A DNA stretch of 64,000 nucleotides from Sinomicrobium kalidii (GTDB lineage Bacteria; Bacteroidota; Bacteroidia; Flavobacteriales; Flavobacteriaceae): NCBI RefSeq assembly GCF_021183825.1, contig NZ_CP089211.1, forward strand, positions 2,914,001 to 2,978,000, in the 5' to 3' direction. Under the pieces are notes generated by a model. The model worked only from the letters and a program-made list of their open reading frames with translations, had not been told where the DNA came from and ran no database searches. A program made the translations under genes and the position numbers. Positions 1 through 64,000 of the stretch are shown here, one piece after another (position 1 is the stretch's first letter; the number at the start of each line of letters is the position of its first letter).

Positions 1-56
1 GGGCTTCCGGTGTTATTGAGCACAGCATTGAAAAACCTGTAATTTTCCCGGCCTTT

Positions 57-303
57 TTTTAATAAAACATCATGAATTTATTAAATCTTACAAATAAAGT
101 AGGTAAATACGTGTTTTTTTAGTACTATCGCAAGCGTTTGGTTCGCAGTAAGAGAATTGTAGTACAGCTTTACCGATGGTAAATTGAGGGCGAAAAAGCT
201 TTTTATATGAAAAAAAGTGACAGGACATAATTTATTCTTACATCCCCCGTTGTAGGAACTGAGCTTTTTTAATTGTTTTTGCAATTGTAGTGTACTATTT
301 TTG
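57..303 (+). promoter_or_regulatory. Conserved leader and promoter of the sulfate-activation operon
   Basis: This non-coding region resembles the region upstream of ugd (11455-11693). Shared blocks are the AT-rich stretch with TTTATTAAATC (77-87), a GTAGGTAAATAC block followed by TTTTTAGTA-N-TATCGCA (96-132), the ATAATTTAT...CGTTGTAGG block (226-256), and a final promoter. The promoter reads TTG (273-275), 20 nt, TATTTTTG (296-303), matching the Bacteroidota primary-sigma consensus TTTG-N19-21-TAnnTTTG. The remaining 126 nt to the first start codon would be an untranslated leader. Conservation of blocks well upstream of the promoter suggests a shared activator site. This is inference; I do not recognise the regulator. 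Confidence 0.75.
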
Positions 304-429
304 GCGCGGCCCGGTAAAATAGGTACAGGTTACGGAAAGAATAACCTCGATGGCATCCAAATTGAAGTATAGTATACAAGGCGGGAAAGTTAAGAAGAAG
401 GATACTAAAAAAATACGGGAAGAGAATCT

Positions 430-861
430 ATGGGGAATAATTCACAAAAGAGGCACATAGTCAAAGCAGTTACCTGGCGCATTGTGGGCACGATAGATAC
501 TATGTTACTTTCATGGGTTATTTCCGGTAATCCCATGTCCGGACTTAAGATCGGACTTACGGAAGTCGTGACCAAGATGGTACTTTACTATTTTCACGAA
601 AGGGCCTGGTTCAAGGCGGATATGCCGGACAGTAGAAAACGACACCTGTTGAAAACAGTGAGTTGGCGCGTGGTCGGTACCATAGACACCATGATACTGG
701 CATGGATCATTACGGGCAATCCGATGACGGGAATGAAGATCGGCCTTGCGGAAGTCATGACCAAAATGATATTGTACTATCTTCACGAGCGGGTCTGGTA
801 TAAAATTGATTATGGTTTAAATAAAAGGAAACGGGGAAAACGATGGAAAAAAATGTCGTAA
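430..861 (+). CDS. Tandem DUF2061 membrane protein
   Basis: The protein has 143 residues made of two homologous halves of about 60 residues. Each half contains a KR-H-KxxxWRxxGTIDTM block followed by a hydrophobic stretch and a short segment ending in Y(F/L)HER. This is the DUF2061 family, small predicted membrane proteins often found next to cysteine/sulfate-activation or sulfate-transport genes; the biochemical role is unknown. It is the first gene of the operon and overlaps cysC by 19 bp, so translational coupling is likely. The position suggests a role in sulfate or PAPS handling at the membrane, which is inference from context only. Confidence 0.85.
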   Translation: MGNNSQKRHIVKAVTWRIVGTIDTMLLSWVISGNPMSGLKIGLTEVVTKMVLYYFHERAWFKADMPDSRKRHLLKTVSWRVVGTIDTMILAWIITGNPMTGMKIGLAEVMTKMILYYLHERVWYKIDYGLNKRKRGKRWKKMS

Positions 862-1436
862 AACAATACTACAAAGTCTCCAAGAGGGAGCGAAACCTCA
901 GCAACGGGCACAATTCTTTCCTGTTGTGGTTTACCGGGCTGTCCGGTTCCGGGAAGTCTACGATAGCAAATGCCGTGGAGCAGCGGCTGCACGATGAAGG
1001 GGTAAAAACCTACGTACTCGATGGTGATAATATACGGCGGGGGATCAACAGCGACCTGTCCTTTAGTCCGGAAGACCGGTCGGAGAACATCCGGCGGATC
1101 GCCGAGATCGCCAATTTAATGGTGGACGCCGGGCTCGTGGTACTGGCTGCTTTCGTATCGCCCTATAAAAAAGACAGGGAATTTATTGCAAACACCGTAA
1201 AACCCAGTAATTTTGTAGAGATTTATGTGAGTACCAGCCTGGAGGAGTGTGAACGCCGGGATGTGAAGGGGTTGTACAAAAAGGCCCGGGAAGGTAAAAT
1301 AGATAACATGACCGGTGTTTCCGCCCCTTACGAGGCGCCGGAAAATCCCGATATAGAAATCCATACCGAAAAGGAATCGGTGCCGGAAGCCGTGGAAAAA
1401 GTAATGAATGCAATTAAAACCAAATTAGAAAGCTAA
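843..1436 (+). CDS. cysC: Adenylylsulfate (APS) kinase
   Basis: CysC phosphorylates APS with ATP to give PAPS, the sulfuryl donor of sulfotransferases. The 197-residue protein has the normal length for a free-standing kinase. A Walker A loop GLSGSGKST lies near residue 33, then a DGDNIRRG substrate motif, then the FVSPYKKDREF segment typical of APS kinases, and the KGLYKKAREG block. The chosen start overlaps the DUF2061 gene. It lies upstream of cysD in one operon, so APS made by CysDN can be converted directly. No cysH or cysI is visible nearby, which favours sulfation over assimilation (inference). Confidence 0.96.
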   Translation: MEKNVVKQYYKVSKRERNLSNGHNSFLLWFTGLSGSGKSTIANAVEQRLHDEGVKTYVLDGDNIRRGINSDLSFSPEDRSENIRRIAEIANLMVDAGLVVLAAFVSPYKKDREFIANTVKPSNFVEIYVSTSLEECERRDVKGLYKKAREGKIDNMTGVSAPYEAPENPDIEIHTEKESVPEAVEKVMNAIKTKLES

Positions 1437-1445
1437 GTAAAGATC

Positions 1446-2351
1446 ATGACTAAGTATTATTTGAATTACCTGGATGAGCTCGAGTCGGAGGCCATATACG
1501 TGTTGCGGGAGGTATGGGCGCAGTTTCAGAATCCCGTTATCCTCTTTTCGGGAGGAAAGGACTCCATCGTAGTGACCCATCTGGCCCGTAAGGCCTTTTA
1601 CCCCGCAAAAATACCGTTTGCACTGATGCATGTCGATACCGGCCATAATTTTCCGGAAACCATTGCATTCCGTGATAAACTGATTGATGAACTGGGAGTC
1701 CGGCTTATTGTTGGTTCGGTACAGGAATCCATTGACAAGGGACGTGTCGCCGAAGAAAAAGGAAAGAACGCCACGCGTAATTCCCTTCAGATCACTACTT
1801 TGCTGGATGCTATCGAAGAAAATAAAATAGATTGTGCCATAGGAGGAGGGCGCCGTGATGAAGAAAAGGCCAGGGCCAAGGAACGTTTTTTCTCCCACAG
1901 GGACGACTTCGGACAGTGGGACCCCAAAAACCAGCGTCCCGAGTTATGGAACCTCTTTAACGGCAAATACTTTGAAGGAGAGCACTTCAGGGCCTTTCCC
2001 ATAAGCAACTGGACGGAAATGGATGTATGGAACTACATAAACCGGGAAAACATACAGATCCCTTCGCTTTACTTTGCACATGAAAGAGAGGTGGTTTGGC
2101 GCAATAATTCCTGGATACCCAATTCGGAATTCCTGAAACTCGGAGAACACGAAGAAGTTATAGTTAAAAAAATACGTTTCCGAACACTCGGGGACATTAC
2201 CATTACCGGGGGAATCGAATCCGAAGCCGATACGGTCGAAAAAATCGCCGAGGAAGTATCCGCCATGCGACAGACCGAACGCGGAAACCGCTCGGACGAC
2301 AAGCGCTCGGAAACTTCCATGGAAGACAGGAAGCGCCAGGGATATTTCTAA
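1446..2351 (+). CDS. cysD: Sulfate adenylyltransferase, small subunit
   Basis: CysD is the catalytic ATP-pyrophosphatase subunit that joins sulfate and ATP to make APS, driven by GTP hydrolysis in CysN. The 301-residue protein shows the PP-motif FSGGKDS near residue 35, HVDTGHNFPET, the GGRRDEEKARAKER block, and the C-terminal MRQTERGNR...KRQGYF signature typical of the family. It starts 9 bp after cysC and ends 32 bp before cysN. Length and motifs are complete. Confidence 0.97.
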   Translation: MTKYYLNYLDELESEAIYVLREVWAQFQNPVILFSGGKDSIVVTHLARKAFYPAKIPFALMHVDTGHNFPETIAFRDKLIDELGVRLIVGSVQESIDKGRVAEEKGKNATRNSLQITTLLDAIEENKIDCAIGGGRRDEEKARAKERFFSHRDDFGQWDPKNQRPELWNLFNGKYFEGEHFRAFPISNWTEMDVWNYINRENIQIPSLYFAHEREVVWRNNSWIPNSEFLKLGEHEEVIVKKIRFRTLGDITITGGIESEADTVEKIAEEVSAMRQTERGNRSDDKRSETSMEDRKRQGYF

Positions 2352-2383
2352 TAACTGAATGATTAAAGAAAAAGAAAGAAACA

Positions 2384-3640
2384 ATGCAACTCGATAAAAG
2401 CCAATTATTGCGATTCACCACCGCAGGTAGTGTAGATGACGGAAAAAGTACTTTGATAGGACGCTTGCTGTTCGATTCCAAGTCCATTTTCGAAGACCAG
2501 CTGGAGGCCGTGGAAAGCACCAGTAAGAGAAAAGGGCACGACGGGGTGGATCTCGCCCTGTTTACCGATGGCCTGAAAGATGAAAGGGAGCAGGGGATCA
2601 CCATAGATGTGGCCTACCGCTATTTTACCACCCCTAAACGGAAATTCATCATTGCCGATACGCCCGGCCATGTTCAGTATACGCGAAATATGGTGACCGG
2701 GGCATCTACGGCCAATGCGGCCATTATTCTTGTAGACGCCCGTCACGGAGTGATCGAGCAGACCAGGAGGCACGCCTTTATTGCCTCTCTTTTGCAGATA
2801 CCGCATATTATTGTATGTGTGAATAAAATGGACCTCGTGGATTTTTCCGAGGAAGTATTTAACAACATCGTGAGCCAGTTTGAGGAGTTTTCCTCAAAAC
2901 TGCTGGTAAAGGACATTCGTTTCCGGCCTATCAGCGCCCTGCTGGGCGATAATGTTGTGAACCGTTCGGAAAACATGCCCTGGTATGAAGGGTCTACATT
3001 ACTGCATACCCTGGAAACCATGCACATCAGCAGTGACATCAACAAGGTGGATGCCCGTTTACCCGTACAGACCGTACTGCGGCCGCAAAGTGAAGCGTAC
3101 AGGGACTATCGCGGTTACGCCGGAAGAATGGCCAGCGGAGTATTTCGTCCCGGCGATGAGATCACTGTACTGCCCTCCGGTTTTACCTCGAAAATAAAAA
3201 CCATAGATACATATGATGGTGCTGTTGAAGAGGCCTATGCGCCCATGTCCGTTTCGGTGACACTGGAAGATGATATAGATATCAGCCGGGGCGATATGAT
3301 CGTGCGTTCCAACAATAAGCCCGAATCTTCACAGGATGTGGAGGTGATGCTTTGCTGGCTGAACAACAGCCCGGCCAAACCGCGTGCAAAATATACCGTA
3401 AGGCATACGTCCAACGAACAAAAGGCCATGATCAAGGAAATCGTGTACAAGATTGATATCAGTACTCTGGACCGGAGCCCGGATGGGGAAGGGTTGGAGA
3501 TGAATGACATATGCAAGGTGAAACTCCGTACAACCAAACCGCTGCTGTTCGATTCTTACAGGGAAAGCCGTGCTACGGGAAGTCTTATCCTTATCGATGA
3601 AGATACCAATGAGACCGTAGCTGCGGGGATGATCGTGTAA
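2384..3640 (+). CDS. cysN: Sulfate adenylyltransferase, GTPase subunit
   Basis: CysN is an EF-Tu-like GTPase that couples GTP hydrolysis to APS formation by CysD. In 418 residues it has G1 (near GSVDDGKST, residue 16), the switch I region with the EREQGITID box, G3 DTPGH, G4 NKMD, and C-terminal beta-barrel domains with the RGDMI segment. There is no fused CysC kinase domain, in agreement with a separate cysC upstream. The stop codon abuts the cysQ start codon. Confidence 0.97.
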   Translation: MQLDKSQLLRFTTAGSVDDGKSTLIGRLLFDSKSIFEDQLEAVESTSKRKGHDGVDLALFTDGLKDEREQGITIDVAYRYFTTPKRKFIIADTPGHVQYTRNMVTGASTANAAIILVDARHGVIEQTRRHAFIASLLQIPHIIVCVNKMDLVDFSEEVFNNIVSQFEEFSSKLLVKDIRFRPISALLGDNVVNRSENMPWYEGSTLLHTLETMHISSDINKVDARLPVQTVLRPQSEAYRDYRGYAGRMASGVFRPGDEITVLPSGFTSKIKTIDTYDGAVEEAYAPMSVSVTLEDDIDISRGDMIVRSNNKPESSQDVEVMLCWLNNSPAKPRAKYTVRHTSNEQKAMIKEIVYKIDISTLDRSPDGEGLEMNDICKVKLRTTKPLLFDSYRESRATGSLILIDEDTNETVAAGMIV

Positions 3641-4447
3641 ATGGCTGTAAAGATGGAATTGAATCAATTACTGGAAGTGGCCATAAAGGCCAGCCTCAGT
3701 GCGGGCGATAAAATAATGCACATCTATGACAACGAGGATTTTGAAGTGGATTTTAAATCGGATGACTCGCCGCTGACCAAAGCGGACATCGCGTCTCATA
3801 ACGAGATCATGAGCTTTCTGAAAGAAACCGATATCCCCGTATTGTCTGAAGAAGGAAAAGAACTCGCCTACGAGGAGCGAAAAAACTGGGATACCCTGTG
3901 GATCGTAGACCCGATAGACGGGACCAAGGAATTCATCAAAAAGAACGGGGAATTTACCGTAAACATTGCACTGGTAAAAGACCAGTCGCCTGTACTCGGG
4001 GTGATCTACGTACCCGCTTTAAGGGAACTCTATTTTTCTACGGCAGAAACGGGAGCGTATAAGTGTACGGATATATCCGGTTATGATACGGTGGAAGAAT
4101 GGAAATCCGCTTCGGCAAAACTTCCCCGTAAAAAGAACGGGGAGGCATACACCGTGGTGGCCAGCAGGTCGCATTTGTCGCCCGAAACCAAAGATTTTAT
4201 CGATGCGTTGAAAGAAAAACACGGTCGTGTGGAAACCATCTCCAAGGGGAGTTCCCTCAAGCTGTGTATGGTGGCGGAAGGTGAGGCCGATTGTTATCCG
4301 CGCTTTGCCCCTACAATGGAATGGGATACTGCCGCTGGACAGGCCATTTGTGAGCATGCCGGGTTTACGGTTATCGATTATACCACTAAGGAAAAAATGA
4401 AATACAACAGGGAGAACCTGTTGAATAACTGGTTTTTGGTGAATTGA
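3641..4447 (+). CDS. cysQ: 3'(2'),5'-bisphosphate nucleotidase
   Basis: CysQ removes the 3'-phosphate of PAP, the by-product of every sulfotransferase reaction, and so relieves product inhibition. It is a 268-residue member of the inositol monophosphatase superfamily. It shows the metal-binding EEG motif (near residue 70), DPIDGTKEF (near residue 91), and the C-terminal EWDTAAGQAI motif. The ATG at 3641 directly follows the cysN stop; a second ATG five codons in is also possible. Its place at the end of a PAPS-forming operon supports PAP recycling during sulfation. A terminator follows. Confidence 0.95.
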   Translation: MAVKMELNQLLEVAIKASLSAGDKIMHIYDNEDFEVDFKSDDSPLTKADIASHNEIMSFLKETDIPVLSEEGKELAYEERKNWDTLWIVDPIDGTKEFIKKNGEFTVNIALVKDQSPVLGVIYVPALRELYFSTAETGAYKCTDISGYDTVEEWKSASAKLPRKKNGEAYTVVASRSHLSPETKDFIDALKEKHGRVETISKGSSLKLCMVAEGEADCYPRFAPTMEWDTAAGQAICEHAGFTVIDYTTKEKMKYNRENLLNNWFLVN

Positions 4448-4498
4448 TATCCGGGATCCTTTTCTAAACTTACATTAATTAGCTTTCATAAAAGGAAC

Positions 4499-4557
4499 TG
4501 CCTGAAGGTGCGTTAATCCGGAGCATAGATTATGCATTTTCAGGCGGTTTTTGTTTT
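4499..4557 (+). terminator. Rho-independent terminator after cysQ
   Basis: GCCTGAA (4500-4506) pairs with TTCAGGC (4539-4545), and the loop contains a second small stem GCATA/TATGC. The stem is followed by a T-rich run. It lies 52 bp after the cysQ stop and closes the sulfate-activation operon. Confidence 0.75.
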
Positions 4558-4710
4558 ATAGATGCTCTAAGGCCAAAAGCCGGCTCTGTCCGAAAATGAT
4601 TTTCATTACCCCGAAAAGATGTTTTTTATTGCAGTTTAAGGAAAATCTACAAATCAAAGGAATACGTCACTGCGATCCCGATGGATATCGGGAGCTGCAG
4701 TCTCCCGGCA

Positions 4711-5050
4711 GGTATGCGCCTACCTGTTGCTGAGCACTTCGGCAAGCTGGGCAGGCTCAATGCATGGCCTGAGGGGAACCTGATTTTCCGCGATTTTTTG
4801 CCCCGCCCCTAAAGGGTGATCCCGATAAATATCGGGAGTGGATAATCAGGTTCCTTTTAAGTGTGTACTTTTATGGTTTAAGACTTGAAAAGTGAGACGC
4901 TCAGGGACTCCTGGACTCCCCAACTCCAAAACTCCTCAACTCCCCAACCAAAAGGAATGCGCTACACGTCACTGCGAGTGAAACACTGCAGTCTCCCGGC
5001 GGGTATGCGCCTACCACCGGAGGTATGTTGCCGGCCTCCGGGAGATTGCC
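4711..5050. repeat. Long direct repeat, copy A (left of the rfb genes)
   Basis: This ~340 bp non-coding segment recurs at 9628-9967 in the same orientation, at a constant offset of 4917 bp without indels and with roughly nine mismatches counted by eye. It contains the inverted arms CCTGATTTTCC and GG-AAATCAGG around CCCCTAAAGGG and CCCGATAAATATCGGG, then a second REP-like hairpin bounded by CACTGCAG...GGAGATTGCC. The rest of the 4448-5205 gap holds the cysQ terminator, another CCCGATGGATATCGGG palindrome (about 4677) and the rfbA promoter region. Short open frames here are not credible genes. Confidence 0.9.
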
Positions 5051-5161
5051 AACCTTCAATTTATGTTCAGGGCATGCATCAATGAACGATGGTAACACCA
5101 TTGGAGGATTAAACCATCCCTGTTTCCCTCCCGCAATTATCCCAAAAGTATTACATTAGCG

Positions 5162-5169
5162 TATATTTG
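5162..5169 (+). promoter_or_regulatory. Candidate -7 promoter element for rfbA
   Basis: TATATTTG matches the Bacteroidota -7 consensus TAnnTTTG and lies 37 bp upstream of the rfbA start codon. No convincing -33 TTG is present at the right spacing, so only the -7 element supports the call. Confidence 0.45.
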
Positions 5170-5205
5170 CTTAACGGTGGTGATTAAACCACAAAAAGAA
5201 ACACC

Positions 5206-6111
5206 ATGAAGGGAATTGTCCTTGCAGGAGGCTCCGGCACCCGTCTATACCCGGTGACCAAGGGGGTTTCCAAACAATTACTTGCTATCTATGACAAGCC
5301 TATGGTCTATTATCCGCTGTCGGTATTGATGCTGGCGGGGATCAGGGAAATATTGCTCATCTCCACTCCGGATGACCTGGGAAATTTCAGGAAACTGCTC
5401 GGTGACGGCAGTGAACTGGGGATCAGGCTGAGCTATGCAGAACAACCCCGCCCGGAGGGCCTGGCCCAGTCTTTTACCATTGGCCGGGATTTTATCGGGG
5501 ACGATGATGTTTGCCTGGTGCTGGGCGATAATATATTTTACGGTCACGGGCTTACGGAACTTTTAAAGAAGTCGGTTCGGCATGTGGAAGAAGAAGGAAA
5601 GGCTACGGTATTCGGTTATTATGTACAGGATCCGGAACGTTACGGGGTTATTGAATTTGACAGTGCCGGAAATGCGCTCAGTATCGAGGAAAAACCAGCA
5701 AAACCGAGGAGCAATTATGCCGTGACCGGGCTTTATTTTTATCCCAATTCCGTAGTGGATATCGCGGAACGTATACAACCCAGCGCCCGTGGCGAATTGG
5801 AAATAACGTCGGTAAACCAGGAGTACCTGCATCGGGGCGGGTTAAAAGTGGAGCTCATGGGCAGGGGATATGCCTGGCTCGATACGGGGACACACCAATC
5901 CATGATGGAAGCGTCCAATTTTATCCAGACCATAGAAAAGCGACAGGGACTAAAAGTGGCCTGTCTCGAAGAGATTGCTTTTGACCGCGAGTACATCAAC
6001 AGGGAGCAATTACGTGCCCTCGCCGAACCCCTGGGCAAAAGCGAATACGGACAGTACCTGTTGCGCAAGGCGGAGATAAAAAGAAAAGGTGACGGGGAGG
6101 AAGTAGAATAA
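5206..6111 (+). CDS. rfbA: Glucose-1-phosphate thymidylyltransferase
   Basis: RfbA makes dTDP-glucose from dTTP and glucose-1-phosphate, the first step of dTDP-L-rhamnose synthesis. The 301-residue protein begins with the nucleotidyltransferase signature [14 protein letters not shown], then [24 protein letters not shown] and [19 protein letters not shown]. Its length fits the RmlA family. It is the first gene of the set rfbA-C-D-B, which is scattered over 4.2 kb with repeat-filled gaps rather than packed as a tight operon. Confidence 0.96.
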
Positions 6112-6175
6112 AACCGAATTAATGGTGGTTACGCTGAATTTTATCAAAATAAGGTGAATAATGCTTAAGGGCTAT

Positions 6176-6310
6176 GAATCAAAAGTATTTCAAAAGTATA
6201 CTTCTTGTTTGAGCCGTAAAACAAGCTCCTCCCTTGACCCCGATAGTTATCGGGAGAAGGGAGGTGTCTCGACTTCAGTCGTGACGGAGGGTTTGAAAGC
6301 CCGGACCACA
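6176..6310. repeat. REP-like palindromic element in the rfbA-rfbC gap
   Basis: The 353-bp gap between rfbA and rfbC contains CCCGATAGTTATCGGGAG (about 6238-6256) and the block GGAGGTGTCTCGACTTCAGTCGTGACGGAGGG (here in parts, 6262-6293). A reverse-complement relative of this block lies at 32637-32690. CGACTTCAGTCG is itself a near-perfect palindrome. The remainder of the gap shows no gene. Confidence 0.7.
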
Positions 6311-6464
6311 GGTAAAGCACAAACATTCAGAGTAAAGGCCCCAATCCTGTGCCAAACCGGTTTCCAGGACTTCGCAAGGATATCCTGTGTTTCAATATCC
6401 CTGGCGCAAGACTTTAATGACGAATAATTAAAAAAACAGTTCTAAATAAAACTGCTGAACATAC

Positions 6465-7037
6465 ATGAAATTCACCAGAACCGAAATTCCGGACATCATC
6501 ATTTGTGAACCCGAGGTCCATGGCGATAGCCGGGGATATTTTATGGAAAGTTTCCGTTGCGACCGGCTCGAAACTTTTATCGGGCGGTCTGTCAATTTTT
6601 GCCAGGACAATGAATCCCGGTCTTCCCGTGGCGTGCTGCGGGGGTTGCATTATCAGTTCCTCCCGCATGCACAGACCAAACTGGTACGGGTTATCGAAGG
6701 AAGGGTGCTGGATGTCTCCTTAGATATACGGAAAGGATCTCCTACCTTCGGAAAATATGTGGCCCTGGAACTCTCCGGCGAAAATAAAAAACAGGTATTT
6801 ATACCACGGGGTTTTGCCCACGGTTTTGTAGTGCTGAGCGATACGGCCCTGTTTTCCTATAAAACGGATGCCTATTACCATCCGGAAAGCGAGCGGGGAA
6901 TAGCTTTTAACGATCCTACCCTGGCTATCGACTGGAAATTGCCGGAGAGTGAACTGAAGTTATCTGCCAAAGACCGCGAACAACCGTTATTCGAAAAGGC
7001 GGAATTTTTTGATTTTAATACCGGTTTATATGGGTAA
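6465..7037 (+). CDS. rfbC: dTDP-4-dehydrorhamnose 3,5-epimerase
   Basis: RfbC epimerises C3 and C5 of dTDP-4-keto-6-deoxyglucose. The 190-residue protein is a complete RmlC cupin. It has an ExxVHGDSRGYFMESF-like opening, the conserved VNFCQDNESRSSRGVLRGLH segment whose histidine is catalytic, and PRGFAHGFVVLSD near residue 115. Its last codons overlap rfbD by 8 bp, so the two are translated from one message. Confidence 0.96.
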   Translation: MKFTRTEIPDIIICEPEVHGDSRGYFMESFRCDRLETFIGRSVNFCQDNESRSSRGVLRGLHYQFLPHAQTKLVRVIEGRVLDVSLDIRKGSPTFGKYVALELSGENKKQVFIPRGFAHGFVVLSDTALFSYKTDAYYHPESERGIAFNDPTLAIDWKLPESELKLSAKDREQPLFEKAEFFDFNTGLYG

Positions 7038-7884
7038 GATCTTGGTAACGGGAGCCTCCGGGCAGGTAGGACGGGAATTAAAAAAACTCTCCGGCAAAGG
7101 TGATTTTCTCTTTGCAGATCGTGCTTCACTGGATATTACCGATATGGAAAAGGTGAAACAGTTCCTCGGAAAGCACCCTGTGGAAGCGGTGATCAATAGT
7201 GCGGCCTATACCGCTGTGGACAAAGCGGAGTCTGAACCCGAAAAGGCAAGACGGGTAAATGGCGAAGCCATGGAAACCCTGGCCGAAGCGTGCAGGATCC
7301 GGAACCTGAAACTGATACATCTTTCTACCGATTATGTTTTTAACGGTAAAAATCACCGGCCCTACAGGGAAGATGATCCCGCCGCCCCGGTAAATGTATA
7401 CGGACAAACAAAGTGGGAAGGCGAAGAGATCATAAGAACGATCAATCCGGAAAATGCCGTGATCATCCGTACTTCGTGGCTTTATTCCGCACAAGGCAGT
7501 AATTTTGTAAGAACCATGCTGCGCCTGGGAGCGGAAAAAAAAGAAATCCGGGTTGTCGATGACCAGGTAGGGTCTCCCACCTATGCCGGAGACCTGGCTG
7601 CAGCGCTACTGAAAATACTGCCAAAGCTCCGCCATAAAAAGGTAAAGACCTATCACTATACAAACGAAGGCGTGTGTACGTGGTATGATTTTGCAGAAGC
7701 CATAATGGAATACAAGGGGTTGCCCTGTAAGGTGATCCCGGTCCCCTCTTCGGAATACCCGACCCCGGCACAAAGGCCGTCGTATTCGGTATTGAGTAAG
7801 GAAGCGATAAAAAAAGACTTTGACATTAGTATTCCGTATTGGAGAGATAGTTTAAGGAAGTGTTTGAGGGTGATGGGATTTTGA
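7030..7884 (+). CDS. rfbD: dTDP-4-dehydrorhamnose reductase
   Basis: RfbD performs the last, NAD(P)H-dependent step to dTDP-L-rhamnose. I place the start at the ATG at 7030 because MGKILVTGASGQVGREL begins the Rossmann fold there. An upstream in-frame ATG at 7009 would add seven residues and deepen the overlap with rfbC. The protein (284 residues) has the GxxGQxG nucleotide motif, STDYVFNG, the catalytic YGQTKWEGE and RTSWLY, all RmlD hallmarks. The stop codon lies a few bases before the first of three tandem repeats. Confidence 0.95.
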   Translation: MGKILVTGASGQVGRELKKLSGKGDFLFADRASLDITDMEKVKQFLGKHPVEAVINSAAYTAVDKAESEPEKARRVNGEAMETLAEACRIRNLKLIHLSTDYVFNGKNHRPYREDDPAAPVNVYGQTKWEGEEIIRTINPENAVIIRTSWLYSAQGSNFVRTMLRLGAEKKEIRVVDDQVGSPTYAGDLAAALLKILPKLRHKKVKTYHYTNEGVCTWYDFAEAIMEYKGLPCKVIPVPSSEYPTPAQRPSYSVLSKEAIKKDFDISIPYWRDSLRKCLRVMGF

Positions 7885-7888
7885 TGTC

Positions 7889-8350
7889 GAAATTCCGTTG
7901 CCCCGGCCCTAAAGGGAGCGGAATTTCTCTGGAGGATGTTATGATTGTGAAGTGTAAGTTTTTAATGTTGTAAAGCTTTGGCCCCGTCCCACCCTTTAGG
8001 GCTGGGGCAGAAGGACGGGGGTTGGCTTGTAGTACGGTTAATTTAAAGCCGAAATTCCGTTGTCCCCAACCCTAAAGGGAGCGGAATTTCTCTGGGGGGT
8101 ATATTATGATTGTGAGATATGAATTTTTAATGTTGTAAAGCTTTACCCCCCGTCCCACCCTTTAGGGCCGGGGTAGAAGGACGGGGGGTGGCTCGTAGTA
8201 CGATTGATGTTAAAGCCGAAATTCCGTTGCCCCAACCCTAAAGGGAGCGGAATTTCTCTGGGGGGATATTATAATTGTGCAGTATAAGTTTTTAAAGTTG
8301 TACAGCTGTGACCTCCGTCCCACCCTTTAGGGCCGGGGCAAAAGGACGGA
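7889..8350. repeat. Three tandem ~165-bp repeats with two hairpins each
   Basis: Copies begin at 7889, 8051 and 8218 (spacings 162 and 167 bp). Each unit has hairpin 1, GAAATTCCG...CGGAATTTC around CCCTAAAGGG, and hairpin 2, CCGTCC...GGACGG around CCCTTTAGGG. They are joined by an AT-rich linker around TTTTTAA(T/A)GTTGTA. The block fills the whole rfbD-rfbB gap. Between copies, differences are scattered and the hairpin arms are kept. Confidence 0.9.
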
Positions 8351-8418
8351 AGCCCGCCATAATCCATCATTCTAAAAACACCTTAAAAAACATAAAACAA
8401 AGAAAAAAGAACCCGAAA

Positions 8419-9447
8419 ATGCCTGCAAAAAAGAACATACTGGTAACAGGAGGCCTGGGATTTATAGGCTCCAATTTTATTCCCTGTTTTCTGGAAAAAT
8501 ATCCGGATTATCACGTGATCAACCTGGACCTGGTCACTTATGCGGGTGAAGAGGAAAACCTGGCGGAACTGGAGAATGAAGAACGCTATACCTTTATCAG
8601 GGGGGATATCAGGGACAGGAACCTGGTGGAAACCATTTTTAACCGGTTTGATATAGGAGGCGTCATCCATTTTGCCGCAGAGTCGCATGTGGACAATTCC
8701 ATTAAAAACCCGGGAGTATTTGTAGAGACCAATGTAAACGGTACCTTCACCCTTATTGATGTGGCTTATAAATACTGGATGCAACAACCGTTTACCTGTA
8801 AAACGGAATACGAAGGCTGCAGGTTTCATCATATTTCTACGGATGAGGTATACGGCACGCTCGGCGAAACCGGGCTGTTCACCGAAGAAACGCCCTATGC
8901 CCCCAATTCGCCTTATTCGGCGAGCAAGGCCGCTTCCGATATGATCGTGAGAAGTTACCATCATACCTATGGTATGAATACCGTGATCACTAATTGTTCC
9001 AACAACTACGGTCCCAAACAACACGATGAAAAACTGATCCCAACGGTGATCCGGAGGGCATTACGGGGCGAGGCGATACCCATATACGGCGACGGGGGAA
9101 ATATCCGCGACTGGCTCTTCGTAAAGGACCACTGTACCGGTATAGCCCTGGCATTTCACAAGGGGCAGGCCGGGGAAGTGTACAATATAGGCGGTAAAAA
9201 CGAATGGGACAATAATTATATAGCCCGTACCATTTGCGATATCCTGGATGAGGTATGTCCCGCGCCTGCCGGTTCCTATAAAAAGCAGATCACCTATGTG
9301 GAAGACCGTGCCGGGCATGACAGGCGCTATGCCATAGACGCGGCCAAAATAGAGAATCAACTGGGCTGGAAGGCCGAAGAAAATTTTGAAAGCGGGATCA
9401 GGAAGACAGTGGAATGGTATATAAAAAAGTATAAGGAAAACGGGTGA
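8419..9447 (+). CDS. rfbB: dTDP-glucose 4,6-dehydratase
   Basis: RfbB converts dTDP-glucose to dTDP-4-keto-6-deoxyglucose. I use the ATG at 8419: it directly precedes the Rossmann motif TGGLGFIGSNF. An upstream in-frame ATG at 8308 would add a low-complexity extension translated from repeat sequence. The 342-residue protein contains HFAAESHVDNS, STDEVYG, the catalytic YSASKAASD and NCSNNYGPKQ, all normal for RmlB. It completes the rhamnose pathway although it sits 534 bp from rfbD. Confidence 0.96.
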   Translation: MPAKKNILVTGGLGFIGSNFIPCFLEKYPDYHVINLDLVTYAGEEENLAELENEERYTFIRGDIRDRNLVETIFNRFDIGGVIHFAAESHVDNSIKNPGVFVETNVNGTFTLIDVAYKYWMQQPFTCKTEYEGCRFHHISTDEVYGTLGETGLFTEETPYAPNSPYSASKAASDMIVRSYHHTYGMNTVITNCSNNYGPKQHDEKLIPTVIRRALRGEAIPIYGDGGNIRDWLFVKDHCTGIALAFHKGQAGEVYNIGGKNEWDNNYIARTICDILDEVCPAPAGSYKKQITYVEDRAGHDRRYAIDAAKIENQLGWKAEENFESGIRKTVEWYIKKYKENG

Positions 9448-9627
9448 AAGAGAGAAACCTGTGTCATTGCCACCAAAAACACAAGCCCGGAGAGTATGTC
9501 ACGCGTCACTGCGATCCCTAATATTTAGTCAATTGCATAAATTGAGATGGCAGCTAAAATCCTCTTTATCAGCCCAGGTTACCAGCGGATCTGCAACGAC
9601 CGAAAGGGACGTGGTGATCTCCCTCCA

Positions 9628-9967
9628 GGTATGCGCCTACCTGTTGCTGAGCACTTCGGCAAGCTGGGCAGGCTCAATGCATGGCCTGAGGGGAACCTGA
9701 TTTTCCGCGATTTTTTGCCCCGCCCCTAAAGGGTGATCCCGATAAATATCGGGAGTGGAAAATCAGGCTCCTTTTAAGTGTGTACTTTTATGGTTTAAGA
9801 CTTGAAAAGTGAGATTCCCAGGGACTCCTGGACTCCCCAACTCCAAAACTCCTCAACTCCCCAACCAAAAGGAATGCGCTACACGTCACTGCGAGTGAAA
9901 CACTGCAGTCTCCCGGCGGGTATGCGCATGCCACCGGAGGTATGTTGCCGGCCTCCGGGAGATGGCC
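9628..9967. repeat. Long direct repeat, copy B (right of the rfb genes)
   Basis: This is the partner of the segment at 4711-5050, in the same orientation and about 97% identical by eye. Upstream, the shared CGTCACTGCGATCCC block (about 9505) is separated from the repeat by about 100 bp not present in copy A. Together the copies bracket rfbA, rfbC, rfbD and rfbB. Confidence 0.9.
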
Positions 9968-10196
9968 ACTCCCGATATCCATCGGGATCGCAAAGACGCA
10001 TACTTGTTATGTTTAAGCGTTGAGAAGTAAGATTCTCCGAAACTCCCCAACTCCATGACTCCGAAACTCCCCAACCAAAAGAAAAGTATTATTATTCTTA
10101 TGACCCTGCCCGGGTGCTCCGGAAGTTCATAGGAACGGTGGTGAAAACGTTTGTCTTTTTGTTCCCTGACAAGTCCTAAACAGTACCATTTAAGGG

Positions 10197-10784
10197 ATTG
10201 TGTATACGCCGAACCAGGTTCGGTATGCCGCTCAAGCAATTGCTTACGCTGCATAAGCAAACCGTTACGCGGTGAACTTGATTGTGTATACGGCGGACTT
10301 AATCCCTTAGGCCGCGAACATAACCCTGTTCGCCGCTTGCGCCATTGTGTATGCCGCATAAGTAACCCTGTACGCGGTGAACTTAATTGTGTATACGGCG
10401 GACTTAATCCCTTAGGCCGCGAACATAACCCTGTTCGCTGCTTGCGCCATTGTGTATGCCGCATAAGCAACCCTGTACGCGATGAACTTGATTGTGTATA
10501 CGGCGGACTTAATCCCTTAGGCCGCAAACATAACCCTGTTAGCCGCTCAAGCAGCTGCGTATGAATTCATAAGCAACCCTGTACGCGGTGAACTTAATTG
10601 TATATGCGGCGTACTTAATCCCTTATACCGCAAACATAACCCTGTTCGCTGCTTAAGCAGTTGTGTATGCCGCATAAGTAACCCTGTATGCGGTAAACTT
10701 AATTGTGTATGCAGCAAACCGAACCCCTTACGCTGCGTACCCATCCCCTTCCGGCGTAAACCGGGTTGTGTTTATGGCTGTTTT
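10197..10784. repeat. 21-bp tandem repeat array (about 28 units, 105-bp higher-order period)
   Basis: The segment divides into consecutive 21-bp units of the general form AA-YCCTGTAYGC(G/C)G followed by about six A/C/T-rich bases; most units contain TAyGCsGC. Five unit types repeat in order, giving a 105-bp superperiod: the GCGGTGAAC unit recurs at 10269, 10374, 10479, 10585 and 10690. One unit near 10554-10575 is 22 bp. Edges degrade gradually. Because 21 is divisible by 3, frames on both strands stay open (for example 10151-10564 plus and 9886-10527 minus). Their peptides are simple seven-residue repeats without a start signal or known family, so I treat the array as non-coding. Confidence 0.9.
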
Positions 10785-10895
10785 CCGGGCTTTAAAAGTT
10801 GGTGAATTGGGTTTTAGAGAAATACCTGAACCAAAAGGAATGCGTCACCGCGAGAATTAACGTTTTGCCAACCGCATAAACTGGTAATGACGTTT

Positions 10896-11280
10896 AAAAA
10901 GCGTCACTGCCAGCCCTTCAACTGGGCTCAGGATAAACTGAAGCGTCGGCAGTCTCCTGGCAGGTATGCGTATACCACTGAGGGTATGCTGCCAGCCTCC
11001 AGGAGATTGCCACCCTTCGGCTCCGCTCAGGGCAAGCTTTACCTCCCTTCGGTCGGTTCCTCGCAAAGACGCGTACTTGTTATGGTTTAAACGTTAAAAA
11101 GTGACATTCTCCAAAACTCCGGGATTCTCTAACTCACAAACCAAAAGGAATGCGCTACGTCATTGGGAGTGAAACACTGCAGTCTCCCGGCTGGAATGCG
11201 TCTGCCTCCGGGAGATTGCCACCCTTAGACAGACTCTTAGAATGCTCAGGGTAGACTACTTCGCTCGCAAAGACACATAC
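10896..11280. repeat. Two REP-like hairpin elements
   Basis: The first copy (about 10896-11072) opens with GCGTCACTGCCAG and closes with GCAAAGACGCG. Its arms GGCAGTCTCCTGG (10948) and CCAGGAGATTGCC (10999) pair with each other. The second (about 11157-11275) repeats the same plan with CAGTCTCCCGG and CCGGGAGATTGCC. Both are followed by TACTTG(T/C)TATGGTTT. The same plan recurs at 4960-5050, 9880-9990, 41130-41215, 42220-42290 and 46600-46716. Confidence 0.85.
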
Positions 11281-11454
11281 TTGCTATGGTTTTAAGGGTT
11301 GAGAGATAATCCCCTCCAAAACTCCCCGACTCCAAACCAAAAAACAATTAGTGAATCCGTGGCCAAACAGCCCCCCTCAGTTTGCAATAAACCGACGGAT
11401 TTTAGCGCTATAATGAATTAACCTGTATAACCAATTCGTAAAATTCCTGTTTGC

Positions 11455-11693
11455 TTTTTAATAAATTGTAATCTCTTTATTAAATCGCACACTAAAAGTA
11501 GGTAAATACATAAATTTTTAGTAGTATCGCATCGCGATCCGGGAATATGGGAGTCGCATAAATAAAGTATTTTTGGGCAGGAACACGACAGTTTTCAAAT
11601 TGCGCAATCCGGAATATAATTTATCTTTACGAATGCCGTTGTAGGTAGGGTGAATTTTTTAATTGCTTTTGCAACCGGAGAGTGGTACTTTTG
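11455..11693 (+). promoter_or_regulatory. Conserved leader and promoter of ugd
   Basis: This is the second copy of the regulatory region found upstream of the sulfate-activation operon. The shared blocks are TTTATTAAATC (11476), the GTAGGTAAATAC...TTTTTAGTA-N-TATCGCA block (11495-11531), the ATAATTTAT...CCGTTGTAGG block (11617-11646), and a promoter TTG (11663-11665), 20 nt, TACTTTTG (11686-11693). The DNA between blocks has diverged, so the conserved parts are probably functional. The start codon of ugd is 61 nt past the -7 element. Confidence 0.75.
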
Positions 11694-11754
11694 AGGCCGG
11701 AAACGCCATAGCGATTTTCTGGAACTCAATAAATTAATATAAGTACACTTATAA

Positions 11755-13152
11755 ATGAATAAAGAAATAAGCAAGATCTGTTGTATTGGGGCCGGTTATG
11801 TTGGTGGCCCCACCATGGCAGTCATAGCACAGCAATGCCCGGATATAGAAGTTACCGTAGTAGATATTAATGCGCAACGAATAGCGGCCTGGAATGATGA
11901 GGATGTAAACAACATACCGGTGTACGAGCCGGGATTGAGTGAAGTCGTAGCCGAAGCCCGGGGAAGAAACCTGTTCTTTTCCACCGAAGTGGACAAGGCC
12001 ATAGATGAAGCCGAAATGATCTTTATCTCGGTCAATACCCCGACCAAAACCTATGGAAAGGGAAAGGGGATGGCTGCCGATCTGAAATATATAGAGCTCT
12101 GTGCCCGCCAGATCGCCAGGGTAGCTAAAGATGATAAGATTGTAGTGGAAAAATCAACCCTACCGGTGCGTACGGCAGAGGCTTTAAAGAGTATATTACA
12201 CAATACCGGTAACGGTGTGAACTTTGACATTCTGTCTAACCCGGAATTCCTGGCCGAGGGTACGGCCGTACAGGATCTCGTTGCACCCGATCGGGTGTTG
12301 ATAGGCGGGGATTCCCCGGAAGCCATACAGGCGCTGGTTAATGTATATGCCCGTTGGGTACTTGAAGAAAATATACTAACAACTAATGTATGGTCTTCCG
12401 AACTGTCCAAGCTTACGGCCAATGCCTTCCTTGCACAGCGTGTATCGTCCATCAATGCCATGTCCGAATTGTGCGAAAAAACCGGGGCCGATGTTAATGA
12501 AGTGGCCAGGGCGATCGGTACGGACAGCCGTATAGGACCTAAATTCCTGAAGGCTTCCGTGGGGTTTGGAGGGTCCTGTTTTCAAAAAGATATCCTGAAC
12601 CTGGTGTATATTGCGAAATCCTACGGGCTTACCGAAGTGGCCGATTACTGGGAACAGGTGATATTGATGAACGATCACCAGAAAAGACGGTTTGCCGACA
12701 ATATTGTCACTACCCTGTACAACACGGTTTCCGGCAAAAAGATCGCTTTCCTGGGCTGGGCTTTTAAAAAAGATACCAACGATACCCGGGAGTCAGCAGC
12801 TATCTATGTGGCGGACCATCTGCTTAATGAACAGGCGGAGATCGTGGTCTACGATCCCAAAGTAACGGAAGAGCAGGTGTGTGCAGACCTGGACTATTTG
12901 AATACCCGGGATGAAGAGGAGAACAGGAAGTTGGTTACTGTGGTAAACGATCCGTACGAGGCTGCTAACGAAGCTCATGCTATAGCTGTCCTGACGGAGT
13001 GGGATGAATTTAAAGCCTACGATTGGCAGAAGATATACAACAATATGTTAAGACCTTCGTTTGTGTTTGATGGCAGGGCGATACTGGATCGGGAGCTACT
13101 AGCAGATATAGGGTTTGAAGTGTATGCAGTTGGAGTAGGAGAAATTAAGTAG
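11755..13152 (+). CDS. ugd: UDP-glucose 6-dehydrogenase
   Basis: Ugd oxidises UDP-glucose to UDP-glucuronate with two NAD+, supplying an acidic sugar for the polysaccharide. The 465-residue protein is of the longer, eukaryote-like class. It has an N-terminal Rossmann motif [26 protein letters not shown], the catalytic cysteine in [10 protein letters not shown] (near residue 275), and the C-terminal domain with [16 protein letters not shown]. It heads the polysaccharide locus and follows its own conserved leader. Base composition matches the GC-richer backbone, not the AT-rich genes that follow. Confidence 0.96.
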
Positions 13153-13191
13153 AGTTTGATTTTACCGAATAAATATATAGAATAGGTGAAT

Positions 13192-13239
13192 ATGAGTAAA
13201 ACGATTTTTATTACAGGTGGTGCGGGATTCATAGGCTAG
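13192..13239 (+). pseudogene. 5' stump of an NAD-dependent epimerase/dehydratase
   Basis: The ATG at 13192, 39 bp after ugd, begins a frame reading MSKTIFITGGAGFIG and then a stop (TAG, 13237-13239). This is the exact N-terminus of an extended SDR sugar epimerase, including the TGGxGFIG nucleotide-binding motif. Nothing downstream continues the family in any frame I could read. The sequence turns AT-rich within a few bases of the break. I read it as the remnant of an ancestral gene cut when the adjacent cassette was exchanged. Confidence 0.8.
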
Positions 13240-13343
13240 AGCATCTATATTGACGATAGTGTAGTTCGGGTATTTAGTGACAAATTCTCGAACTATGTAA
13301 AAAAATATTTTTGATTAAAAGAAATTATTATTTATACACTTTT

Positions 13344-14789
13344 ATGACATCACTTAAAAGTAAAACAATTAATGGGATATTCTGGTCGCTTTTGCAAAAT
13401 ATAGGTGGTAAAGGGATTCAGTTTATAGTGATGTTGCTACTAGCGCGTTTGTTAACTCCGGAAGCTTTCGGCTTAATCGGCATGTTAATGATTTTTATCC
13501 AGGTAAGTCAAGCTTTGATAATTGCAGGCTTTAATCAAGCCTTGATTCAAAAAAAAGATACGGATGAAGAAGATTACTCCTCAGTGTTTTGGGTTAATTT
13601 GGGAGTAAGCGTTTTAATTTATGTTATTCTTTTTTTCGCGGCACCATACATCGCTACCTTTTATGATCAACCTGTTTTGACGGAACTAGTTCGGGCACTT
13701 TCCTTAGTTTTTGTCATCAATGCCTTTTCTTATGTACAGGAAGCCCGATTGAGTAAGGAAATGCGATTTAAAACCTTGACAATTATCAGTATACCTTCTA
13801 CTGTGATTGGTGGAGTGGCTAGCATTGTTATAGCCATTATGGGGTTTGGTGTATGGAGCATCATTGCCTTGCAACTAATAACCCGCTTTGCTTATGCCAT
13901 ACAAATTTGGTTTTATAGCAGATGGATGCCTTTATTAACGTATAACGGCGGCAAGGTGAAAAAACTATTTTCTTTTGGAAGTAATTTGATGGTTTCCACA
14001 ATTATCCATACTGTTTATAAAAATGTTTATTTAGTCGTGATCGGTAAATTTTTTCCACTGAGTGCTTTGGGATATTATCAAAATGCGAATAATCTGGTGA
14101 TCATTCCAAGTTCAACCATAAGTGGTGCACTTGCCAAAGTCACTTTTCCTGCCTTTTCCTCTATACAAGATGATGATAAGCGTTTAAAGGAAGGGTTTAA
14201 AAAAATCATTCAACAAGTTCTATTTTGGATATGTCCGGCTTTTGTTTTGGCAGCGGTCATGGCAGTACCTTTGTTTCGGTTCGTGTTTACCGAAAAATGG
14301 TTGCCAGCAGTGCCTTATTTTCGTATACTTTGCATTACTGGAGTAATTTACCCTTTAAGCACATATAATCTTGCTATTGTTAACGTTAAAGGGCGAAGTG
14401 ATCTTTTTCTGAAATTGGAAATTATCAAAAAAGCTATTGTTATCGTTGGACTCATCATAATTATCCCTTTTGGTATCTATCCCTTATTGATATTTCAGGC
14501 AGTCAGTACCATTTTAATGTATGTTTTCAATAGCTATTATTCTGGAAAGTTTATTCAATACCCAACATTGAATCAATTAAAAGATATTATGCCTATATTA
14601 TTGCTTAACGCTATTGTAGGAGTTATTGTCTTTTGTTTTGATTATAATTTTGCTGCATTGTCCGATATTTTGCGATTATTTGTAGGTTTAGGAATTGGTG
14701 GGGGGCTTTATTGGATGGGAGCAAAATTTTTCAAATTTGAGCCTTATTTGGAATTTGTGCATATCATTAAACCTAAACGAATTAAGTGA
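13344..14789 (+). CDS. wzx: Lipopolysaccharide/exopolysaccharide flippase (Wzx type)
   Basis: This is a multi-spanning membrane protein of the MOP superfamily that flips undecaprenyl-diphosphate-linked repeat units across the inner membrane. The ATG at 13344 is chosen because MTSLKSKTINGIFWSLLQN is the usual opening of the WzxC-like group; an in-frame ATG at 13311 would add eleven residues. About a dozen hydrophobic segments are visible, with the ARLLTPEAFGLIGM motif after the first. It is the first complete gene of the AT-rich cassette and pairs with the polymerase at 17096. Confidence 0.9.
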   Translation: MTSLKSKTINGIFWSLLQNIGGKGIQFIVMLLLARLLTPEAFGLIGMLMIFIQVSQALIIAGFNQALIQKKDTDEEDYSSVFWVNLGVSVLIYVILFFAAPYIATFYDQPVLTELVRALSLVFVINAFSYVQEARLSKEMRFKTLTIISIPSTVIGGVASIVIAIMGFGVWSIIALQLITRFAYAIQIWFYSRWMPLLTYNGGKVKKLFSFGSNLMVSTIIHTVYKNVYLVVIGKFFPLSALGYYQNANNLVIIPSSTISGALAKVTFPAFSSIQDDDKRLKEGFKKIIQQVLFWICPAFVLAAVMAVPLFRFVFTEKWLPAVPYFRILCITGVIYPLSTYNLAIVNVKGRSDLFLKLEIIKKAIVIVGLIIIIPFGIYPLLIFQAVSTILMYVFNSYYSGKFIQYPTLNQLKDIMPILLLNAIVGVIVFCFDYNFAALSDILRLFVGLGIGGGLYWMGAKFFKFEPYLEFVHIIKPKRIK

Positions 14790-14871
14790 TAATCTTAGCT
14801 CGGAAATATTACTCTTATTGCTTTTAGGTTATGATAAAAGTAAGAATCAAAGATTTAAAAAATACTTGTAT

Positions 14872-15984
14872 ATGAGTTTATTATTTACGGGATATTACGG
14901 TCGTCTAAATACAGGTGATGATGCTTTCTGCCTAATTTCAGATTGGGCGGCAAAAAAATATTGGAATGTTGACGATGTTAAATTTCATGGACGTAATCTT
15001 CCTTTTAAAAAGGATAAAACGAAATTAAATAAAACCCTAATAGGAAAGGAATATTTTAAACGTCAAGAAATCATTGAGTTATATTATCAGGGCCTTTTAG
15101 CAAATAAAATAATATATTCCGGAGGTTCTATATTCCATTCTGATATAAAAGGGCCATTTAATAAATCAAATGTTTTTTTTCATTACCATAAAATTAAAAA
15201 AATAAAGTTAGGAGCTGTAGGGGTTTCTTTAGGACCATATAAATCTATCACCGCTAGAGAAAGTATAAGAGAATATCTCAAGCATTTCTCTTTTATTTCC
15301 TTGCGAGATAAAGATTCTTATGAAGATGCTATAGATATGAACCTTTCCATTCCAATTATTGAATCATTTGATATGGCGGCTATTTTACCAAAAATGTATC
15401 CAATAATAAAATCTAAAAAAGAGAAAATTGAAATAGGGGTCAGTATTTGTGATTATCAAAGATTCATTAAAAAAGGAGATATCAAAATTGATGAATTGAG
15501 GTTTAATAAAATGATAGAAACAATTAAGCTATTATCCAAGAGGATTCATAATCTAAAAATCAATATTCTAGTTTTCAATTCCCATGCCGTTAATGGGGAT
15601 TATAAAAAATCCTTAGAATTACAAAGTCTTATTTCTCCTATTGTTGAAACCACGATTACTCCATATAGCCCTTATACATATAAAATGTGGGAAACTGTTG
15701 GGAATTGCTCCATGATATTATCCACAAGACTCCATGCTGGTATATTTTCATGTTTCTCTTCTACTCCATTCTTACAAGTAGAATACCATAAAAAATGTAG
15801 TGATTTTTTGGATGATATAGGTTATGACCAAAATTTTAGAATCGGAGATTTCAATAAAACACCTTCGGAAGTTGTAGATATAATCCTAAAAATAATAAAG
15901 GTTCAAAAAGTGCATACTGTGAGTATTGATACATTGCAACAAAAAGCGTTGAAGAATTTTACGCATACCAAAAAATACATTTAA
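14872..15984 (+). CDS. Polysaccharide pyruvyl transferase family protein
   Basis: This family transfers pyruvate from phosphoenolpyruvate to sugars as a ketal, or acts as a related GT-B-like enzyme. The ATG at 14872 precedes GYYGRLNTGDDAF, the family's N-terminal motif. A longer in-frame reading from 14695 would overlap the flippase by 95 bp and is unlikely. Later motifs are YSGGSIFHSD, GVSLGPYKS, SLRDKDSYE and the C-terminal STRLHAGIFS with its conserved histidine. At 371 residues it is complete. A pyruvyl ketal would add negative charge to the polymer. The acceptor sugar cannot be told from sequence. Confidence 0.88.
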   Translation: MSLLFTGYYGRLNTGDDAFCLISDWAAKKYWNVDDVKFHGRNLPFKKDKTKLNKTLIGKEYFKRQEIIELYYQGLLANKIIYSGGSIFHSDIKGPFNKSNVFFHYHKIKKIKLGAVGVSLGPYKSITARESIREYLKHFSFISLRDKDSYEDAIDMNLSIPIIESFDMAAILPKMYPIIKSKKEKIEIGVSICDYQRFIKKGDIKIDELRFNKMIETIKLLSKRIHNLKINILVFNSHAVNGDYKKSLELQSLISPIVETTITPYSPYTYKMWETVGNCSMILSTRLHAGIFSCFSSTPFLQVEYHKKCSDFLDDIGYDQNFRIGDFNKTPSEVVDIILKIIKVQKVHTVSIDTLQQKALKNFTHTKKYI

Positions 15985-16131
15985 GGAGATTTCTATTATA
16001 CTCTATGAATTTTATTAGAGCATAAAATCTCTCGGATCATATGAAAAAAAAATGTTTGTTTTTGATTTGAATTGAGTGCTTAAAAATTAATCCATAAGAT
16101 TTACATAGTTAATAATAATTAAATAATTGAA

Positions 16132-17091
16132 ATGAATTATGAACCATTAGTAAGTGTTATTATTCCTACTCATAATCGTGTTAGGTTATTACAGCAAACA
16201 TTAAAAAGTATTTTAGAGCAAACATATCGAAATTTTGAAATAATTATAATTTCGGATGCATCTACTGATAATACTTCCACGGTTGTCACTTCTTATAATG
16301 ATGAAAGAATCAAATTTGTCGAATTAAAAAATAACCTGAAGTACCCAAGCCGGGTTCGTAATATTGGAATAGAAAAAGCGAAAGGTGAGTTTATTGCATT
16401 TTGTGATGATGACGATTTGTGGATTAAGAATAAATTAGAAATTCAAGTAGCATATTTATTAGCTAATGATAATATTGAACTTGTGGCATCTAATTCATAC
16501 TCATTTCCTGGGCATATTGTTCCCTCTTCGCAACTTTGGCGAAATAAAAGATTAACCTATGGAGAACTTTTGAAGGTGAATTCTATAAGGACGTCTTCTG
16601 TGATAATAAGAAAGAGAATTTTGGATAGGATAGGTAAATTCGATGAGGATGAAGTATTACATATAGGTGAGGATTGGGATTTATGGATGCGTGTTTTACA
16701 GTGTAAAGATAACTCTATTGTAATTTTAAAGGAATGCTTAGTTTTTTATAGGATAGGTAACGTTAAAATTACAAATTCCCATTATGAGCCGAAAAAAAAT
16801 ATAAGGGCTAAATTGCATATTTATGAAAAGCATAAGCCTTTTTCAAAAGTGGAAATTCAACAGCTATTAAACCAAATAGAAGTTGAAACTGAAACTAAAT
16901 CTAAAAAACGTTTGATCCACGAAATTACCAGAGAGTTTTATTCAAAGGAAATAAGTAGTCATGATTTTTTCGCGTTAGAAAACCTTACATTTAAAGAAAA
17001 ATTGATCATTCTTATAAAACTTTATGTGAGATACATTTACAGTATTTTAGGTCAGAAAAAGTTGTTCTTTAATACACGAAATATAAATTAG
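16132..17091 (+). CDS. Glycosyltransferase family 2
   Basis: This is a GT-A fold glycosyltransferase of 319 residues that adds one sugar to the lipid-linked repeat unit at the inner face of the membrane. It has VSVIIPTHNR at residue 7, the ISDASTDNT motif near residue 40, SRVRNIGIEKAKGEFIAFCDDDD with the metal-binding acidic cluster near residue 90, and a GEDWDLWMRV motif near residue 180 where the catalytic base is expected. It is strongly AT-rich like its neighbours. A 147-bp AT-rich gap separates it from the pyruvyltransferase; I see no promoter I would defend there. Confidence 0.92.
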   Translation: MNYEPLVSVIIPTHNRVRLLQQTLKSILEQTYRNFEIIIISDASTDNTSTVVTSYNDERIKFVELKNNLKYPSRVRNIGIEKAKGEFIAFCDDDDLWIKNKLEIQVAYLLANDNIELVASNSYSFPGHIVPSSQLWRNKRLTYGELLKVNSIRTSSVIIRKRILDRIGKFDEDEVLHIGEDWDLWMRVLQCKDNSIVILKECLVFYRIGNVKITNSHYEPKKNIRAKLHIYEKHKPFSKVEIQQLLNQIEVETETKSKKRLIHEITREFYSKEISSHDFFALENLTFKEKLIILIKLYVRYIYSILGQKKLFFNTRNIN

Positions 17092-17095
17092 TTGT

Positions 17096-18154
17096 ATGCT
17101 GAATTTTATATTGATTTATATTTTTATAGTTGGTGTTTTTTTGCTGGAGAGGCCTTTAAAACTCCACGAAGGAAAACGAACGCTATGGTTTGTGATATTG
17201 CCCGTTGCAATAGTTTCGAGTACATTAGTAGGGTTAAGGCCCCTTACTGCAGGCTTTGACACGATAAAATATGTAACTTATTATAATTTTTTGCAATACG
17301 ATACTTTTTCGACGTTTATGGACGTATATAGTTATAATTGGAAAGGAGACTATATATATCGATTCTGGAATTTTGCTTTATCTTGGCTGGGTGTTAGTCC
17401 ACAACACTTTTTATATATTACCGCATCTGTTTCTATTTTTTTGTTTATCCTCTCGTTGCGGAAGCTTGTAGGGAAAGATTATCTTTTGATTTTCTTGTTT
17501 TTTTATGCTACTCCAGGGTTTGTCCAATTATTTGCCAATGCGATCAGGCAAGGGTTTTCATTAGCATTTTTCTTATTTGCGATCGCCTATTACTATGAAC
17601 AAAGAAAAATAAAGCTATTTCTTTCGGTTGCTGTAACACTTTTTCTGCACAATTCTACCGGTATTGTTTTGATTATGTGTTTGTTAATGATTAGTCTTTT
17701 CTCTAAATTGATAAAAAAACACAACAAATTCGTGTTCGTATTTCTTTTATTGCTTCAACCATTAATGTATTTCTTTGTAGATTTGATTAATAGGTTTTAT
17801 CCCAGCGTATATACGCTTTATGAAAGTTCAGAATACTTTTTTCATTATTCTTTTATAACCTTTTTATTTTTATATATTTTTTATAAAATTCGATTTAAAT
17901 TAAGATCAAAAAAGGGTGAATTTTTATTCACCACGTATATTATTATAACAATCTTAACTTCGCTTTTTTGGTTCAATCCAACAACTTTTGGCCGTATAGT
18001 TTATTTGAGCTTCCCTTTTTTAGCGCTGTATATTAATAATCTTAAATATTTATATGAGCAGCATTGGATAGCTCTCTTATTGATTGTGATAATGTTTGGA
18101 ATTGGTGTTTATTTCTTTAATACCGAAGCAACTCGAAATATGCTTAATCTTTAA
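17096..18154 (+). CDS. wzy: Polysaccharide polymerase, EpsG-like (Wzy type)
   Basis: The 352-residue protein is almost entirely hydrophobic, with about ten membrane segments. The motif GFDTIKYVTYY near residue 57 and the NAIRQGFSLAFFLFA segment near residue 150, followed by LHNSTG, are typical of the EpsG/Wzy group that joins repeat units in the periplasm. Sequence identity within this family is always low, so the call rests on topology, motifs and its place beside a flippase. It follows the GT2 by 4 bp. Confidence 0.82.
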   Translation: MLNFILIYIFIVGVFLLERPLKLHEGKRTLWFVILPVAIVSSTLVGLRPLTAGFDTIKYVTYYNFLQYDTFSTFMDVYSYNWKGDYIYRFWNFALSWLGVSPQHFLYITASVSIFLFILSLRKLVGKDYLLIFLFFYATPGFVQLFANAIRQGFSLAFFLFAIAYYYEQRKIKLFLSVAVTLFLHNSTGIVLIMCLLMISLFSKLIKKHNKFVFVFLLLLQPLMYFFVDLINRFYPSVYTLYESSEYFFHYSFITFLFLYIFYKIRFKLRSKKGEFLFTTYIIITILTSLFWFNPTTFGRIVYLSFPFLALYINNLKYLYEQHWIALLLIVIMFGIGVYFFNTEATRNMLNL

Positions 18155-18162
18155 TTAAAATT

Positions 18163-19755
18163 ATGATGCGTTGTTCTGTTTTTTTGTTTTTTTTAATGAG
18201 TTTGATGAGTTGTAAAGCGCAAACTATTCAAACGGTGGTATTGGTGGAAAACAATCAGAGTAACTATCAAATCTGTATACCTCCTAACGCAGGCGAAAAT
18301 ATTATAAAGACTGTCAGGGAGTTACAAAGTTATTTCTTTAAAATCGGGAATGTCAAGCTGTCTATAACAACAGAAAAAAGCGCTTTGCCTCAGATTATTA
18401 TCGGAGGGAAAGATTTCATGGAATCCCGGGGAATTGAGCTTCCATATACGGAACTAAAAAAGGATGGATTTATAATTAAAACTGAGAATAAACATCTTTT
18501 AATTTCTGGCATCAACGAAAAAGGGATAATAAATGGAATTTATACCTTGTTGGAGAAGTATTTGGGGTGTAGATTTTATGCCCGGGATGCCATTGTAATA
18601 CCTCAAAAAGAGAATATCATTTTAGAACCAATCCTTGATATTCAAAATCCTGCCTTTGAAATTAGGATGCTTAATTCTTATGAAGGTTTATCTGTTGAGT
18701 ATTGCAAATGGCATAAATTGGACCTTCCTCCCAGAATTAATCCGTTATGGTTAAAACCATGGATTCATACAACTACAAAGTACTTTAGTTTAAAATGGGG
18801 CCCTAAAAAACATCCAGAGTATTTTACATATTTCAATAAGGGCAAAGATGCTGTTGATATCAATTATGAAAATAATGAGGTTCTAGAGATCATGATTGGC
18901 AAAATCAAAAAAAGAGTACAAGACCATCCAACTGCAAAATTTATCGGAGCGAGTCAAGGGGATATGACGCGTAAAATAAAAAGCGAAGATAAGGGAAAAA
19001 TAAGTGGAGATATGACTTTAGGCTTTGCAAATAGAATTGCTCAAACATTTCCAGACCATACAATTACATATTTGGCTTATCAATATAGCCGATCGTCCTC
19101 TGAGAATATTAAACCCCTTGGAAATATACTTGTTATCATTTGTAACACATGGGGGAACAGAACGAAGGCAGTAGATACAAAAAATCCAGGCAATAAATTT
19201 ATAAAGGACCTGCAGGTCTGGCAAAAATTAACGGATAATATAATGGTTTGGGATTATATTTATAATACTAAATATGAATTTGCTCCATACCCAAATTTTT
19301 ATCTTTTACAACAAGCGATTAAAGGTTATAAAGATTTGGGGATTAACAAAATTTTTGAAGAAAGTCATCGACAACCATCTGGGGGACTGTACGAATTACG
19401 CAGTTATTTAACGGCAAAACTATTATGGAACCCAGATTTGGATATTGATTCTCTTATTACTGATTTTTTAAATGGTTATTATGGAGATGCTGCTCCTTAT
19501 ATTAAGAATTATATTCAAGAAATGAATAAACAACTAAAAGCTTCAAAAATCCCACTTTTAAGAACAGGCAATCCCAAGATTTATTCTCGTATCTCATTTT
19601 TAAGACCACTTGCCATTCGAAAGTATGAATTATATCTGGAAAAAGCCAAAAGATCAGTAGTTGATGATCCAATCTTTAAAAAAAGAGTAGATAAGGTTTA
19701 TGAAACATTAAAAGTTACTAAAAGTGAAATTGGAAAAAGATCATCAAAAGAATAA
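18163..19755 (+). CDS. DUF4838-domain lipoprotein
   Basis: The protein has 530 residues. A signal peptide ends in the lipobox LMSC, so the protein is probably anchored in the outer membrane or periplasm. The N-terminal part shows an alpha-glucuronidase/hexosaminidase-like non-catalytic fold (TELKKDGFIIKTENKHLLISG, then a YTLLEKYLGCRFYARD segment). The rest fits the DUF4838 family, which is related to glycoside hydrolase clans but has no proven activity. It sits directly after the polymerase in a biosynthetic cassette, so it may trim, depolymerise or bind the nascent polymer. That role is inference. Confidence 0.75.
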   Translation: MMRCSVFLFFLMSLMSCKAQTIQTVVLVENNQSNYQICIPPNAGENIIKTVRELQSYFFKIGNVKLSITTEKSALPQIIIGGKDFMESRGIELPYTELKKDGFIIKTENKHLLISGINEKGIINGIYTLLEKYLGCRFYARDAIVIPQKENIILEPILDIQNPAFEIRMLNSYEGLSVEYCKWHKLDLPPRINPLWLKPWIHTTTKYFSLKWGPKKHPEYFTYFNKGKDAVDINYENNEVLEIMIGKIKKRVQDHPTAKFIGASQGDMTRKIKSEDKGKISGDMTLGFANRIAQTFPDHTITYLAYQYSRSSSENIKPLGNILVIICNTWGNRTKAVDTKNPGNKFIKDLQVWQKLTDNIMVWDYIYNTKYEFAPYPNFYLLQQAIKGYKDLGINKIFEESHRQPSGGLYELRSYLTAKLLWNPDLDIDSLITDFLNGYYGDAAPYIKNYIQEMNKQLKASKIPLLRTGNPKIYSRISFLRPLAIRKYELYLEKAKRSVVDDPIFKKRVDKVYETLKVTKSEIGKRSSKE

Positions 19756-19813
19756 TTCGATGTTTATCTTTTTTTATTAAAATAATTTACATATAAAATT
19801 ACCGATAGCGATT

Positions 19814-20617
19814 ATGAAAGACACCCGATCAAAATTTAAGATCTATTTGGCGGCTATAAAACGGCTGTACATGTGGCATTTTCTATCCAATAAACTTGAT
19901 TTGATCTTAGTGACCGAGTTTCCAAAATCTGGTGCTTCCTGGTTCTGTCAAATGTTAGCAGATGCTTCTAATATTCCTTTTCCGAGAAATATCTCTCCGA
20001 CTTTCGAAAGAAGTATAATGCATGGACATCATTTATTCAATCCAAGAATGGGAAAGGCGATTTGTGTCATACGCGATGGCCGTGATGTTATGGTTTCGGC
20101 CTATTTTCACTTTTTGTTTGACAATAGTCATAATAATCCGGGAGGAGTTACATATCATCGAAAAAAAATGCCATTTAAGGATTATAACAATGTGCGAGAA
20201 AATCTGCCTAAATTTATTGAGTATATGTTCAAAGGATATCCAAATGAAAATAGATTTCATTTTAGTTGGAGCGATTTGATCAATAATGTAAAAGTGAATC
20301 AAAGTAGACTTTGTATAGTAAAATATGAAGATCTTTTAACCAAACCCTCAAAATGTATAAAAAATGCTTTAGAGTTTTACGAAATACTGGTCCCTGATGA
20401 AAACAGATTAAAGGAAATAGTTGATAATTATTCCTTTAAAAAACTAGCCAAACGGAATCCTGGCGAAGAAGACAGGAAAAGCTTTATTAGAAAAGGGATA
20501 AGTGGAGATTGGAAAAATTATTTCAATGAGGAATCGTGTGATATATTTAAAGAGTATGCCGGTGAAGAATTAATAAAAGCGGGATATGAGAATGATTTCG
20601 ATTGGAAAAATTATTGA
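19814..20617 (+). CDS. Sulfotransferase (PAPS-dependent)
   Basis: This 267-residue cytosolic-type sulfotransferase has a 5'-phosphosulfate loop TEFPKSGASWFCQML near residue 33, the 3'-phosphate binding segment VIRDGRDVMVSAY near residue 88, and the late RKGISGDWKNYF motif that closes over PAPS. It probably sulfates a lipid-linked sugar using PAPS from the CysDNC operon at 0.8-3.6 kb. It lies in the AT-rich cassette between the DUF4838 gene and a GT4. The acceptor is unknown. Confidence 0.9.
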   Translation: MKDTRSKFKIYLAAIKRLYMWHFLSNKLDLILVTEFPKSGASWFCQMLADASNIPFPRNISPTFERSIMHGHHLFNPRMGKAICVIRDGRDVMVSAYFHFLFDNSHNNPGGVTYHRKKMPFKDYNNVRENLPKFIEYMFKGYPNENRFHFSWSDLINNVKVNQSRLCIVKYEDLLTKPSKCIKNALEFYEILVPDENRLKEIVDNYSFKKLAKRNPGEEDRKSFIRKGISGDWKNYFNEESCDIFKEYAGEELIKAGYENDFDWKNY

Positions 20618-20632
20618 AAATCAAAAGGCATT

Positions 20633-21838
20633 ATGAAAAAGCTACTCCAAATAAATTCAGTTGCCAATATGGGCTCTACAGGCAGGATTGCTATGGAAAT
20701 TGGACAAATAGCAATAAATAGGGGTTGGGAAAGTTATATTGCCTGTGGAAGAAAACGAGAAGGAGGGAAATCTAATATAATAGAGATTGGGGTAAAGACA
20801 GATAGATTATTGCACGGTGTAAAATCTCGTCTGTTTGATGCGCATGGCTTTGGCTCAAAAAACGCTACTAGAACATTGATTAAAAAAATTAAAGAAATAA
20901 ATCCTGATGTTATTGCTTTGCATAATATTCACGGTTATTATGTTAACATAAAAATTTTATTTGATTACTTAAAGGAATGCAACAAGCCAATTTTTTGGAC
21001 CTTATATGATTGCTGGGCTTTTACAGGTCATTGCGCTTATTTTGACATGGTAGGTTGCTCAAATTGGAAAGATACTTGTAAAAACTGTCCGTGTAAAAAT
21101 TCTTATCCCAAGTCATGGGTCAATAATTCTCATGCAAATTTTAAGGCGAAAAAAGACATTTTTACCAATGTTAAAGACTTACAGCTTATTGTGCATTCCA
21201 ACTGGCTCAAATCAAATGTCCGGCAATCTTTCCTTTGCGATTATCCGATCAATTTGATCAGGAATGGAATTAATCTTTCCAATTTCCATTACAAACCTTC
21301 CAAAATTCGAGAGAAGTATGGCTTGGAAAAGAAATTTATTATTCTGGGGATTGCCAATAAGTGGTCTGAGCGAAAAGGCTTTTCTGACATTAAGTTGTTA
21401 AGTGATTTTTTACAACCGGACGAAGTGGTCTTAGTGGATGGATTAAACGTAGAACAGCAGAAGAATTTGCCTGAAAACATTATTTCGTACGGGAAGGCCA
21501 AGGATGTGAGTGAACTGGCAGAGTTGTATTCCGCAGCCGATGTATTTTATAATCCGACTTATGAAGACAATTTTCCAACAACAAATCTGGAAGCCTTGGC
21601 TTGCGGAACTCCTGTGATAACCTATAACACAGGAGGCAGCCCGGAGGCAATCGACGAAAATACGGGGTTTGTTGCAGAAAAAGGGAGTCTTGATCAGGTG
21701 CGAAATTATATTACGCAGCTCAAAAAGGCCAATAAGGCTAATTACAGGGAAATGTGTACTCAAAGGGCACACCAGCTTTTTAATTATAAAGAAAGATATG
21801 AAGAATATGTCTCATTATTTCAACAAACAATTAATTAA
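20633..21838 (+). CDS. Glycosyltransferase family 4
   Basis: This is a GT-B glycosyltransferase of 401 residues. The N-terminal domain has the SVANMGSTGRIAMEIG start and the Cys-rich segment TLYDCWAFTGHCAYF followed by CxxCPC, which is typical of the WcaC-like colanic/exopolysaccharide GT4 group. The C-terminal domain has PTYEDNFPTTNLEALACGTPV with the EX7E-type nucleotide-sugar site, and GGSPEAI. It begins 15 bp after the sulfotransferase. Base composition rises gradually toward the end of this gene. Confidence 0.92.
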   Translation: MKKLLQINSVANMGSTGRIAMEIGQIAINRGWESYIACGRKREGGKSNIIEIGVKTDRLLHGVKSRLFDAHGFGSKNATRTLIKKIKEINPDVIALHNIHGYYVNIKILFDYLKECNKPIFWTLYDCWAFTGHCAYFDMVGCSNWKDTCKNCPCKNSYPKSWVNNSHANFKAKKDIFTNVKDLQLIVHSNWLKSNVRQSFLCDYPINLIRNGINLSNFHYKPSKIREKYGLEKKFIILGIANKWSERKGFSDIKLLSDFLQPDEVVLVDGLNVEQQKNLPENIISYGKAKDVSELAELYSAADVFYNPTYEDNFPTTNLEALACGTPVITYNTGGSPEAIDENTGFVAEKGSLDQVRNYITQLKKANKANYREMCTQRAHQLFNYKERYEEYVSLFQQTIN

Positions 21839-21847
21839 AAGACGACT

Positions 21848-22627
21848 ATGAAAGTACTAATTTTAGCAGGCGGTTTCGGAACACGATTAAGTGAGGAAAC
21901 GGCAACTATCCCCAAACCAATGGTTCAAATAGGTGATAAACCTATTCTTTGGCATATCATGAAAATATATTCGCATTACGGATATAATGATTTTGTGATT
22001 TTGGGAGGTTATAAAGCCTATGTCATAAAAGAATATTTTTCAAATTATTATTTGCATCAGTCGGATGTGAGAATTGATTTGACCGACAATAGTATGGAGG
22101 TCCTGAATTCCAAAAGTGAGCCTTGGAAAATCACAATTTTGGACACAGGACTAAACACATTGACAGGAGGCCGTATCAAAAGAGCAAAAGAATATATCAA
22201 TAATGAACCTTTCTTTCTTACCTATGGTGATGGGCTAAGCAATGTTAATATTAATAAGCTTTTGGACTTTCATCGGGAACATGGAAAATCCATTACGATG
22301 ACATCCGTTCAACCGGAAGGCAGGTTCGGTGCTTTGGATGTTGATGAAACCACGCAACGGGTTAATCATTTTATGGAAAAACCCAAGGGTGACGGGGCTT
22401 GGATCAATGGAGGTTTTTTTGTTTGTGAACCTGATGTTCTGGATTATATCGATAAGGGAGATGAAACCATATGGGAAAGATCTCCCCTGGAAAATTTAGC
22501 GAAAGACAATAAACTCTATGCTTTTAACCATTATGATTTTTGGAAACCCATGGATACGTTAAGGGATAAAAATCAGTTGGAAGAACTTTGGAACAACAAT
22601 AAAGCCCCATGGAAGTTATGGAAATAG
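21848..22627 (+). CDS. rfbF: Glucose-1-phosphate cytidylyltransferase
   Basis: RfbF makes CDP-glucose from CTP and glucose-1-phosphate, the entry to CDP-6-deoxyhexoses. The 259-residue protein has LAGGFGTRLSEET, PKPMVQIGDKPILWHIMKIY, LTYGDGLSNV and the DFWKPMDTLRDK ending, all diagnostic for this enzyme. It overlaps the start of the dehydratase gene by up to 19 bp. Confidence 0.96.
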   Translation: MKVLILAGGFGTRLSEETATIPKPMVQIGDKPILWHIMKIYSHYGYNDFVILGGYKAYVIKEYFSNYYLHQSDVRIDLTDNSMEVLNSKSEPWKITILDTGLNTLTGGRIKRAKEYINNEPFFLTYGDGLSNVNINKLLDFHREHGKSITMTSVQPEGRFGALDVDETTQRVNHFMEKPKGDGAWINGGFFVCEPDVLDYIDKGDETIWERSPLENLAKDNKLYAFNHYDFWKPMDTLRDKNQLEELWNNNKAPWKLWK

Positions 22628-23721
22628 AATCTTTGTTCAAAAATAAATATAAAGGTAAAAAAATACTTGTCACGGGCCATACTGGCTTTAAGGGGTCATG
22701 GTTGACCCTTTGGCTTAAAAAAATGGGTGCTACTGTTCATGGGGTCGCACTGGAACCAAATACCTCACCAAATCATATCGGGTTATTGAATTTGGAATAT
22801 GAATCCCATATTTTGGATATAACTCATAAGGAGGTACTGACTGCTTTAATTGAAAAGATAAAGCCGGATTTAATTTTTCATTTAGCGGCTCAACCATTGG
22901 TTCGGTTATCTTATGAGGATCCCTATAATACTTACCTCACCAATATCATGGGGACTATTAATGTATTGGAAGCAGCGAGAAGAATTGAAAATTTGAAGGG
23001 TGTCGTTGTCGTAACAAGCGATAAATGTTATGAAAATAGAGAGTGGCTCTGGGGTTATCGGGAAAATGAAGCGATGGGAGGTAAAGACCCCTATAGTTCT
23101 TCGAAGGGATGTGCAGAATTAGTAACTGCGGCTTACCGGAATTCTTATTTTCCTGAAAGTGAATTTGGAAAATCACATCATACAATAGTTGCCAGTGTTC
23201 GAGCTGGAAATGTTATAGGTGGTGGAGACTGGGCAAAAGACAGGATCATTCCGGACATGGTAAAATCTGCTTCAAAAAATGAGTCCCTTCTTATACGATA
23301 TCCTAAGGCCACAAGGCCATGGCAACATGTGTTGGAGCCGTTAAGCGGGTATTTGAATATTGGTCAAAAAATGCTTGAAGGAGATATTCAATATTCGGGT
23401 GCTTGGAATTTTGGACCCAATAATGAAAGTAATGTTTGTGTATTGAATTTGGTAAAAGCAGCGAACCAATACTGGAAAGATATTAGCTATGAAATAGATC
23501 AAAAAGAACATTTGCCAGAAGCCAATTTCCTTATGTTAGATAGCACTAAGGCCAATAAATTGCTTCAATGGAAACCTATATGGGGCTTTCAGGAAACGGT
23601 AAAATATACTATTGAATGGTTTCAAGAATATTACCTGCAAGACAATACACTTTCAGAAGACCATTTGGAGAAATATATTGCGGATGCAATAAATGAAGAA
23701 GTAACATGGGCAATACAATAA
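22609..23721 (+). CDS. rfbG: CDP-glucose 4,6-dehydratase
   Basis: RfbG converts CDP-glucose to CDP-4-keto-6-deoxyglucose. The protein (370 residues from 22609; an ATG at 22618 is equally possible) has TGHTGFKGSWL at the nucleotide-binding site, HLAAQPLVRLSY, TSDKCYENREW, the catalytic YSSSKGCAELV and RAGNVIGGGDW. These are standard for RfbG. No rfbH (C3 dehydrase) follows, so the product probably stays a 6-deoxy rather than a 3,6-dideoxy sugar. Confidence 0.95.
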   Translation: MEVMEIESLFKNKYKGKKILVTGHTGFKGSWLTLWLKKMGATVHGVALEPNTSPNHIGLLNLEYESHILDITHKEVLTALIEKIKPDLIFHLAAQPLVRLSYEDPYNTYLTNIMGTINVLEAARRIENLKGVVVVTSDKCYENREWLWGYRENEAMGGKDPYSSSKGCAELVTAAYRNSYFPESEFGKSHHTIVASVRAGNVIGGGDWAKDRIIPDMVKSASKNESLLIRYPKATRPWQHVLEPLSGYLNIGQKMLEGDIQYSGAWNFGPNNESNVCVLNLVKAANQYWKDISYEIDQKEHLPEANFLMLDSTKANKLLQWKPIWGFQETVKYTIEWFQEYYLQDNTLSEDHLEKYIADAINEEVTWAIQ

Positions 23722-24632
23722 CATCCGGAGATATTATTGTTATAACTGGAGGTGGAGGATACCTGGGCTCCAAGCTTGCCGAATTTTATCTGCATAAAAA
23801 TTGTCAACTTTTTTTGATTGATATAAATTTTAATAATCTGGCAAAAAAACTAAATGAAAATTATGATACCGTTCATCTCGAACATCTTGATTTGACCAGT
23901 GAAAATTTGGTTCGAGAAGTTTTGAATAGAATTTCACCGGATTATATTTTCCATTTTGCCTCCATAATTGATCGATCTAGGGATTTTGATATTTATGACC
24001 GCCTATATGAAATTAATGTTAAAGGGACAATCAATTTGCTAAAAGCGCTCCAGAAGATTTCCTACCGGGGATTTTATTTTGCCAGTACTTCCGAAGTTTA
24101 TGGTTCTTGGAAAGGAGTGCCCTTTAGTGAAGATAGTAGTTTAACCTCTGCGTCCCCTTACTCTTTAACAAAGATTTATTGTGAAAAGGCTATACAACTA
24201 TTCTCAGATCTATATAACAAACCCTATAAAATTTTTCGTATTTTCAATTTCTTTGGGCCAAATATGCCTGGTAGTACTTTTATAGGTCAAATGATAGAAG
24301 CCTTTAAAGCCGGGAAGGTTTTTGAAATGACCCAGGGAGATCAAGCAAGAGATATTTTATTTATAGATGATTTATTGACTCAGATGAATGTGGTTGTGAC
24401 AAAGAAATCAGATTTTTCTGTTTTCAATATATGTAGTGGAAAAGCAATAAAAATGATTGAAATAGTAGAAGAATTTGAAAAAATAACTGGTGAAGAGTTT
24501 CAATATACAACGCTTCTGCCTTATAGAAAAAATGAAGTTTGGGAAACAAGAGGAGACAATTCCAGATTGAAATCTTTGAACTATATTTTCCCTTCGTTCT
24601 CTTTAAAAGAAGCACTAAAAAAATGCATCTAA
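23706..24632 (+). CDS. NAD-dependent epimerase/dehydratase (putative CDP-4-keto-6-deoxyhexose reductase)
   Basis: This extended SDR of 308 residues has TGGGGYLGSKL near residue 15, HFASIIDRSRDF, STSEVYGSWKG and a catalytic YSLTKIYCEK. It starts inside the end of rfbG, so it is probably the next enzyme on the same CDP-sugar: a 4-ketoreductase or epimerase, as RfbJ is in abequose synthesis. The exact stereochemistry cannot be read from the sequence. It is the last AT-rich gene; the composition changes within the 13 bp before the next start codon. Confidence 0.8.
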   Translation: MGNTITSGDIIVITGGGGYLGSKLAEFYLHKNCQLFLIDINFNNLAKKLNENYDTVHLEHLDLTSENLVREVLNRISPDYIFHFASIIDRSRDFDIYDRLYEINVKGTINLLKALQKISYRGFYFASTSEVYGSWKGVPFSEDSSLTSASPYSLTKIYCEKAIQLFSDLYNKPYKIFRIFNFFGPNMPGSTFIGQMIEAFKAGKVFEMTQGDQARDILFIDDLLTQMNVVVTKKSDFSVFNICSGKAIKMIEIVEEFEKITGEEFQYTTLLPYRKNEVWETRGDNSRLKSLNYIFPSFSLKEALKKCI

Positions 24633-24645
24633 TCTAATAATTACT

Positions 24646-25677
24646 ATGTTCAATAATAAAACACTCTTAATTACCGGTGGCACAGGCTCCTTCGGCAACG
24701 CTGTCCTAAACCGGTTTTTACATACCGATCATTTTAGTGAGATCCGGATTTTTTCCCGGGATGAAAAAAAGCAGGATGAGATGCGCAATACGCTAAATAA
24801 CCCTAAATTGAAATTTTATATAGGAGATGTGCGCAATTATGACAGTGTAGAGCGGGCCATGCGTGGAGTGGACTATGTTTTTCATGCTGCGGCGTTAAAA
24901 CAGGTCCCTTCCTGCGAATTTTTCCCTTTGGAAGCTACAAGGACCAATGTATTAGGGACGCAAAATGTTATTGATGCCGCCGCCTATAACAAGGTGCAGA
25001 AAGTGATCTGTTTAAGTACGGACAAGGCTGCATATCCCATCAATGCCATGGGGATATCCAAGGCCCTGATGGAAAAGGTAGCTGTTGCAGCATCCCGTAA
25101 TCTGAAGAAAACCACCGTTTGTTTAACCCGGTACGGTAATGTCATGGCCTCCCGGGGTTCTGTGATCCCTCTCTTTTTGAAGCAGATTAAGGAAGGTAAC
25201 CCTATCACGGTGACGGATCCGGAGATGACCCGGTTTTTGATGTCTTTGGAAGAGGCCGTGGAACTGGTGCTTTTTGCCTTTGAAAACGGGAATCCGGGAG
25301 ACTTGTTTGTCAATAAGGCCCCGGCGGGGACCATTGGAAACCTAGCCCAGGCACTTAAGGAAATATGCAATGCCGAAAACCCAGTAAAGGTTATAGGAAC
25401 CCGACACGGGGAGAAGCTGTATGAAACACTTTGCACGAGGGAAGAGATGATCAAGGCCGAAGATATGGGGAATTTTTATCGTATTCCCGCAGATAACAGG
25501 GATTTGAATTATGCGCAATATTTTTCGGAAGGCGAACAGGCTATTTCGGAGATAGAAGATTATAATTCTCATAATACCGAACAGCAGGATGTGGAGGGGA
25601 TGAAACAACTGTTGTTAAAGCTTCCCATTGTACAGCAGCAGGCATTTGGTTCGGAAACATCGACAGAAATACAATAA
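24646..25677 (+). CDS. fnlA: UDP-GlcNAc 5-inverting 4,6-dehydratase (FnlA/CapE/WbjB)
   Basis: This is the first enzyme of UDP-N-acetyl-L-fucosamine synthesis. It dehydrates UDP-GlcNAc and inverts C5. The 343-residue protein has TGGTGSFGNAVL, FSRDEKKQDEMR, HAAALKQVPSCEFFP, and a catalytic STDKAAYPINAMGISK in which Met replaces the usual Tyr, as in CapE-type enzymes. It begins the fnlA-cupin-fnlB-fnlC set and marks the return to GC-richer sequence. Confidence 0.92.
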   Translation: MFNNKTLLITGGTGSFGNAVLNRFLHTDHFSEIRIFSRDEKKQDEMRNTLNNPKLKFYIGDVRNYDSVERAMRGVDYVFHAAALKQVPSCEFFPLEATRTNVLGTQNVIDAAAYNKVQKVICLSTDKAAYPINAMGISKALMEKVAVAASRNLKKTTVCLTRYGNVMASRGSVIPLFLKQIKEGNPITVTDPEMTRFLMSLEEAVELVLFAFENGNPGDLFVNKAPAGTIGNLAQALKEICNAENPVKVIGTRHGEKLYETLCTREEMIKAEDMGNFYRIPADNRDLNYAQYFSEGEQAISEIEDYNSHNTEQQDVEGMKQLLLKLPIVQQQAFGSETSTEIQ

Positions 25678-25688
25678 AACCGTAAATC

Positions 25689-26108
25689 ATGGAATTACCT
25701 GTGTTGATCAGGGGAGGACATTATGAAGACGAACGGGGCCAGCTGGAATTTAATAATGATTTTGATGCGCTTCCGGTAAAGAGGATATATACCATTAAAA
25801 ATATCGACAGTAAATTTATAAGGGCTTGGCAGGGCCATAAGATAGAACGCCGGTGGTTTTCCGCAATAAACGGGGCTTTCGAAGTAAAACTGATCAGGGT
25901 CAACGACTGGGAGTCTCCTTCGAAAAACTTACAACAGCAGGTGTTTTTACTTCAAGGGAAGGAGATGGATATTTTATCCGTTCCCCCGGGATATATCAGC
26001 AGTATTCAGGCCCTGGAGGATGATTCAAAATTACTGGTTATGGCGGATCACGCTTTAGGGGAAGTCAAGGATGAATATCGCTATGATGTAGATTATTTTA
26101 AAGATTAA
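25689..26108 (+). CDS. WxcM-like cupin (sugar 3,4-ketoisomerase family)
   Basis: This 139-residue single-domain cupin of the WxcM C-terminal/FdtA family has RAWQGHKIERRWF near residue 45 and the VPPGYISSIQAL segment near residue 100. Family members isomerise 4-keto to 3-keto nucleotide sugars. It lies 11 bp after fnlA, where the classical FucNAc pathway needs no ketoisomerase. It may act on another 4-keto intermediate of the locus or be an accessory of the fnl enzymes. The function is not settled. Confidence 0.8.
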   Translation: MELPVLIRGGHYEDERGQLEFNNDFDALPVKRIYTIKNIDSKFIRAWQGHKIERRWFSAINGAFEVKLIRVNDWESPSKNLQQQVFLLQGKEMDILSVPPGYISSIQALEDDSKLLVMADHALGEVKDEYRYDVDYFKD

Positions 26109-26143
26109 CGGATACATATACCATATTTGACAAATATATTGCT

Positions 26144-27262
26144 ATGATAAAAGTAGGTATAACAGGACAAAACGGATTTGTAGGGGGGCACCTTTACCAT
26201 ACATTGGGACTATACTCCGAAGAATTCCAAAGAATTGAATTCAAAAAAGAATATTTCGAAACCCCTGAAAAACTAGACGAATTTGTGCGGCAATGTGATG
26301 TCGTCATACATCTTGCGGCGATGAACCGCCATGAGAGCCAGGGCTTTATTTATGAGACCAATGTCAGGCTGGTAAAACAACTTATCGCTTCGCTGGAAAG
26401 AACAGCTTCAAAAGCCCATGTACTGTTCTCCTCATCTTCTCAGGAGGAAAGAGATAACCTTTACGGCAGATCCAAAAGGGAAGGAAGAGAGTTATTGATA
26501 AACTGGGCGGAAAGATCGGGTGGAGTTTTTTCAGGAATGATCGTTCCCAACGTTTTTGGCCCGTTTGGTCAGCCTTATTATAATTCCTTTATAGCCACAT
26601 TTTGTTATCAATTGACACATGGCGAGACCCCGGGAATTGACAATGACGGAAAGGTGAATTTAATATACGTAGGTGAGCTGGTCGAAGAGATGATCGGGCA
26701 AATAAGAGAAGGTAAAAACAATTTTTCGCATCAGGTTTCACACACGGCCTCTGTTAAGGTTTCAGAAGTATTTTCATTGTTAACTCTTTATAAGGAGAAA
26801 TATTTTGAAAAAGGGGAGATCCCTGAAATTAACTCAACCTTTGAACTTAACTTATTCAATACTTTCCGATGTTATATTGATCATAAGAACCATTTCCCTG
26901 TTAAGTTTACGCAGCATACGGATGACAGGGGATCTTTTGTGGAAATCATACGCCTGGGTGTTGGCGGACAGGTATCTTTTTCAACCACCGTTCCCGGGAT
27001 TACCAGGGGGAACCACTATCATACCAGGAAGGTTGAGCGGTTTGCCGTGATCAAGGGAAAGGCCCTGATTCAACTGCGAAAGATAGGAACAGATGAGGTT
27101 TATGATTTTTACCTGGACGGAGACGAACCCGCTTATGTGGACATGCCTATCTGGTATACACACAACATAAAGAATATCGGAGATGAGGTGCTCTATACCA
27201 ATTTCTGGATCAATGAGCCGTATGACCCGGAAGATGCTGATACCTATTTTGAAGAAGTTTGA
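26144..27262 (+). CDS. fnlB: Bifunctional epimerase/reductase with C-terminal cupin (CapF/FnlB/WbjC)
   Basis: This second enzyme of UDP-L-FucNAc synthesis epimerises C3 and reduces C4 of the FnlA product. It has 372 residues. The N-terminal SDR has GITGQNGFVGGHL, HLAAMNRHE and a catalytic YGRSKREGRE. A cupin follows from about residue 255 with DDRGSFVEI, TRGNHYHTRKVERF and the PIWYTHNIKN segment that carries the metal-binding histidines. The two-domain length is normal for CapF. Confidence 0.94.
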   Translation: MIKVGITGQNGFVGGHLYHTLGLYSEEFQRIEFKKEYFETPEKLDEFVRQCDVVIHLAAMNRHESQGFIYETNVRLVKQLIASLERTASKAHVLFSSSSQEERDNLYGRSKREGRELLINWAERSGGVFSGMIVPNVFGPFGQPYYNSFIATFCYQLTHGETPGIDNDGKVNLIYVGELVEEMIGQIREGKNNFSHQVSHTASVKVSEVFSLLTLYKEKYFEKGEIPEINSTFELNLFNTFRCYIDHKNHFPVKFTQHTDDRGSFVEIIRLGVGGQVSFSTTVPGITRGNHYHTRKVERFAVIKGKALIQLRKIGTDEVYDFYLDGDEPAYVDMPIWYTHNIKNIGDEVLYTNFWINEPYDPEDADTYFEEV

Positions 27263-27353
27263 TAAGGGCTCTTGAAATTTGACTTCTGGCTTCCCGGACC
27301 AATGAAGGTAAAAGAGAAAAGAAGTTTGTAAAAGTAATTATTCTTTTAAATAC

Positions 27354-28487
27354 ATGAAAAAACTAAAAGTAATGACGGTAGTGGGTACCCGGCCCGAAAT
27401 TATACGTTTGTCCCGGGTTTTAGCCGCACTGGACCATTCTGAAGCCGTAGAGCATACCCTGGTACATACCGGGCAGAACTATGACTATGAATTGAATCAG
27501 GTTTTTTTCGAAGACCTGGGGATAAGAAAGCCGGACTATTTTTTAGAGGCTGCCGGAAAAAATGCGACAGAAACGGTGGGGAATATTTTGATAAAAATAG
27601 ATCCTTTACTGGAGGAGTTAGCGCCCGATGCCTTTTTGGTCCTGGGTGATACCAACTCGTGTTTATGTGCCATTCCGGCCAAGAAACGCCATATTCCTGT
27701 TTTTCACATGGAGGCGGGAAACAGGTGTTTTGACCAACGGGTCCCGGAAGAGACCAACCGTAAAATTGTTGACCATACGGCCGATATCAACCTGACCTAC
27801 TCGGATATTGCCCGCGAATACCTTTTAAGGGAAGGGCTGCCTGCCGACCGTATCATCAAAACAGGTTCTCCCATGTTTGAGGTTTTAAACCATTATTTGC
27901 CACAGATTCAGTCTTCCGGAGTTTTAGAAAGACTCGGGCTGGAAGAGGGTAAATTTTTCGTGATCTCATCTCACAGGGAAGAAAATATTAACGCGGAAAA
28001 GAATTTCAGGGGCCTGATGGAATCATTGAATACCATTGCCGAAAAATACGGGTACCCGGTAATTGTCTCTACACATCCGCGTACGAGGAATATGATTGAG
28101 AAGATAGGAAGTGAGACACGCCCTGAGATCCAATTCCTCAAACCGCTTGGATTTCACGATTACAATGCATTACAGATGCGTTCCTATGCGGTATTGTCAG
28201 ATTCGGGAACGATCTCCGAAGAGTCGTCGATCTTAAATTTCCGCGCTTTAAATATCCGTCAGGCACATGAACGTCCGGAAGCCATGGAAGAGGCTTCGGT
28301 AATGATGGTGGGCTTAAAGCCGGAACGAATACTTCAGGGATTGGTGCAGGTTCAACAACAGAAAATAGGAAGGGATAGAAACTACCGCCAGGTAACAGAT
28401 TACTCAATGCCCAATGTTTCGGAAAAAGTAGTGCGTATCATTTTGAGTTATACGGATTATGTGAAACGCGTGGTCTGGAGTGAATAA
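27354..28487 (+). CDS. fnlC: UDP-N-acetylglucosamine 2-epimerase family (CapG/FnlC/WbjD)
   Basis: This third enzyme of the pathway inverts C2 to give UDP-N-acetyl-L-fucosamine. The 377-residue protein has MTVVGTRPEIIRLSRVL at the start, HTGQNYDYELNQVFF, GDTNSCL, HMEAGNRCFDQRVPEETNR and SSHREENIN, the usual active-site blocks of non-hydrolysing 2-epimerases. With fnlA and fnlB beside it, the FucNAc-type assignment is favoured over plain ManNAc formation. Confidence 0.94.
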   Translation: MKKLKVMTVVGTRPEIIRLSRVLAALDHSEAVEHTLVHTGQNYDYELNQVFFEDLGIRKPDYFLEAAGKNATETVGNILIKIDPLLEELAPDAFLVLGDTNSCLCAIPAKKRHIPVFHMEAGNRCFDQRVPEETNRKIVDHTADINLTYSDIAREYLLREGLPADRIIKTGSPMFEVLNHYLPQIQSSGVLERLGLEEGKFFVISSHREENINAEKNFRGLMESLNTIAEKYGYPVIVSTHPRTRNMIEKIGSETRPEIQFLKPLGFHDYNALQMRSYAVLSDSGTISEESSILNFRALNIRQAHERPEAMEEASVMMVGLKPERILQGLVQVQQQKIGRDRNYRQVTDYSMPNVSEKVVRIILSYTDYVKRVVWSE

Positions 28488-28494
28488 ATAAAGT

Positions 28495-29718
28495 ATGAGG
28501 ATCTTATTCATAAAGCAATTATTTAACCCGGAGCCAACAGCAAAAAGTTTAGACTTTGCCAAAGAATTGAAAAAAAGAGGGCATAAGGTGCAGGTGCTTA
28601 CCGGTTTTCCGTCATATCCGTTAGGGAAAATTTATGAAGGCTATAGACAGAAGCTTTGGCAACGGGAGGTCATGGAAGGTATAGAGGTAATACGTGTTCC
28701 TATATATCCGAGCCAAAGTGACAATGGAATGAAACGGATGCTTCATTACCTTTCTTATGCTTTTTCAGCATCTTTATTGGGCCCTTTTTTAGTGAAAAGG
28801 CCTGATGTAGCTTTTGTATACCAGGGCGCCATCCCCGTAGGGATCCCTGCAATAGTTTTTAAATGGTTCAGAGGAGTTCCCTTTGTTTATGATATTAATG
28901 ATTTATGGCCTGAAACCGTAGCTGTATCGGGGATGATGAAAAACAAAAGGCTCTTAAAGTTGATTAATGTCTGGTGTAGCTTTAACTATAGAAAAGCTTC
29001 TAAAATAACAGTCGCAACACCGGGGTTTAAGCAGCGATTAATTGAAAAAGGCGTGCCGGAATATAAAATTTCGTTTGTTCCAAATTGGAGCAGAGATAAA
29101 TACAGTGAGGAAGAGTTGGATGAACAACTTAAGGAAAACTATTTTCCCCGAGATAAATTCCATGTGCTGTACGCCGGAAATCTTGGAGTTGTTCAGGCAC
29201 TTGACATTGTTTTGGAAGTGGCACAACAATTAAAACAAGAAGGTAATAGCAATATTCAATTTACACTGCTGGGTGGAGGTGCTGATGAAGCGCGGCTAAA
29301 AAATAGGCGAAAACAGCTGGAATTGCATAACGTTCAATTTATTGAGCGAGTAGATGGAGGAGAAGTGACCAAGTATTTGAATTCGGCAGATGCTTTGTTG
29401 GTTCATTTAAAAAACACCGATTTGTTTGAAATAACAATTCCTTCTAAAATATTATCCTATTTAAGAACTGGGAAACCTATTCTTATGGGATTAAAGGGAA
29501 ATGCGGCGGAAATTATTAAAATATCGGGTGCGGGTTTTTTATTTGAACCTCAGGATGTAAATGATTTAAAACGAAAACTGGAAGAACTGTATCATTTGAA
29601 TATGAATGAGAGAGAAAATATGGGTAAAAAGGGTATCGAATATTATGATAATAACCTTTCAATCGTTGCGAGCACTGAAAAATTAGAAAAAGCGTTTTTT
29701 GAAATATTAAAACAATGA
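28495..29718 (+). CDS. Glycosyltransferase family 4, WbuB-like
   Basis: This 407-residue GT-B enzyme starts MRILFIKQLFNPEPTAKS and has LTGFPSYPLGKIYEGY, YDINDLWPETVAVSG, VPNWSRDKYSEEE and LYAGNLGVVQALD, typical of WbuB-like fucosaminyl transferases. It follows fnlC by 7 bp, so addition of FucNAc is the likely job (inference from context and family). Its stop overlaps the next start by 4 bp. It is less GC-rich than fnlC. Confidence 0.9.
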   Translation: MRILFIKQLFNPEPTAKSLDFAKELKKRGHKVQVLTGFPSYPLGKIYEGYRQKLWQREVMEGIEVIRVPIYPSQSDNGMKRMLHYLSYAFSASLLGPFLVKRPDVAFVYQGAIPVGIPAIVFKWFRGVPFVYDINDLWPETVAVSGMMKNKRLLKLINVWCSFNYRKASKITVATPGFKQRLIEKGVPEYKISFVPNWSRDKYSEEELDEQLKENYFPRDKFHVLYAGNLGVVQALDIVLEVAQQLKQEGNSNIQFTLLGGGADEARLKNRRKQLELHNVQFIERVDGGEVTKYLNSADALLVHLKNTDLFEITIPSKILSYLRTGKPILMGLKGNAAEIIKISGAGFLFEPQDVNDLKRKLEELYHLNMNERENMGKKGIEYYDNNLSIVASTEKLEKAFFEILKQ

Positions 29719-30581
29719 AAAATCCTCCTATTATTATCATAGGCGCCGGCCGTTCCGGAACCAATATTTTAAGGGACAGCATCTGTTCTATGCAAGGGTT
29801 TGAAACCTGGCCCTGTGACGAGATCAATTATATTTGGCGTCATGGAAATATTGCCAAAAATACAGACCGGTTTACCGCAGAGGACGCCCGGCCGGCAGTG
29901 AGAAAGTATATAAAAGGAGCATTTGAGAGTTTTCAACGGAAATCCGAAGCAGAATGTGTGGTGGAAAAAACCTGTGCCAGCAGTTTAAAAGTGCCTTTTA
30001 TAGAGGCTATTTTTCCCGGTGCGAAATATATTTTTTTGATACGGGACGGTAGGGATGTTGCCAGCTCGGCAAAGCAACGTTGGACGGCGTCCCTGGAACT
30101 TAAATATATATGGAAAAAGGTTAAATACGTGCCTGTGAGTGATATTCCTTATTATGGCTTCCGTTATTTTATCAACCGGATAAAGAAATTTTTTTCCAGT
30201 GAAAAACGACTGGCTTTTTGGGGACCGATTTACCCGGGTATGATGGAAGATCTTCAAAAGGATTCCTTAATAGAGGTGTGTGGTAAACAATGGGCAGCGT
30301 GTGTGAAAACTGCTTATGAAGACCTGTCTCAAATTGATTCTGACAGGGTACATATGATGAATTATGAAACTTTTGTGAGCAACCCAATGGAGCAGATGAT
30401 AAGGGTAATGGATTTTATTGGAGTTAAAGTAGCAGAAGAAGAAGTTAAAGATTCGGTGGCCAAGGTATCTGCCAGAAGTATCGGAAATTATATAAAACAC
30501 ATAAGCCCGGATGATCTGGAAAAACTGAACGGGATTGTTGAGCCGGTAATGGCTGATATATACGGTAAAATAGAAAAATAA
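29715..30581 (+). CDS. Second sulfotransferase family protein
   Basis: The 288-residue protein has an N-terminal P-loop-like PAPS site GAGRSGTNILRDSI near residue 11, a 3'-phosphate site LIRDGRDVASSAKQRW near residue 108, and a MNYETFVSNP segment near residue 214. This matches bacterial Sulfotransfer families active on carbohydrates. It overlaps the GT4 by 4 bp and shares its stop with the start of the phosphoglycosyl transferase (ATGA-type overlap), so it is part of the same transcript. Two sulfotransferases in one locus suggest two sulfation sites. Confidence 0.87.
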   Translation: MKNPPIIIIGAGRSGTNILRDSICSMQGFETWPCDEINYIWRHGNIAKNTDRFTAEDARPAVRKYIKGAFESFQRKSEAECVVEKTCASSLKVPFIEAIFPGAKYIFLIRDGRDVASSAKQRWTASLELKYIWKKVKYVPVSDIPYYGFRYFINRIKKFFSSEKRLAFWGPIYPGMMEDLQKDSLIEVCGKQWAACVKTAYEDLSQIDSDRVHMMNYETFVSNPMEQMIRVMDFIGVKVAEEEVKDSVAKVSARSIGNYIKHISPDDLEKLNGIVEPVMADIYGKIEK

Positions 30582-31174
30582 TGACGGGATACCAGCGATT
30601 TCAGAAAAGAACTTTTGATGTAGTGGTTTCGTTTTTCGGATTGTTGTTTTTGTGGTGGCTTATAGTTGTTGCTGCTTTATTGGCTTATATAGATACGGGG
30701 CTAAGTGGTTTTTTTAAGCAGGAACGGGTTGGAAAAGATGGTCAGTTGTTTAAGGTGATAAAGATAAGAAGTATGCGTCCTGTAACAGGAGTAAATACTT
30801 CTGTTACGACGGATAAAGATCCCCGTATATCCAAAACCGGACGTTTTTGGAGAAAAACCAAGATTGATGAGCTTCCCCAACTTTGGAACGTTCTTGTGGG
30901 GAATATGAGTTTTGTAGGCCCCCGCCCGGATGTTCCCGGTTATGCAGATAAACTTGAGGGTAAAGATCGGTTGTTACTGAGTATAAGACCGGGAATAACC
31001 GGACCGGCAAGTATTAAGTTTAAGAATGAAGAGGAAATTTTAGCTGCTCAAAAAAATCCGGAGAAATACAATCGGGAAGTCATCTGGCCGGAGAAAGTAA
31101 GGATAAATCTGGAATATATCGAAAATTACAGCTTGTTAAAAGATATTGGATATATACTTAAAACTGTGTTTTAA
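30581..31174 (+). CDS. Initiating phosphoglycosyl transferase (bacterial sugar transferase)
   Basis: This enzyme transfers a sugar-1-phosphate to undecaprenyl phosphate and so starts repeat-unit synthesis. At 197 residues it is a short, PglC-like monotopic enzyme. It has the [10 protein letters not shown] membrane hairpin, [21 protein letters not shown] with the catalytic neighbourhood, [26 protein letters not shown] and [10 protein letters not shown]. It has no attached acetyltransferase domain. The probable substrate is the amino-sugar made by the aminotransferase and dehydratase downstream. Confidence 0.94.
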
Positions 31175-31205
31175 TTATATGGATTCTTAAAATAAAAGCA
31201 CAATT

Positions 31206-32339
31206 ATGGGAAAGGACAAAATCTGGCTCTCTTCCCCCCACATGGGAGGCACGGAGCAAAAATATGTAAAAGAAGCGTTTGACGATAATTGGGTGGCCCC
31301 TCTGGGGCCTCACGTCAATGGCCTTGAGGCCGACCTGGAAAGCTTTTTGGGAGAAGAAAAAAAGGTGGCGGCGGTAAGCGCCGGTACTGCGGCCCTGCAC
31401 CTGGCGCTGATCCTTTCGGGCGTTGAAGCCGGAGATGAAGTGATCTGCCAGAGCCTGACCTTTTCGGCTTCGGCAAACCCTATTGTATACCAGGGCGCTA
31501 CTCCTGTTTTTGTGGATAGCGAACCGGATACCTGGAATATATGTCCCAATGCTTTGGAAGATGCTATAAAAGCCAGGATAGCGCTGGGGAACAAGCCAAA
31601 AGCTATTATTGCAGTGCATCTTTACGGGATGCCTTATAAAGTAGATGAGGTAAAAGCTGTAGCAGAGAAATACGGAATACCTGTAATAGAAGATGCGGCG
31701 GAAGCCTTGGGAAGTACATACAAAGGGAAAAACTGCGGGACTTTCGAAGAATTGGCTATTTTGTCGTTTAACGGAAATAAGATCATTACAACTTCGGGTG
31801 GAGGGGCTTTGGTATGCCCGAATGAAGATTTAAAGAAAAAAGCGGTGTTTCTGGCTACACAGGCCAGGGACCAGGCGCCGCATTACCAACACAGCCACAT
31901 AGGGTATAACTACAGGATGAGCAACATTTGCGCCGGGATAGGCCGGGGTCAGATGGAAGTACTCAAGGAACGGGTAACACAACGCCGGGCCATGCATGCG
32001 TTTTATACGGAGATCTTCTCCGGTGTGGAAGGAATTACTCTGTTGAATGAGCCGGGCGAAGATTATTTTTGCAACCACTGGCTGACAGCCATCCTGACCG
32101 AAAGTTTTGAGCAACGCGAAGCCCTGCGCCTGGCCATGGAAGAAGACAACATAGAAAGTCGGCCTATATGGAAACCCATGCACCTGCAGCCGGTTTTTAA
32201 GAATGCTCCTTACTATGGAGGGCAAGTGGCTGAAGATATTTTTGACAGGGGGTTGTGTCTTCCTTCCGGATCTAATCTTACGGATACAGACAGGGATCGT
32301 ATTCGTGCTGCAATAATGAAATTTCTGAATTTGGAGTAA
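31206..32339 (+). CDS. DegT/DnrJ/EryC1/StrS aminotransferase (PglE-like)
   Basis: This PLP-dependent sugar aminotransferase of 377 residues aminates a UDP-4-keto-6-deoxy-GlcNAc type substrate. It shows SSPHMGGTEQKYV, the AVSAGTAALHLAL phosphate loop, EDAAEALGS with the aspartate that binds PLP, and FNGNKIITTSGGG with the Schiff-base lysine (near residue 183). The usual partner dehydratase is the PglF-like gene at 33262. The PglD-type acetyltransferase that normally sits beside it is absent. Confidence 0.93.
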   Translation: MGKDKIWLSSPHMGGTEQKYVKEAFDDNWVAPLGPHVNGLEADLESFLGEEKKVAAVSAGTAALHLALILSGVEAGDEVICQSLTFSASANPIVYQGATPVFVDSEPDTWNICPNALEDAIKARIALGNKPKAIIAVHLYGMPYKVDEVKAVAEKYGIPVIEDAAEALGSTYKGKNCGTFEELAILSFNGNKIITTSGGGALVCPNEDLKKKAVFLATQARDQAPHYQHSHIGYNYRMSNICAGIGRGQMEVLKERVTQRRAMHAFYTEIFSGVEGITLLNEPGEDYFCNHWLTAILTESFEQREALRLAMEEDNIESRPIWKPMHLQPVFKNAPYYGGQVAEDIFDRGLCLPSGSNLTDTDRDRIRAAIMKFLNLE

Positions 32340-33261
32340 GGTCGTGGCAATTAATGCTTACGAGCTGGCTATAATTAATATCACTTTTGAGTCCTGTTCC
32401 GGTAGAGAGTCGATCTCCGGGGAACAACTGTTTATAAATAACAGCATAAACCGGTTGGTGTTATGATTAAAAAAATGAAAAATCATTCGTAATAGCTGGA
32501 AGCTCCCCTCTTCAGAAGGCCCTACTGAGTTTGTCAAAGTATGGATGTTTCTCTGTGAAGTGGAGAGTTTGACCAGGTCCCCTAAGTTCCGGGGTTTACC
32601 TCTGAACTTTTGCCTTACTTGAGGTATGGGCTTTCTAACCCTCCGTCACGACTTCAGTCGTGCCACCTCCCTTCGTCACAAGGGAGGGACTTTGTAAGGC
32701 TTAAAAAACATATATGATATTATTGATGTAAAAATTGAGATAATAATGCATATACTCCGAATACCTTAAAAGAAATTGATGTCACCGGTATTTGTAGGGT
32801 GTTTTTTTATACAGGTGCAATATTTTCAGCATATGACGTTTTTATACCCGGGATGTGTTTTCCCGTTTTCGGAACCAATAGGGAGATCACCGATATTTTC
32901 TGTTTATTGGTCTAAATAGAGCGGAGGGAGAAGGTGTTAAAATGATTCATTCCGGGAAAGTGTGGATATTTGGTTGAGAATTTAACAGTAGAGAAGAAAT
33001 ATGTGGAAAGTGATTTCGTAACATCCAATTCACGTTAACGAAACGTAAGTAAAGAAAAAAAACCGTATATTCGCAGGAAACAGACTTTATTAATGAGAGA
33101 AAATACATCTAATAAAAAAGGTGTTTATCCCTTTTTTCGGGGATTTAGACCGGAATTTTAGGTTAATTTTAACAAGGCAGGGATTTTTTTAATACCTTTA
33201 TTCGTCCTGAAGGTCAAAAATTACTTGCTTTTTGAGTTTTATCGGGCAATTTTCGTAATAT
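32340..33261. other. Gene-poor interval with a REP-like element
   Basis: No credible gene lies in these 922 bp. At 32637-32690 there is CCCTCCGTCACGACTTCAGTCG with a following CACCTCCC...GGGAGGGA arm, the reverse-complement relative of the element at 6245-6295. The last 250 bp are AT-rich and probably hold the promoter of the following gene. TACCTTTA near 33194 is one mismatch from the TAnnTTTG -7 consensus, but no paired -33 is clear. Confidence 0.6.
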
Positions 33262-35340
33262 ATGAAAAAATTAAGTTGGGATAAGTTGAGGCGGGGAATC
33301 AGGCTGGCATTACAACCCGGGAAGAGAAAACTGGACCTGAAAAACATCGGTTACCTGCCGCGATGGATCATACTGGGTATAGATATTGCCATCCTGGTAT
33401 GCGCGGCTATAGTGACTTATGTATTGCTCCAGGGGCTGACCCTTAGTTTCTATTCGCGCTTAACCCGCCTTGAAGAACTCCTGATGATCGTAGGCGTAAA
33501 TACGGTGTTTTTTCTCCTTTTCCGGACGTATGCAGGCCTTATACGTTATTCGTCCTATATAGACGGTTTAAAATTGCTGTTTTCCACCTTTGCTTCTTTT
33601 GTAGCTTTGGCGGCGATCAGTTATACCAGCTACCTGGTTACCGGGGAAAAACTGTTCCTCGTTCCCGGGTTGTTTATGTACTTTATTATCTCCTTTGTCT
33701 TCCTGTTCCTGTTCCGGGTGGTGGTAAAACAGGTATTTCATGCCTATTTCAGTGAAACGAGGAAAACAGACAAGACCAAGGTACTGATCTTCGGGGCGGA
33801 TTCTAACGCCATATCGGTAGCCAATGCTATCCGTACGGAACAACCGGCACGGTTTAAGATCCTGGGCTTTGTGGATAAAAACGGGCATAATACCAGCAAG
33901 CGTATCCTGGACCTGCCCATACTGTGTAAAAACAAACGGATATCCGTACTCCTGAGGGCCCGCGGGGCACAGGCGGTTATCCTTGCGGACAAATACCTGA
34001 CCAAAGCAGAAAAAATAGCCCTGGTAGACGACTGCCTGGAGAACGGGTATAAGGTGTTTACGGCACCGTTGATCTCCGACTGGGAAAATGAACAGGATTT
34101 TTCAAGGCAGATCAAGAACATACAGATCGAAGACCTGTTGGAACGAAAGCCGATTGTGCTGGACAACAAAAGTATTTCCAAAGAACTTAAAGGGAAAAGA
34201 GTACTGGTTACCGGGGCGGCGGGTTCCATAGGCAGTGAGATCGTACGCCAGGTACTGAAATACGATCCCGAACTTTTGATTATCGTAGACCAGGCAGAGA
34301 CTCCCCTGCATCAATTGCGCCTGGAGTTAAATAATCTTTCCGGGGAGATACAGCATGAAACCGTAATCGCCGATGTCCGTAATTACGAACGGATGGACCG
34401 TGTTTTTAAAGCCTTTGCCCCGGAGGTGGTCTATCATGCGGCAGCTTATAAACACGTGCCCCTGATGGAAGAAAATCCTTCGGAAGCGGTTTTTGTTAAT
34501 ATTATGGGGACCCGGAATATGGCCGACCTGGCTGTGGAGCACAAGGTGGAAAAGTTTGTTATGGTATCGACGGACAAGGCCGTTAACCCGAGCAATGTGA
34601 TGGGGGCTTCCAAACGTATTGCAGAGATGTATGTACAGTCGCTCTATTTTTCCAACAGGGAGAAAGGAAAGAAAACAACGCGGTTTATCACTACGCGTTT
34701 TGGGAATGTGCTGGGATCCAACGGTTCTGTGGTTCCGCTGTTTAAGGAACAGATCGCTAAAGGGGGGCCTGTAACCATTACCCACCCGGATATTATCCGC
34801 TATTTTATGACCATTCCCGAAGCCTGCCGCCTTGTACTGGAAGCCGGGGCCATGGGGAAAGGCGGGGAGATCTTTATTTTTGATATGGGCGAGGCCGTAA
34901 AGATCATGGATTTGGCCACAAAAATGATCCGCCTGGCCGGTTTTATCCCCGAAGAAGATATCGAAATAAAAGTCACCGGGCTGCGACCGGGGGAAAAGCT
35001 CTATGAAGAACTGTTAAGCGACAAGGCAAAGACCCTGCCCACCCACCACGAAAAGATCATGATTGCAACCGAAACTATCGACGATTACGACTATGTTAAT
35101 AAAACCATACGCTCCATTTTTGAAACCGCCAAGCAATATAAAAATGACAAAACGGTAAAATACATGAAAAACCTGGTCCCCGAATACAAAAGCATGAACT
35201 CTTTGTTTGAATCCCTGGATAACAAGGGTAGTACGGAGCCATCCCCGTCAGAACCGACCATCCTTGCTGAAGATATGGCTGACAAGGAGAAAAAGAAACT
35301 ATACGGTACCGGGAAACACCGGGTAGGGTTCTCCGGGTAA
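33262..35340 (+). CDS. Membrane nucleotide-sugar 4,6-dehydratase (PglF/CapD-like)
   Basis: This 692-residue protein has four N-terminal membrane segments (about residues 30-155), a CoA-binding-like Rossmann domain (LIFGADSNAISVANAI near 175), and a C-terminal SDR dehydratase domain with TGAAGSIGSEIVRQ (near 318), YHAAAYKHVPLME, STDKAVNPSNVMGASK and FGNVLGSNGSVVP. This architecture is that of PglF/WbpM, which make UDP-4-keto-6-deoxy-GlcNAc from UDP-GlcNAc. It probably feeds the aminotransferase upstream. The catalytic Met in place of Tyr (NPSNVMGASK) is normal for this class. Confidence 0.93.
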   Translation: MKKLSWDKLRRGIRLALQPGKRKLDLKNIGYLPRWIILGIDIAILVCAAIVTYVLLQGLTLSFYSRLTRLEELLMIVGVNTVFFLLFRTYAGLIRYSSYIDGLKLLFSTFASFVALAAISYTSYLVTGEKLFLVPGLFMYFIISFVFLFLFRVVVKQVFHAYFSETRKTDKTKVLIFGADSNAISVANAIRTEQPARFKILGFVDKNGHNTSKRILDLPILCKNKRISVLLRARGAQAVILADKYLTKAEKIALVDDCLENGYKVFTAPLISDWENEQDFSRQIKNIQIEDLLERKPIVLDNKSISKELKGKRVLVTGAAGSIGSEIVRQVLKYDPELLIIVDQAETPLHQLRLELNNLSGEIQHETVIADVRNYERMDRVFKAFAPEVVYHAAAYKHVPLMEENPSEAVFVNIMGTRNMADLAVEHKVEKFVMVSTDKAVNPSNVMGASKRIAEMYVQSLYFSNREKGKKTTRFITTRFGNVLGSNGSVVPLFKEQIAKGGPVTITHPDIIRYFMTIPEACRLVLEAGAMGKGGEIFIFDMGEAVKIMDLATKMIRLAGFIPEEDIEIKVTGLRPGEKLYEELLSDKAKTLPTHHEKIMIATETIDDYDYVNKTIRSIFETAKQYKNDKTVKYMKNLVPEYKSMNSLFESLDNKGSTEPSPSEPTILAEDMADKEKKKLYGTGKHRVGFSG

Positions 35341-35591
35341 TCTTTATAAATTAGTGAATATATAAGGTGGGTGTAACAAATCTTCTTTCACCGGGTATTA
35401 TCCCTTTTAATTAAGTGTGTATATAAAAAGGCTTTATAAAACCGGAAGTAAAAATTCCGGCTCCCTTTGGGCACTATATTAAGCACAGTTGAAATGGTGG
35501 GGATAAAAAGGATTTTTATACAGCTGGCCATTTGATGATAGTGAAAAAAGTAAATTTGTAGCATCCGCCGGTAAATTTAACTCGCAAATGT

Positions 35592-35599
35592 TATATTTG
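35592..35599 (+). promoter_or_regulatory. Candidate -7 promoter element for wza-wzc
   Basis: TATATTTG followed by CAGCAC fits the Bacteroidota -7 element and lies 61 bp before the wza start. A second TAnnTTTG (TAAATTTG, 35551-35558) precedes it. Neither has a -33 TTG at ideal spacing. The 320-bp gap holds nothing else I recognise. Confidence 0.4.
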
Positions 35600-35660
35600 C
35601 AGCACTAAATATACGCTTTGCCCTGTTAGGGCGTTAAAAAAGAAGAGATATAAACGACAG

Positions 35661-36455
35661 ATGATGATAAAACGTTTAATACCTTGCCATACCCCTGCTT
35701 TTTTCCTGATGCTTTTTGGTATTGTTCTGATGACTTCCTGCGCCTCCCGGAAGGATATCGTGTATTTCCAGGATATCGAGGAGATTGATAAACTGGCCAG
35801 TAAAGTCATATATGATCCGGTTTTACAGCCGGATGACCTGCTGACTATTACGGTATCTGCTTTTGATACGGAAATGGCCATGCCTTTTAATTTACCGGCC
35901 GTGGCCTATATGGGGACGGATGGAATGGCGGCCGGGAGGGCGCAATATCAAACCTATCTTATAGATAATAAGGGAAAAATAGAATTCCCGGTTATTGGGC
36001 CGGTAAAGCTGGGAGGGTTGACCCGTAATGAAGCGGTTAACTTGTTAAAGAAAAAGATATCCCACTATGTTAAGGATCCTATTGTGAACATACGGATTAT
36101 GAACTATAAGGTGACCGTACTTGGTGAAGTGGCCCGGCCGGGTTCATATACTATTCCTAATGAACGCATTACCATCCTGGAGGCATTGGGGTTGGCCGGA
36201 GATCTTACCGTATATGGTAAAAGAGATAATATACTGGTGATCCGCGATAAGAACGGGGAAAAGACCTATACCCGGGTGGATATTACCAAAAAAGATGTCC
36301 TCGAATCGCCTTATTATTATTTACAGCAGAATGATGTGATCTATGTGGAGCCAAACAAGGCCCAGGTACAATCTTCTACCTATAATCGGAACGCTACAGT
36401 GGTGATCTCTATAGCCTCTGTAATCATAGCCCTTATTTCAGTACTGACCCGATAA
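35661..36455 (+). CDS. wza: Polysaccharide export outer-membrane lipoprotein (Wza type)
   Basis: This is the outer-membrane exit channel for the polymer. The 264-residue protein starts with a signal peptide ending in the lipobox MTSC (Cys near residue 27), then ASRKDIVYFQD, the usual Bacteroidota opening. A Poly_export domain (LQPDDLLTITVSAFD to IGPVKLGGLTRNEAV) and an SLBB domain (VTVLGEVARPGSYTIPNERIT) follow, with a C-terminal membrane helix. The length is typical of the short Bacteroidota form. It is 14 bp from wzc. Confidence 0.94.
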   Translation: MMIKRLIPCHTPAFFLMLFGIVLMTSCASRKDIVYFQDIEEIDKLASKVIYDPVLQPDDLLTITVSAFDTEMAMPFNLPAVAYMGTDGMAAGRAQYQTYLIDNKGKIEFPVIGPVKLGGLTRNEAVNLLKKKISHYVKDPIVNIRIMNYKVTVLGEVARPGSYTIPNERITILEALGLAGDLTVYGKRDNILVIRDKNGEKTYTRVDITKKDVLESPYYYLQQNDVIYVEPNKAQVQSSTYNRNATVVISIASVIIALISVLTR

Positions 36456-36469
36456 TATCATAATATATA

Positions 36470-38848
36470 ATGCAATCAAACGAACAAATACAGCCCATAC
36501 ATCCCGCGGGGGAAGAAGAGATCAATCTTCGTGACCAGTTGGAGAGTTACCTTATTCATTGGAAATGGTTTGTACTGGGAGTAGTCTTGTGTGTGGCTGC
36601 TGCTTTTTTGTACCTCAGGTATGCTACACCGCAATACAGCGTCTCGGCTACTATCATGATCAAGGATGATAAGTCGGGAGGGATGTCTTCCGAAATGTCT
36701 GCTTTTGAGGACATGGGGTTATTGTTCGGAAATGCGACCAATAGTGTGGATAATGAAATTGAGGTGCTGAAGTCCAGGACCCTGATGGAAAATGTGATCC
36801 GGCAGCGTAACCTGAATATTTCATACTTTACGAAGGGACGTATTAAAACTTCCGAAGTGTACGGGAACAGCCCGGTAAAGATTAATTTTTCCGTAGCCGA
36901 TTCTGTGCTTTATAAAATGGATACCACCTTTACGGTACATATAAAATCGGATACCCGTTTTGCCTTGCTTGACAGTGAGGGGGAGAATAAGGGAGAATAT
37001 GCTTTTGGTGAAAATGTGGCGTCTGCCATGGGAAATATAACCGTAATTCCACATTTTGAAGAAAAAGACGTAGCGGGTAGATCTGTGGTGATGGTGATTC
37101 GTCCGCTGGATAAGGTAACCCTGAATTATCAGGATCGTTTACAGGTTTCGCTGGTCAACAAAAATACCAGTGTTATACAGTTAAGTCTGAATGATCCCGT
37201 AAAAGAAAAAGCGGAGGATATATTAGATGGTCTGATCCGGCAATATAATGAGGATGTAGTTGCAGACAAAAACCTGGTGTCTAAAAATACGGCGGATTTT
37301 ATCGATGAACGGCTAAAAGTAATTGAAAGGCAATTGGGGGATGTGGAAGAAGATGCCGAAAGCTTTAAGCAGTCAAACAAGTTGACAGATATTACTTCAG
37401 AGGCGGAAATCGCTTTAGGGAGTGCCAGTGATTACGAAAAGCGGGCTGTGGAAGCGGAAACGAAGTTGCAACTGACCAATTACCTGATCGATTACCTGAA
37501 CAGGAATAATGACAACAGCAGTCTTATCCCTGCCAATATAGGCCCGGACGATGGTAACACCGGTCCCCTTATTATGGAGTATAACGGGTTGGTACAGGAG
37601 CGTAACCGCCTGTTAAAGAGTTCCACGGAAAACCATCCGACGATCATCAACCTGGACGGGCAGATAACCGAACTGCGGCAAACCATCAGGGAAACCCTGG
37701 GTAACCTTAAGTCTTCCCAGACAATATCGCTGAATGAACTGAAGCGACAGGAGAAGCTGTTGAGCTCTAAAATATCGGCGGTACCGGAACAGGAACGTGT
37801 ATTCCGGGGCATTCAAAGGCAACAACAGATCAAGGAAACGTTGTATCTTTATTTACTTCAGAAAAAGGAAGAAACGGCGATCTCCCTTGCGGTAACCGCC
37901 CCTAATGCAAAGATCATTGATGCGGCTTACGGCCCGGAAGACCCGGTTTCTCCCAAGAAAAAAATAGTATTGCTGGGTTCTTTTGTCCTGGGGCTTCTGA
38001 TCCCGTTCGGGGTCATTTATTTAAAAGACCTGTTGGATACCAAAGTACAGGGGCGTAAGGATATCGAAGGTAAACTTACCGTGCCTTTCCTTGGAGATAT
38101 TCCCAAATCCCAAAGTAACGAAGAGATCATCTCCATGGACAGCCGGAGCAGTGCGGCGGAAGCGTTCCGTATCTTACGGACCAACCTGGACTTTATGCTG
38201 GCCAATGTAGAAGGTGATAAGGCCAAAAAGATCTTTGTGACCTCTACGGTGGCCGGGGAAGGAAAAACTTTTGTTTCTATCAATCTGGCAGGAACTTTAG
38301 CACTTTCCGGTAAAAAAGTATTGATCGTAGGGATGGATATCCGGAACCCCAAGCTTACGGAATATGTGGAATTCCCGCATTCCCGTGGCCTTACGAATTA
38401 CCTGACCAACGGGGAAACCGATGTGGAAGGCATGATCTTTAAATTTGACAAGGAAGGTTTTGATCATCTGGATATACTTACTTCCGGGGCTATACCCCCT
38501 AACCCGGCCGAGCTGTTAATGAGCGGTAAGGTAGGAAATCTGTTTGCCGACCTGGAAGATAAATACGATTATATTGTAGTGGATACCGCCCCGGTAAGTT
38601 TGGTAACGGATACTTTATTGATCAGCAAATATGCCGATGTCTTTGTCTATGTATGCCGTGCCGGTTACCTGGATAAACGCCTGCTGGCCATCCCGGAAAA
38701 CCTTTACAAGGAAAAACGCCTGCCCAATATGGCGATGCTGGTCAACGATTCGGATTCCAAAAAGGGCTATGGCTATGGTTATGGCTACGGTTACGGCCAG
38801 GAAACCAAACCCTGGTGGAAACGGATCATGAAGAAATATAAAGGATAG
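36470..38848 (+). CDS. wzc: Polysaccharide co-polymerase with tyrosine-kinase domain (Wzc type)
   Basis: This inner-membrane protein controls chain length and export. It has 792 residues: a Wzz domain with a first membrane helix near residue 30, a long coiled-coil periplasmic part and GNVR-type segment (LLSSKISAVPEQERVFRGI near 430), a second helix near 505, then a cytoplasmic BY-kinase with Walker A (VAGEGKTFVSINLA near 600), Walker A' (VLIVGMDIRNPKL) and Walker B (YDYIVVDTAP). The C-terminus is a Tyr-Gly run (GYGYGYGYGYG) that would be autophosphorylated. Confidence 0.95.
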   Translation: MQSNEQIQPIHPAGEEEINLRDQLESYLIHWKWFVLGVVLCVAAAFLYLRYATPQYSVSATIMIKDDKSGGMSSEMSAFEDMGLLFGNATNSVDNEIEVLKSRTLMENVIRQRNLNISYFTKGRIKTSEVYGNSPVKINFSVADSVLYKMDTTFTVHIKSDTRFALLDSEGENKGEYAFGENVASAMGNITVIPHFEEKDVAGRSVVMVIRPLDKVTLNYQDRLQVSLVNKNTSVIQLSLNDPVKEKAEDILDGLIRQYNEDVVADKNLVSKNTADFIDERLKVIERQLGDVEEDAESFKQSNKLTDITSEAEIALGSASDYEKRAVEAETKLQLTNYLIDYLNRNNDNSSLIPANIGPDDGNTGPLIMEYNGLVQERNRLLKSSTENHPTIINLDGQITELRQTIRETLGNLKSSQTISLNELKRQEKLLSSKISAVPEQERVFRGIQRQQQIKETLYLYLLQKKEETAISLAVTAPNAKIIDAAYGPEDPVSPKKKIVLLGSFVLGLLIPFGVIYLKDLLDTKVQGRKDIEGKLTVPFLGDIPKSQSNEEIISMDSRSSAAEAFRILRTNLDFMLANVEGDKAKKIFVTSTVAGEGKTFVSINLAGTLALSGKKVLIVGMDIRNPKLTEYVEFPHSRGLTNYLTNGETDVEGMIFKFDKEGFDHLDILTSGAIPPNPAELLMSGKVGNLFADLEDKYDYIVVDTAPVSLVTDTLLISKYADVFVYVCRAGYLDKRLLAIPENLYKEKRLPNMAMLVNDSDSKKGYGYGYGYGYGQETKPWWKRIMKKYKG

Positions 38849-39023
38849 GGTTTTTATGATATCCTGATCCGGTTTTTTGTAAAAGTACAGGGGGTAAAAG
38901 ATGTATTTGTGCTGCATGGGATAAAGATTTAAAAGAAACCGAAACCTGATCTGATGATTCTCCGTTTTATACTGATGAAAGTCAAATAAATACCCGAATC
39001 TTAATAAAAAAAAACAGGAAAAA

Positions 39024-40870
39024 ATGTGTGGAATCGTAGGTTATATTGGCCACCGGGAGGCCTATCCCGTGGTGATCAAGGGGCTTAAACGCCTGGAGTA
39101 CAGAGGTTATGACAGTGCAGGTGTAGCACTTTATGACGGATCGGATATCCGGTTATCCAAGACCAAGGGAAAAGTGGCCGACCTGGAAGCCAAAGCCAAA
39201 AGCGGAATTGCCCTGGAAGGTACCCTTGGCATAGGCCATACCCGATGGGCCACCCACGGGGAGCCCAACGATGTGAATTCCCACCCGCACTATTCCAATT
39301 CCGGAGACCTTGTGATCATCCATAACGGGATCATTGAAAACTATGAACCGCTTCGCCGAGAGCTGACCAAAAGAGGATACACCTTTACCTCCGATACGGA
39401 TACCGAAGTATTGGTGAACCTGATCGAAGATGTAAAGAAGAACCACGACCTGAAGCTGGGCAAAGCCGTTCAGATCGCCCTGAACCAGGTGCACGGAGCG
39501 TATGCCATTGTGGTTTTTGACCGGACCAAGCCCAATGAGCTTGTGGCGGCCAAGCTGGGCAGTCCGCTGGCCATCGGTATCGGTGAAGATGAATTTTTCG
39601 TGGCTTCGGATGCCTCCCCCTTTATCGAATATACCAACAATGCCATATACCTGGAAGATGAGGAAATGGCCATTTTAAGAAGAGGCAAGACGGTCAAGGT
39701 CAGAAAGATAAAAGACGACTCGCTGGTAGACCCCTATGTGCAGGAACTACAACTCAACCTGGAACAGATCGAAAAGGGCGGCTATGCCCATTTTATGCTG
39801 AAGGAGATCTACGAACAGCCCCAGGCGATACGGGATACCTACCGCGGGCGGTTACGTGTGGACGAAGGCCTTATAAAGATGGCAGGGATGGAGGACAACC
39901 TGGAGAAGTTCCTCCGTGCCGACCGGATACTGATAGCGGCCTGCGGGACCTCGTGGCATGCAGGGCTGGTGGCGGAGTATATCTTCGAAGACCTGGCCCG
40001 GATACCCGTAGAGGTAGAGTATGCCTCAGAATTCCGGTATCGCAACCCTGTCATTACCGAACGGGATGTGCTGATCGTGATCTCACAGTCGGGAGAAACG
40101 GCCGATACGCTGGCGGCAATAAAGCTGGCCAGGGAGAAAGGCGCTTTTGTGTTCGGGGTATGTAATGTAGTGGGCTCGTCGATCGCGCGGGAAGCCCATG
40201 CGGGAGCTTATACGCATGCCGGACCCGAGATCGGAGTGGCTCGACCAAGGCCTTTACCACCCAGATCACGGTACTGACATTGATGGCCCTGAAGCTGGCC
40301 TCGGCTAAAGGGACGATCTCCAGGACGGCATTGCAGCGTTACCTGACCGAAATGGAAGCGATCCCTGTAAAGGTAGCGGAGTGTTTAAAGAATGACGATC
40401 ATGTAAAATATATTTCCTCGTTGTATAAGGAAGCCCCTAACTGCCTTTACCTGGGCAGGGGGTATAATTTCCCGGTAGCTTTGGAGGGGGCGCTGAAATT
40501 AAAGGAGATATCGTATATCCATGCAGAGGGGTATCCTGCTGCGGAAATGAAACACGGTCCCATCGCCCTGATCGACGAACAAATGCCCGTGGTGATCATA
40601 GCCACGAAGAACGGGCATTATGAAAAGGTGGTGAGCAACATCCAGGAGATCAAGTCCAGGAAAGGGAAGATCATTGCGGTGGTGATGGAAGGGGATACGA
40701 CGGTGAGGGAGCTGGCCGACCATGTGATAGAGATCCCGGAAACTACGGACGCCCTGAGCCCGCTTATAACGACCATACCGTTACAGTTACTGAGTTACCA
40801 TATTGCGGTGATGCGTGGCTGTAATGTAGACCAGCCGCGGAACCTGGCCAAATCGGTCACGGTGGAGTAA
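39024..40870 (+). pseudogene. glmS: glmS, glutamine-fructose-6-phosphate aminotransferase, interrupted by a frameshift
   Basis: GlmS makes glucosamine-6-phosphate, the root of UDP-GlcNAc. The first frame (39024-40277) starts MCGIVGYIG with the nucleophilic Cys2, contains the glutaminase domain, and the first SIS domain up to HAGPEIGVA. It then runs into a nonsense tail. The expected STKAFTTQITVLT continues in another frame from 40241, and the rest of the second SIS domain ends at 40870 with RNLAKSVTVE. One missing base between about 40238 and 40241 explains everything. There is no slippery heptamer at the site. Since GlmS is usually essential, a sequencing error or a second copy elsewhere is more likely than true loss. 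Confidence 0.93.
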
Positions 40871-40959
40871 AAAGGTGATGTGAATACTGCTTAAATGCTG
40901 TAAATCCAAAAGGTTTCAAAATTACATCTGCGGTTTGGAATTTTTGCTTCGACACTTCG

Positions 40960-41219
40960 GCTAAACTAATAGCTTGCCGAAGGGTTCCTCGTTCCCGATG
41001 GTCCCGATGGTTATCGGGATCGGGAGACGCTTTCCTTTTGGACGTTGTATATTTGCTGATAACGGGGGGGTGACGGTGGTGCTCTTTTTTGATGTGGGTG
41101 TTTTTCCAAAACATAACAAGTACACGTCTTTGCCAGCCCTTGGGCGTGGCAATCTCATCAGGCTGGCAACACACCTCCAATGGTATACGCATACCAGCCA
41201 GGAGACTGCCACCTTGCCT
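40960..41219. repeat. REP-like elements between glmS and folA
   Basis: A nested palindrome, two TCCCGATGG units followed by TTATCGGGATCGGGA, spans 40993-41026. A REP-like hairpin covers about 41125-41215 (CGTCTTTGCCAGCC...GGCAACACACC...GGAGACTGCC). The nested palindrome has the same design as the one inside the tRNA-Asn copy at 45727. Confidence 0.75.
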
Positions 41220-41708
41220 TTAACGGGACTTCTTTATATAAGTCAGGTAAGTAAAGTCATATTTATGCCTTTCATCTCCGGGATGGTATTCTGAAGCGGT
41301 TAATTCCCACTGCTCCGGATCAATTTCAGGGAAGAACGTATCGCCCTCAAAATTGGCATGTACACGGGTGAGTTCTATCTTATCGGTATGGGGCATACCC
41401 AGCCGGTATATTTCCCCGCCTCCTATAATAAAAGGCTGGTCGTCTCCCCGGGCAAGTTTTAAGGCTTCTTCTACCGAGTGTACGGTAATGCATCCCGCAT
41501 TGCGGTAATCCTTTTGACGGGTTACGACAATATGAGTGCGGTTGGGTAAGGGCCTGGGAAAGGTTTCAAAGGTCTTTCTGCCCATGATGATGTGATGCCC
41601 GGTTGTGAGGTTTTTAAACCGTTTAAAATCGTCCGGTAAGTGCCATACGAGGTCGTTGTCTTTTCCCAGGGTATTGTTTTCTGCAGCGGCGGCTATGATG
41701 GTCACCAT
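41220..41708 (-). CDS. folA: Dihydrofolate reductase
   Basis: FolA reduces dihydrofolate to tetrahydrofolate with NADPH, regenerating the cofactor consumed by thymidylate synthase. The 162-residue protein has TIIAAAAENNTLGKDNDLVWHLPDDFKRF at its start (substrate and Met20-loop region), the catalytic Asp in LPDDF, IIMGRKTFE, and FIIGGGEIYR. It lies downstream of thyA and a 2TM gene on the minus strand, the usual folate/dTMP neighbourhood in this phylum. Confidence 0.96.
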   Translation of the reverse strand: MVTIIAAAAENNTLGKDNDLVWHLPDDFKRFKNLTTGHHIIMGRKTFETFPRPLPNRTHIVVTRQKDYRNAGCITVHSVEEALKLARGDDQPFIIGGGEIYRLGMPHTDKIELTRVHANFEGDTFFPEIDPEQWELTASEYHPGDERHKYDFTYLTYIKKSR

Positions 41709-41792
41709 GTTTTTATTTTAATTAGCCAGTTTGATAATGTGCCAATTTGATAATTAACATTGGCTGATTGGCACATTGACGAATCGACACAT

Positions 41793-42176
41793 TTATTCTG
41801 TTTTGTTCAGGTCGGAGTCCAGGAACTCCTGTTCCACATCCTTTTCCATTTTGGCGATCTTTGCCTTTTGTTTCTGAACCAGCTTTTCGCGTTGGACCTT
41901 TTCCCATTCTTTTCCCATGAATTTGTGGGTGACAAAGACATTAAAAAAGTGGACGACAAATAAAAACGCCCAGAAAGTGATGGCCCAGACAAACCAGTTA
42001 TACTGTTCGCCATACTTCAGGACCTTGTTGGCGATAATGAGGAAAATACTCCCTATGAGGAAGATCACAAAGTGATTGTACAGTCTTTTCTTCTGCCGGA
42101 TCCGTGCCTCGGCATTTTTCAGGAGTTCGTACTGTTCCTCGTTAACCTTTTCTGTTTTTTTGCTTTTAAACCACAT
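41793..42176 (-). CDS. 2TM-domain protein
   Basis: The 127-residue protein has an N-terminal charged region, two membrane helices (about residues 35-53 and 64-82) and a long charged C-terminal coiled-coil tail. This is the 2TM family seen beside thyA/folA and at the ends of some two-component regulators in Bacteroidota. Function is unknown. It is 84 bp upstream of folA in the same direction. Confidence 0.85.
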   Translation of the reverse strand: MWFKSKKTEKVNEEQYELLKNAEARIRQKKRLYNHFVIFLIGSIFLIIANKVLKYGEQYNWFVWAITFWAFLFVVHFFNVFVTHKFMGKEWEKVQREKLVQKQKAKIAKMEKDVEQEFLDSDLNKTE

Positions 42177-42215
42177 AAGATTCGTGTAATATCAGTTCGG
42201 TATAAGTCAATAGTC

Positions 42216-42295
42216 TAAACGTCACTGTGCGCCCTTCGGTAAATTCAGGGCGGGCTTAAGCTGCTTGTGGCAGGGTTCGCAAAGACGCTTTTCGG
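42216..42295. repeat. REP-like element in the thyA-2TM gap
   Basis: CGTCACTGTGCGCCCTTCGG opens the element and TTCGCAAAGACGC closes it, with GCCCGCC-type arms inside. It belongs to the CGTCACTG...GCAAAGACG family seen at 10896, 41130 and 46600. The rest of the 298-bp gap shows no gene. Confidence 0.7.
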
Positions 42296-42474
42296 TTGGG
42301 GTGCCGGGAAATCCTCAATACATCAAACTCACGTTATATAACAAATTTACACAATTTTTGGTTGAAAAATCCTAAAATCTCCATATGAAAGGGTTAACCG
42401 ATTGTGGGACGTCCGCTATCATTATCACATTATCCGATGGTATTAGCTAATTGGTACATGGCCACATTCCGTTC

Positions 42475-43299
42475 TTATACGGCAACCGCCCCCTTGATAT
42501 GCGGATGCGGATCGTAATCCGCAAGCGTAAAGTCTTCGTATTTAAAACTGAAAATATCCTTTACTTCAGGGTTAAGTATCATCTTTGGCAAGGGCCTGGG
42601 GTCGCGGCTCAACTGGAGGTTGACCTGTTCCATATGGTTGTTGTAAATATGAACGTCACCGAAGGTATGGACAAAATCCCCGGCTTCATATCCGCATACC
42701 TGTGCCATCATCATGGTAAAAAGCGCATAGGAAGCGATGTTAAAGGGGACCCCGAGAAATACATCGGCACTGCGCTGATACAGTTGGCAGGATAGCTTTC
42801 CGTTGGCAACATAAAACTGGAAAAAAGCATGGCAGGGTGGTAATGCGGCTTTTCCACGGGCCACATTTTCTTCAAAAGAAACGGAGGTATCGGGCATCAC
42901 TTCCGGGTTCCAGGCGGTAACCAGCATACGGCGGCTGTCCGGGTTGTTTTTAAGCGTGTGGATAACTTCGGAGATCTGGTCGATATCCTTACTGTTCCAG
43001 TTGCGCCACTGGTGGCCGTATACCGGGCCCAGGTCGCCGTTCTTGGCGGCCCATTCGTTCCATATCCGGACCCCGTTTTCCTGCAGGTATTTTACGTTGG
43101 TCTCTCCTTTCAGGAACCAGAGCAGTTCGTATATGATGGATTTAAGATGTATCTTTTTGGTGGTGACCAGGGGGAATCCTTCACTGAGATCAAACCGCAT
43201 CTGGTATCCGAAAACACTGCGGGTCCCGGTGCCCGTACGGTCCTGTTTATCGTTTCCGTGTTCTAAAATATGTCTTAACAGTTGGTGGTATTGTTTCAT
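42475..43299 (-). CDS. thyA: Thymidylate synthase
   Basis: ThyA methylates dUMP with methylene-tetrahydrofolate. I place the start at 43299 ([15 protein letters not shown]), which matches the family N-terminus; a longer reading from 43377 adds 26 residues with no homology. The 274-residue protein has [22 protein letters not shown], the catalytic cysteine in [30 protein letters not shown], and the HIYNNHMEQ segment. It is complete and conventional. Confidence 0.96.
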
Positions 43300-43397
43300 G
43301 CTGAACGGATTATTTATGTGGTAAAAATAGAAAATCGGGTAATGTACGGTCAGGGTATACGGTACAAAATTATCCATAATTTATCAACTTTCTTTTA

Positions 43398-43520
43398 TGA
43401 AAGATTGACAGAGATTGAAGAAGATTGAATTCCGGTAGTTCGGGAGACTGATGTTGCCTGAGCATTTCAATCTCCATCAATCTTCCGGCGCAGCCGGTAT
43501 CAATCTCCAAACAATCTTTT
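43398..43520. repeat. Inverted clusters of AGATTGA / TCAATCT
   Basis: Three AGATTGA heptamers (43402, 43412, 43422) face three TCAATCT heptamers (43467, 43477, 43500) and a fourth partial one (43512). An additional small hairpin CCGGCGCAGCCGG lies between them. The block lies between the divergent thyA and rseP genes and could be a structured repeat. No known binding site is recognised. Confidence 0.6.
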
Positions 43521-43655
43521 CTGCCCCGTTTTACGGACAGCAATGAAAGGTAATACCTAAAACATTCTTAAAACCAGGGGAGTTACTTGGTGATAAGTTT
43601 TATTTGTAAACCGAAAAGATTACTTTTGTGCGTTTTAGATGATTAATGTAATACC

Positions 43656-45011
43656 ATGGATATAGTTATAAAGCTGAGTCAGTTTTTGTTGAGCCTTTCG
43701 CTTCTGATTGTTTTGCACGAGTTCGGGCATTTTGTTCCCGCAAGGCTTTTCGGGACCCGGGTGGAAAAATTCTTTTTGTTTTTCGATGTGAAGTTTGCCC
43801 TGTTCAAAAAGAAAATAGGCGAAACGGTCTACGGGATAGGCTGGCTGCCGCTGGGAGGATATGTAAAGATATCCGGGATGATCGACGAGAGCATGGACAA
43901 GGAACAGATGGCACAACCGCCCCAGTCCTGGGAATTTCGTTCCAAACCGGCCTGGCAGCGGCTTATTATCATGATAGGCGGAGTAACGGTAAACTTTATC
44001 CTGGCCTTCCTGATCTATATCGGTATAGCTTATGCCTATGGCGATCTGTATATAAAGAATGACAATATAAAAGACGGGATCTGGGTAACGAACAGTGCCC
44101 TGGAGGACGTCGGCTTTCGTACCGGGGACAAACTGGTCTCGATAGACGGGAAGCCGGTGGATGATTTTTACGGTGCTATGGAGCCCCTCCTGCTCAGCAA
44201 TGAAGTAACGGTGGAGCGTAACGGTAGCACGGAGAAAATAGCCATGCCCGTTGACTTTATCAACCAGCTGATGAAAAGCCGGGAAGAAGGCGGCGGTGCT
44301 TCCATTATGGAACTGCGTATTCCTTTTGTGATCATGGGAGCTTCGGAAGATTCTCCGAATGCCGGGGTGGTAAAGCCCAGGGATATGCTGGTGAGCCTGG
44401 ACGGAGAAAAAATGACCTATGCCGACCAGGTGATAGCTAAAGTTGAAGACCTGAAGGGACAAACCGTACCTGCCGTGGTAAAACGAAATGATAAAGAGGT
44501 CAATGTAAACCTCACTGTTAACGAATCCGGAAAAATGGGAGTTTCCTACGCGCCCAGGCTGGGATATAGCGACCTGGAGCGTCTGGGGATATATCAGGTG
44601 AGCAGGGAGCAGTACAGCTTGCTGGAATCGATACCCGAAGGATTGCAACGGGGAAAAGACCGGCTGGTAAGCTATGGCAAACAGTTACAAATGATATTTA
44701 ACCCCGAAACAGGGGCTTATAAAGGTGTAGGCGGGTTTAAGGCGATCTTCGACCTTTTTCCGCAAACGTGGAGCTGGCAGGCCTTCTGGGAAATAACAGC
44801 GCTGTTGTCCATTATGCTGGGTGTGCTCAACCTGTTGCCCATCCCTGCACTTGACGGGGGACACGTAATGTTCCTTCTGTATGAAATGGTGTCGGGAAGA
44901 AAGCCGAGCGACAAGTTTATGGAATATGCACAAATTGCCGGTTTTTTTCTGCTTATGGCCCTGGTCCTGTTTGCCAACGGTAACGATATTTACAGATGGT
45001 TGTTCAAGTAG
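43656..45011 (+). CDS. rseP: RIP metalloprotease RseP (site-2 protease family)
   Basis: This intramembrane zinc protease cleaves anti-sigma factors and remnant signal peptides. The 451-residue protein has the HEFGH zinc motif near residue 22 in the first membrane segment, a GYVKISGM loop, two PDZ-like regions (about 135-215 and 230-300), and the last metal-ligand motif NLLPIPALDGGHV near residue 390. The length is normal for the Bacteroidota form. A terminator follows at once. Confidence 0.95.
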   Translation: MDIVIKLSQFLLSLSLLIVLHEFGHFVPARLFGTRVEKFFLFFDVKFALFKKKIGETVYGIGWLPLGGYVKISGMIDESMDKEQMAQPPQSWEFRSKPAWQRLIIMIGGVTVNFILAFLIYIGIAYAYGDLYIKNDNIKDGIWVTNSALEDVGFRTGDKLVSIDGKPVDDFYGAMEPLLLSNEVTVERNGSTEKIAMPVDFINQLMKSREEGGGASIMELRIPFVIMGASEDSPNAGVVKPRDMLVSLDGEKMTYADQVIAKVEDLKGQTVPAVVKRNDKEVNVNLTVNESGKMGVSYAPRLGYSDLERLGIYQVSREQYSLLESIPEGLQRGKDRLVSYGKQLQMIFNPETGAYKGVGGFKAIFDLFPQTWSWQAFWEITALLSIMLGVLNLLPIPALDGGHVMFLLYEMVSGRKPSDKFMEYAQIAGFFLLMALVLFANGNDIYRWLFK

Positions 45012-45037
45012 CGGTTTCCCTGTAAAAAACCGTTTTT
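45012..45037 (+). terminator. Rho-independent terminator after rseP
   Basis: CGGTTT (45012-45017) pairs with AAACCG (45027-45032), followed by TTTTTATTT. It starts directly after the rseP stop codon. Confidence 0.75.
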
Positions 45038-45039
45038 AT

Positions 45040-45073
45040 TTGGTGTAAAAAATAAAAATATTATATATATTTG
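45040..45073 (+). promoter_or_regulatory. Candidate promoter of the tRNA-Asn cluster
   Basis: TTG at 45040-45042 and TATATTTG at 45066-45073 follow the Bacteroidota pattern, with a spacer of 23 nt, slightly longer than ideal. CACCC follows. It lies 51 bp before the first tRNA-Asn copy. Confidence 0.5.
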
Positions 45074-45123
45074 CACCCGCCTGGTGAAAAAACAGGTATA
45101 GCTGCTTTTTTTTGCAGTGATTT

Positions 45124-45214
45124 TCCTCCTTAGCTCATCCCGATAGTTATCGGGAGGTTAGAGCATCTGACTGTTAATCAGAGGGTCCTTGATTCGAGCC
45201 TCGCAGGGGGGGAG
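45124..45214 (+). pseudogene. tRNA-Asn copy with a palindrome inserted in the D-loop
   Basis: The 5' acceptor strand TCCTCCT, D-stem, and anticodon arm with loop CTGTTAA (anticodon GTT) match the intact tRNA-Asn genes nearby. In the D-loop, GTT is replaced by the palindrome TCCCGATAGTTATCGGGA, followed by the normal GGTTAGAGC. The T-stem has decayed (CTTGA versus CTCGC) and the 3' acceptor side is only partly complementary. Most likely a pseudo-tRNA. Confidence 0.8.
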
Positions 45215-45259
45215 TTATGTTCTGAAGATATGTTTATTGAATGGTAAAGCTTTTTAGAG

Positions 45260-45544
45260 ATGCATTATGTATATATAATCTTTTCGGAAAGTTTAAAAAG
45301 ATTTTATATTGGAGAAACGATCGATTTAAGCAAGCGATTAGTAGAGCATAATGAAGGGATTTACGCACGGTCATTTACTAAAAAAGCTCAAGATTGGGAA
45401 TTGTTTTTAACAGTTACTTGTGAAAATAAAACTCAAGCGATACAAATAGAAAAACATATCAAAAGGATGAAGAGTGTGATTTACGTGAAAAACCTAAAAC
45501 TTTATCCGGAGATAGCAGAAAAGTTAAAAGAAAAATATAAATAA
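45260..45544 (+). CDS. GIY-YIG nuclease family protein
   Basis: This small single-domain GIY-YIG protein of 94 residues reads YVYIIFSES near residue 3 and FYIGETIDLSKRLVEHN near residue 16, with the catalytic Arg (KRL) and later the ENKTQAIQIEKHIKR segment holding the metal-binding Glu. Such UvrC-N-like proteins are common and dispersed in Bacteroidota and their substrate is unknown. It is AT-rich and lies between two tRNA-Asn copies, 5 bp upstream of an intact one, which suggests it arrived with the duplication. Confidence 0.88.
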   Translation: MHYVYIIFSESLKRFYIGETIDLSKRLVEHNEGIYARSFTKKAQDWELFLTVTCENKTQAIQIEKHIKRMKSVIYVKNLKLYPEIAEKLKEKYK

Positions 45545-45549
45545 ATTAT

Positions 45550-45623
45550 TCCTCCTTAGCTCAGTTGGTTAGAGCATCTGACTGTTAATCAGAGGGTCCT
45601 TGGTTCGAGCCCAAGAGGAGGAG
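45550..45623 (+). tRNA. tRNA-Asn (GTT), intact copy 1
   Basis: The 74-nt cloverleaf has acceptor TCCTCCT/AGGAGGA, D-arm GCTCAGTTGGTTAGAGC, anticodon stem TCTGA/TCAGA with loop CTGTTAA, T-arm CTTGG-TTCGAGC-CCAAG, and discriminator G. Confidence 0.95.
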
Positions 45624-45672
45624 CAAATCGAGTACTTTTGGGTGAGAAGTTTACCCTGAGCGTAGCCGAAGG

Positions 45673-45691
45673 GAGCCCAAGAGGAGGAGCA
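45673..45691 (+). repeat. 3' fragment of tRNA-Asn
   Basis: GAGCCCAAGAGGAGGAGCA repeats the last T-loop and acceptor bases of the intact tRNA ending at 45623. Between them is a short insert with CCCTGAGCGTAGCCGAAGGG, a common dispersed repeat. This is a remnant of duplication or insertion. Confidence 0.75.
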
Positions 45692-45726
45692 AAAAACGTT
45701 CATAACGGGTAATACTGATAATATTT

Positions 45727-45830
45727 TCCTCCTCAGCTCATCCCGATAGTCCCGATAATTATCGGGATCGGGAGGTTAGAGCATTTGACTGTTAATCAGA
45801 GGGTCCTTGGTTCAGTCCTGTAGAGGGAGC
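45727..45830 (+). pseudogene. tRNA-Asn copy with a nested palindrome in the D-loop
   Basis: The 5' half matches tRNA-Asn with one C for T change. In place of the GTT of the D-loop stands a nested palindrome (about 45741-45773) made of two TCCCGATA-like units and TTATCGGGATCGGGA. The anticodon loop CTGTTAA is kept. The T-loop TTCAGTC and the acceptor 3' strand are altered, so this copy is probably not functional. Confidence 0.8.
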
Positions 45831-45867
45831 AAAAAATACGTTCTAAATAAAAATATTGATAATATTT

Positions 45868-45941
45868 TCCTCCTTAGCTCAGTTGGTTAGAGCATCTGAC
45901 TGTTAATCAGAGGGTCCTTGGTTCGAGCCCAAGAGGAGGAG
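45868..45941 (+). tRNA. tRNA-Asn (GTT), intact copy 2
   Basis: Identical to the copy at 45550-45623 over its 74 nt, including all stems and the GTT anticodon. A terminator follows 11 bp downstream. Confidence 0.95.
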
Positions 45942-45952
45942 CAAAGAAAAAT

Positions 45953-45977
45953 AAAGCAACTTACGGTTGCTTTTTTG
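45953..45977 (+). terminator. Terminator of the tRNA-Asn cluster
   Basis: AAGCAAC (45954-45960) pairs with GTTGCTT, followed by a run of T residues. Confidence 0.75.
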
Positions 45978-46025
45978 TTTTAAACCTACTGTTTGTCTGA
46001 GTAGTATCAAAACTACACTTGTGCA

Positions 46026-46097
46026 GGCCCCGTAGTTCAATGGATAGAATAGAAGTTTCCTAAACTTTAGATCCAAGTTCGATTCTTGGCGGGGCTA
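46026..46097 (+). tRNA. tRNA-Arg (CCT)
   Basis: The 72-nt cloverleaf has acceptor GGCCCCG/CGGGGCT (first pair G-T), U8-A9, D-stem GTTC/GAAT, anticodon stem GAAGT/ACTTT with loop TTCCTAA giving anticodon CCT, T-arm CCAAG-TTCGATT-CTTGG, and discriminator A. The 3' half is read in antisense as the end of a recombinase remnant. Confidence 0.9.
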
Positions 46098-46539
46098 CTT
46101 GACAGGAAAAGTGATAAAAATGGTCGCTTTTCCTGTTTTTATTTTGTGGTAATTCATTGTTTATCTGAAAGATACGATGGGCGACCACGTTCATGCGAGC
46201 GGTTCGATAATTTTTTCCGTCAAATTCCATTTTTTCGGGAAATATCGAACCAATGACATCCCGACGGGTTTGGATTCCCCCTTCACTGTACAGCTTTCCA
46301 ATATTTGTAATTCCTTTTAATGCGCTCTCCAACAATTTATTGATGTTTATATCCCGGGTTTCCACACCACTTTTGTCCAATTGTTCTTCCAGTTTTTCAA
46401 TCTGCGTTTTGCACTCTTTTTTGATTTTAAGGTAATCTTCATCATCCAGGGTTTCCGCAAGCAGCTTGTTCCTCGCAACGGAAAGTTTTGCGTTCAGCAT
46501 ATCTAACGTGAATAATGGATAAGTAAAAATATAAATCAC
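46060..46539 (-). pseudogene. C-terminal remnant of a serine site-specific recombinase, ending inside tRNA-Arg
   Basis: The frame encodes the C-terminal part of a large serine recombinase of the Bacteroidota type. It has a coiled coil (ECKTQIEKLEEQLDK), then LLESALKGITNIGKLY, DVIGSIFPEKMEFDGKNYRT and AHRIFQINNELPQNK. The last residues, PPRIELGSKV, are encoded by the antisense strand of the tRNA-Arg T-arm and anticodon region, the classic signature of an integrase that rebuilt the tRNA end. The catalytic N-terminal domain and zinc-binding region are missing. Similarity begins at about 46500 and is lost upstream. Confidence 0.8.
46102..46141 (+). terminator. Terminator after tRNA-Arg
   Basis: ACAGGAAAAG (46102-46111) pairs perfectly with CTTTTCCTGT (46127-46136), followed by TTTTTATTTT. 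Confidence 0.8.
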
Positions 46540-46597
46540 TGATAAACAGATGATACATTAGTGATCATTTGGGTATTTCCCAAAGTCATAACTGAAA

Positions 46598-46716
46598 GGC
46601 GTCTTTGCGAACCCTGCCATAAGCAGGGTGTGGCAATCTCCCGGAGATAAGTAGCATACGCTCAAAGGCAGGCGAAAACCCGCCGGGAGACTGCCGACGC
46701 TTTGCTGGCAGTGACG
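46598..46716. repeat. REP-like element
   Basis: It opens with GGCGTCTTTGCGAACCCTGCC and closes with GCTGGCAGTGACG. Inner arms GGCAATCTCCCGG and CCGGGAGACTGCC pair. It is the same plan, inverted, as the elements at 10896-11280. The flanking AT-rich DNA (46540-46980) shows no credible gene. Confidence 0.8.
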
Positions 46717-46981
46717 AACTTTATGTTTTTAAAATACAGAAAATGAGATTATTAATAAATCTCTTAAACATTATTCACGTTAGTTACGTTGATAGAATGA
46801 TACATAACAATACTGTCTATTCTATGCAAAATAGTATTAGTTCGAGTAAGATATGGGTTTTTTGGGACAGGGCTTTCCCATTGAGATCAGCAAAAGGTAA
46901 ACGGAGAGATGACCTTAGTCATGAGGGCGTTTGGATTGAAATATGGATAACGCCATAGTTAGTGAGCTATAATACAAATGA

Positions 46982-47592
46982 TATAGCCCATGGCATGGAA
47001 TTGACAACATAAAAACTGGCCGGATTTCACCGGCTGAGCAGGGAATTTCTGAAATGATGATTGATCTGTATAAAATGATCATACCCCTTTATCCCATGAG
47101 CAATTATGCCCATGGCATACCATGTTAGCCAAAGGGTGTCGTGATCTGCTGGACATAAGAAGCTATAGGACCCATGACGATCCCATGCAAATTGTATCCG
47201 GCCCTGTGAATCGTCCGGGACTCCATTATGAGGTTCCGCCTTCACATCAGGTGAAAAAAGAGATGGACCTTTTCATTTCATGGTTCAATAGTACCGAAAG
47301 CCTCGATCTGCTTACCCGGGCGGGGATTGCCCATCTCTATTTTGAGAGTATTCACCCATTTGAGGACGGGAACGGGAGAATAGGCCGTGCTGTTTCGGAA
47401 AAAGCATTGTCCCAAAGTTTGCAAAGACCTACGCTTATTGCCATTTCCCATACCATTGAACACGACAAAAAGGAGTATTATGAAGCGCTTCATCAAAACA
47501 GTACCGGGCTGGATATTACGGAATGGTTGATATATTTCTGTAAAATGGTTCTTCAGGCCCTGGCCCCGGAAGTAGTTTTCAAGGCATTGTAA
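46982..47592 (+). pseudogene. Broken Fic-domain gene
   Basis: Fic proteins transfer AMP or related groups to target proteins. The intact part contains YRTHDDPMQIVSG, the catalytic HPFEDGNGRIGR motif (His plus the phosphate loop) and a normal C-terminus. Reading upstream in the same frame from 47074 gives PLSHEQLCPWHTMLAKG, as in full-length Fic proteins. The preceding GISEMMIDLYK lies in another frame (46982 onward), so one frameshift near 47071-47085 breaks the gene, and the rest of the N-terminal domain, including any inhibitory helix, is not found. Confidence 0.8.
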
Positions 47593-47898
47593 ACAGATTA
47601 TTCGTTCCCTGATAAAGCTCTGATCCGTTTCAATATGAGGTTGAGAAGTTTAATTTTGACTTTGTATTGAATTTTATATATTAGTTGTCCGGTATGCAAA
47701 ACTATAATGCCGGGTCCTTTTTATAGGAATTTGCCTGAGCGGCTATATAGACTTTGTGCTCGACCCCAATTGCAGAACAATGTTTTTGGGTTTTTTATAA
47801 CTTTCAAAAAGGATCAAAAATGTGTACGCTGCATGTTTTAAATATAAAGACCGGGAAAAGTTAAGGAGTATAAAATTTAAACCTAAGACCTGTTAAAA

Positions 47899-48711
47899 AT
47901 GAAAATGAAACCCAAAAACCGGATAAGGCAGTTTGCTTTGCCGTTACTTGCCGTTCTGGCTTTTTCCTGTAAAACGGATACCGGGAAAAATTCTCGGGAA
48001 AAAGTGACCCTGGAAAAAAAACAAAAGGATGCTGAGTGGATCTATCTTTTTGACGGAAGCAGTATCGAAGGCTGGCGCGGGTACAATATGGATACGCTGC
48101 CACCGGGATGGACCATAAAGGACAGTGTCCTGACCTTTGACACCGAACTCGGCCTGGAACAGAATTATAAGGGCGGGAAAGACATCCTTTATGGCGCCGA
48201 AGAGTTCGGCAATTTTGAATTGTACCTGGAATGGAAGATCCCCGAAGGGGGAAACAGCGGTATTTTTTATCACGTCAGGGAAGGATATGACGGACCGCCG
48301 GTCGTGGCCCCCGAATACCAGCTTATCGATGATGAAAACTACGCCAGTATCCATGATCTTACGGCATATAATACCAGTCTGGGGTACACCGAAAACCCGG
48401 AAGAGCTGAAGCCCCTGCAGCAGACCGGGGCCGATTACGCCATGCATCCCCCGGCTGCCGACAAGATCCTGCATCCCGTGGGGGAGTGGAACAGTTCCCG
48501 GATTGTTTTCACCCCCGAACGGGTTGAACATTGGCTGAACGGGAAAATGGTACTATCCTTTGTCCCCTGGGATGAGGCATGGTACGAAAAGAAAAATTCG
48601 GACAAGTGGAAGAACAGTCCCGATTACGGAAAATTCAAAACCGGGTATATTGCCCTGCAGGACCATGCCAGTCCGATCTGGTTCCGGAACATTAAGATCA
48701 GGAAATTATAA
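47899..48711 (+). CDS. DUF1080 (3-keto-disaccharide hydrolase domain) lipoprotein
   Basis: The 270-residue lipoprotein has lipobox AFSC near residue 24. It then has WIYLFDGSSIEGWRGYN, the DUF1080 opening, and KDILYGAEEFGNFELYLEWKIPEGGNSGIFYHV, the strongest family block, ending LQDHASPIWFRNIKIRKL. DUF1080 proteins adopt a concanavalin-like fold. Members were shown to cleave 3-keto-glycosides, often beside Gfo/Idh/MocA oxidoreductases that create or reduce the 3-keto sugar. Such an enzyme follows here by 13 bp. Confidence 0.9.
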   Translation: MKMKPKNRIRQFALPLLAVLAFSCKTDTGKNSREKVTLEKKQKDAEWIYLFDGSSIEGWRGYNMDTLPPGWTIKDSVLTFDTELGLEQNYKGGKDILYGAEEFGNFELYLEWKIPEGGNSGIFYHVREGYDGPPVVAPEYQLIDDENYASIHDLTAYNTSLGYTENPEELKPLQQTGADYAMHPPAADKILHPVGEWNSSRIVFTPERVEHWLNGKMVLSFVPWDEAWYEKKNSDKWKNSPDYGKFKTGYIALQDHASPIWFRNIKIRKL

Positions 48712-48724
48712 TTTGCTGCAAGCC

Positions 48725-50155
48725 ATGAACAAACGCGAATTCTTAAAAAAAAGTAGTGTAGGTGCCCTTGGAATTATGGTGGTGCCCTCTTTGTTAAAAG
48801 CCGCTACGACCGGCGACCGTTTGCGAACCGCGCATATCGGTGTGGGGAATATGGGGAGGGAAGACCTGAAGGCCGTCTCATCCCATGCAGCCGTTGATGT
48901 AGTGGCGCTTTGTGATGTGGATGCCGTATATTTGTCCGAAGCGCATAAACTCTATCCGAAGGCCCGTGTGTTTTTTGATTACCGCGTTATGCTGGAGGAA
49001 ATGGGAGATGAAATAGATGCGGTGATCGTATCCACACCGGATCATACCCATGCCCCGGCCTCCATGCTGGCCATGCAGATGAACAAACCCGTTTACTGCC
49101 AGAAACCACTCACGCATTACGTATCAGAATCGAGGGCCATGAAAAAACTGGCTGCCGAAAAAGGATTAATAACCCAGATGGGGATACAGGTACATTCTTT
49201 TTACGATTACAAACTGGCCACACTTTTGATTCAGTCAGGCATTATCGGAAAAGTACATACCGTACACGCCTGGTCTCCGAAAAACTGGGGGTATGACGGC
49301 GCTGCACCGGAGGGTGAGGACCCGGTACCGTCACAACTGGATTGGAATCTGTGGTTGGGAACCTCACCCATGAGGCCGTACAAGGAGGGGGTGTATCATC
49401 CCGGGAACTGGAGAAAACTTATGGATTACGGTTGCGGTACCCTGGGCGACATGGGCGTACACATCTTCGATACCCCCTACAATGCCCTGCAATTGGATGT
49501 GCCGAAAACCATAATGACCGAATGCAGGCCCTCCAACGGCTTCGGTTATCCGGAACACAACACCGTAACCTATGAGTTTCCGGGTACCAAATACACCGCG
49601 AAGTCCTTAAAATGGATATGGTATGATGGCGAAGGTGCCCCGGCAGCACACGAAGATCTCGTGCTACCGGGAATGGATGTGAAAAAGAACGAAAAGAAAC
49701 AGGGAAAGGAAGCCGGGATCAAGGAAAAAATGTCGCTTGAGGCCAAAGTAGCCGGCGAGAATGAACTGCCCGAACAGGGAGCCATGTTCATAGGCGAGAA
49801 GGGACGCCTGTTGTTGCCTCATTTTATGCAATTGCCGAGAAAAATTGTTAAGGGAAAATACATTGATATTTCCGGCGAAATAGCTGAGCTGACCGCGAAG
49901 CACGACCTGGGTAAACCCGTTCGCAATTACGGGACCGAAGGACCTAAGCACTACCACCAGTTTGTCGACGCCTGTCTGGGGAAAACCGAATGTTCGGCAC
50001 CTTTTGATTATGCTGCGCGATTGACAGAGACGATTCTTTTGGGAACCATTGCAGGGCGCTTCCCCGGGGAGACCTTGCACTGGGATGCCGAAACCGCCAG
50101 GTTCAAAGAAGAAAAAGCCAATAAATATCTGGCCGGTGAGTACAGGCAGTTTTGA
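48725..50155 (+). CDS. Gfo/Idh/MocA family oxidoreductase with Tat signal
   Basis: The ATG at 48725 begins MNKREFLKKSSVGALGIM, a Tat-like signal with a leucine rather than a second arginine in the motif, so export is likely but not certain. The 476-residue protein has the Rossmann motif GVGNMGREDLK, ALCDVDAVYL, the EKP-like QKPLTH, and a C-terminal Gfo/Idh domain. It probably oxidises or reduces a sugar C3-hydroxyl with a bound NAD(H), working with the DUF1080 protein upstream. Reading the frame from further upstream would overlap that gene and is rejected. Confidence 0.9.
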   Translation: MNKREFLKKSSVGALGIMVVPSLLKAATTGDRLRTAHIGVGNMGREDLKAVSSHAAVDVVALCDVDAVYLSEAHKLYPKARVFFDYRVMLEEMGDEIDAVIVSTPDHTHAPASMLAMQMNKPVYCQKPLTHYVSESRAMKKLAAEKGLITQMGIQVHSFYDYKLATLLIQSGIIGKVHTVHAWSPKNWGYDGAAPEGEDPVPSQLDWNLWLGTSPMRPYKEGVYHPGNWRKLMDYGCGTLGDMGVHIFDTPYNALQLDVPKTIMTECRPSNGFGYPEHNTVTYEFPGTKYTAKSLKWIWYDGEGAPAAHEDLVLPGMDVKKNEKKQGKEAGIKEKMSLEAKVAGENELPEQGAMFIGEKGRLLLPHFMQLPRKIVKGKYIDISGEIAELTAKHDLGKPVRNYGTEGPKHYHQFVDACLGKTECSAPFDYAARLTETILLGTIAGRFPGETLHWDAETARFKEEKANKYLAGEYRQF

Positions 50156-50413
50156 AAGTATGCTACGGCCGGAACGGATGAACTGATCTCCGATTCCGGA
50201 ACTAATGCATCCGGAATTAGGTGGTGAACGATGAAAAACAATGCTGCATAGTCGCAATTAAATCAGGTCGTGAGGCCGCATATCTTCTTTTTGGAAAGGT
50301 AAATAAAGAATGTATTCCCCGGGGAAATACCGTTCGGTCGGATGTACGTATTTGTCTTCTGCCGGAAGGGTTTATCCGGGGTAAACAAGTACTCTGGTAT
50401 TTGTCGGGATATC

Positions 50414-50623
50414 TTTAGTACATGACAAAATTCGATCTGGGTGGATTTTCCTCTCCCGAAAGCTTTCGGGATTTTCACCCCATCCCTAAAGGGTGATCCC
50501 GATAAATATCGGGAGAGGAAAATCAGGTTCCCTTTAGGCGATGCATTGAGCCAGGTCGAAATGGTTAGGATCAAACTGATTTACCGATAAATCTGCATAA
50601 AACAAATTTTGTCATGTACTAAA
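50414..50623. mobile_element. MITE-like element, copy 1, with 9-bp target duplication
   Basis: Perfect 19-bp terminal inverted repeats, TTTAGTACATGACAAAATT at the left and its complement at 50605-50623, bound 210 bp without a gene. The element is flanked by the direct repeat CGGGATATC (50405-50413 and 50624-50632). Inside are CCCGAAAGCTTTCGGG, CCCTAAAGGG, CCCGATAAATATCGGG and the arm GATTTTCC...GGAAAATC. It sits in the 1.45-kb gap upstream of susC; 50640-51000 of that gap shows nothing recognisable. Confidence 0.88.
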
Positions 50624-51196
50624 CGGGATATCTTAAAAAAAGGATTATACCCACCCCTGGCCGGGCTAAATACGGTATCGTAACCGGCTTCGGATAACAA
50701 TGGATATCCTTTGTCTGCACACAGCTTTTCCTGATAAAGTTTCCCTGCCTGTTATGTCTACTGTAATCGGTGTTCGTAACCCTTCCCGGTACGGTGGCTA
50801 TAGTAGGAAATATCTCACTGTATGAAAAGATTCTTAGATATTCCCTTGCGGATCAATACAACCAATTTGAGGACCGCTTTTTTTCCATTTCAGTTCCGGA
50901 TTGATATTAAGGGTGCCCGTTGATCTCTCCGGCAGACTCGCGGCAGGTCTGTGCTTGCTATTGGAGATGACTGCCCGCCTCCATGAAATTCTCCCCCTAA
51001 ATAAAGCCGGTTAAAAGGACGTTTTAATGTTAATTTTTTTGAAATCAACCTGTCTTTTTCCATTTTTTCCTCAAACGTTATAGTACATTATATGATACGG
51101 GCTTAAACCCTGAAATTCCGGTGTTTACGTGCGATGTCATTATGCTAATTTAAAACGGTAAAAATTAATAATCCTCTATTTTTTTAAGTTAAAAAT

Positions 51197-51240
51197 TTTG
51201 TAATTAACAGTTATTGTTTAGTTTCGTGTAATCGATTGCA
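51197..51240 (+). promoter_or_regulatory. Candidate susC promoter with LacI-like operator
   Basis: TTTG (51197-51200), 18 nt, TAGTTTCG (51219-51226) resembles the Bacteroidota promoter with mismatches. Directly after it lies TGTAATCGATTGCA (51227-51240), a near-perfect palindrome with the central AATCGATT common in LacI-family operators. A repressor bound there would cover the start of transcription. No regulator gene is in the window. Confidence 0.45.
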
Positions 51241-51420
51241 CTAAATGTGTAACGACCGTAATAAAATGGATGGAAGGGGCACCAAACTTTCCGGATAGGT
51301 CATTACCGGCGGTGGGAAAAAATGCGGTGATGAATAGGGTGAGACCTGGGAACAAGGTTTACGGACTTCCCGAAAGGCATGCAGGAAGCCCTTATAGTAT
51401 TGAAACCAACTAAAATTAAC

Positions 51421-51576
51421 TTTAGTACATGACAAAAATTGTTTTCACCAGATTTCTCGGAAAATCAGTTCCCCCCCAACCCTAAAGGGAGCCTGATTTT
51501 CCTCGATTTGCTCCCTTTAGGGCTGGGGATAACAAGTCGAGGAATTACCGAAATTCAATTTTTGTCATGTACTAAA
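51421..51576. mobile_element. MITE-like element, copy 2, with 9-bp target duplication
   Basis: Perfect 21-bp inverted ends, beginning TTTAGTACATGACAAAAATT and ending at 51556-51576, bound 156 bp. The flanking 9-bp direct repeat is AAAATTAAC (51412-51420 and 51577-51585). The core is GGAAAATCAG, CCCTAAAGGG, CTGATTTTCC, followed by CTCCCTTTAGGG. It lies 30 bp before the susC start codon, inside the probable 5' untranslated region. Confidence 0.9.
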
Positions 51577-51606
51577 AAAATTAACCACATAAACTTTAAG
51601 AACATT

Positions 51607-54600
51607 ATGAAAAACTTTTTACTGGTGTCAAACACTGTAAAGCGGATACCCTTATTTGTTTTACTACTGTGTTTTCTTGTAAACGGCAGGGCTTTTGCCC
51701 AGCAGTCCGTTACGGTTACCGGAACGGTCAGTGACGGGGAACTGGATACTCCTTTGCCGGGGGCTACCGTAATGGAAAAAGGGACTTCAAATGGTACGTC
51801 GACAGATTTTGACGGGAACTATACATTAACAGTTTCAGGCAGCGATGCGGTTCTTGTTATAAGTTATATCGGGTATATCAGCCAGGAGGTCGGTATAAAC
51901 GGAAGGACGGAAATAAATAGTACTTTAGAGCCCAACCTTGAGGAATTGGATGAGGTAGTGGTTGTAGATTACGGGTATGGAAAGGTAAAACGGCAGGACA
52001 TGACCGGTTCGGTAGCTTCCATGTCGGCCAAGGAGATCTCAAAAATACCCACGTCCAGTGCCGCCGATGCCCTTACGGGAAGACTTCCCGGGGTTAGCGT
52101 AACTACAACCGATGGCGAACCGGGAGCGGATATAAAGATACGTATCAGGGGTGGCGGGTCCATAACCCAGGACAATTCGCCCTTATTTGTGGTAGACGGT
52201 TTTATAGTAGGGGATATCAACGACATTGCGCCCAACGATATCGAAAGCATAAACATATTAAAGGATGCCTCTGCCACCGCAGTATACGGGTCAAGGGCGG
52301 CCAATGGTGTTGTGGTGATCACCACCAAGAGCCCTATTGCCGGTAAGGTCTCTGTAGATTACAATAATTATTTTCAGTACAATTACCTGCCGAAAGACAG
52401 GAAATATGAGGTCTTATCACCTTACGAATATGTCCTGGCCAATTACGAATATGCCAAACTCCAGGGAACGGCGGCAACCGAAAATTTTGAGAAATTTTAT
52501 GGCAAGTATGACGATCTGGAACTGTACCAGTCTAAAGAAGGTACGGACTGGCAGGAGGAATTGTTTGGCAGCCCGAGATTTTCCCAGTATCACAACCTGG
52601 CGGTAAGCGGGGGGACGGATATGACCAAAATGAGATTGAGCGTGTCCTATAATGACGATGAGGGTATTCTGACAGGTTCGGCTTACGAAAGGACATCTGT
52701 AAACTTTAAACTCAGCCAGAAAATCGCAGACCCCTTATCCCTTGATGTGTCGGCCAGGGTCACCAATGCTGTTACAGATGGCGCCGGTACATCGACCAAC
52801 GCACAGCTGAAGATCAAGGATGCCGTACAGGCCAGACCGGTGAACGGAATTGCTGACGAACTCGATATCGATCTCAATCAGCTCGATGCGGACAACGACT
52901 ATGAATCGTTCCTCAGAAGCATGATACAGCCTACCGAACTGTTAAAACAGGATTGGCGCAAACGGACCGATAAAAGATATAATCTGAATGCCGGTCTGAC
53001 ATGGTCTGTTATTGACGGACTGGATCTGAAAACCGTCTTCACCACCCAAAGAAGGTTTTGGGAGAACCTGCGCTTTTACGGGCCATTGACCGGTGAGTCG
53101 TTCAACAACGGAGGGAGTATGCCTCTGGGAACAAAAGACAACCGGGAATATACTTCATACCGGTGGGTGACTACGTTGAACTATAAAAAACAATGGGGAG
53201 AAGACCATAAACTCGATGCCCTTGTGGGGTATGAAGTGTCTTCCAACGGATCGAAACAGGCCTTTTTACGGGGGGAGGACTACAGGTTGTCCATTACTCC
53301 GGAAGAACTGTTTGCCAATATGCAATTGGGACGTATAGATGATGCCTATACCAGGGAAGCTACGGATATCAACCGGAGGTCGATCTTCGGCCGGCTGGAT
53401 TTTCAGTTAAAAAACAAATATATCTGGACCGCAACACTGAGGGCCGATAAGTCCAGTGTTTTTACCGAAGACCTTAACCTGGGGATCTTTCCGGCACTGG
53501 CATTCGCCTGGAAAATTGACCAGGAGAACTTCCTGAGAAATTCCGGTTGGGTCGACGAATTGAAACTTAGGATCACCTATGGTGAAACCGGTAATGACAG
53601 GATAGATGCAGACGCTACCCGGTTTTTATTCAATGCGAATACGTTCCGGGGCCCGGGGTTCGGTAACGAAGAGAACGTATACTATACGCCAAAAGGCAAC
53701 TCGTTGTACAATCCGGAACTGGTGTGGGAAACTACAGTAACCAACAATATCGGTCTGGACTTTGGCCTGTTTAACAGAAGGCTGAACGGTAGTCTCGATT
53801 TTTACAGGAATGAAACCCGGGATCTGTTGCTGCGTTCTGCGATCTCCACCAATTCGGGTTTTCCGACCGAGTGGAAGAATATAGGATCTACATCCAATAC
53901 CGGCGCCGAGTTAGGCTTGAATGCCTACCTCGTAGACAGTGGTGATTTTACGCTTTCTGCCAGTCTTAACATCGGTACCAACACCTTTAAAATAGAGGCC
54001 CTCGATGAAACTAACGAAAGGTTCGAAAGGTCTAACTGGGCCAGTACCGATCTGAATAATATCAGTGATTATCACCTGGAAGTAGGTGGGAAATTAGGGA
54101 ATATATACGGATATGTGACCGATGGCATGTACACTACAGACGATTTCGAATCTTATGACGAGGCATCAGGAGACTATATCCTTAAAGAAGGTGTGCCGTC
54201 TTCAGGTAATGTGGTAGGAAACAGAAAAATAAGACCGGGTTTCTTAAGATTAAAAGACCTGAACGATGATGGAGAGATCAATGCCGATGACCGGCAGGTC
54301 ATAGGTAATGCATTGCCCGATTTTCAGGGTGGTTTCGGGTTTAATACTTCCTACAAAGGGTTCGATCTTTCCGTTTTCTTCAACTTCCAGTACGGGAACG
54401 ATGTGTACAACACGGGTAAAATTCAATACAATCAATTCAGAAGGGTGACCTATGGAAATATGCTCGACAGGATGAATTCCGGTAACAGGTTTACCTATAT
54501 AGATATTGACGGACAATATACGGGAACCGCCGGGGAAGTGGTGACCGACCTCGACCAACTGGACGAAATGAACCGGGGTAAGAATATTTGGTCGCACGCC

Positions 54601-54894
54601 AGCCACGGGATAGCCGGGGCCGTAGTCCATTCGTGGGCCATTGAGGACGGATCGTTTTTAAGGCTGAACAACCTCACCCTAGGGTATAATTTGCCCGATG
54701 AGCTCATATCTAAAATAGGCCTGTCCAAATTCAGGATATATGCCACGGGAAGGAACCTGCATATATGGACCAACTACTCAGGATACGATCCTGAGGTCGA
54801 TTCGAGAAGGAACAGTGGTTTAACACCCGGTGTGGATGATTCCTCTTACCCGAGGAGCCGTTCATACACCCTGGGTCTTAATCTCACTTTTTAA
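51607..54894 (+). CDS. SusC/RagA-type TonB-dependent outer-membrane transporter
   Basis: This beta-barrel imports oligosaccharides, here presumably pectin fragments, together with the SusD lipoprotein. The ATG at 51607 begins MKNFLLVSNTVKRIPLF, a signal peptide cleaved near AFAQQ; the open frame upstream runs through the MITE and is not protein. The 1095-residue protein has a carboxypeptidase-like domain (TVTGTVSDGE to about residue 105), then VVDYGYGKVKRQDMTGSV and the plug with IRIRGGGSITQDNSPLFVVDG and ASATAVYGSRAANGVV. The barrel ends GLNLTF. There is no N-terminal STN signalling domain, so it is a plain transporter. Confidence 0.96.
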   Translation: MKNFLLVSNTVKRIPLFVLLLCFLVNGRAFAQQSVTVTGTVSDGELDTPLPGATVMEKGTSNGTSTDFDGNYTLTVSGSDAVLVISYIGYISQEVGINGRTEINSTLEPNLEELDEVVVVDYGYGKVKRQDMTGSVASMSAKEISKIPTSSAADALTGRLPGVSVTTTDGEPGADIKIRIRGGGSITQDNSPLFVVDGFIVGDINDIAPNDIESINILKDASATAVYGSRAANGVVVITTKSPIAGKVSVDYNNYFQYNYLPKDRKYEVLSPYEYVLANYEYAKLQGTAATENFEKFYGKYDDLELYQSKEGTDWQEELFGSPRFSQYHNLAVSGGTDMTKMRLSVSYNDDEGILTGSAYERTSVNFKLSQKIADPLSLDVSARVTNAVTDGAGTSTNAQLKIKDAVQARPVNGIADELDIDLNQLDADNDYESFLRSMIQPTELLKQDWRKRTDKRYNLNAGLTWSVIDGLDLKTVFTTQRRFWENLRFYGPLTGESFNNGGSMPLGTKDNREYTSYRWVTTLNYKKQWGEDHKLDALVGYEVSSNGSKQAFLRGEDYRLSITPEELFANMQLGRIDDAYTREATDINRRSIFGRLDFQLKNKYIWTATLRADKSSVFTEDLNLGIFPALAFAWKIDQENFLRNSGWVDELKLRITYGETGNDRIDADATRFLFNANTFRGPGFGNEENVYYTPKGNSLYNPELVWETTVTNNIGLDFGLFNRRLNGSLDFYRNETRDLLLRSAISTNSGFPTEWKNIGSTSNTGAELGLNAYLVDSGDFTLSASLNIGTNTFKIEALDETNERFERSNWASTDLNNISDYHLEVGGKLGNIYGYVTDGMYTTDDFESYDEASGDYILKEGVPSSGNVVGNRKIRPGFLRLKDLNDDGEINADDRQVIGNALPDFQGGFGFNTSYKGFDLSVFFNFQYGNDVYNTGKIQYNQFRRVTYGNMLDRMNSGNRFTYIDIDGQYTGTAGEVVTDLDQLDEMNRGKNIWSHASHGIAGAVVHSWAIEDGSFLRLNNLTLGYNLPDELISKIGLSKFRIYATGRNLHIWTNYSGYDPEVDSRRNSGLTPGVDDSSYPRSRSYTLGLNLTF

Positions 54895-54922
54895 CACAGG
54901 TATGGACATAAAACTTATAGCG

Positions 54923-56734
54923 ATGAAAATAAAATATATAATCACATTATTTGCCATAGCATTAATGAGTTCCTGCGACAAGGATTTCATGAACCCCGAT
55001 TCGCTCTCTACATTCGATAAAGATTATATTTATTCCAATGTGGACGATGCGAGAAATGGTGTAAACTCCATATACTCACACTTTAATCAGGATGCTTTCC
55101 GGTCCAGGCTGTCCAACAACATGACCGGAAATACCGATATTGAACACCAGTCCGGATGGACCAGCAATGGCGATCGTTACCAGATATGGAACCTCGATGC
55201 CCTGGACAGTAACCGCGACCTGAACATTGTATGGACCTATGCATACCGGGCCATCAGGGATGCCAATATAGCTATCGACGGCATTACCAACAGTGATGTA
55301 TTGGTCAATGGCGACGATACCGATATACAAACCATGATGCAGCTTTTAGGAGAGGCCTACACCCTGAGGGCCTACTGGTACAGTATGCTCATCTATTATT
55401 TTGGGGATGTACCCTATGTGACCGAAGCCCCCGTAGCCGGTCAGGATTTTAACCTTCCCAAAACAGACAGGAACGAGATACTCAGTGGTGAAATAGAGGC
55501 ATTGATGAATGTTGAAGAGGATATGCGCTGGGCCGATGAAACCCGGTACGGCATAGAGCAGGTCAACAGGGAATACACCCTGGGGATGATCGCCCGGCTG
55601 GCCCTGCAAAGAGGAGGCTATTTCCTGAAACCCGACCTTACCCAGGACCGGAAAAGCGATTACCTGGAATATTACCAGATTGCCCGCGATTATACTAAGA
55701 AACTGATCGACCTCAAGGACCGCCCGCTACCGGAAGATTTCAGGCAGGTGTTCCTTAATCAGTGTAAGTTTATTTCCCCGCTCAACGAAGACATCCTTTT
55801 TGAAGTGCCTTTTCCCATGGGTAGCGGAGATGTGGCATGGAATATTGGTATAAGAGTGGAGGGAGGCACCGATGCCCTGCACGATTACGGCTCCGGAGGT
55901 AACTATATGGCCATGCCTGTAACCTACTATATGTCTTTTGATTCTGATGACAAAAGACGTGAAGTGACCTGCGGGTTATACATGATAACTAAAGAATTTA
56001 CAATCGATTTTGTAAATAGTCCCATGAATATTTCACAGGGAAAATGGAGCCGTCACTTTCTGTCCGAACCTCCCGGGCCATCTACGGCCAAGGGAACCGG
56101 TATTAACTGGCCGATGATGCGCTATCCCGATGTACTCCTGATGTTCGCAGAGGCCGAAAATGAACTGAACGGCCCCACCGCCGCCGCACAGGAGGCATTG
56201 AAAAGAGTGCGTCAAAGGGCCTTTGCTCCCGAAGTCTGGACGGAAAAAGTAGATAACTATGTAGCACAGGCCGCCGCTTCCAAAACTGCTTTTTTCGATG
56301 CTATTGTAGACGAAAGGGCCTGGGAGTTCGGTGGAGAGATGATCCGGAAGTACGAACTGATCCGCTGGGGGATTTATGCCGAAAAAGTACAGGAAACCGT
56401 AGAAGGTTTAAAGAAAATGGCCGGCGATGCCAATAACGGAACAGGTGACGGACCGGATTATATGTACTGGAAAGTGAACGAAAGTGGTGATTTTGAAGTA
56501 TTGAATCCCGATTTTAAGGTAGTGGCCCCGCCGGACGACACCTGGAACCGTACCGCATTTTTACTGGACCTTCATGACGATACCACCACCTATGACGAGT
56601 GGATCACAAGAGACTGGGAAAATTATATCAACGGACCCGCCGGCTCAGGCGTGGTGCGCTATATATTCCCCATACCGAATGAAGCGATAGAAAATAGCCG
56701 GGGAACACTGAGCAATAACGGTTATGGATTTTAA
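54923..56734 (+). CDS. SusD/RagB-type glycan-binding lipoprotein
   Basis: This is the surface lipoprotein lid of the SusC transporter. I choose the ATG at 54923 because MKIKYIITLFAIALMSSC gives a clean lipoprotein signal; an in-frame ATG at 54902 adds seven residues. The 603-residue protein has the N-terminal SusD-like helical region (DDARNGVNSIYSHF, AYTLRAYWYSMLIYYFGDVPYV) and the C-terminal part with RYPDVLLMFAEAENELNG and DERAWEFGGEMIRKYELIRW. The 28-bp gap to susC indicates one transcript. Confidence 0.95.
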   Translation: MKIKYIITLFAIALMSSCDKDFMNPDSLSTFDKDYIYSNVDDARNGVNSIYSHFNQDAFRSRLSNNMTGNTDIEHQSGWTSNGDRYQIWNLDALDSNRDLNIVWTYAYRAIRDANIAIDGITNSDVLVNGDDTDIQTMMQLLGEAYTLRAYWYSMLIYYFGDVPYVTEAPVAGQDFNLPKTDRNEILSGEIEALMNVEEDMRWADETRYGIEQVNREYTLGMIARLALQRGGYFLKPDLTQDRKSDYLEYYQIARDYTKKLIDLKDRPLPEDFRQVFLNQCKFISPLNEDILFEVPFPMGSGDVAWNIGIRVEGGTDALHDYGSGGNYMAMPVTYYMSFDSDDKRREVTCGLYMITKEFTIDFVNSPMNISQGKWSRHFLSEPPGPSTAKGTGINWPMMRYPDVLLMFAEAENELNGPTAAAQEALKRVRQRAFAPEVWTEKVDNYVAQAAASKTAFFDAIVDERAWEFGGEMIRKYELIRWGIYAEKVQETVEGLKKMAGDANNGTGDGPDYMYWKVNESGDFEVLNPDFKVVAPPDDTWNRTAFLLDLHDDTTTYDEWITRDWENYINGPAGSGVVRYIFPIPNEAIENSRGTLSNNGYGF

Positions 56735-56756
56735 TCAACCCTTTAAACTGAAACCA

Positions 56757-58406
56757 ATGAAAACAGATAATAGCATTTTTAACTTAAAGACGCTGTTCTT
56801 GCTGGGAATAGGAGTCCTGCTTTTCCATGCGTGCAGCGACGACGATAAGGCATCATTCGAGCAAACCAGGCTGTTCCGCCCGGTTCTTAACGAACCCCTC
56901 TATGCAGAAGGGAATACCATTATTGCGGATATGGGAAACCTCAAGGAAGCTATCGGGTATACCCTTGAGGTGAGCCGCGATACCTTTGCTACCGTAGAAT
57001 ATACTATAGAGACCGATACCGGTTATGTGGAGATCAATAAAGACCTTACCGGCCAGGAACTGTTCTGGAATACCCTTTACCAGGTACGGGCCACGGCACA
57101 TGCCTCAGATCCGGAATACGACAGCAAGGTGTCTGATCTGGGAAATGTAAAAACAGAGCGTTTCCCCTCCATTCTGAATATCCCTGAAACCTATGATGTC
57201 ACCGATGTAGCGGCCAGGGTAACCTGGACGGTAGCTGGATCGCCCGTAACGGGGATAAAGGTATTTGCACCGGATGATCTTTACCTGGAAGACCCGCTCT
57301 TTGATGAAGTCGCTGTCCCGGAAGAAGGACGGGAAACAGGAGAAGCCATTGTGGAGGGGCTGGAGCCCGAAACCGAATACCAGGTAGCGATCTACAGCGA
57401 CGAAGAACTCCGGGGATGGGTCAACTATACCACCAGGGAAGCCTTGCCTTCCGGTGAAAATGTAATTGACCTCCGGGAAAGCGATGACCCCATGGTCCTG
57501 GGCGAAACCCTGCAGACCGCCGCCGATGGAAGTATAATCCTGCTTAAAAGGGGAATGGTCTACGATATGTCCCAGCCCCCCTTACTGGAAAGATCTGTTG
57601 AAATTCGCGGAGGCTACGGTTTTGTCCCTGAGTTGCCAACAATTGAAATGGGGCACCATAAAGGTTTTGATATTGCTGATACCGGTGTGGAATCTGTAGT
57701 ATTTAATGGAGTGGCCATAAAAGGCCCATTCGATGGTTCTTTCCTGTTCTATCTTAACAGTAACGGAACTTTAGGGGAATTACGCTATGAGAATTGTAAA
57801 ATAGGTCCGCTTAGGGGAGGTGTGCGAACTAAAGACGGAGCAGGAACTATTGATAAAATTACAATGAACAATATCGTAGTGGATAGCCTGGAGAGTTATA
57901 ATCTAATTTATATGGAAAAATCGGACTGGACTATAGGGGATATTCATATTTCAAATTCAACTTTTTCTAATATAGGAAGCAGTTTTATAAGAAGTAATAG
58001 TGTTAATGATACCCGTTCAATAATAGTGGAATCCTCAACCTTTTACGAAGTTGCACACAGCGGAAGGAACATTTTCGATTGGGGCCAGGACGGGGTCAAT
58101 GTCACCGACGGTATTGTGTTACGTAACAATATATGGGGGCGTGGCTGGAACACGGCCGGTGAGGAAGATTACGGTATCAAAGGGTTTAATGGTCTTGAGA
58201 ATACAAGTTTCACTCTGGAAAATAACTGGGGCACGGAAGATCTGGATATTTATTCCAATGAGATCCCCGGGTTTCCGAATTTCACTTATGGCGGTCCCTC
58301 CGAAGACCTTTGGGTTGCCCCCGATAATAGTGACTTTAATTTTGGAGATTCGAGTTTCTCCGGGAAGTACAATGCCGGTGACCCGCGCTGGAGAGCGGAA
58401 CTCTGA
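56757..58406 (+). CDS. DUF4957/DUF5123-like beta-helix lipoprotein of the pectin locus
   Basis: The 549-residue protein starts at 56757, after the susD stop, with a signal ending in the lipobox FHAC. An N-terminal part with fibronectin-III-like repeats (TLEVSRDTFATVEY, TWTVAGSPVTGIKVF) is followed by a right-handed beta-helix (PTIEMGHHKGFDIADT onward, with NNIVVDSLESYNLIYM). This matches DUF4957/DUF5123 proteins that accompany SusCD in pectin loci and are thought to bind pectin at the cell surface. No lyase active site is evident. Confidence 0.8.
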   Translation: MKTDNSIFNLKTLFLLGIGVLLFHACSDDDKASFEQTRLFRPVLNEPLYAEGNTIIADMGNLKEAIGYTLEVSRDTFATVEYTIETDTGYVEINKDLTGQELFWNTLYQVRATAHASDPEYDSKVSDLGNVKTERFPSILNIPETYDVTDVAARVTWTVAGSPVTGIKVFAPDDLYLEDPLFDEVAVPEEGRETGEAIVEGLEPETEYQVAIYSDEELRGWVNYTTREALPSGENVIDLRESDDPMVLGETLQTAADGSIILLKRGMVYDMSQPPLLERSVEIRGGYGFVPELPTIEMGHHKGFDIADTGVESVVFNGVAIKGPFDGSFLFYLNSNGTLGELRYENCKIGPLRGGVRTKDGAGTIDKITMNNIVVDSLESYNLIYMEKSDWTIGDIHISNSTFSNIGSSFIRSNSVNDTRSIIVESSTFYEVAHSGRNIFDWGQDGVNVTDGIVLRNNIWGRGWNTAGEEDYGIKGFNGLENTSFTLENNWGTEDLDIYSNEIPGFPNFTYGGPSEDLWVAPDNSDFNFGDSSFSGKYNAGDPRWRAEL

Positions 58407-58478
58407 TCCCGTGGATATAAGGGGGCGGTTAACCGGATTTAACGACCAAAAATCTTTACGCTAATAAACTTAAATTCA

Positions 58479-58657
58479 AGTGCATGGCAAAATTAAAACA
58501 GTTTCTCAGGCTTTGCCGGAACATCAATTTTACCCTTTCCATTTCGACCGGGCTCAATGCATCGCCTGAAAGGAGTCTGATTTTCCTCGATTTCTCCCTT
58601 TAGGGTCGGGGTACAAAATCGAGGAAAATCAGGCGGAATTGAATTTTGCCATGCACT
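58479..58657. mobile_element. MITE-like element, copy 3 (diverged ends)
   Basis: AGTGCATGGCAAAATT (58479-58494) and its complement (58642-58657) form 16-bp inverted ends that differ from copies 1 and 2 (GTGCATGG versus GTACATGA). Inside, CTGATTTTCCTCGATTT and AAATCGAGGAAAATCAG pair perfectly over 17 bp around CCCTTTAGGG. A block around GGGCTCAATGCATCGCC is shared, inverted, with copy 1. No clean target duplication is visible. It fills most of the gap between the DUF5123-like gene and the first pectate lyase. Confidence 0.78.
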
Positions 58658-58697
58658 AAACCATTAAATTGAATATTAACCCCGAAAAAGGAATGAA

Positions 58698-60194
58698 ATG
58701 AAGATCAGGAATTATATCATAATGGCTGTGACCGGACTGGTCCTGGCCTGCAGTGCTGAAGATGCGACGGGTATCGGCAATAATGACGATCCCGCCGGAG
58801 AGAACGGAGACCAGGAAGAGGTTACGGAAGATCCCGTACAGGTCGAAGAAGAAGCCTATGCCTTTCCCGGGGCCGAAGGCTTTGGCCGTAATACAACCGG
58901 AGGCAGGGGAGGAAAAGTACTGTTCGTAACCAATTTGAACGACAGCGGTGAAGGCAGCTTTAGGGCCGCTGTGAATGAAAGCGGCCCCCGTTACATCTTA
59001 TTTAAGGTGTCGGGAAATATCGAATTAAAGTCGAGGCTGAACATCAGCAACGGGAACCTGACCATTGCCGGACAGACAGCACCGGGCGACGGTATCTGCA
59101 TTAAGGACTACCCCGTGGTTATTGATGCCGATAATATAATTATCCGCTTTCTGAGGTTCAGGATGGGCGACGAAGCTGAACAGGAAGCCGATGCCCTGGA
59201 ATCGCGGTTTCATAAAAACATCATCATCGACCATTGTTCGCTGAGCTGGAGTACTGACGAAACGGCAACCTTTTATTCCAATGAAAATACCACCCTGCAA
59301 TGGTGCTTTATCACGGAAAGCCTGAGGAATTCCGTGCACGGTAAGGGAGCACATGGCTATGGCGGTATCTGGGGCGGTAAAAGGGCCTCTTTTCACCACA
59401 ACCTGCTGGCCCATCACGACAGCAGGAACCCGAGACTTGGCGAAAGAGCAGATGAGTCCTTTGCACTTACCGACCTGGTAGACCTCAGGAACAATGTGGT
59501 CTACAACTGGCAGGGCAACAGCGCCTACGGGGGCGAGGCCATGAATGTCAACATCGTGAACTGCTATTACAAACCCGGGCCGGCAACAACCAAGACCGAA
59601 CGCATCATTTCCATTGATAAGAGCAAAAATGAAGATTCGGAGGTTTATGATGTCTGGGGCAAGTTCTACATAGACGGTAATTATATGGAAGGAAGCGCAC
59701 GTGCCACCGATGATAATTGGGAATACGGTGTGTACAACCAGTTTCACCACAGTTACGGTGAAGTTCCGGACGAAGACAAAGCGGCCATGCGCCTGCCGGA
59801 ACCTCATGATATTGAAAATAATGTAACCACCCATTCCGCACAGGAAGCCTATGAAAAAGTGCTGGATTTCGGCGGAGCGTCATTGTCCAGGGATGCCGTG
59901 GATGCGCGGATAGCGGAGGAAGTCCGTACGGCCTCCTACACCTATGAAGGATCGAACGGAAGCACCAACGGGATTATTGATACCCAGGCCGATGTTGGCG
60001 GATGGCCCGCACTGGAAAGCCTGGACCCCGCCAGGGATACTTCCGGTGACGGGATGCCGGACGAATGGAAAGAGAAAATGAAACTGGACCCCGAAGCGGA
60101 TAACCCGAACGGAAATGAGTTGAGTACGGCATATGACAATATCGAAGTATATATGAACAGCTTGGTAGAAGCGATCACAGAAAACCAGAATTAA
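58698..60194 (+). CDS. Pectate lyase, polysaccharide lyase family 1 (first copy)
   Basis: This enzyme cleaves polygalacturonate by beta-elimination. The 498-residue lipoprotein has lipobox VLAC near residue 17 and an acidic linker to about residue 50. The PL1 beta-helix follows with AFPGAEGFGRNTTGGRGG, VTNLNDSGEGSFRAAV, IAGQTAPGDGI, the Ca-binding region DHCSLSWSTDETATFY and HGYGGIWGGKRASFHHN with HDSRNPRLG, whose Arg is the expected catalytic base. The C-terminus is dockerin-like only in a loose sense (DTSGDGMPDEWKEK, a Ca-binding motif). Confidence 0.93.
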   Translation: MKIRNYIIMAVTGLVLACSAEDATGIGNNDDPAGENGDQEEVTEDPVQVEEEAYAFPGAEGFGRNTTGGRGGKVLFVTNLNDSGEGSFRAAVNESGPRYILFKVSGNIELKSRLNISNGNLTIAGQTAPGDGICIKDYPVVIDADNIIIRFLRFRMGDEAEQEADALESRFHKNIIIDHCSLSWSTDETATFYSNENTTLQWCFITESLRNSVHGKGAHGYGGIWGGKRASFHHNLLAHHDSRNPRLGERADESFALTDLVDLRNNVVYNWQGNSAYGGEAMNVNIVNCYYKPGPATTKTERIISIDKSKNEDSEVYDVWGKFYIDGNYMEGSARATDDNWEYGVYNQFHHSYGEVPDEDKAAMRLPEPHDIENNVTTHSAQEAYEKVLDFGGASLSRDAVDARIAEEVRTASYTYEGSNGSTNGIIDTQADVGGWPALESLDPARDTSGDGMPDEWKEKMKLDPEADNPNGNELSTAYDNIEVYMNSLVEAITENQN

Positions 60195-60301
60195 AAAGAA
60201 CACAGGTAACGGAAATAAGACAGGAAAAACAAGAACAAAACCTGTACTGTCGCAAGTCTCAAGACCTGTTACAACTTTAAAAATCATTAAACCCCGAACA
60301 A

Positions 60302-61405
60302 ATGAAACTTTACTTCATATTTCTTTTCTCGATAATCTCTCTGATATCTTGCGAGACCTCAAGTACCGGAATAGGGGAGCAGGAATCCGTCTCAGAGGAC
60401 AAATCTACCGAAGAAACCCCGGACGAAGACCCCGGTAAAAGTCCTGAAGAAGAACCGGAATACGATTATGTAGTGGCAAAGGACAACAGCGGTGATTTTA
60501 CCTCGGTGCAGGAAGCATTCGATGCAATTCCCGATAATTCAGCCGAAAGAATTGCTGTTTATGTGAAAAACGGAACGTATGAGGAAGTAATTATGCTCGA
60601 CCAGAATAAAAATAACGTTTCCCTTATTGGCGAAAGTGTTGAGGGCGTTATTCTTACTTATGACAATTATAGCGGTAAGGAGAATCCGGATACCGGGGAA
60701 ACCTACGGAACGACCAACTCGGCCAGTTTTTTTATTTACGGGGAGAATTTTTACGCCCATAACATCACTTTTGAAAATGCTGCCGGCCCTGTAGGACAAG
60801 CACTGGCCATTTCCATCAGGGGCGATTACGGTGGAGATAAGGCCGTGTTTGATAACTGCAGGTTTTTGGGGCACCAGGATACACTGTTCGGTTCTGAAGG
60901 GAGGCAATATTTTAAGGATTGCTACATAGAAGGAACTACTGATTTTATTTTCGGAAGCTCAACGGCATTTTTCGACAACTGTCACCTGCATACCAAGGGA
61001 GGAAGTGCCATTACCGCAGCTTCTACCGAAGCATATGTAGCCTTCGGTTATGTGTTCAGTAATTGTAAGATCACAGGAACAAATAACCATATTACTACCC
61101 TGGGCCGTCCCTGGCGACCTTATGCGGCAGTCGCCTATTTAAACACTGAGATGTCTGCTTCCGTTAAACCCGAAGGGTGGGATAACTGGGGGAATGAAGA
61201 AAACGAAGAAACTGCCCGTTATGCGGAATATAATTCTACAGGAGACGGGGCAGCCCCCGGTCAGCGTGTAGCGTGGATAAAATTCCTGACTGACGAAGAA
61301 GCAAAGTTGTATACCGTGGAGAATGTATTGAAAACAACATATTCAGACCCGCCTGTGGTTGATAACTGGAATCCGCTGGAGCTTGTAGGGGCATACGACC
61401 ATTAA
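60302..61405 (+). CDS. Pectin methylesterase, carbohydrate esterase family 8
   Basis: This enzyme removes methyl groups from homogalacturonan so that the lyases can cut it. The 367-residue protein has a signal peptide with a lipobox (LISC near residue 17) and an acidic linker. The CE8 beta-helix has VAKDNSGDFTSVQEAFDAI, GQALAISI, FLGHQDTLFG with the first catalytic Asp, TTDFIFGSSTAFF with the second, and LGRPWRPYA with the conserved Arg and Trp. All CE8 key residues are present. Confidence 0.95.
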   Translation: MKLYFIFLFSIISLISCETSSTGIGEQESVSEDKSTEETPDEDPGKSPEEEPEYDYVVAKDNSGDFTSVQEAFDAIPDNSAERIAVYVKNGTYEEVIMLDQNKNNVSLIGESVEGVILTYDNYSGKENPDTGETYGTTNSASFFIYGENFYAHNITFENAAGPVGQALAISIRGDYGGDKAVFDNCRFLGHQDTLFGSEGRQYFKDCYIEGTTDFIFGSSTAFFDNCHLHTKGGSAITAASTEAYVAFGYVFSNCKITGTNNHITTLGRPWRPYAAVAYLNTEMSASVKPEGWDNWGNEENEETARYAEYNSTGDGAAPGQRVAWIKFLTDEEAKLYTVENVLKTTYSDPPVVDNWNPLELVGAYDH

Positions 61406-61431
61406 ACGCTTAACTTGACTAAAATGGATAT

Positions 61432-62760
61432 ATGCATGTAATTTCAGAATCGATAAAGACTGTTTTCCTGGTCGGGATGCTGCTGATGAGTTGTTGGCAA
61501 ACTAATGCCCAGCTACCGGCATTCCCCGGTGCCGAAGGTTTCGGCAGGTATGCCACCGGAGGTCGGGGCGGACTCGTATATGTCGTTACGAATCTGAATG
61601 ATTCCGGAGAGGGAAGTCTGCGAAAAGGGATTCTTAAAAAAGGTCCCCGCATTATTGTTTTTGCCGTTTCGGGTACCATTGCTTTAAAGTCAAAACTGGA
61701 TATTAACAACGGGGACCTGACCATTCTCGGGCAAACGGCCCCGGGAAAAGGGATTACCATTAAAGGATATCCCGTTAGTGTGAAAAGCGATAATGTAATA
61801 GTCAGGTACCTGCGTCTCAGAATGGGCGATAGCCACAAAATAGAAGGCGATGCCCTCGGGGGAAGAGGTGTGGAGCAGGTGATCATAGACCATTGTTCCA
61901 TAAGCTGGGCGATAGATGAAAACGTATCTTTTTACAGGAACAGGAACTTTACAATGCAGTGGTGTATTGTATCCGAAGCCCTGAACGCATCCGTACACCA
62001 CAAGGGGGAACATGGTTACGGCGGCATATGGGGTGGAATAAATGCCTCTTTTCACCATAACCTGATTGCAAGTAACAAAAGCCGGAACCCGCGTTTTAGC
62101 GGTTCGGGCAGCACAAAAAACCCGGAAGACGAATTTGTGGACTTCAGGAATAACGTTATTTTTAACTGGCAGATCAACAGTATTTACGGCGGGGAGCGGG
62201 GAACATACAATGTAGTGAACAATTATTTTAAACCCGGCCCCGCCACGGAAGCGTCAAAGAGGGAAAGGATCATTAATCCGTCCGAACCTTACGGGAAATT
62301 CTATGTTGACGGCAATTATATGGAGGGTTCCGCAAAGGTCTCTGCGAATAACTGGGATGGCGGTGTACAGTGCGATGATTATAAGGCCACGCGCCTGGTT
62401 AAGGAGGTCCCGGTGAACAACATCACCACCCAACCTGCGGAAGTGGCCTTCGGAAAGGTACTCGACGATGCCGGCGCCAGTATAAAAAGGGATGAGGTGG
62501 ACCGGAGGATTATCCGTGAAGTAAAAAACGGAAAGCCCGTCTTTGGAAATGGCATTATCGATTCCCAGGAAGATGTGGGCGGATGGCCGGAAATAAAAAC
62601 AGAAAGGATAAAGACAGATCGTGATAAAGACGGTATCCCCGACCGATGGGAAAAAGACCACGGACTGGACCCCGGTGAAAACGATGCGGATCAATATACG
62701 TTACACGAGGCTTATACGAATATCGAAGTATATGCGAATACGCTGATACCCGGTTCCTGA
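61432..62760 (+). CDS. Pectate lyase, polysaccharide lyase family 1 (second copy)
   Basis: The 442-residue PL1 enzyme is clearly homologous to the lyase at 58698 but without its acidic linker. The signal peptide could end at the lipobox LMSC or be cleaved after NAQ; the first residues of the mature enzyme are LPAFPGAEGFGRYATGGRGG. It shows ILGQTAPGKGI, DHCSISWAIDENVSFY, HGYGGIWGGINASFHHN and KSRNPRFSG, with the catalytic Arg in RNPR, and a C-terminal DKDGIPDRWEKDHGLDP motif like a Ca-binding loop. It starts 26 bp after the esterase. Confidence 0.93.
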   Translation: MHVISESIKTVFLVGMLLMSCWQTNAQLPAFPGAEGFGRYATGGRGGLVYVVTNLNDSGEGSLRKGILKKGPRIIVFAVSGTIALKSKLDINNGDLTILGQTAPGKGITIKGYPVSVKSDNVIVRYLRLRMGDSHKIEGDALGGRGVEQVIIDHCSISWAIDENVSFYRNRNFTMQWCIVSEALNASVHHKGEHGYGGIWGGINASFHHNLIASNKSRNPRFSGSGSTKNPEDEFVDFRNNVIFNWQINSIYGGERGTYNVVNNYFKPGPATEASKRERIINPSEPYGKFYVDGNYMEGSAKVSANNWDGGVQCDDYKATRLVKEVPVNNITTQPAEVAFGKVLDDAGASIKRDEVDRRIIREVKNGKPVFGNGIIDSQEDVGGWPEIKTERIKTDRDKDGIPDRWEKDHGLDPGENDADQYTLHEAYTNIEVYANTLIPGS

Positions 62761-62841
62761 TCTTGATATGATCGGGATCGGGAGCAGGGTTTTAAACCAC
62801 AAACCGACACCAGTAAAACAACTAATATAAATAACAGACAG

Positions 62842-64000
62842 ATGAAGATTAAAACGCCATGTTTCTCAAAAACAGTGTACATTTTTTTGGCATTAATGCC
62901 TTTGTGCCTACAATCGTGTAAGAACACCAAAGAAAATAAGCAGGCCGTAAAAAAAGAGGTAGTCGACCCTGCCGATGAGGTTATTAAGAATATTGTAGTC
63001 CCCGAATTTCCGGACAAGACGTTCGCCATTACCGATTTCGGGGCGGTAGGAGACGGAACCACCTTGAATACGGATGCATTTAAAGAAGCCATCGCCGCAT
63101 GTCACGAGGCCGGGGGCGGAAAGGTGGTTGTGCCTTCCGGTAAATTCCTTACCGGGCCGATCCACCTTAAAAGCAACGTAAACCTGCATACCGAAGAAGG
63201 TGCGGTGGTCCTCTTCAGTACAAATACGGAAGATTACCTGCCTGTTGTTCATACTTCCTATGAAGGGGTGGAATTGATGAACTATTCCCCGCTTATTTAT
63301 GCCTATCGGCAAAAGAACATTGCCGTGACCGGTAAAGGGGTCTTTAACGGCCAGGCCGGTAACTCGAACTGGTGGCCGTGGTGTGGCAGCAAAGACTATG
63401 GCTATGTCGAAGGAGCTCCCCACCAGAGGAATGAACAAAACCTGCCGCGTTTGCGAAAGATGAATGACGAAGGAACCCCGGTAGAAGAACGGGTTTTCGG
63501 AAAGGGACATCATCTGAGACCCACTTTTTTCGAGCCTTTTGAATGCGAAAATGTGTGGGTACAGGGCGTTACTTTTACCAATGCCCCTTTTTGGGTGATG
63601 CACCCCATAAAGTCGAACAGCGTTACTGTTGACGGGGTAACTGTAAAAAGCCACGGGCCCAACAATGACGGTTGTGACCCGGAATATGCCAAAAATGTTC
63701 ACATTAAGAACTGTGTATTTGATACCGGGGACGATTGTATAGCCATAAAATCGGGAAGAAACAACGATGGCCGGCGCGTCAATATCCCCAGCGAAAATAT
63801 TGTGGTGGAAGACTGCGATATGAAAGACGGCCACGGCGGGGTGGTTATGGGAAGTGAGATCTCTGCCGGGGTCAGAAACGTATATGTTCGTAATTGTACC
63901 ATGGACAGTCCGAACCTCGACAGGGCTATCCGGATAAAAACCAATACCCTGAGGGGCGGATTTGTAGAGAACGTTTACGTCAATAATATTCAGGTCGGCC
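62842..64000 (+). CDS. Glycoside hydrolase family 28 polygalacturonase (runs off the window)
   Basis: The ATG at 62842 opens a frame that continues past the end of the window, at least 386 residues. It begins with a lipoprotein signal (lipobox near LQSC, about residue 28). The beta-helix starts at ITDFGAVGDGTTLNTDAF. All four GH28 motifs are present: GPNNDGCDPE (first catalytic Asp), FDTGDDCIAIKSG (the Asp pair), GHGGVVMGSE (catalytic His) and AIRIKTN (substrate-binding Arg-Lys). It hydrolyses galacturonan or its oligomers, probably at the surface or in the periplasm, after the lyases and the esterase. Confidence 0.94.
   Translation, partial: MKIKTPCFSKTVYIFLALMPLCLQSCKNTKENKQAVKKEVVDPADEVIKNIVVPEFPDKTFAITDFGAVGDGTTLNTDAFKEAIAACHEAGGGKVVVPSGKFLTGPIHLKSNVNLHTEEGAVVLFSTNTEDYLPVVHTSYEGVELMNYSPLIYAYRQKNIAVTGKGVFNGQAGNSNWWPWCGSKDYGYVEGAPHQRNEQNLPRLRKMNDEGTPVEERVFGKGHHLRPTFFEPFECENVWVQGVTFTNAPFWVMHPIKSNSVTVDGVTVKSHGPNNDGCDPEYAKNVHIKNCVFDTGDDCIAIKSGRNNDGRRVNIPSENIVVEDCDMKDGHGGVVMGSEISAGVRNVYVRNCTMDSPNLDRAIRIKTNTLRGGFVENVYVNNIQVG

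Follow-up and report, generated by a model that had tools for sequence, protein, structure and literature searches.

MITEs in Sinomicrobium kalidii with the ends of an ISBf13-like, IS4-family insertion sequence

Short elements and their flanks in the window

Upstream of a SusC-like gene of Sinomicrobium kalidii lie two short elements with identical, inverted ends and repeated flanks, which raises the question of what they are and which enzyme moved them. The DNA analysed (the window) comprises 64,000 nucleotides, and all features are given on its + strand. Element A (210 bp, 50414..50623) is bounded by exact 17-bp terminal inverted repeats (TTTAGTACATGACAAAA) and flanked by two exact 9-bp copies of CGGGATATC (50405..50413 on the left and 50624..50632 on the right). 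Element B (156 bp, 51421..51576), the ends of which form a perfect inverted repeat of 21 bp, lies between two exact 9-bp copies of AAAATTAAC (51412..51420 and 51577..51585). A sequence-only reading had taken both for MITEs with identical inverted ends and two different 9-bp repeats, and this description proved accurate down to the exact 17-bp ends and the exact target duplications (TSDs). A third, diverged relative, which that reading had placed at 58479-58657, is indeed present, albeit with better coordinates of 58476..58660 (element C, 185 bp). Its left end (TCAAGTGCATGGCAAAA) and right end (TTTAGTGCATGGCAAAA) depart from the 17-bp pattern at four and two positions, respectively, and its flanks, matching at 6/9 bases, form no clear TSD. 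Allowing up to three mismatches, the end pattern was matched six times in the window, compared with 0.31 matches expected, and none of 100 shuffled windows reached six; the match at 27346 has three mismatches and stands alone.

The ORF listing of the window contains no transposase ORF inside A or B, as had been claimed for both. A TTG-started ORF beginning at 51439 was rejected as a candidate, as it only extends the SusC-like gene upstream of its ATG at 51607. Both elements have strong hairpin potential (DNA fold z of -9.05 for A, RNA fold z of -11.69 for B). Only 21 bp separate the end of B's right duplication from the ATG (51607) of this gene, which encodes a SusC-like TonB-dependent receptor; C stops 37 bp upstream of an ORF at 58698. 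Immediately after B come genes for SusC-like (TonB plug) and SusD proteins, at 51607-56734 of the window.

Copies in the S. kalidii genome and at orthologous loci

The S. kalidii genome, searched as one contig of 5,364,211 bases, contains 48 ends with at most two mismatches, compared with four for a backwards control pattern. Ends were paired when they lay within a few hundred bases of each other, and the weaker end of the kept pairs has at most four mismatches. This resulted in 19 pairs, 15 from loci fetched first and four added later, with A and B included; the remaining ends had no partner that was kept under these limits. Left out of the count were pairings of more than 1000 bp (1157 and 1004), the cross pairing of A with B (1163 bp), an alternative partner for 4920530, and, at 3376549, a pair of ends spanning 77 bp. 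The 9-bp flanks matched completely in five of the 19 pairs, at 8/9 in two, at 7/9 in one, and at fewer positions in 11. Copies lacking matching duplications, which the sequence-only reading had named as evidence that would count against it, thus do exist (11/19 pairs below 7/9), yet 7/19 pairs match at 8/9 or better. Among the 11 low-match pairs, the one at 4296621 would be flanked by GAATTTGAT on either side given a 2-base indel in its left end, and the one at 2459170 has an exact 8-base flank match. Poor flanks despite near-perfect ends were found at 3790359 (5/9) and 2047778 (4/9). Most of the low flank matches can presumably be put down to decay in older copies.

All 15 elements examined for their position lie outside ORFs of at least 120 aa, two of them overlapping the edge of an ORF by a few bases. 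The family is thus short, non-coding, bounded by terminal inverted repeats, associated with TSDs of fixed length (9 bp), and present in multiple dispersed copies, which are the properties expected of MITEs. In the plasmid and phage collections, MITE A had no match.

Homologous empty sites that already contain the flanking repeats would also have spoken against insertion, and in this regard one orthologous locus is ambiguous. At 4861498, where the TSD is perfect (9/9), similar AT-rich words flank the site in two sister species without the element; the duplication there could therefore be partly pre-existing. At 3364958, the corresponding interval of a congener (G005) lacks the element and is too diverged to present a clean single target copy. 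At 3348068, S. pectinilyticum (G003) aligns at the right flank only, with one related target word. No empty site was obtained for A and B, because in the sister species the long alignment upstream of A is limited to ~49601-50175.

An insertion sequence with the same ends, and its transposase

When 60 relatives were searched for the end, nine yielded a match. One of them, Sinomicrobium oceani CGMCC 1.12145, from the same genus as S. kalidii, carries a 1213-bp element whose left end is identical at 17/17 positions and whose right end is CTAAGTACATGACAAAA. It is present as three identical copies at contig ends, representing two inferred insertions. Its one ORF encodes a 367-aa transposase, which matches the IS4-family model NF033591 over the cut-off (E 3.7e-69) and PF01609 as well. 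The catalytic residues are D104, D169, and E273, with spacers of 64 and 103, and YRERWQIETLFKALK is the Y-2-R-3-E-6-K signature. According to the available part of PMC2266710, the IS4 family is defined by D(60-110)D(100-150)E, the YREK motif, one ORF, and duplications of roughly 10 bp; the S. oceani element fits this definition in DDE spacing, YREK, the single ORF, and ~10-bp duplications. Each of the two insertions, pieced together from two contigs, is flanked by a repeated word (AAATTTGGT / AAATTTGGT and GTATTTTTT / GTATTTTTT). The AAATTTGGT insertion splits a YggS-family gene, the joined frame of which is open when one 9-bp copy is left out. The left piece matches positions 4-135 of TIGR00044 with 104.6 bits and the right piece positions 135-229 with 86.1 bits, each half alone falling below the whole-protein cut-off of 106.25. 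When the left piece was used to search genomes G000 and G002-G005 (with no positive control in this search), no yggS-family homologue was found at E 1e-20.

Seven relatives of this insertion sequence (IS) in other Bacteroidota share its ends exactly or almost exactly. S. oceani and other Bacteroidota thus contain the full-length transposon that had been predicted from the MITEs, with its matching ends and 9-bp duplications. A perfect 9-bp TSD flanks four of the seven and none flanks the other three; all seven transposases contain the YREK pattern, and two have internal stops (one in L090, six in L095). In a survey of 397 genomes of the family, six contained the IS at an E-value of 1e-60 or lower. 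At six further survey loci with both flanks, inspected by eye, no 9-bp TSD was seen (0/6); one of these, L177, and L092 are a single insert, and stop codons are present in four of the remaining five.

The sequence-only reading did not recognise the end sequence as that of any named family, which did not hold: on the Bacteroides fragilis plasmid NZ_CP036551, the annotation ISBf13 (IS4 family) is given to an element whose ends (TTTAGTAGATGACAAAA / CTAAGTACATGACAAAA) are almost identical to these. This element is about 1.2 kb long, and its transposase is 46% identical to that of S. oceani; this copy has no TSD. It (L124, NZ_CP036551.1) adjoins a nim gene, and nimA is listed with ISBf13 in the available part of PMC6927303. 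Thus, the end sequence is not new. The MITE family itself appears to be undescribed, and literature searches on it and on its 13-base end sequence found no description.

With the S. oceani transposase as query, no match was obtained in the one-contig S. kalidii genome at E 0.001; the positive control, S. oceani itself, was found at E 2.6e-253. The query also matched a 118-residue stretch in S. pectinilyticum and a 45-residue stretch in G002. Ends with at most one mismatch are present in 4/6 genomes of the genus (S. kalidii, S. oceani, S. pectinilyticum, and G005), and three of the four such ends of S. oceani belong to the IS.

It could be argued that we are dealing with REP/BIME-like palindromes, or with hairpins of regulatory function, whose flanking repeats arose by chance, as A and B have strong hairpin potential, the 15 elements examined avoid the longer ORFs, and core sequence is common to repeats without terminal inverted repeats at 4754-4859 and 9671-9776. 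However, seven of the 15 pairs fetched first have flanks matching at 8/9 or better, compared with not a single one above 6/9 among 210 non-self pairings, and the MITEs share identical ends with an IS. Such TSD statistics, together with the ends common to MITEs and IS, refute the simple palindrome or chance reading, which we consider extremely improbable. A different transposase, still resident in S. kalidii, might instead move the elements via similar ends; the genome contains six PF01609 (DDE_Tnp_1) stretches, and a lone MITE-type end lies ~0.9 kb from one of them (L103). This end is, however, the only one with at most four mismatches within the 1.5-kb flanks of the six stretches, the other five having none in this PF01609-based survey. 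Furthermore, a tblastn comparison of L103 with the S. oceani transposase gave no match up to E 10, and the sequence on the inner side of the lone end looks, by eye, like the interior of a MITE. A resident mover of this kind is therefore very unlikely. L103 (G000:C1:4115169-4116757) is a candidate for a different IS, with ends CTAAAATCCGCATG and an 8-bp repeat, GATATATC, around its DDE_Tnp_1 stretch.

We conclude that A, B, and C are very probably MITEs moved in trans by an ISBf13-like IS4-family transposase. The earlier proposals of MITEs, of insertion with 9-bp duplications, and of an enzyme acting in trans are all supported; for A and B, the best reading is that of orphan MITEs mobilised in trans, with the S. 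oceani-type enzyme as the inferred mover. The 17-bp ends would serve as binding sites for an IS4-family DDE transposase, which would cut the MITE out and insert it at staggered cuts in the target, the repair of which would give rise to the 9-bp duplications; a cut-and-paste route is stated for IS4-family elements in the available part of PMC2266710. The enzyme would be the S. oceani-type transposase or a close relative, either lost or visiting, and the MITEs are presumably immobile at present unless an IS re-enters the genome.

Origin of the elements, their ends, and known counterparts

The similarity of A and B to the S. oceani IS is confined to the terminal 17 bases; an origin of the two as internal deletions of this IS therefore finds no support. 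An element of G005 (224927) shares 41 bp with the left end of the IS, among the matches listed. A differs from an element at another site in S. pectinilyticum by three substitutions and one extra segment of 25 bases, although other DNA compared between the two species is about 80-90% identical, which suggests recent movement or transfer of an A-type element. The 25-base segment resembles, by eye, sequence in C and in the repeats at 4754-4859 and 9671-9776, and the MITE cores thus seem to be partly built from host repeats. Those two intergenic repeats, nearly identical to each other, share MITE core sequence and a GGCTCAATGCAT segment and lack GTACATGAC ends. A MITE-carrying stretch of 3017 bp is 99.7% identical between S. 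kalidii (C1:1832787-1835803, L001) and S. pectinilyticum (C37:62996-66012, L070), which, compared with ~80-90% elsewhere, suggests recent horizontal exchange.

The ends of the IS are lopsided. In all nine ISBf13-like copies checked, the element terminates with the stop codon (TAG or TAA); the right ends of these copies read CTAAG or TTAAG and the left end TTTAG. Among the 48 ends of S. kalidii, 30 begin with TTTAG, none with CTAAG, and two with TTAAG, a tally that is biased because the search pattern itself began with TTTAG, from which CTAAG already differs at as many positions (two) as the search tolerated. On a reading in which the MITEs carry two left ends, the right end of the IS would be held at CTAAG or TTAAG because the stop codon is its last three bases, and we infer that loss of coding freed the right end of the MITEs to match the left. 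Seven further IS loci have a candidate right end; inspected by eye, six show CTAAG and one (L180) has TTTAG at both ends. The element annotated as ISAba33 has its annotated stop 18 bases inside the end. Both this element and L180 stand against a stop-codon rule for the end. The wider proposition, that a terminal stop codon makes the IS ends lopsided, that MITEs with two left ends may be better substrates, that the cores are in part host palindromes, and that the family has outlasted its enzyme in this genome, is accordingly tentative and, taken as a whole, rather unlikely to be correct.

The ISBf13-like IS is autonomous and coding, whereas the MITEs carry no gene; the comparison of the MITEs with ISBf13 covered the ends. 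Within the IS4 family, the IS10 subgroup is described in the available part of PMC2266710 as comprising elements of 1200-1350 bp with 9-bp direct repeats, YREK, and 5'-NT ends, the latter given as CT in Table 1. In length (1213 bp), 9-bp duplications, and YREK, the S. oceani IS resembles this subgroup; it differs from the CT ends in that here the left end starts with TT and the right end with CT or TT. The ISAba33-annotated element is also similar, its ends being CTTTGTACACGACAAAA / CTCTGTACACGACAAAT and its 9-bp TSD perfect, and ISAba1-annotated transposases are about 42% identical. We take both ISAba1 and ISAba33 to be members of the IS10 subgroup.

Among known MITEs, MITEAba12 of Acinetobacter is likewise short, has 9-bp TSDs, and is identical to its presumed parent IS at the ends only, as far as the available part of PMC6382973 describes it; that parent, ISAba12, is resident in the strain, whereas no resident parent was found in S. 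kalidii. MITECca01 of Cardinium (~240 bp), from the same phylum, is also tied to its parental IS through its ends (PMC9769881, in the part available), but this parent, ISCca4, belongs to the IS982 family and is still present, which differs from the case described here.

A previously unlabelled repeat family of Sinomicrobium-like bacteria is now linked to a definite transposase; the repeats can therefore be annotated and their activity tested. As B lies 21 bp before the start codon of the SusC-like gene and C 37 bp before an ORF, both could, judging by their positions, affect gene expression. The IS of S. oceani, together with MITEs in a genome where this IS was not detected, offers a natural setting in which to study whether MITEs persist longer than their enzyme, and the same pair is suited to the question of whether two identical ends outcompete those of the IS.
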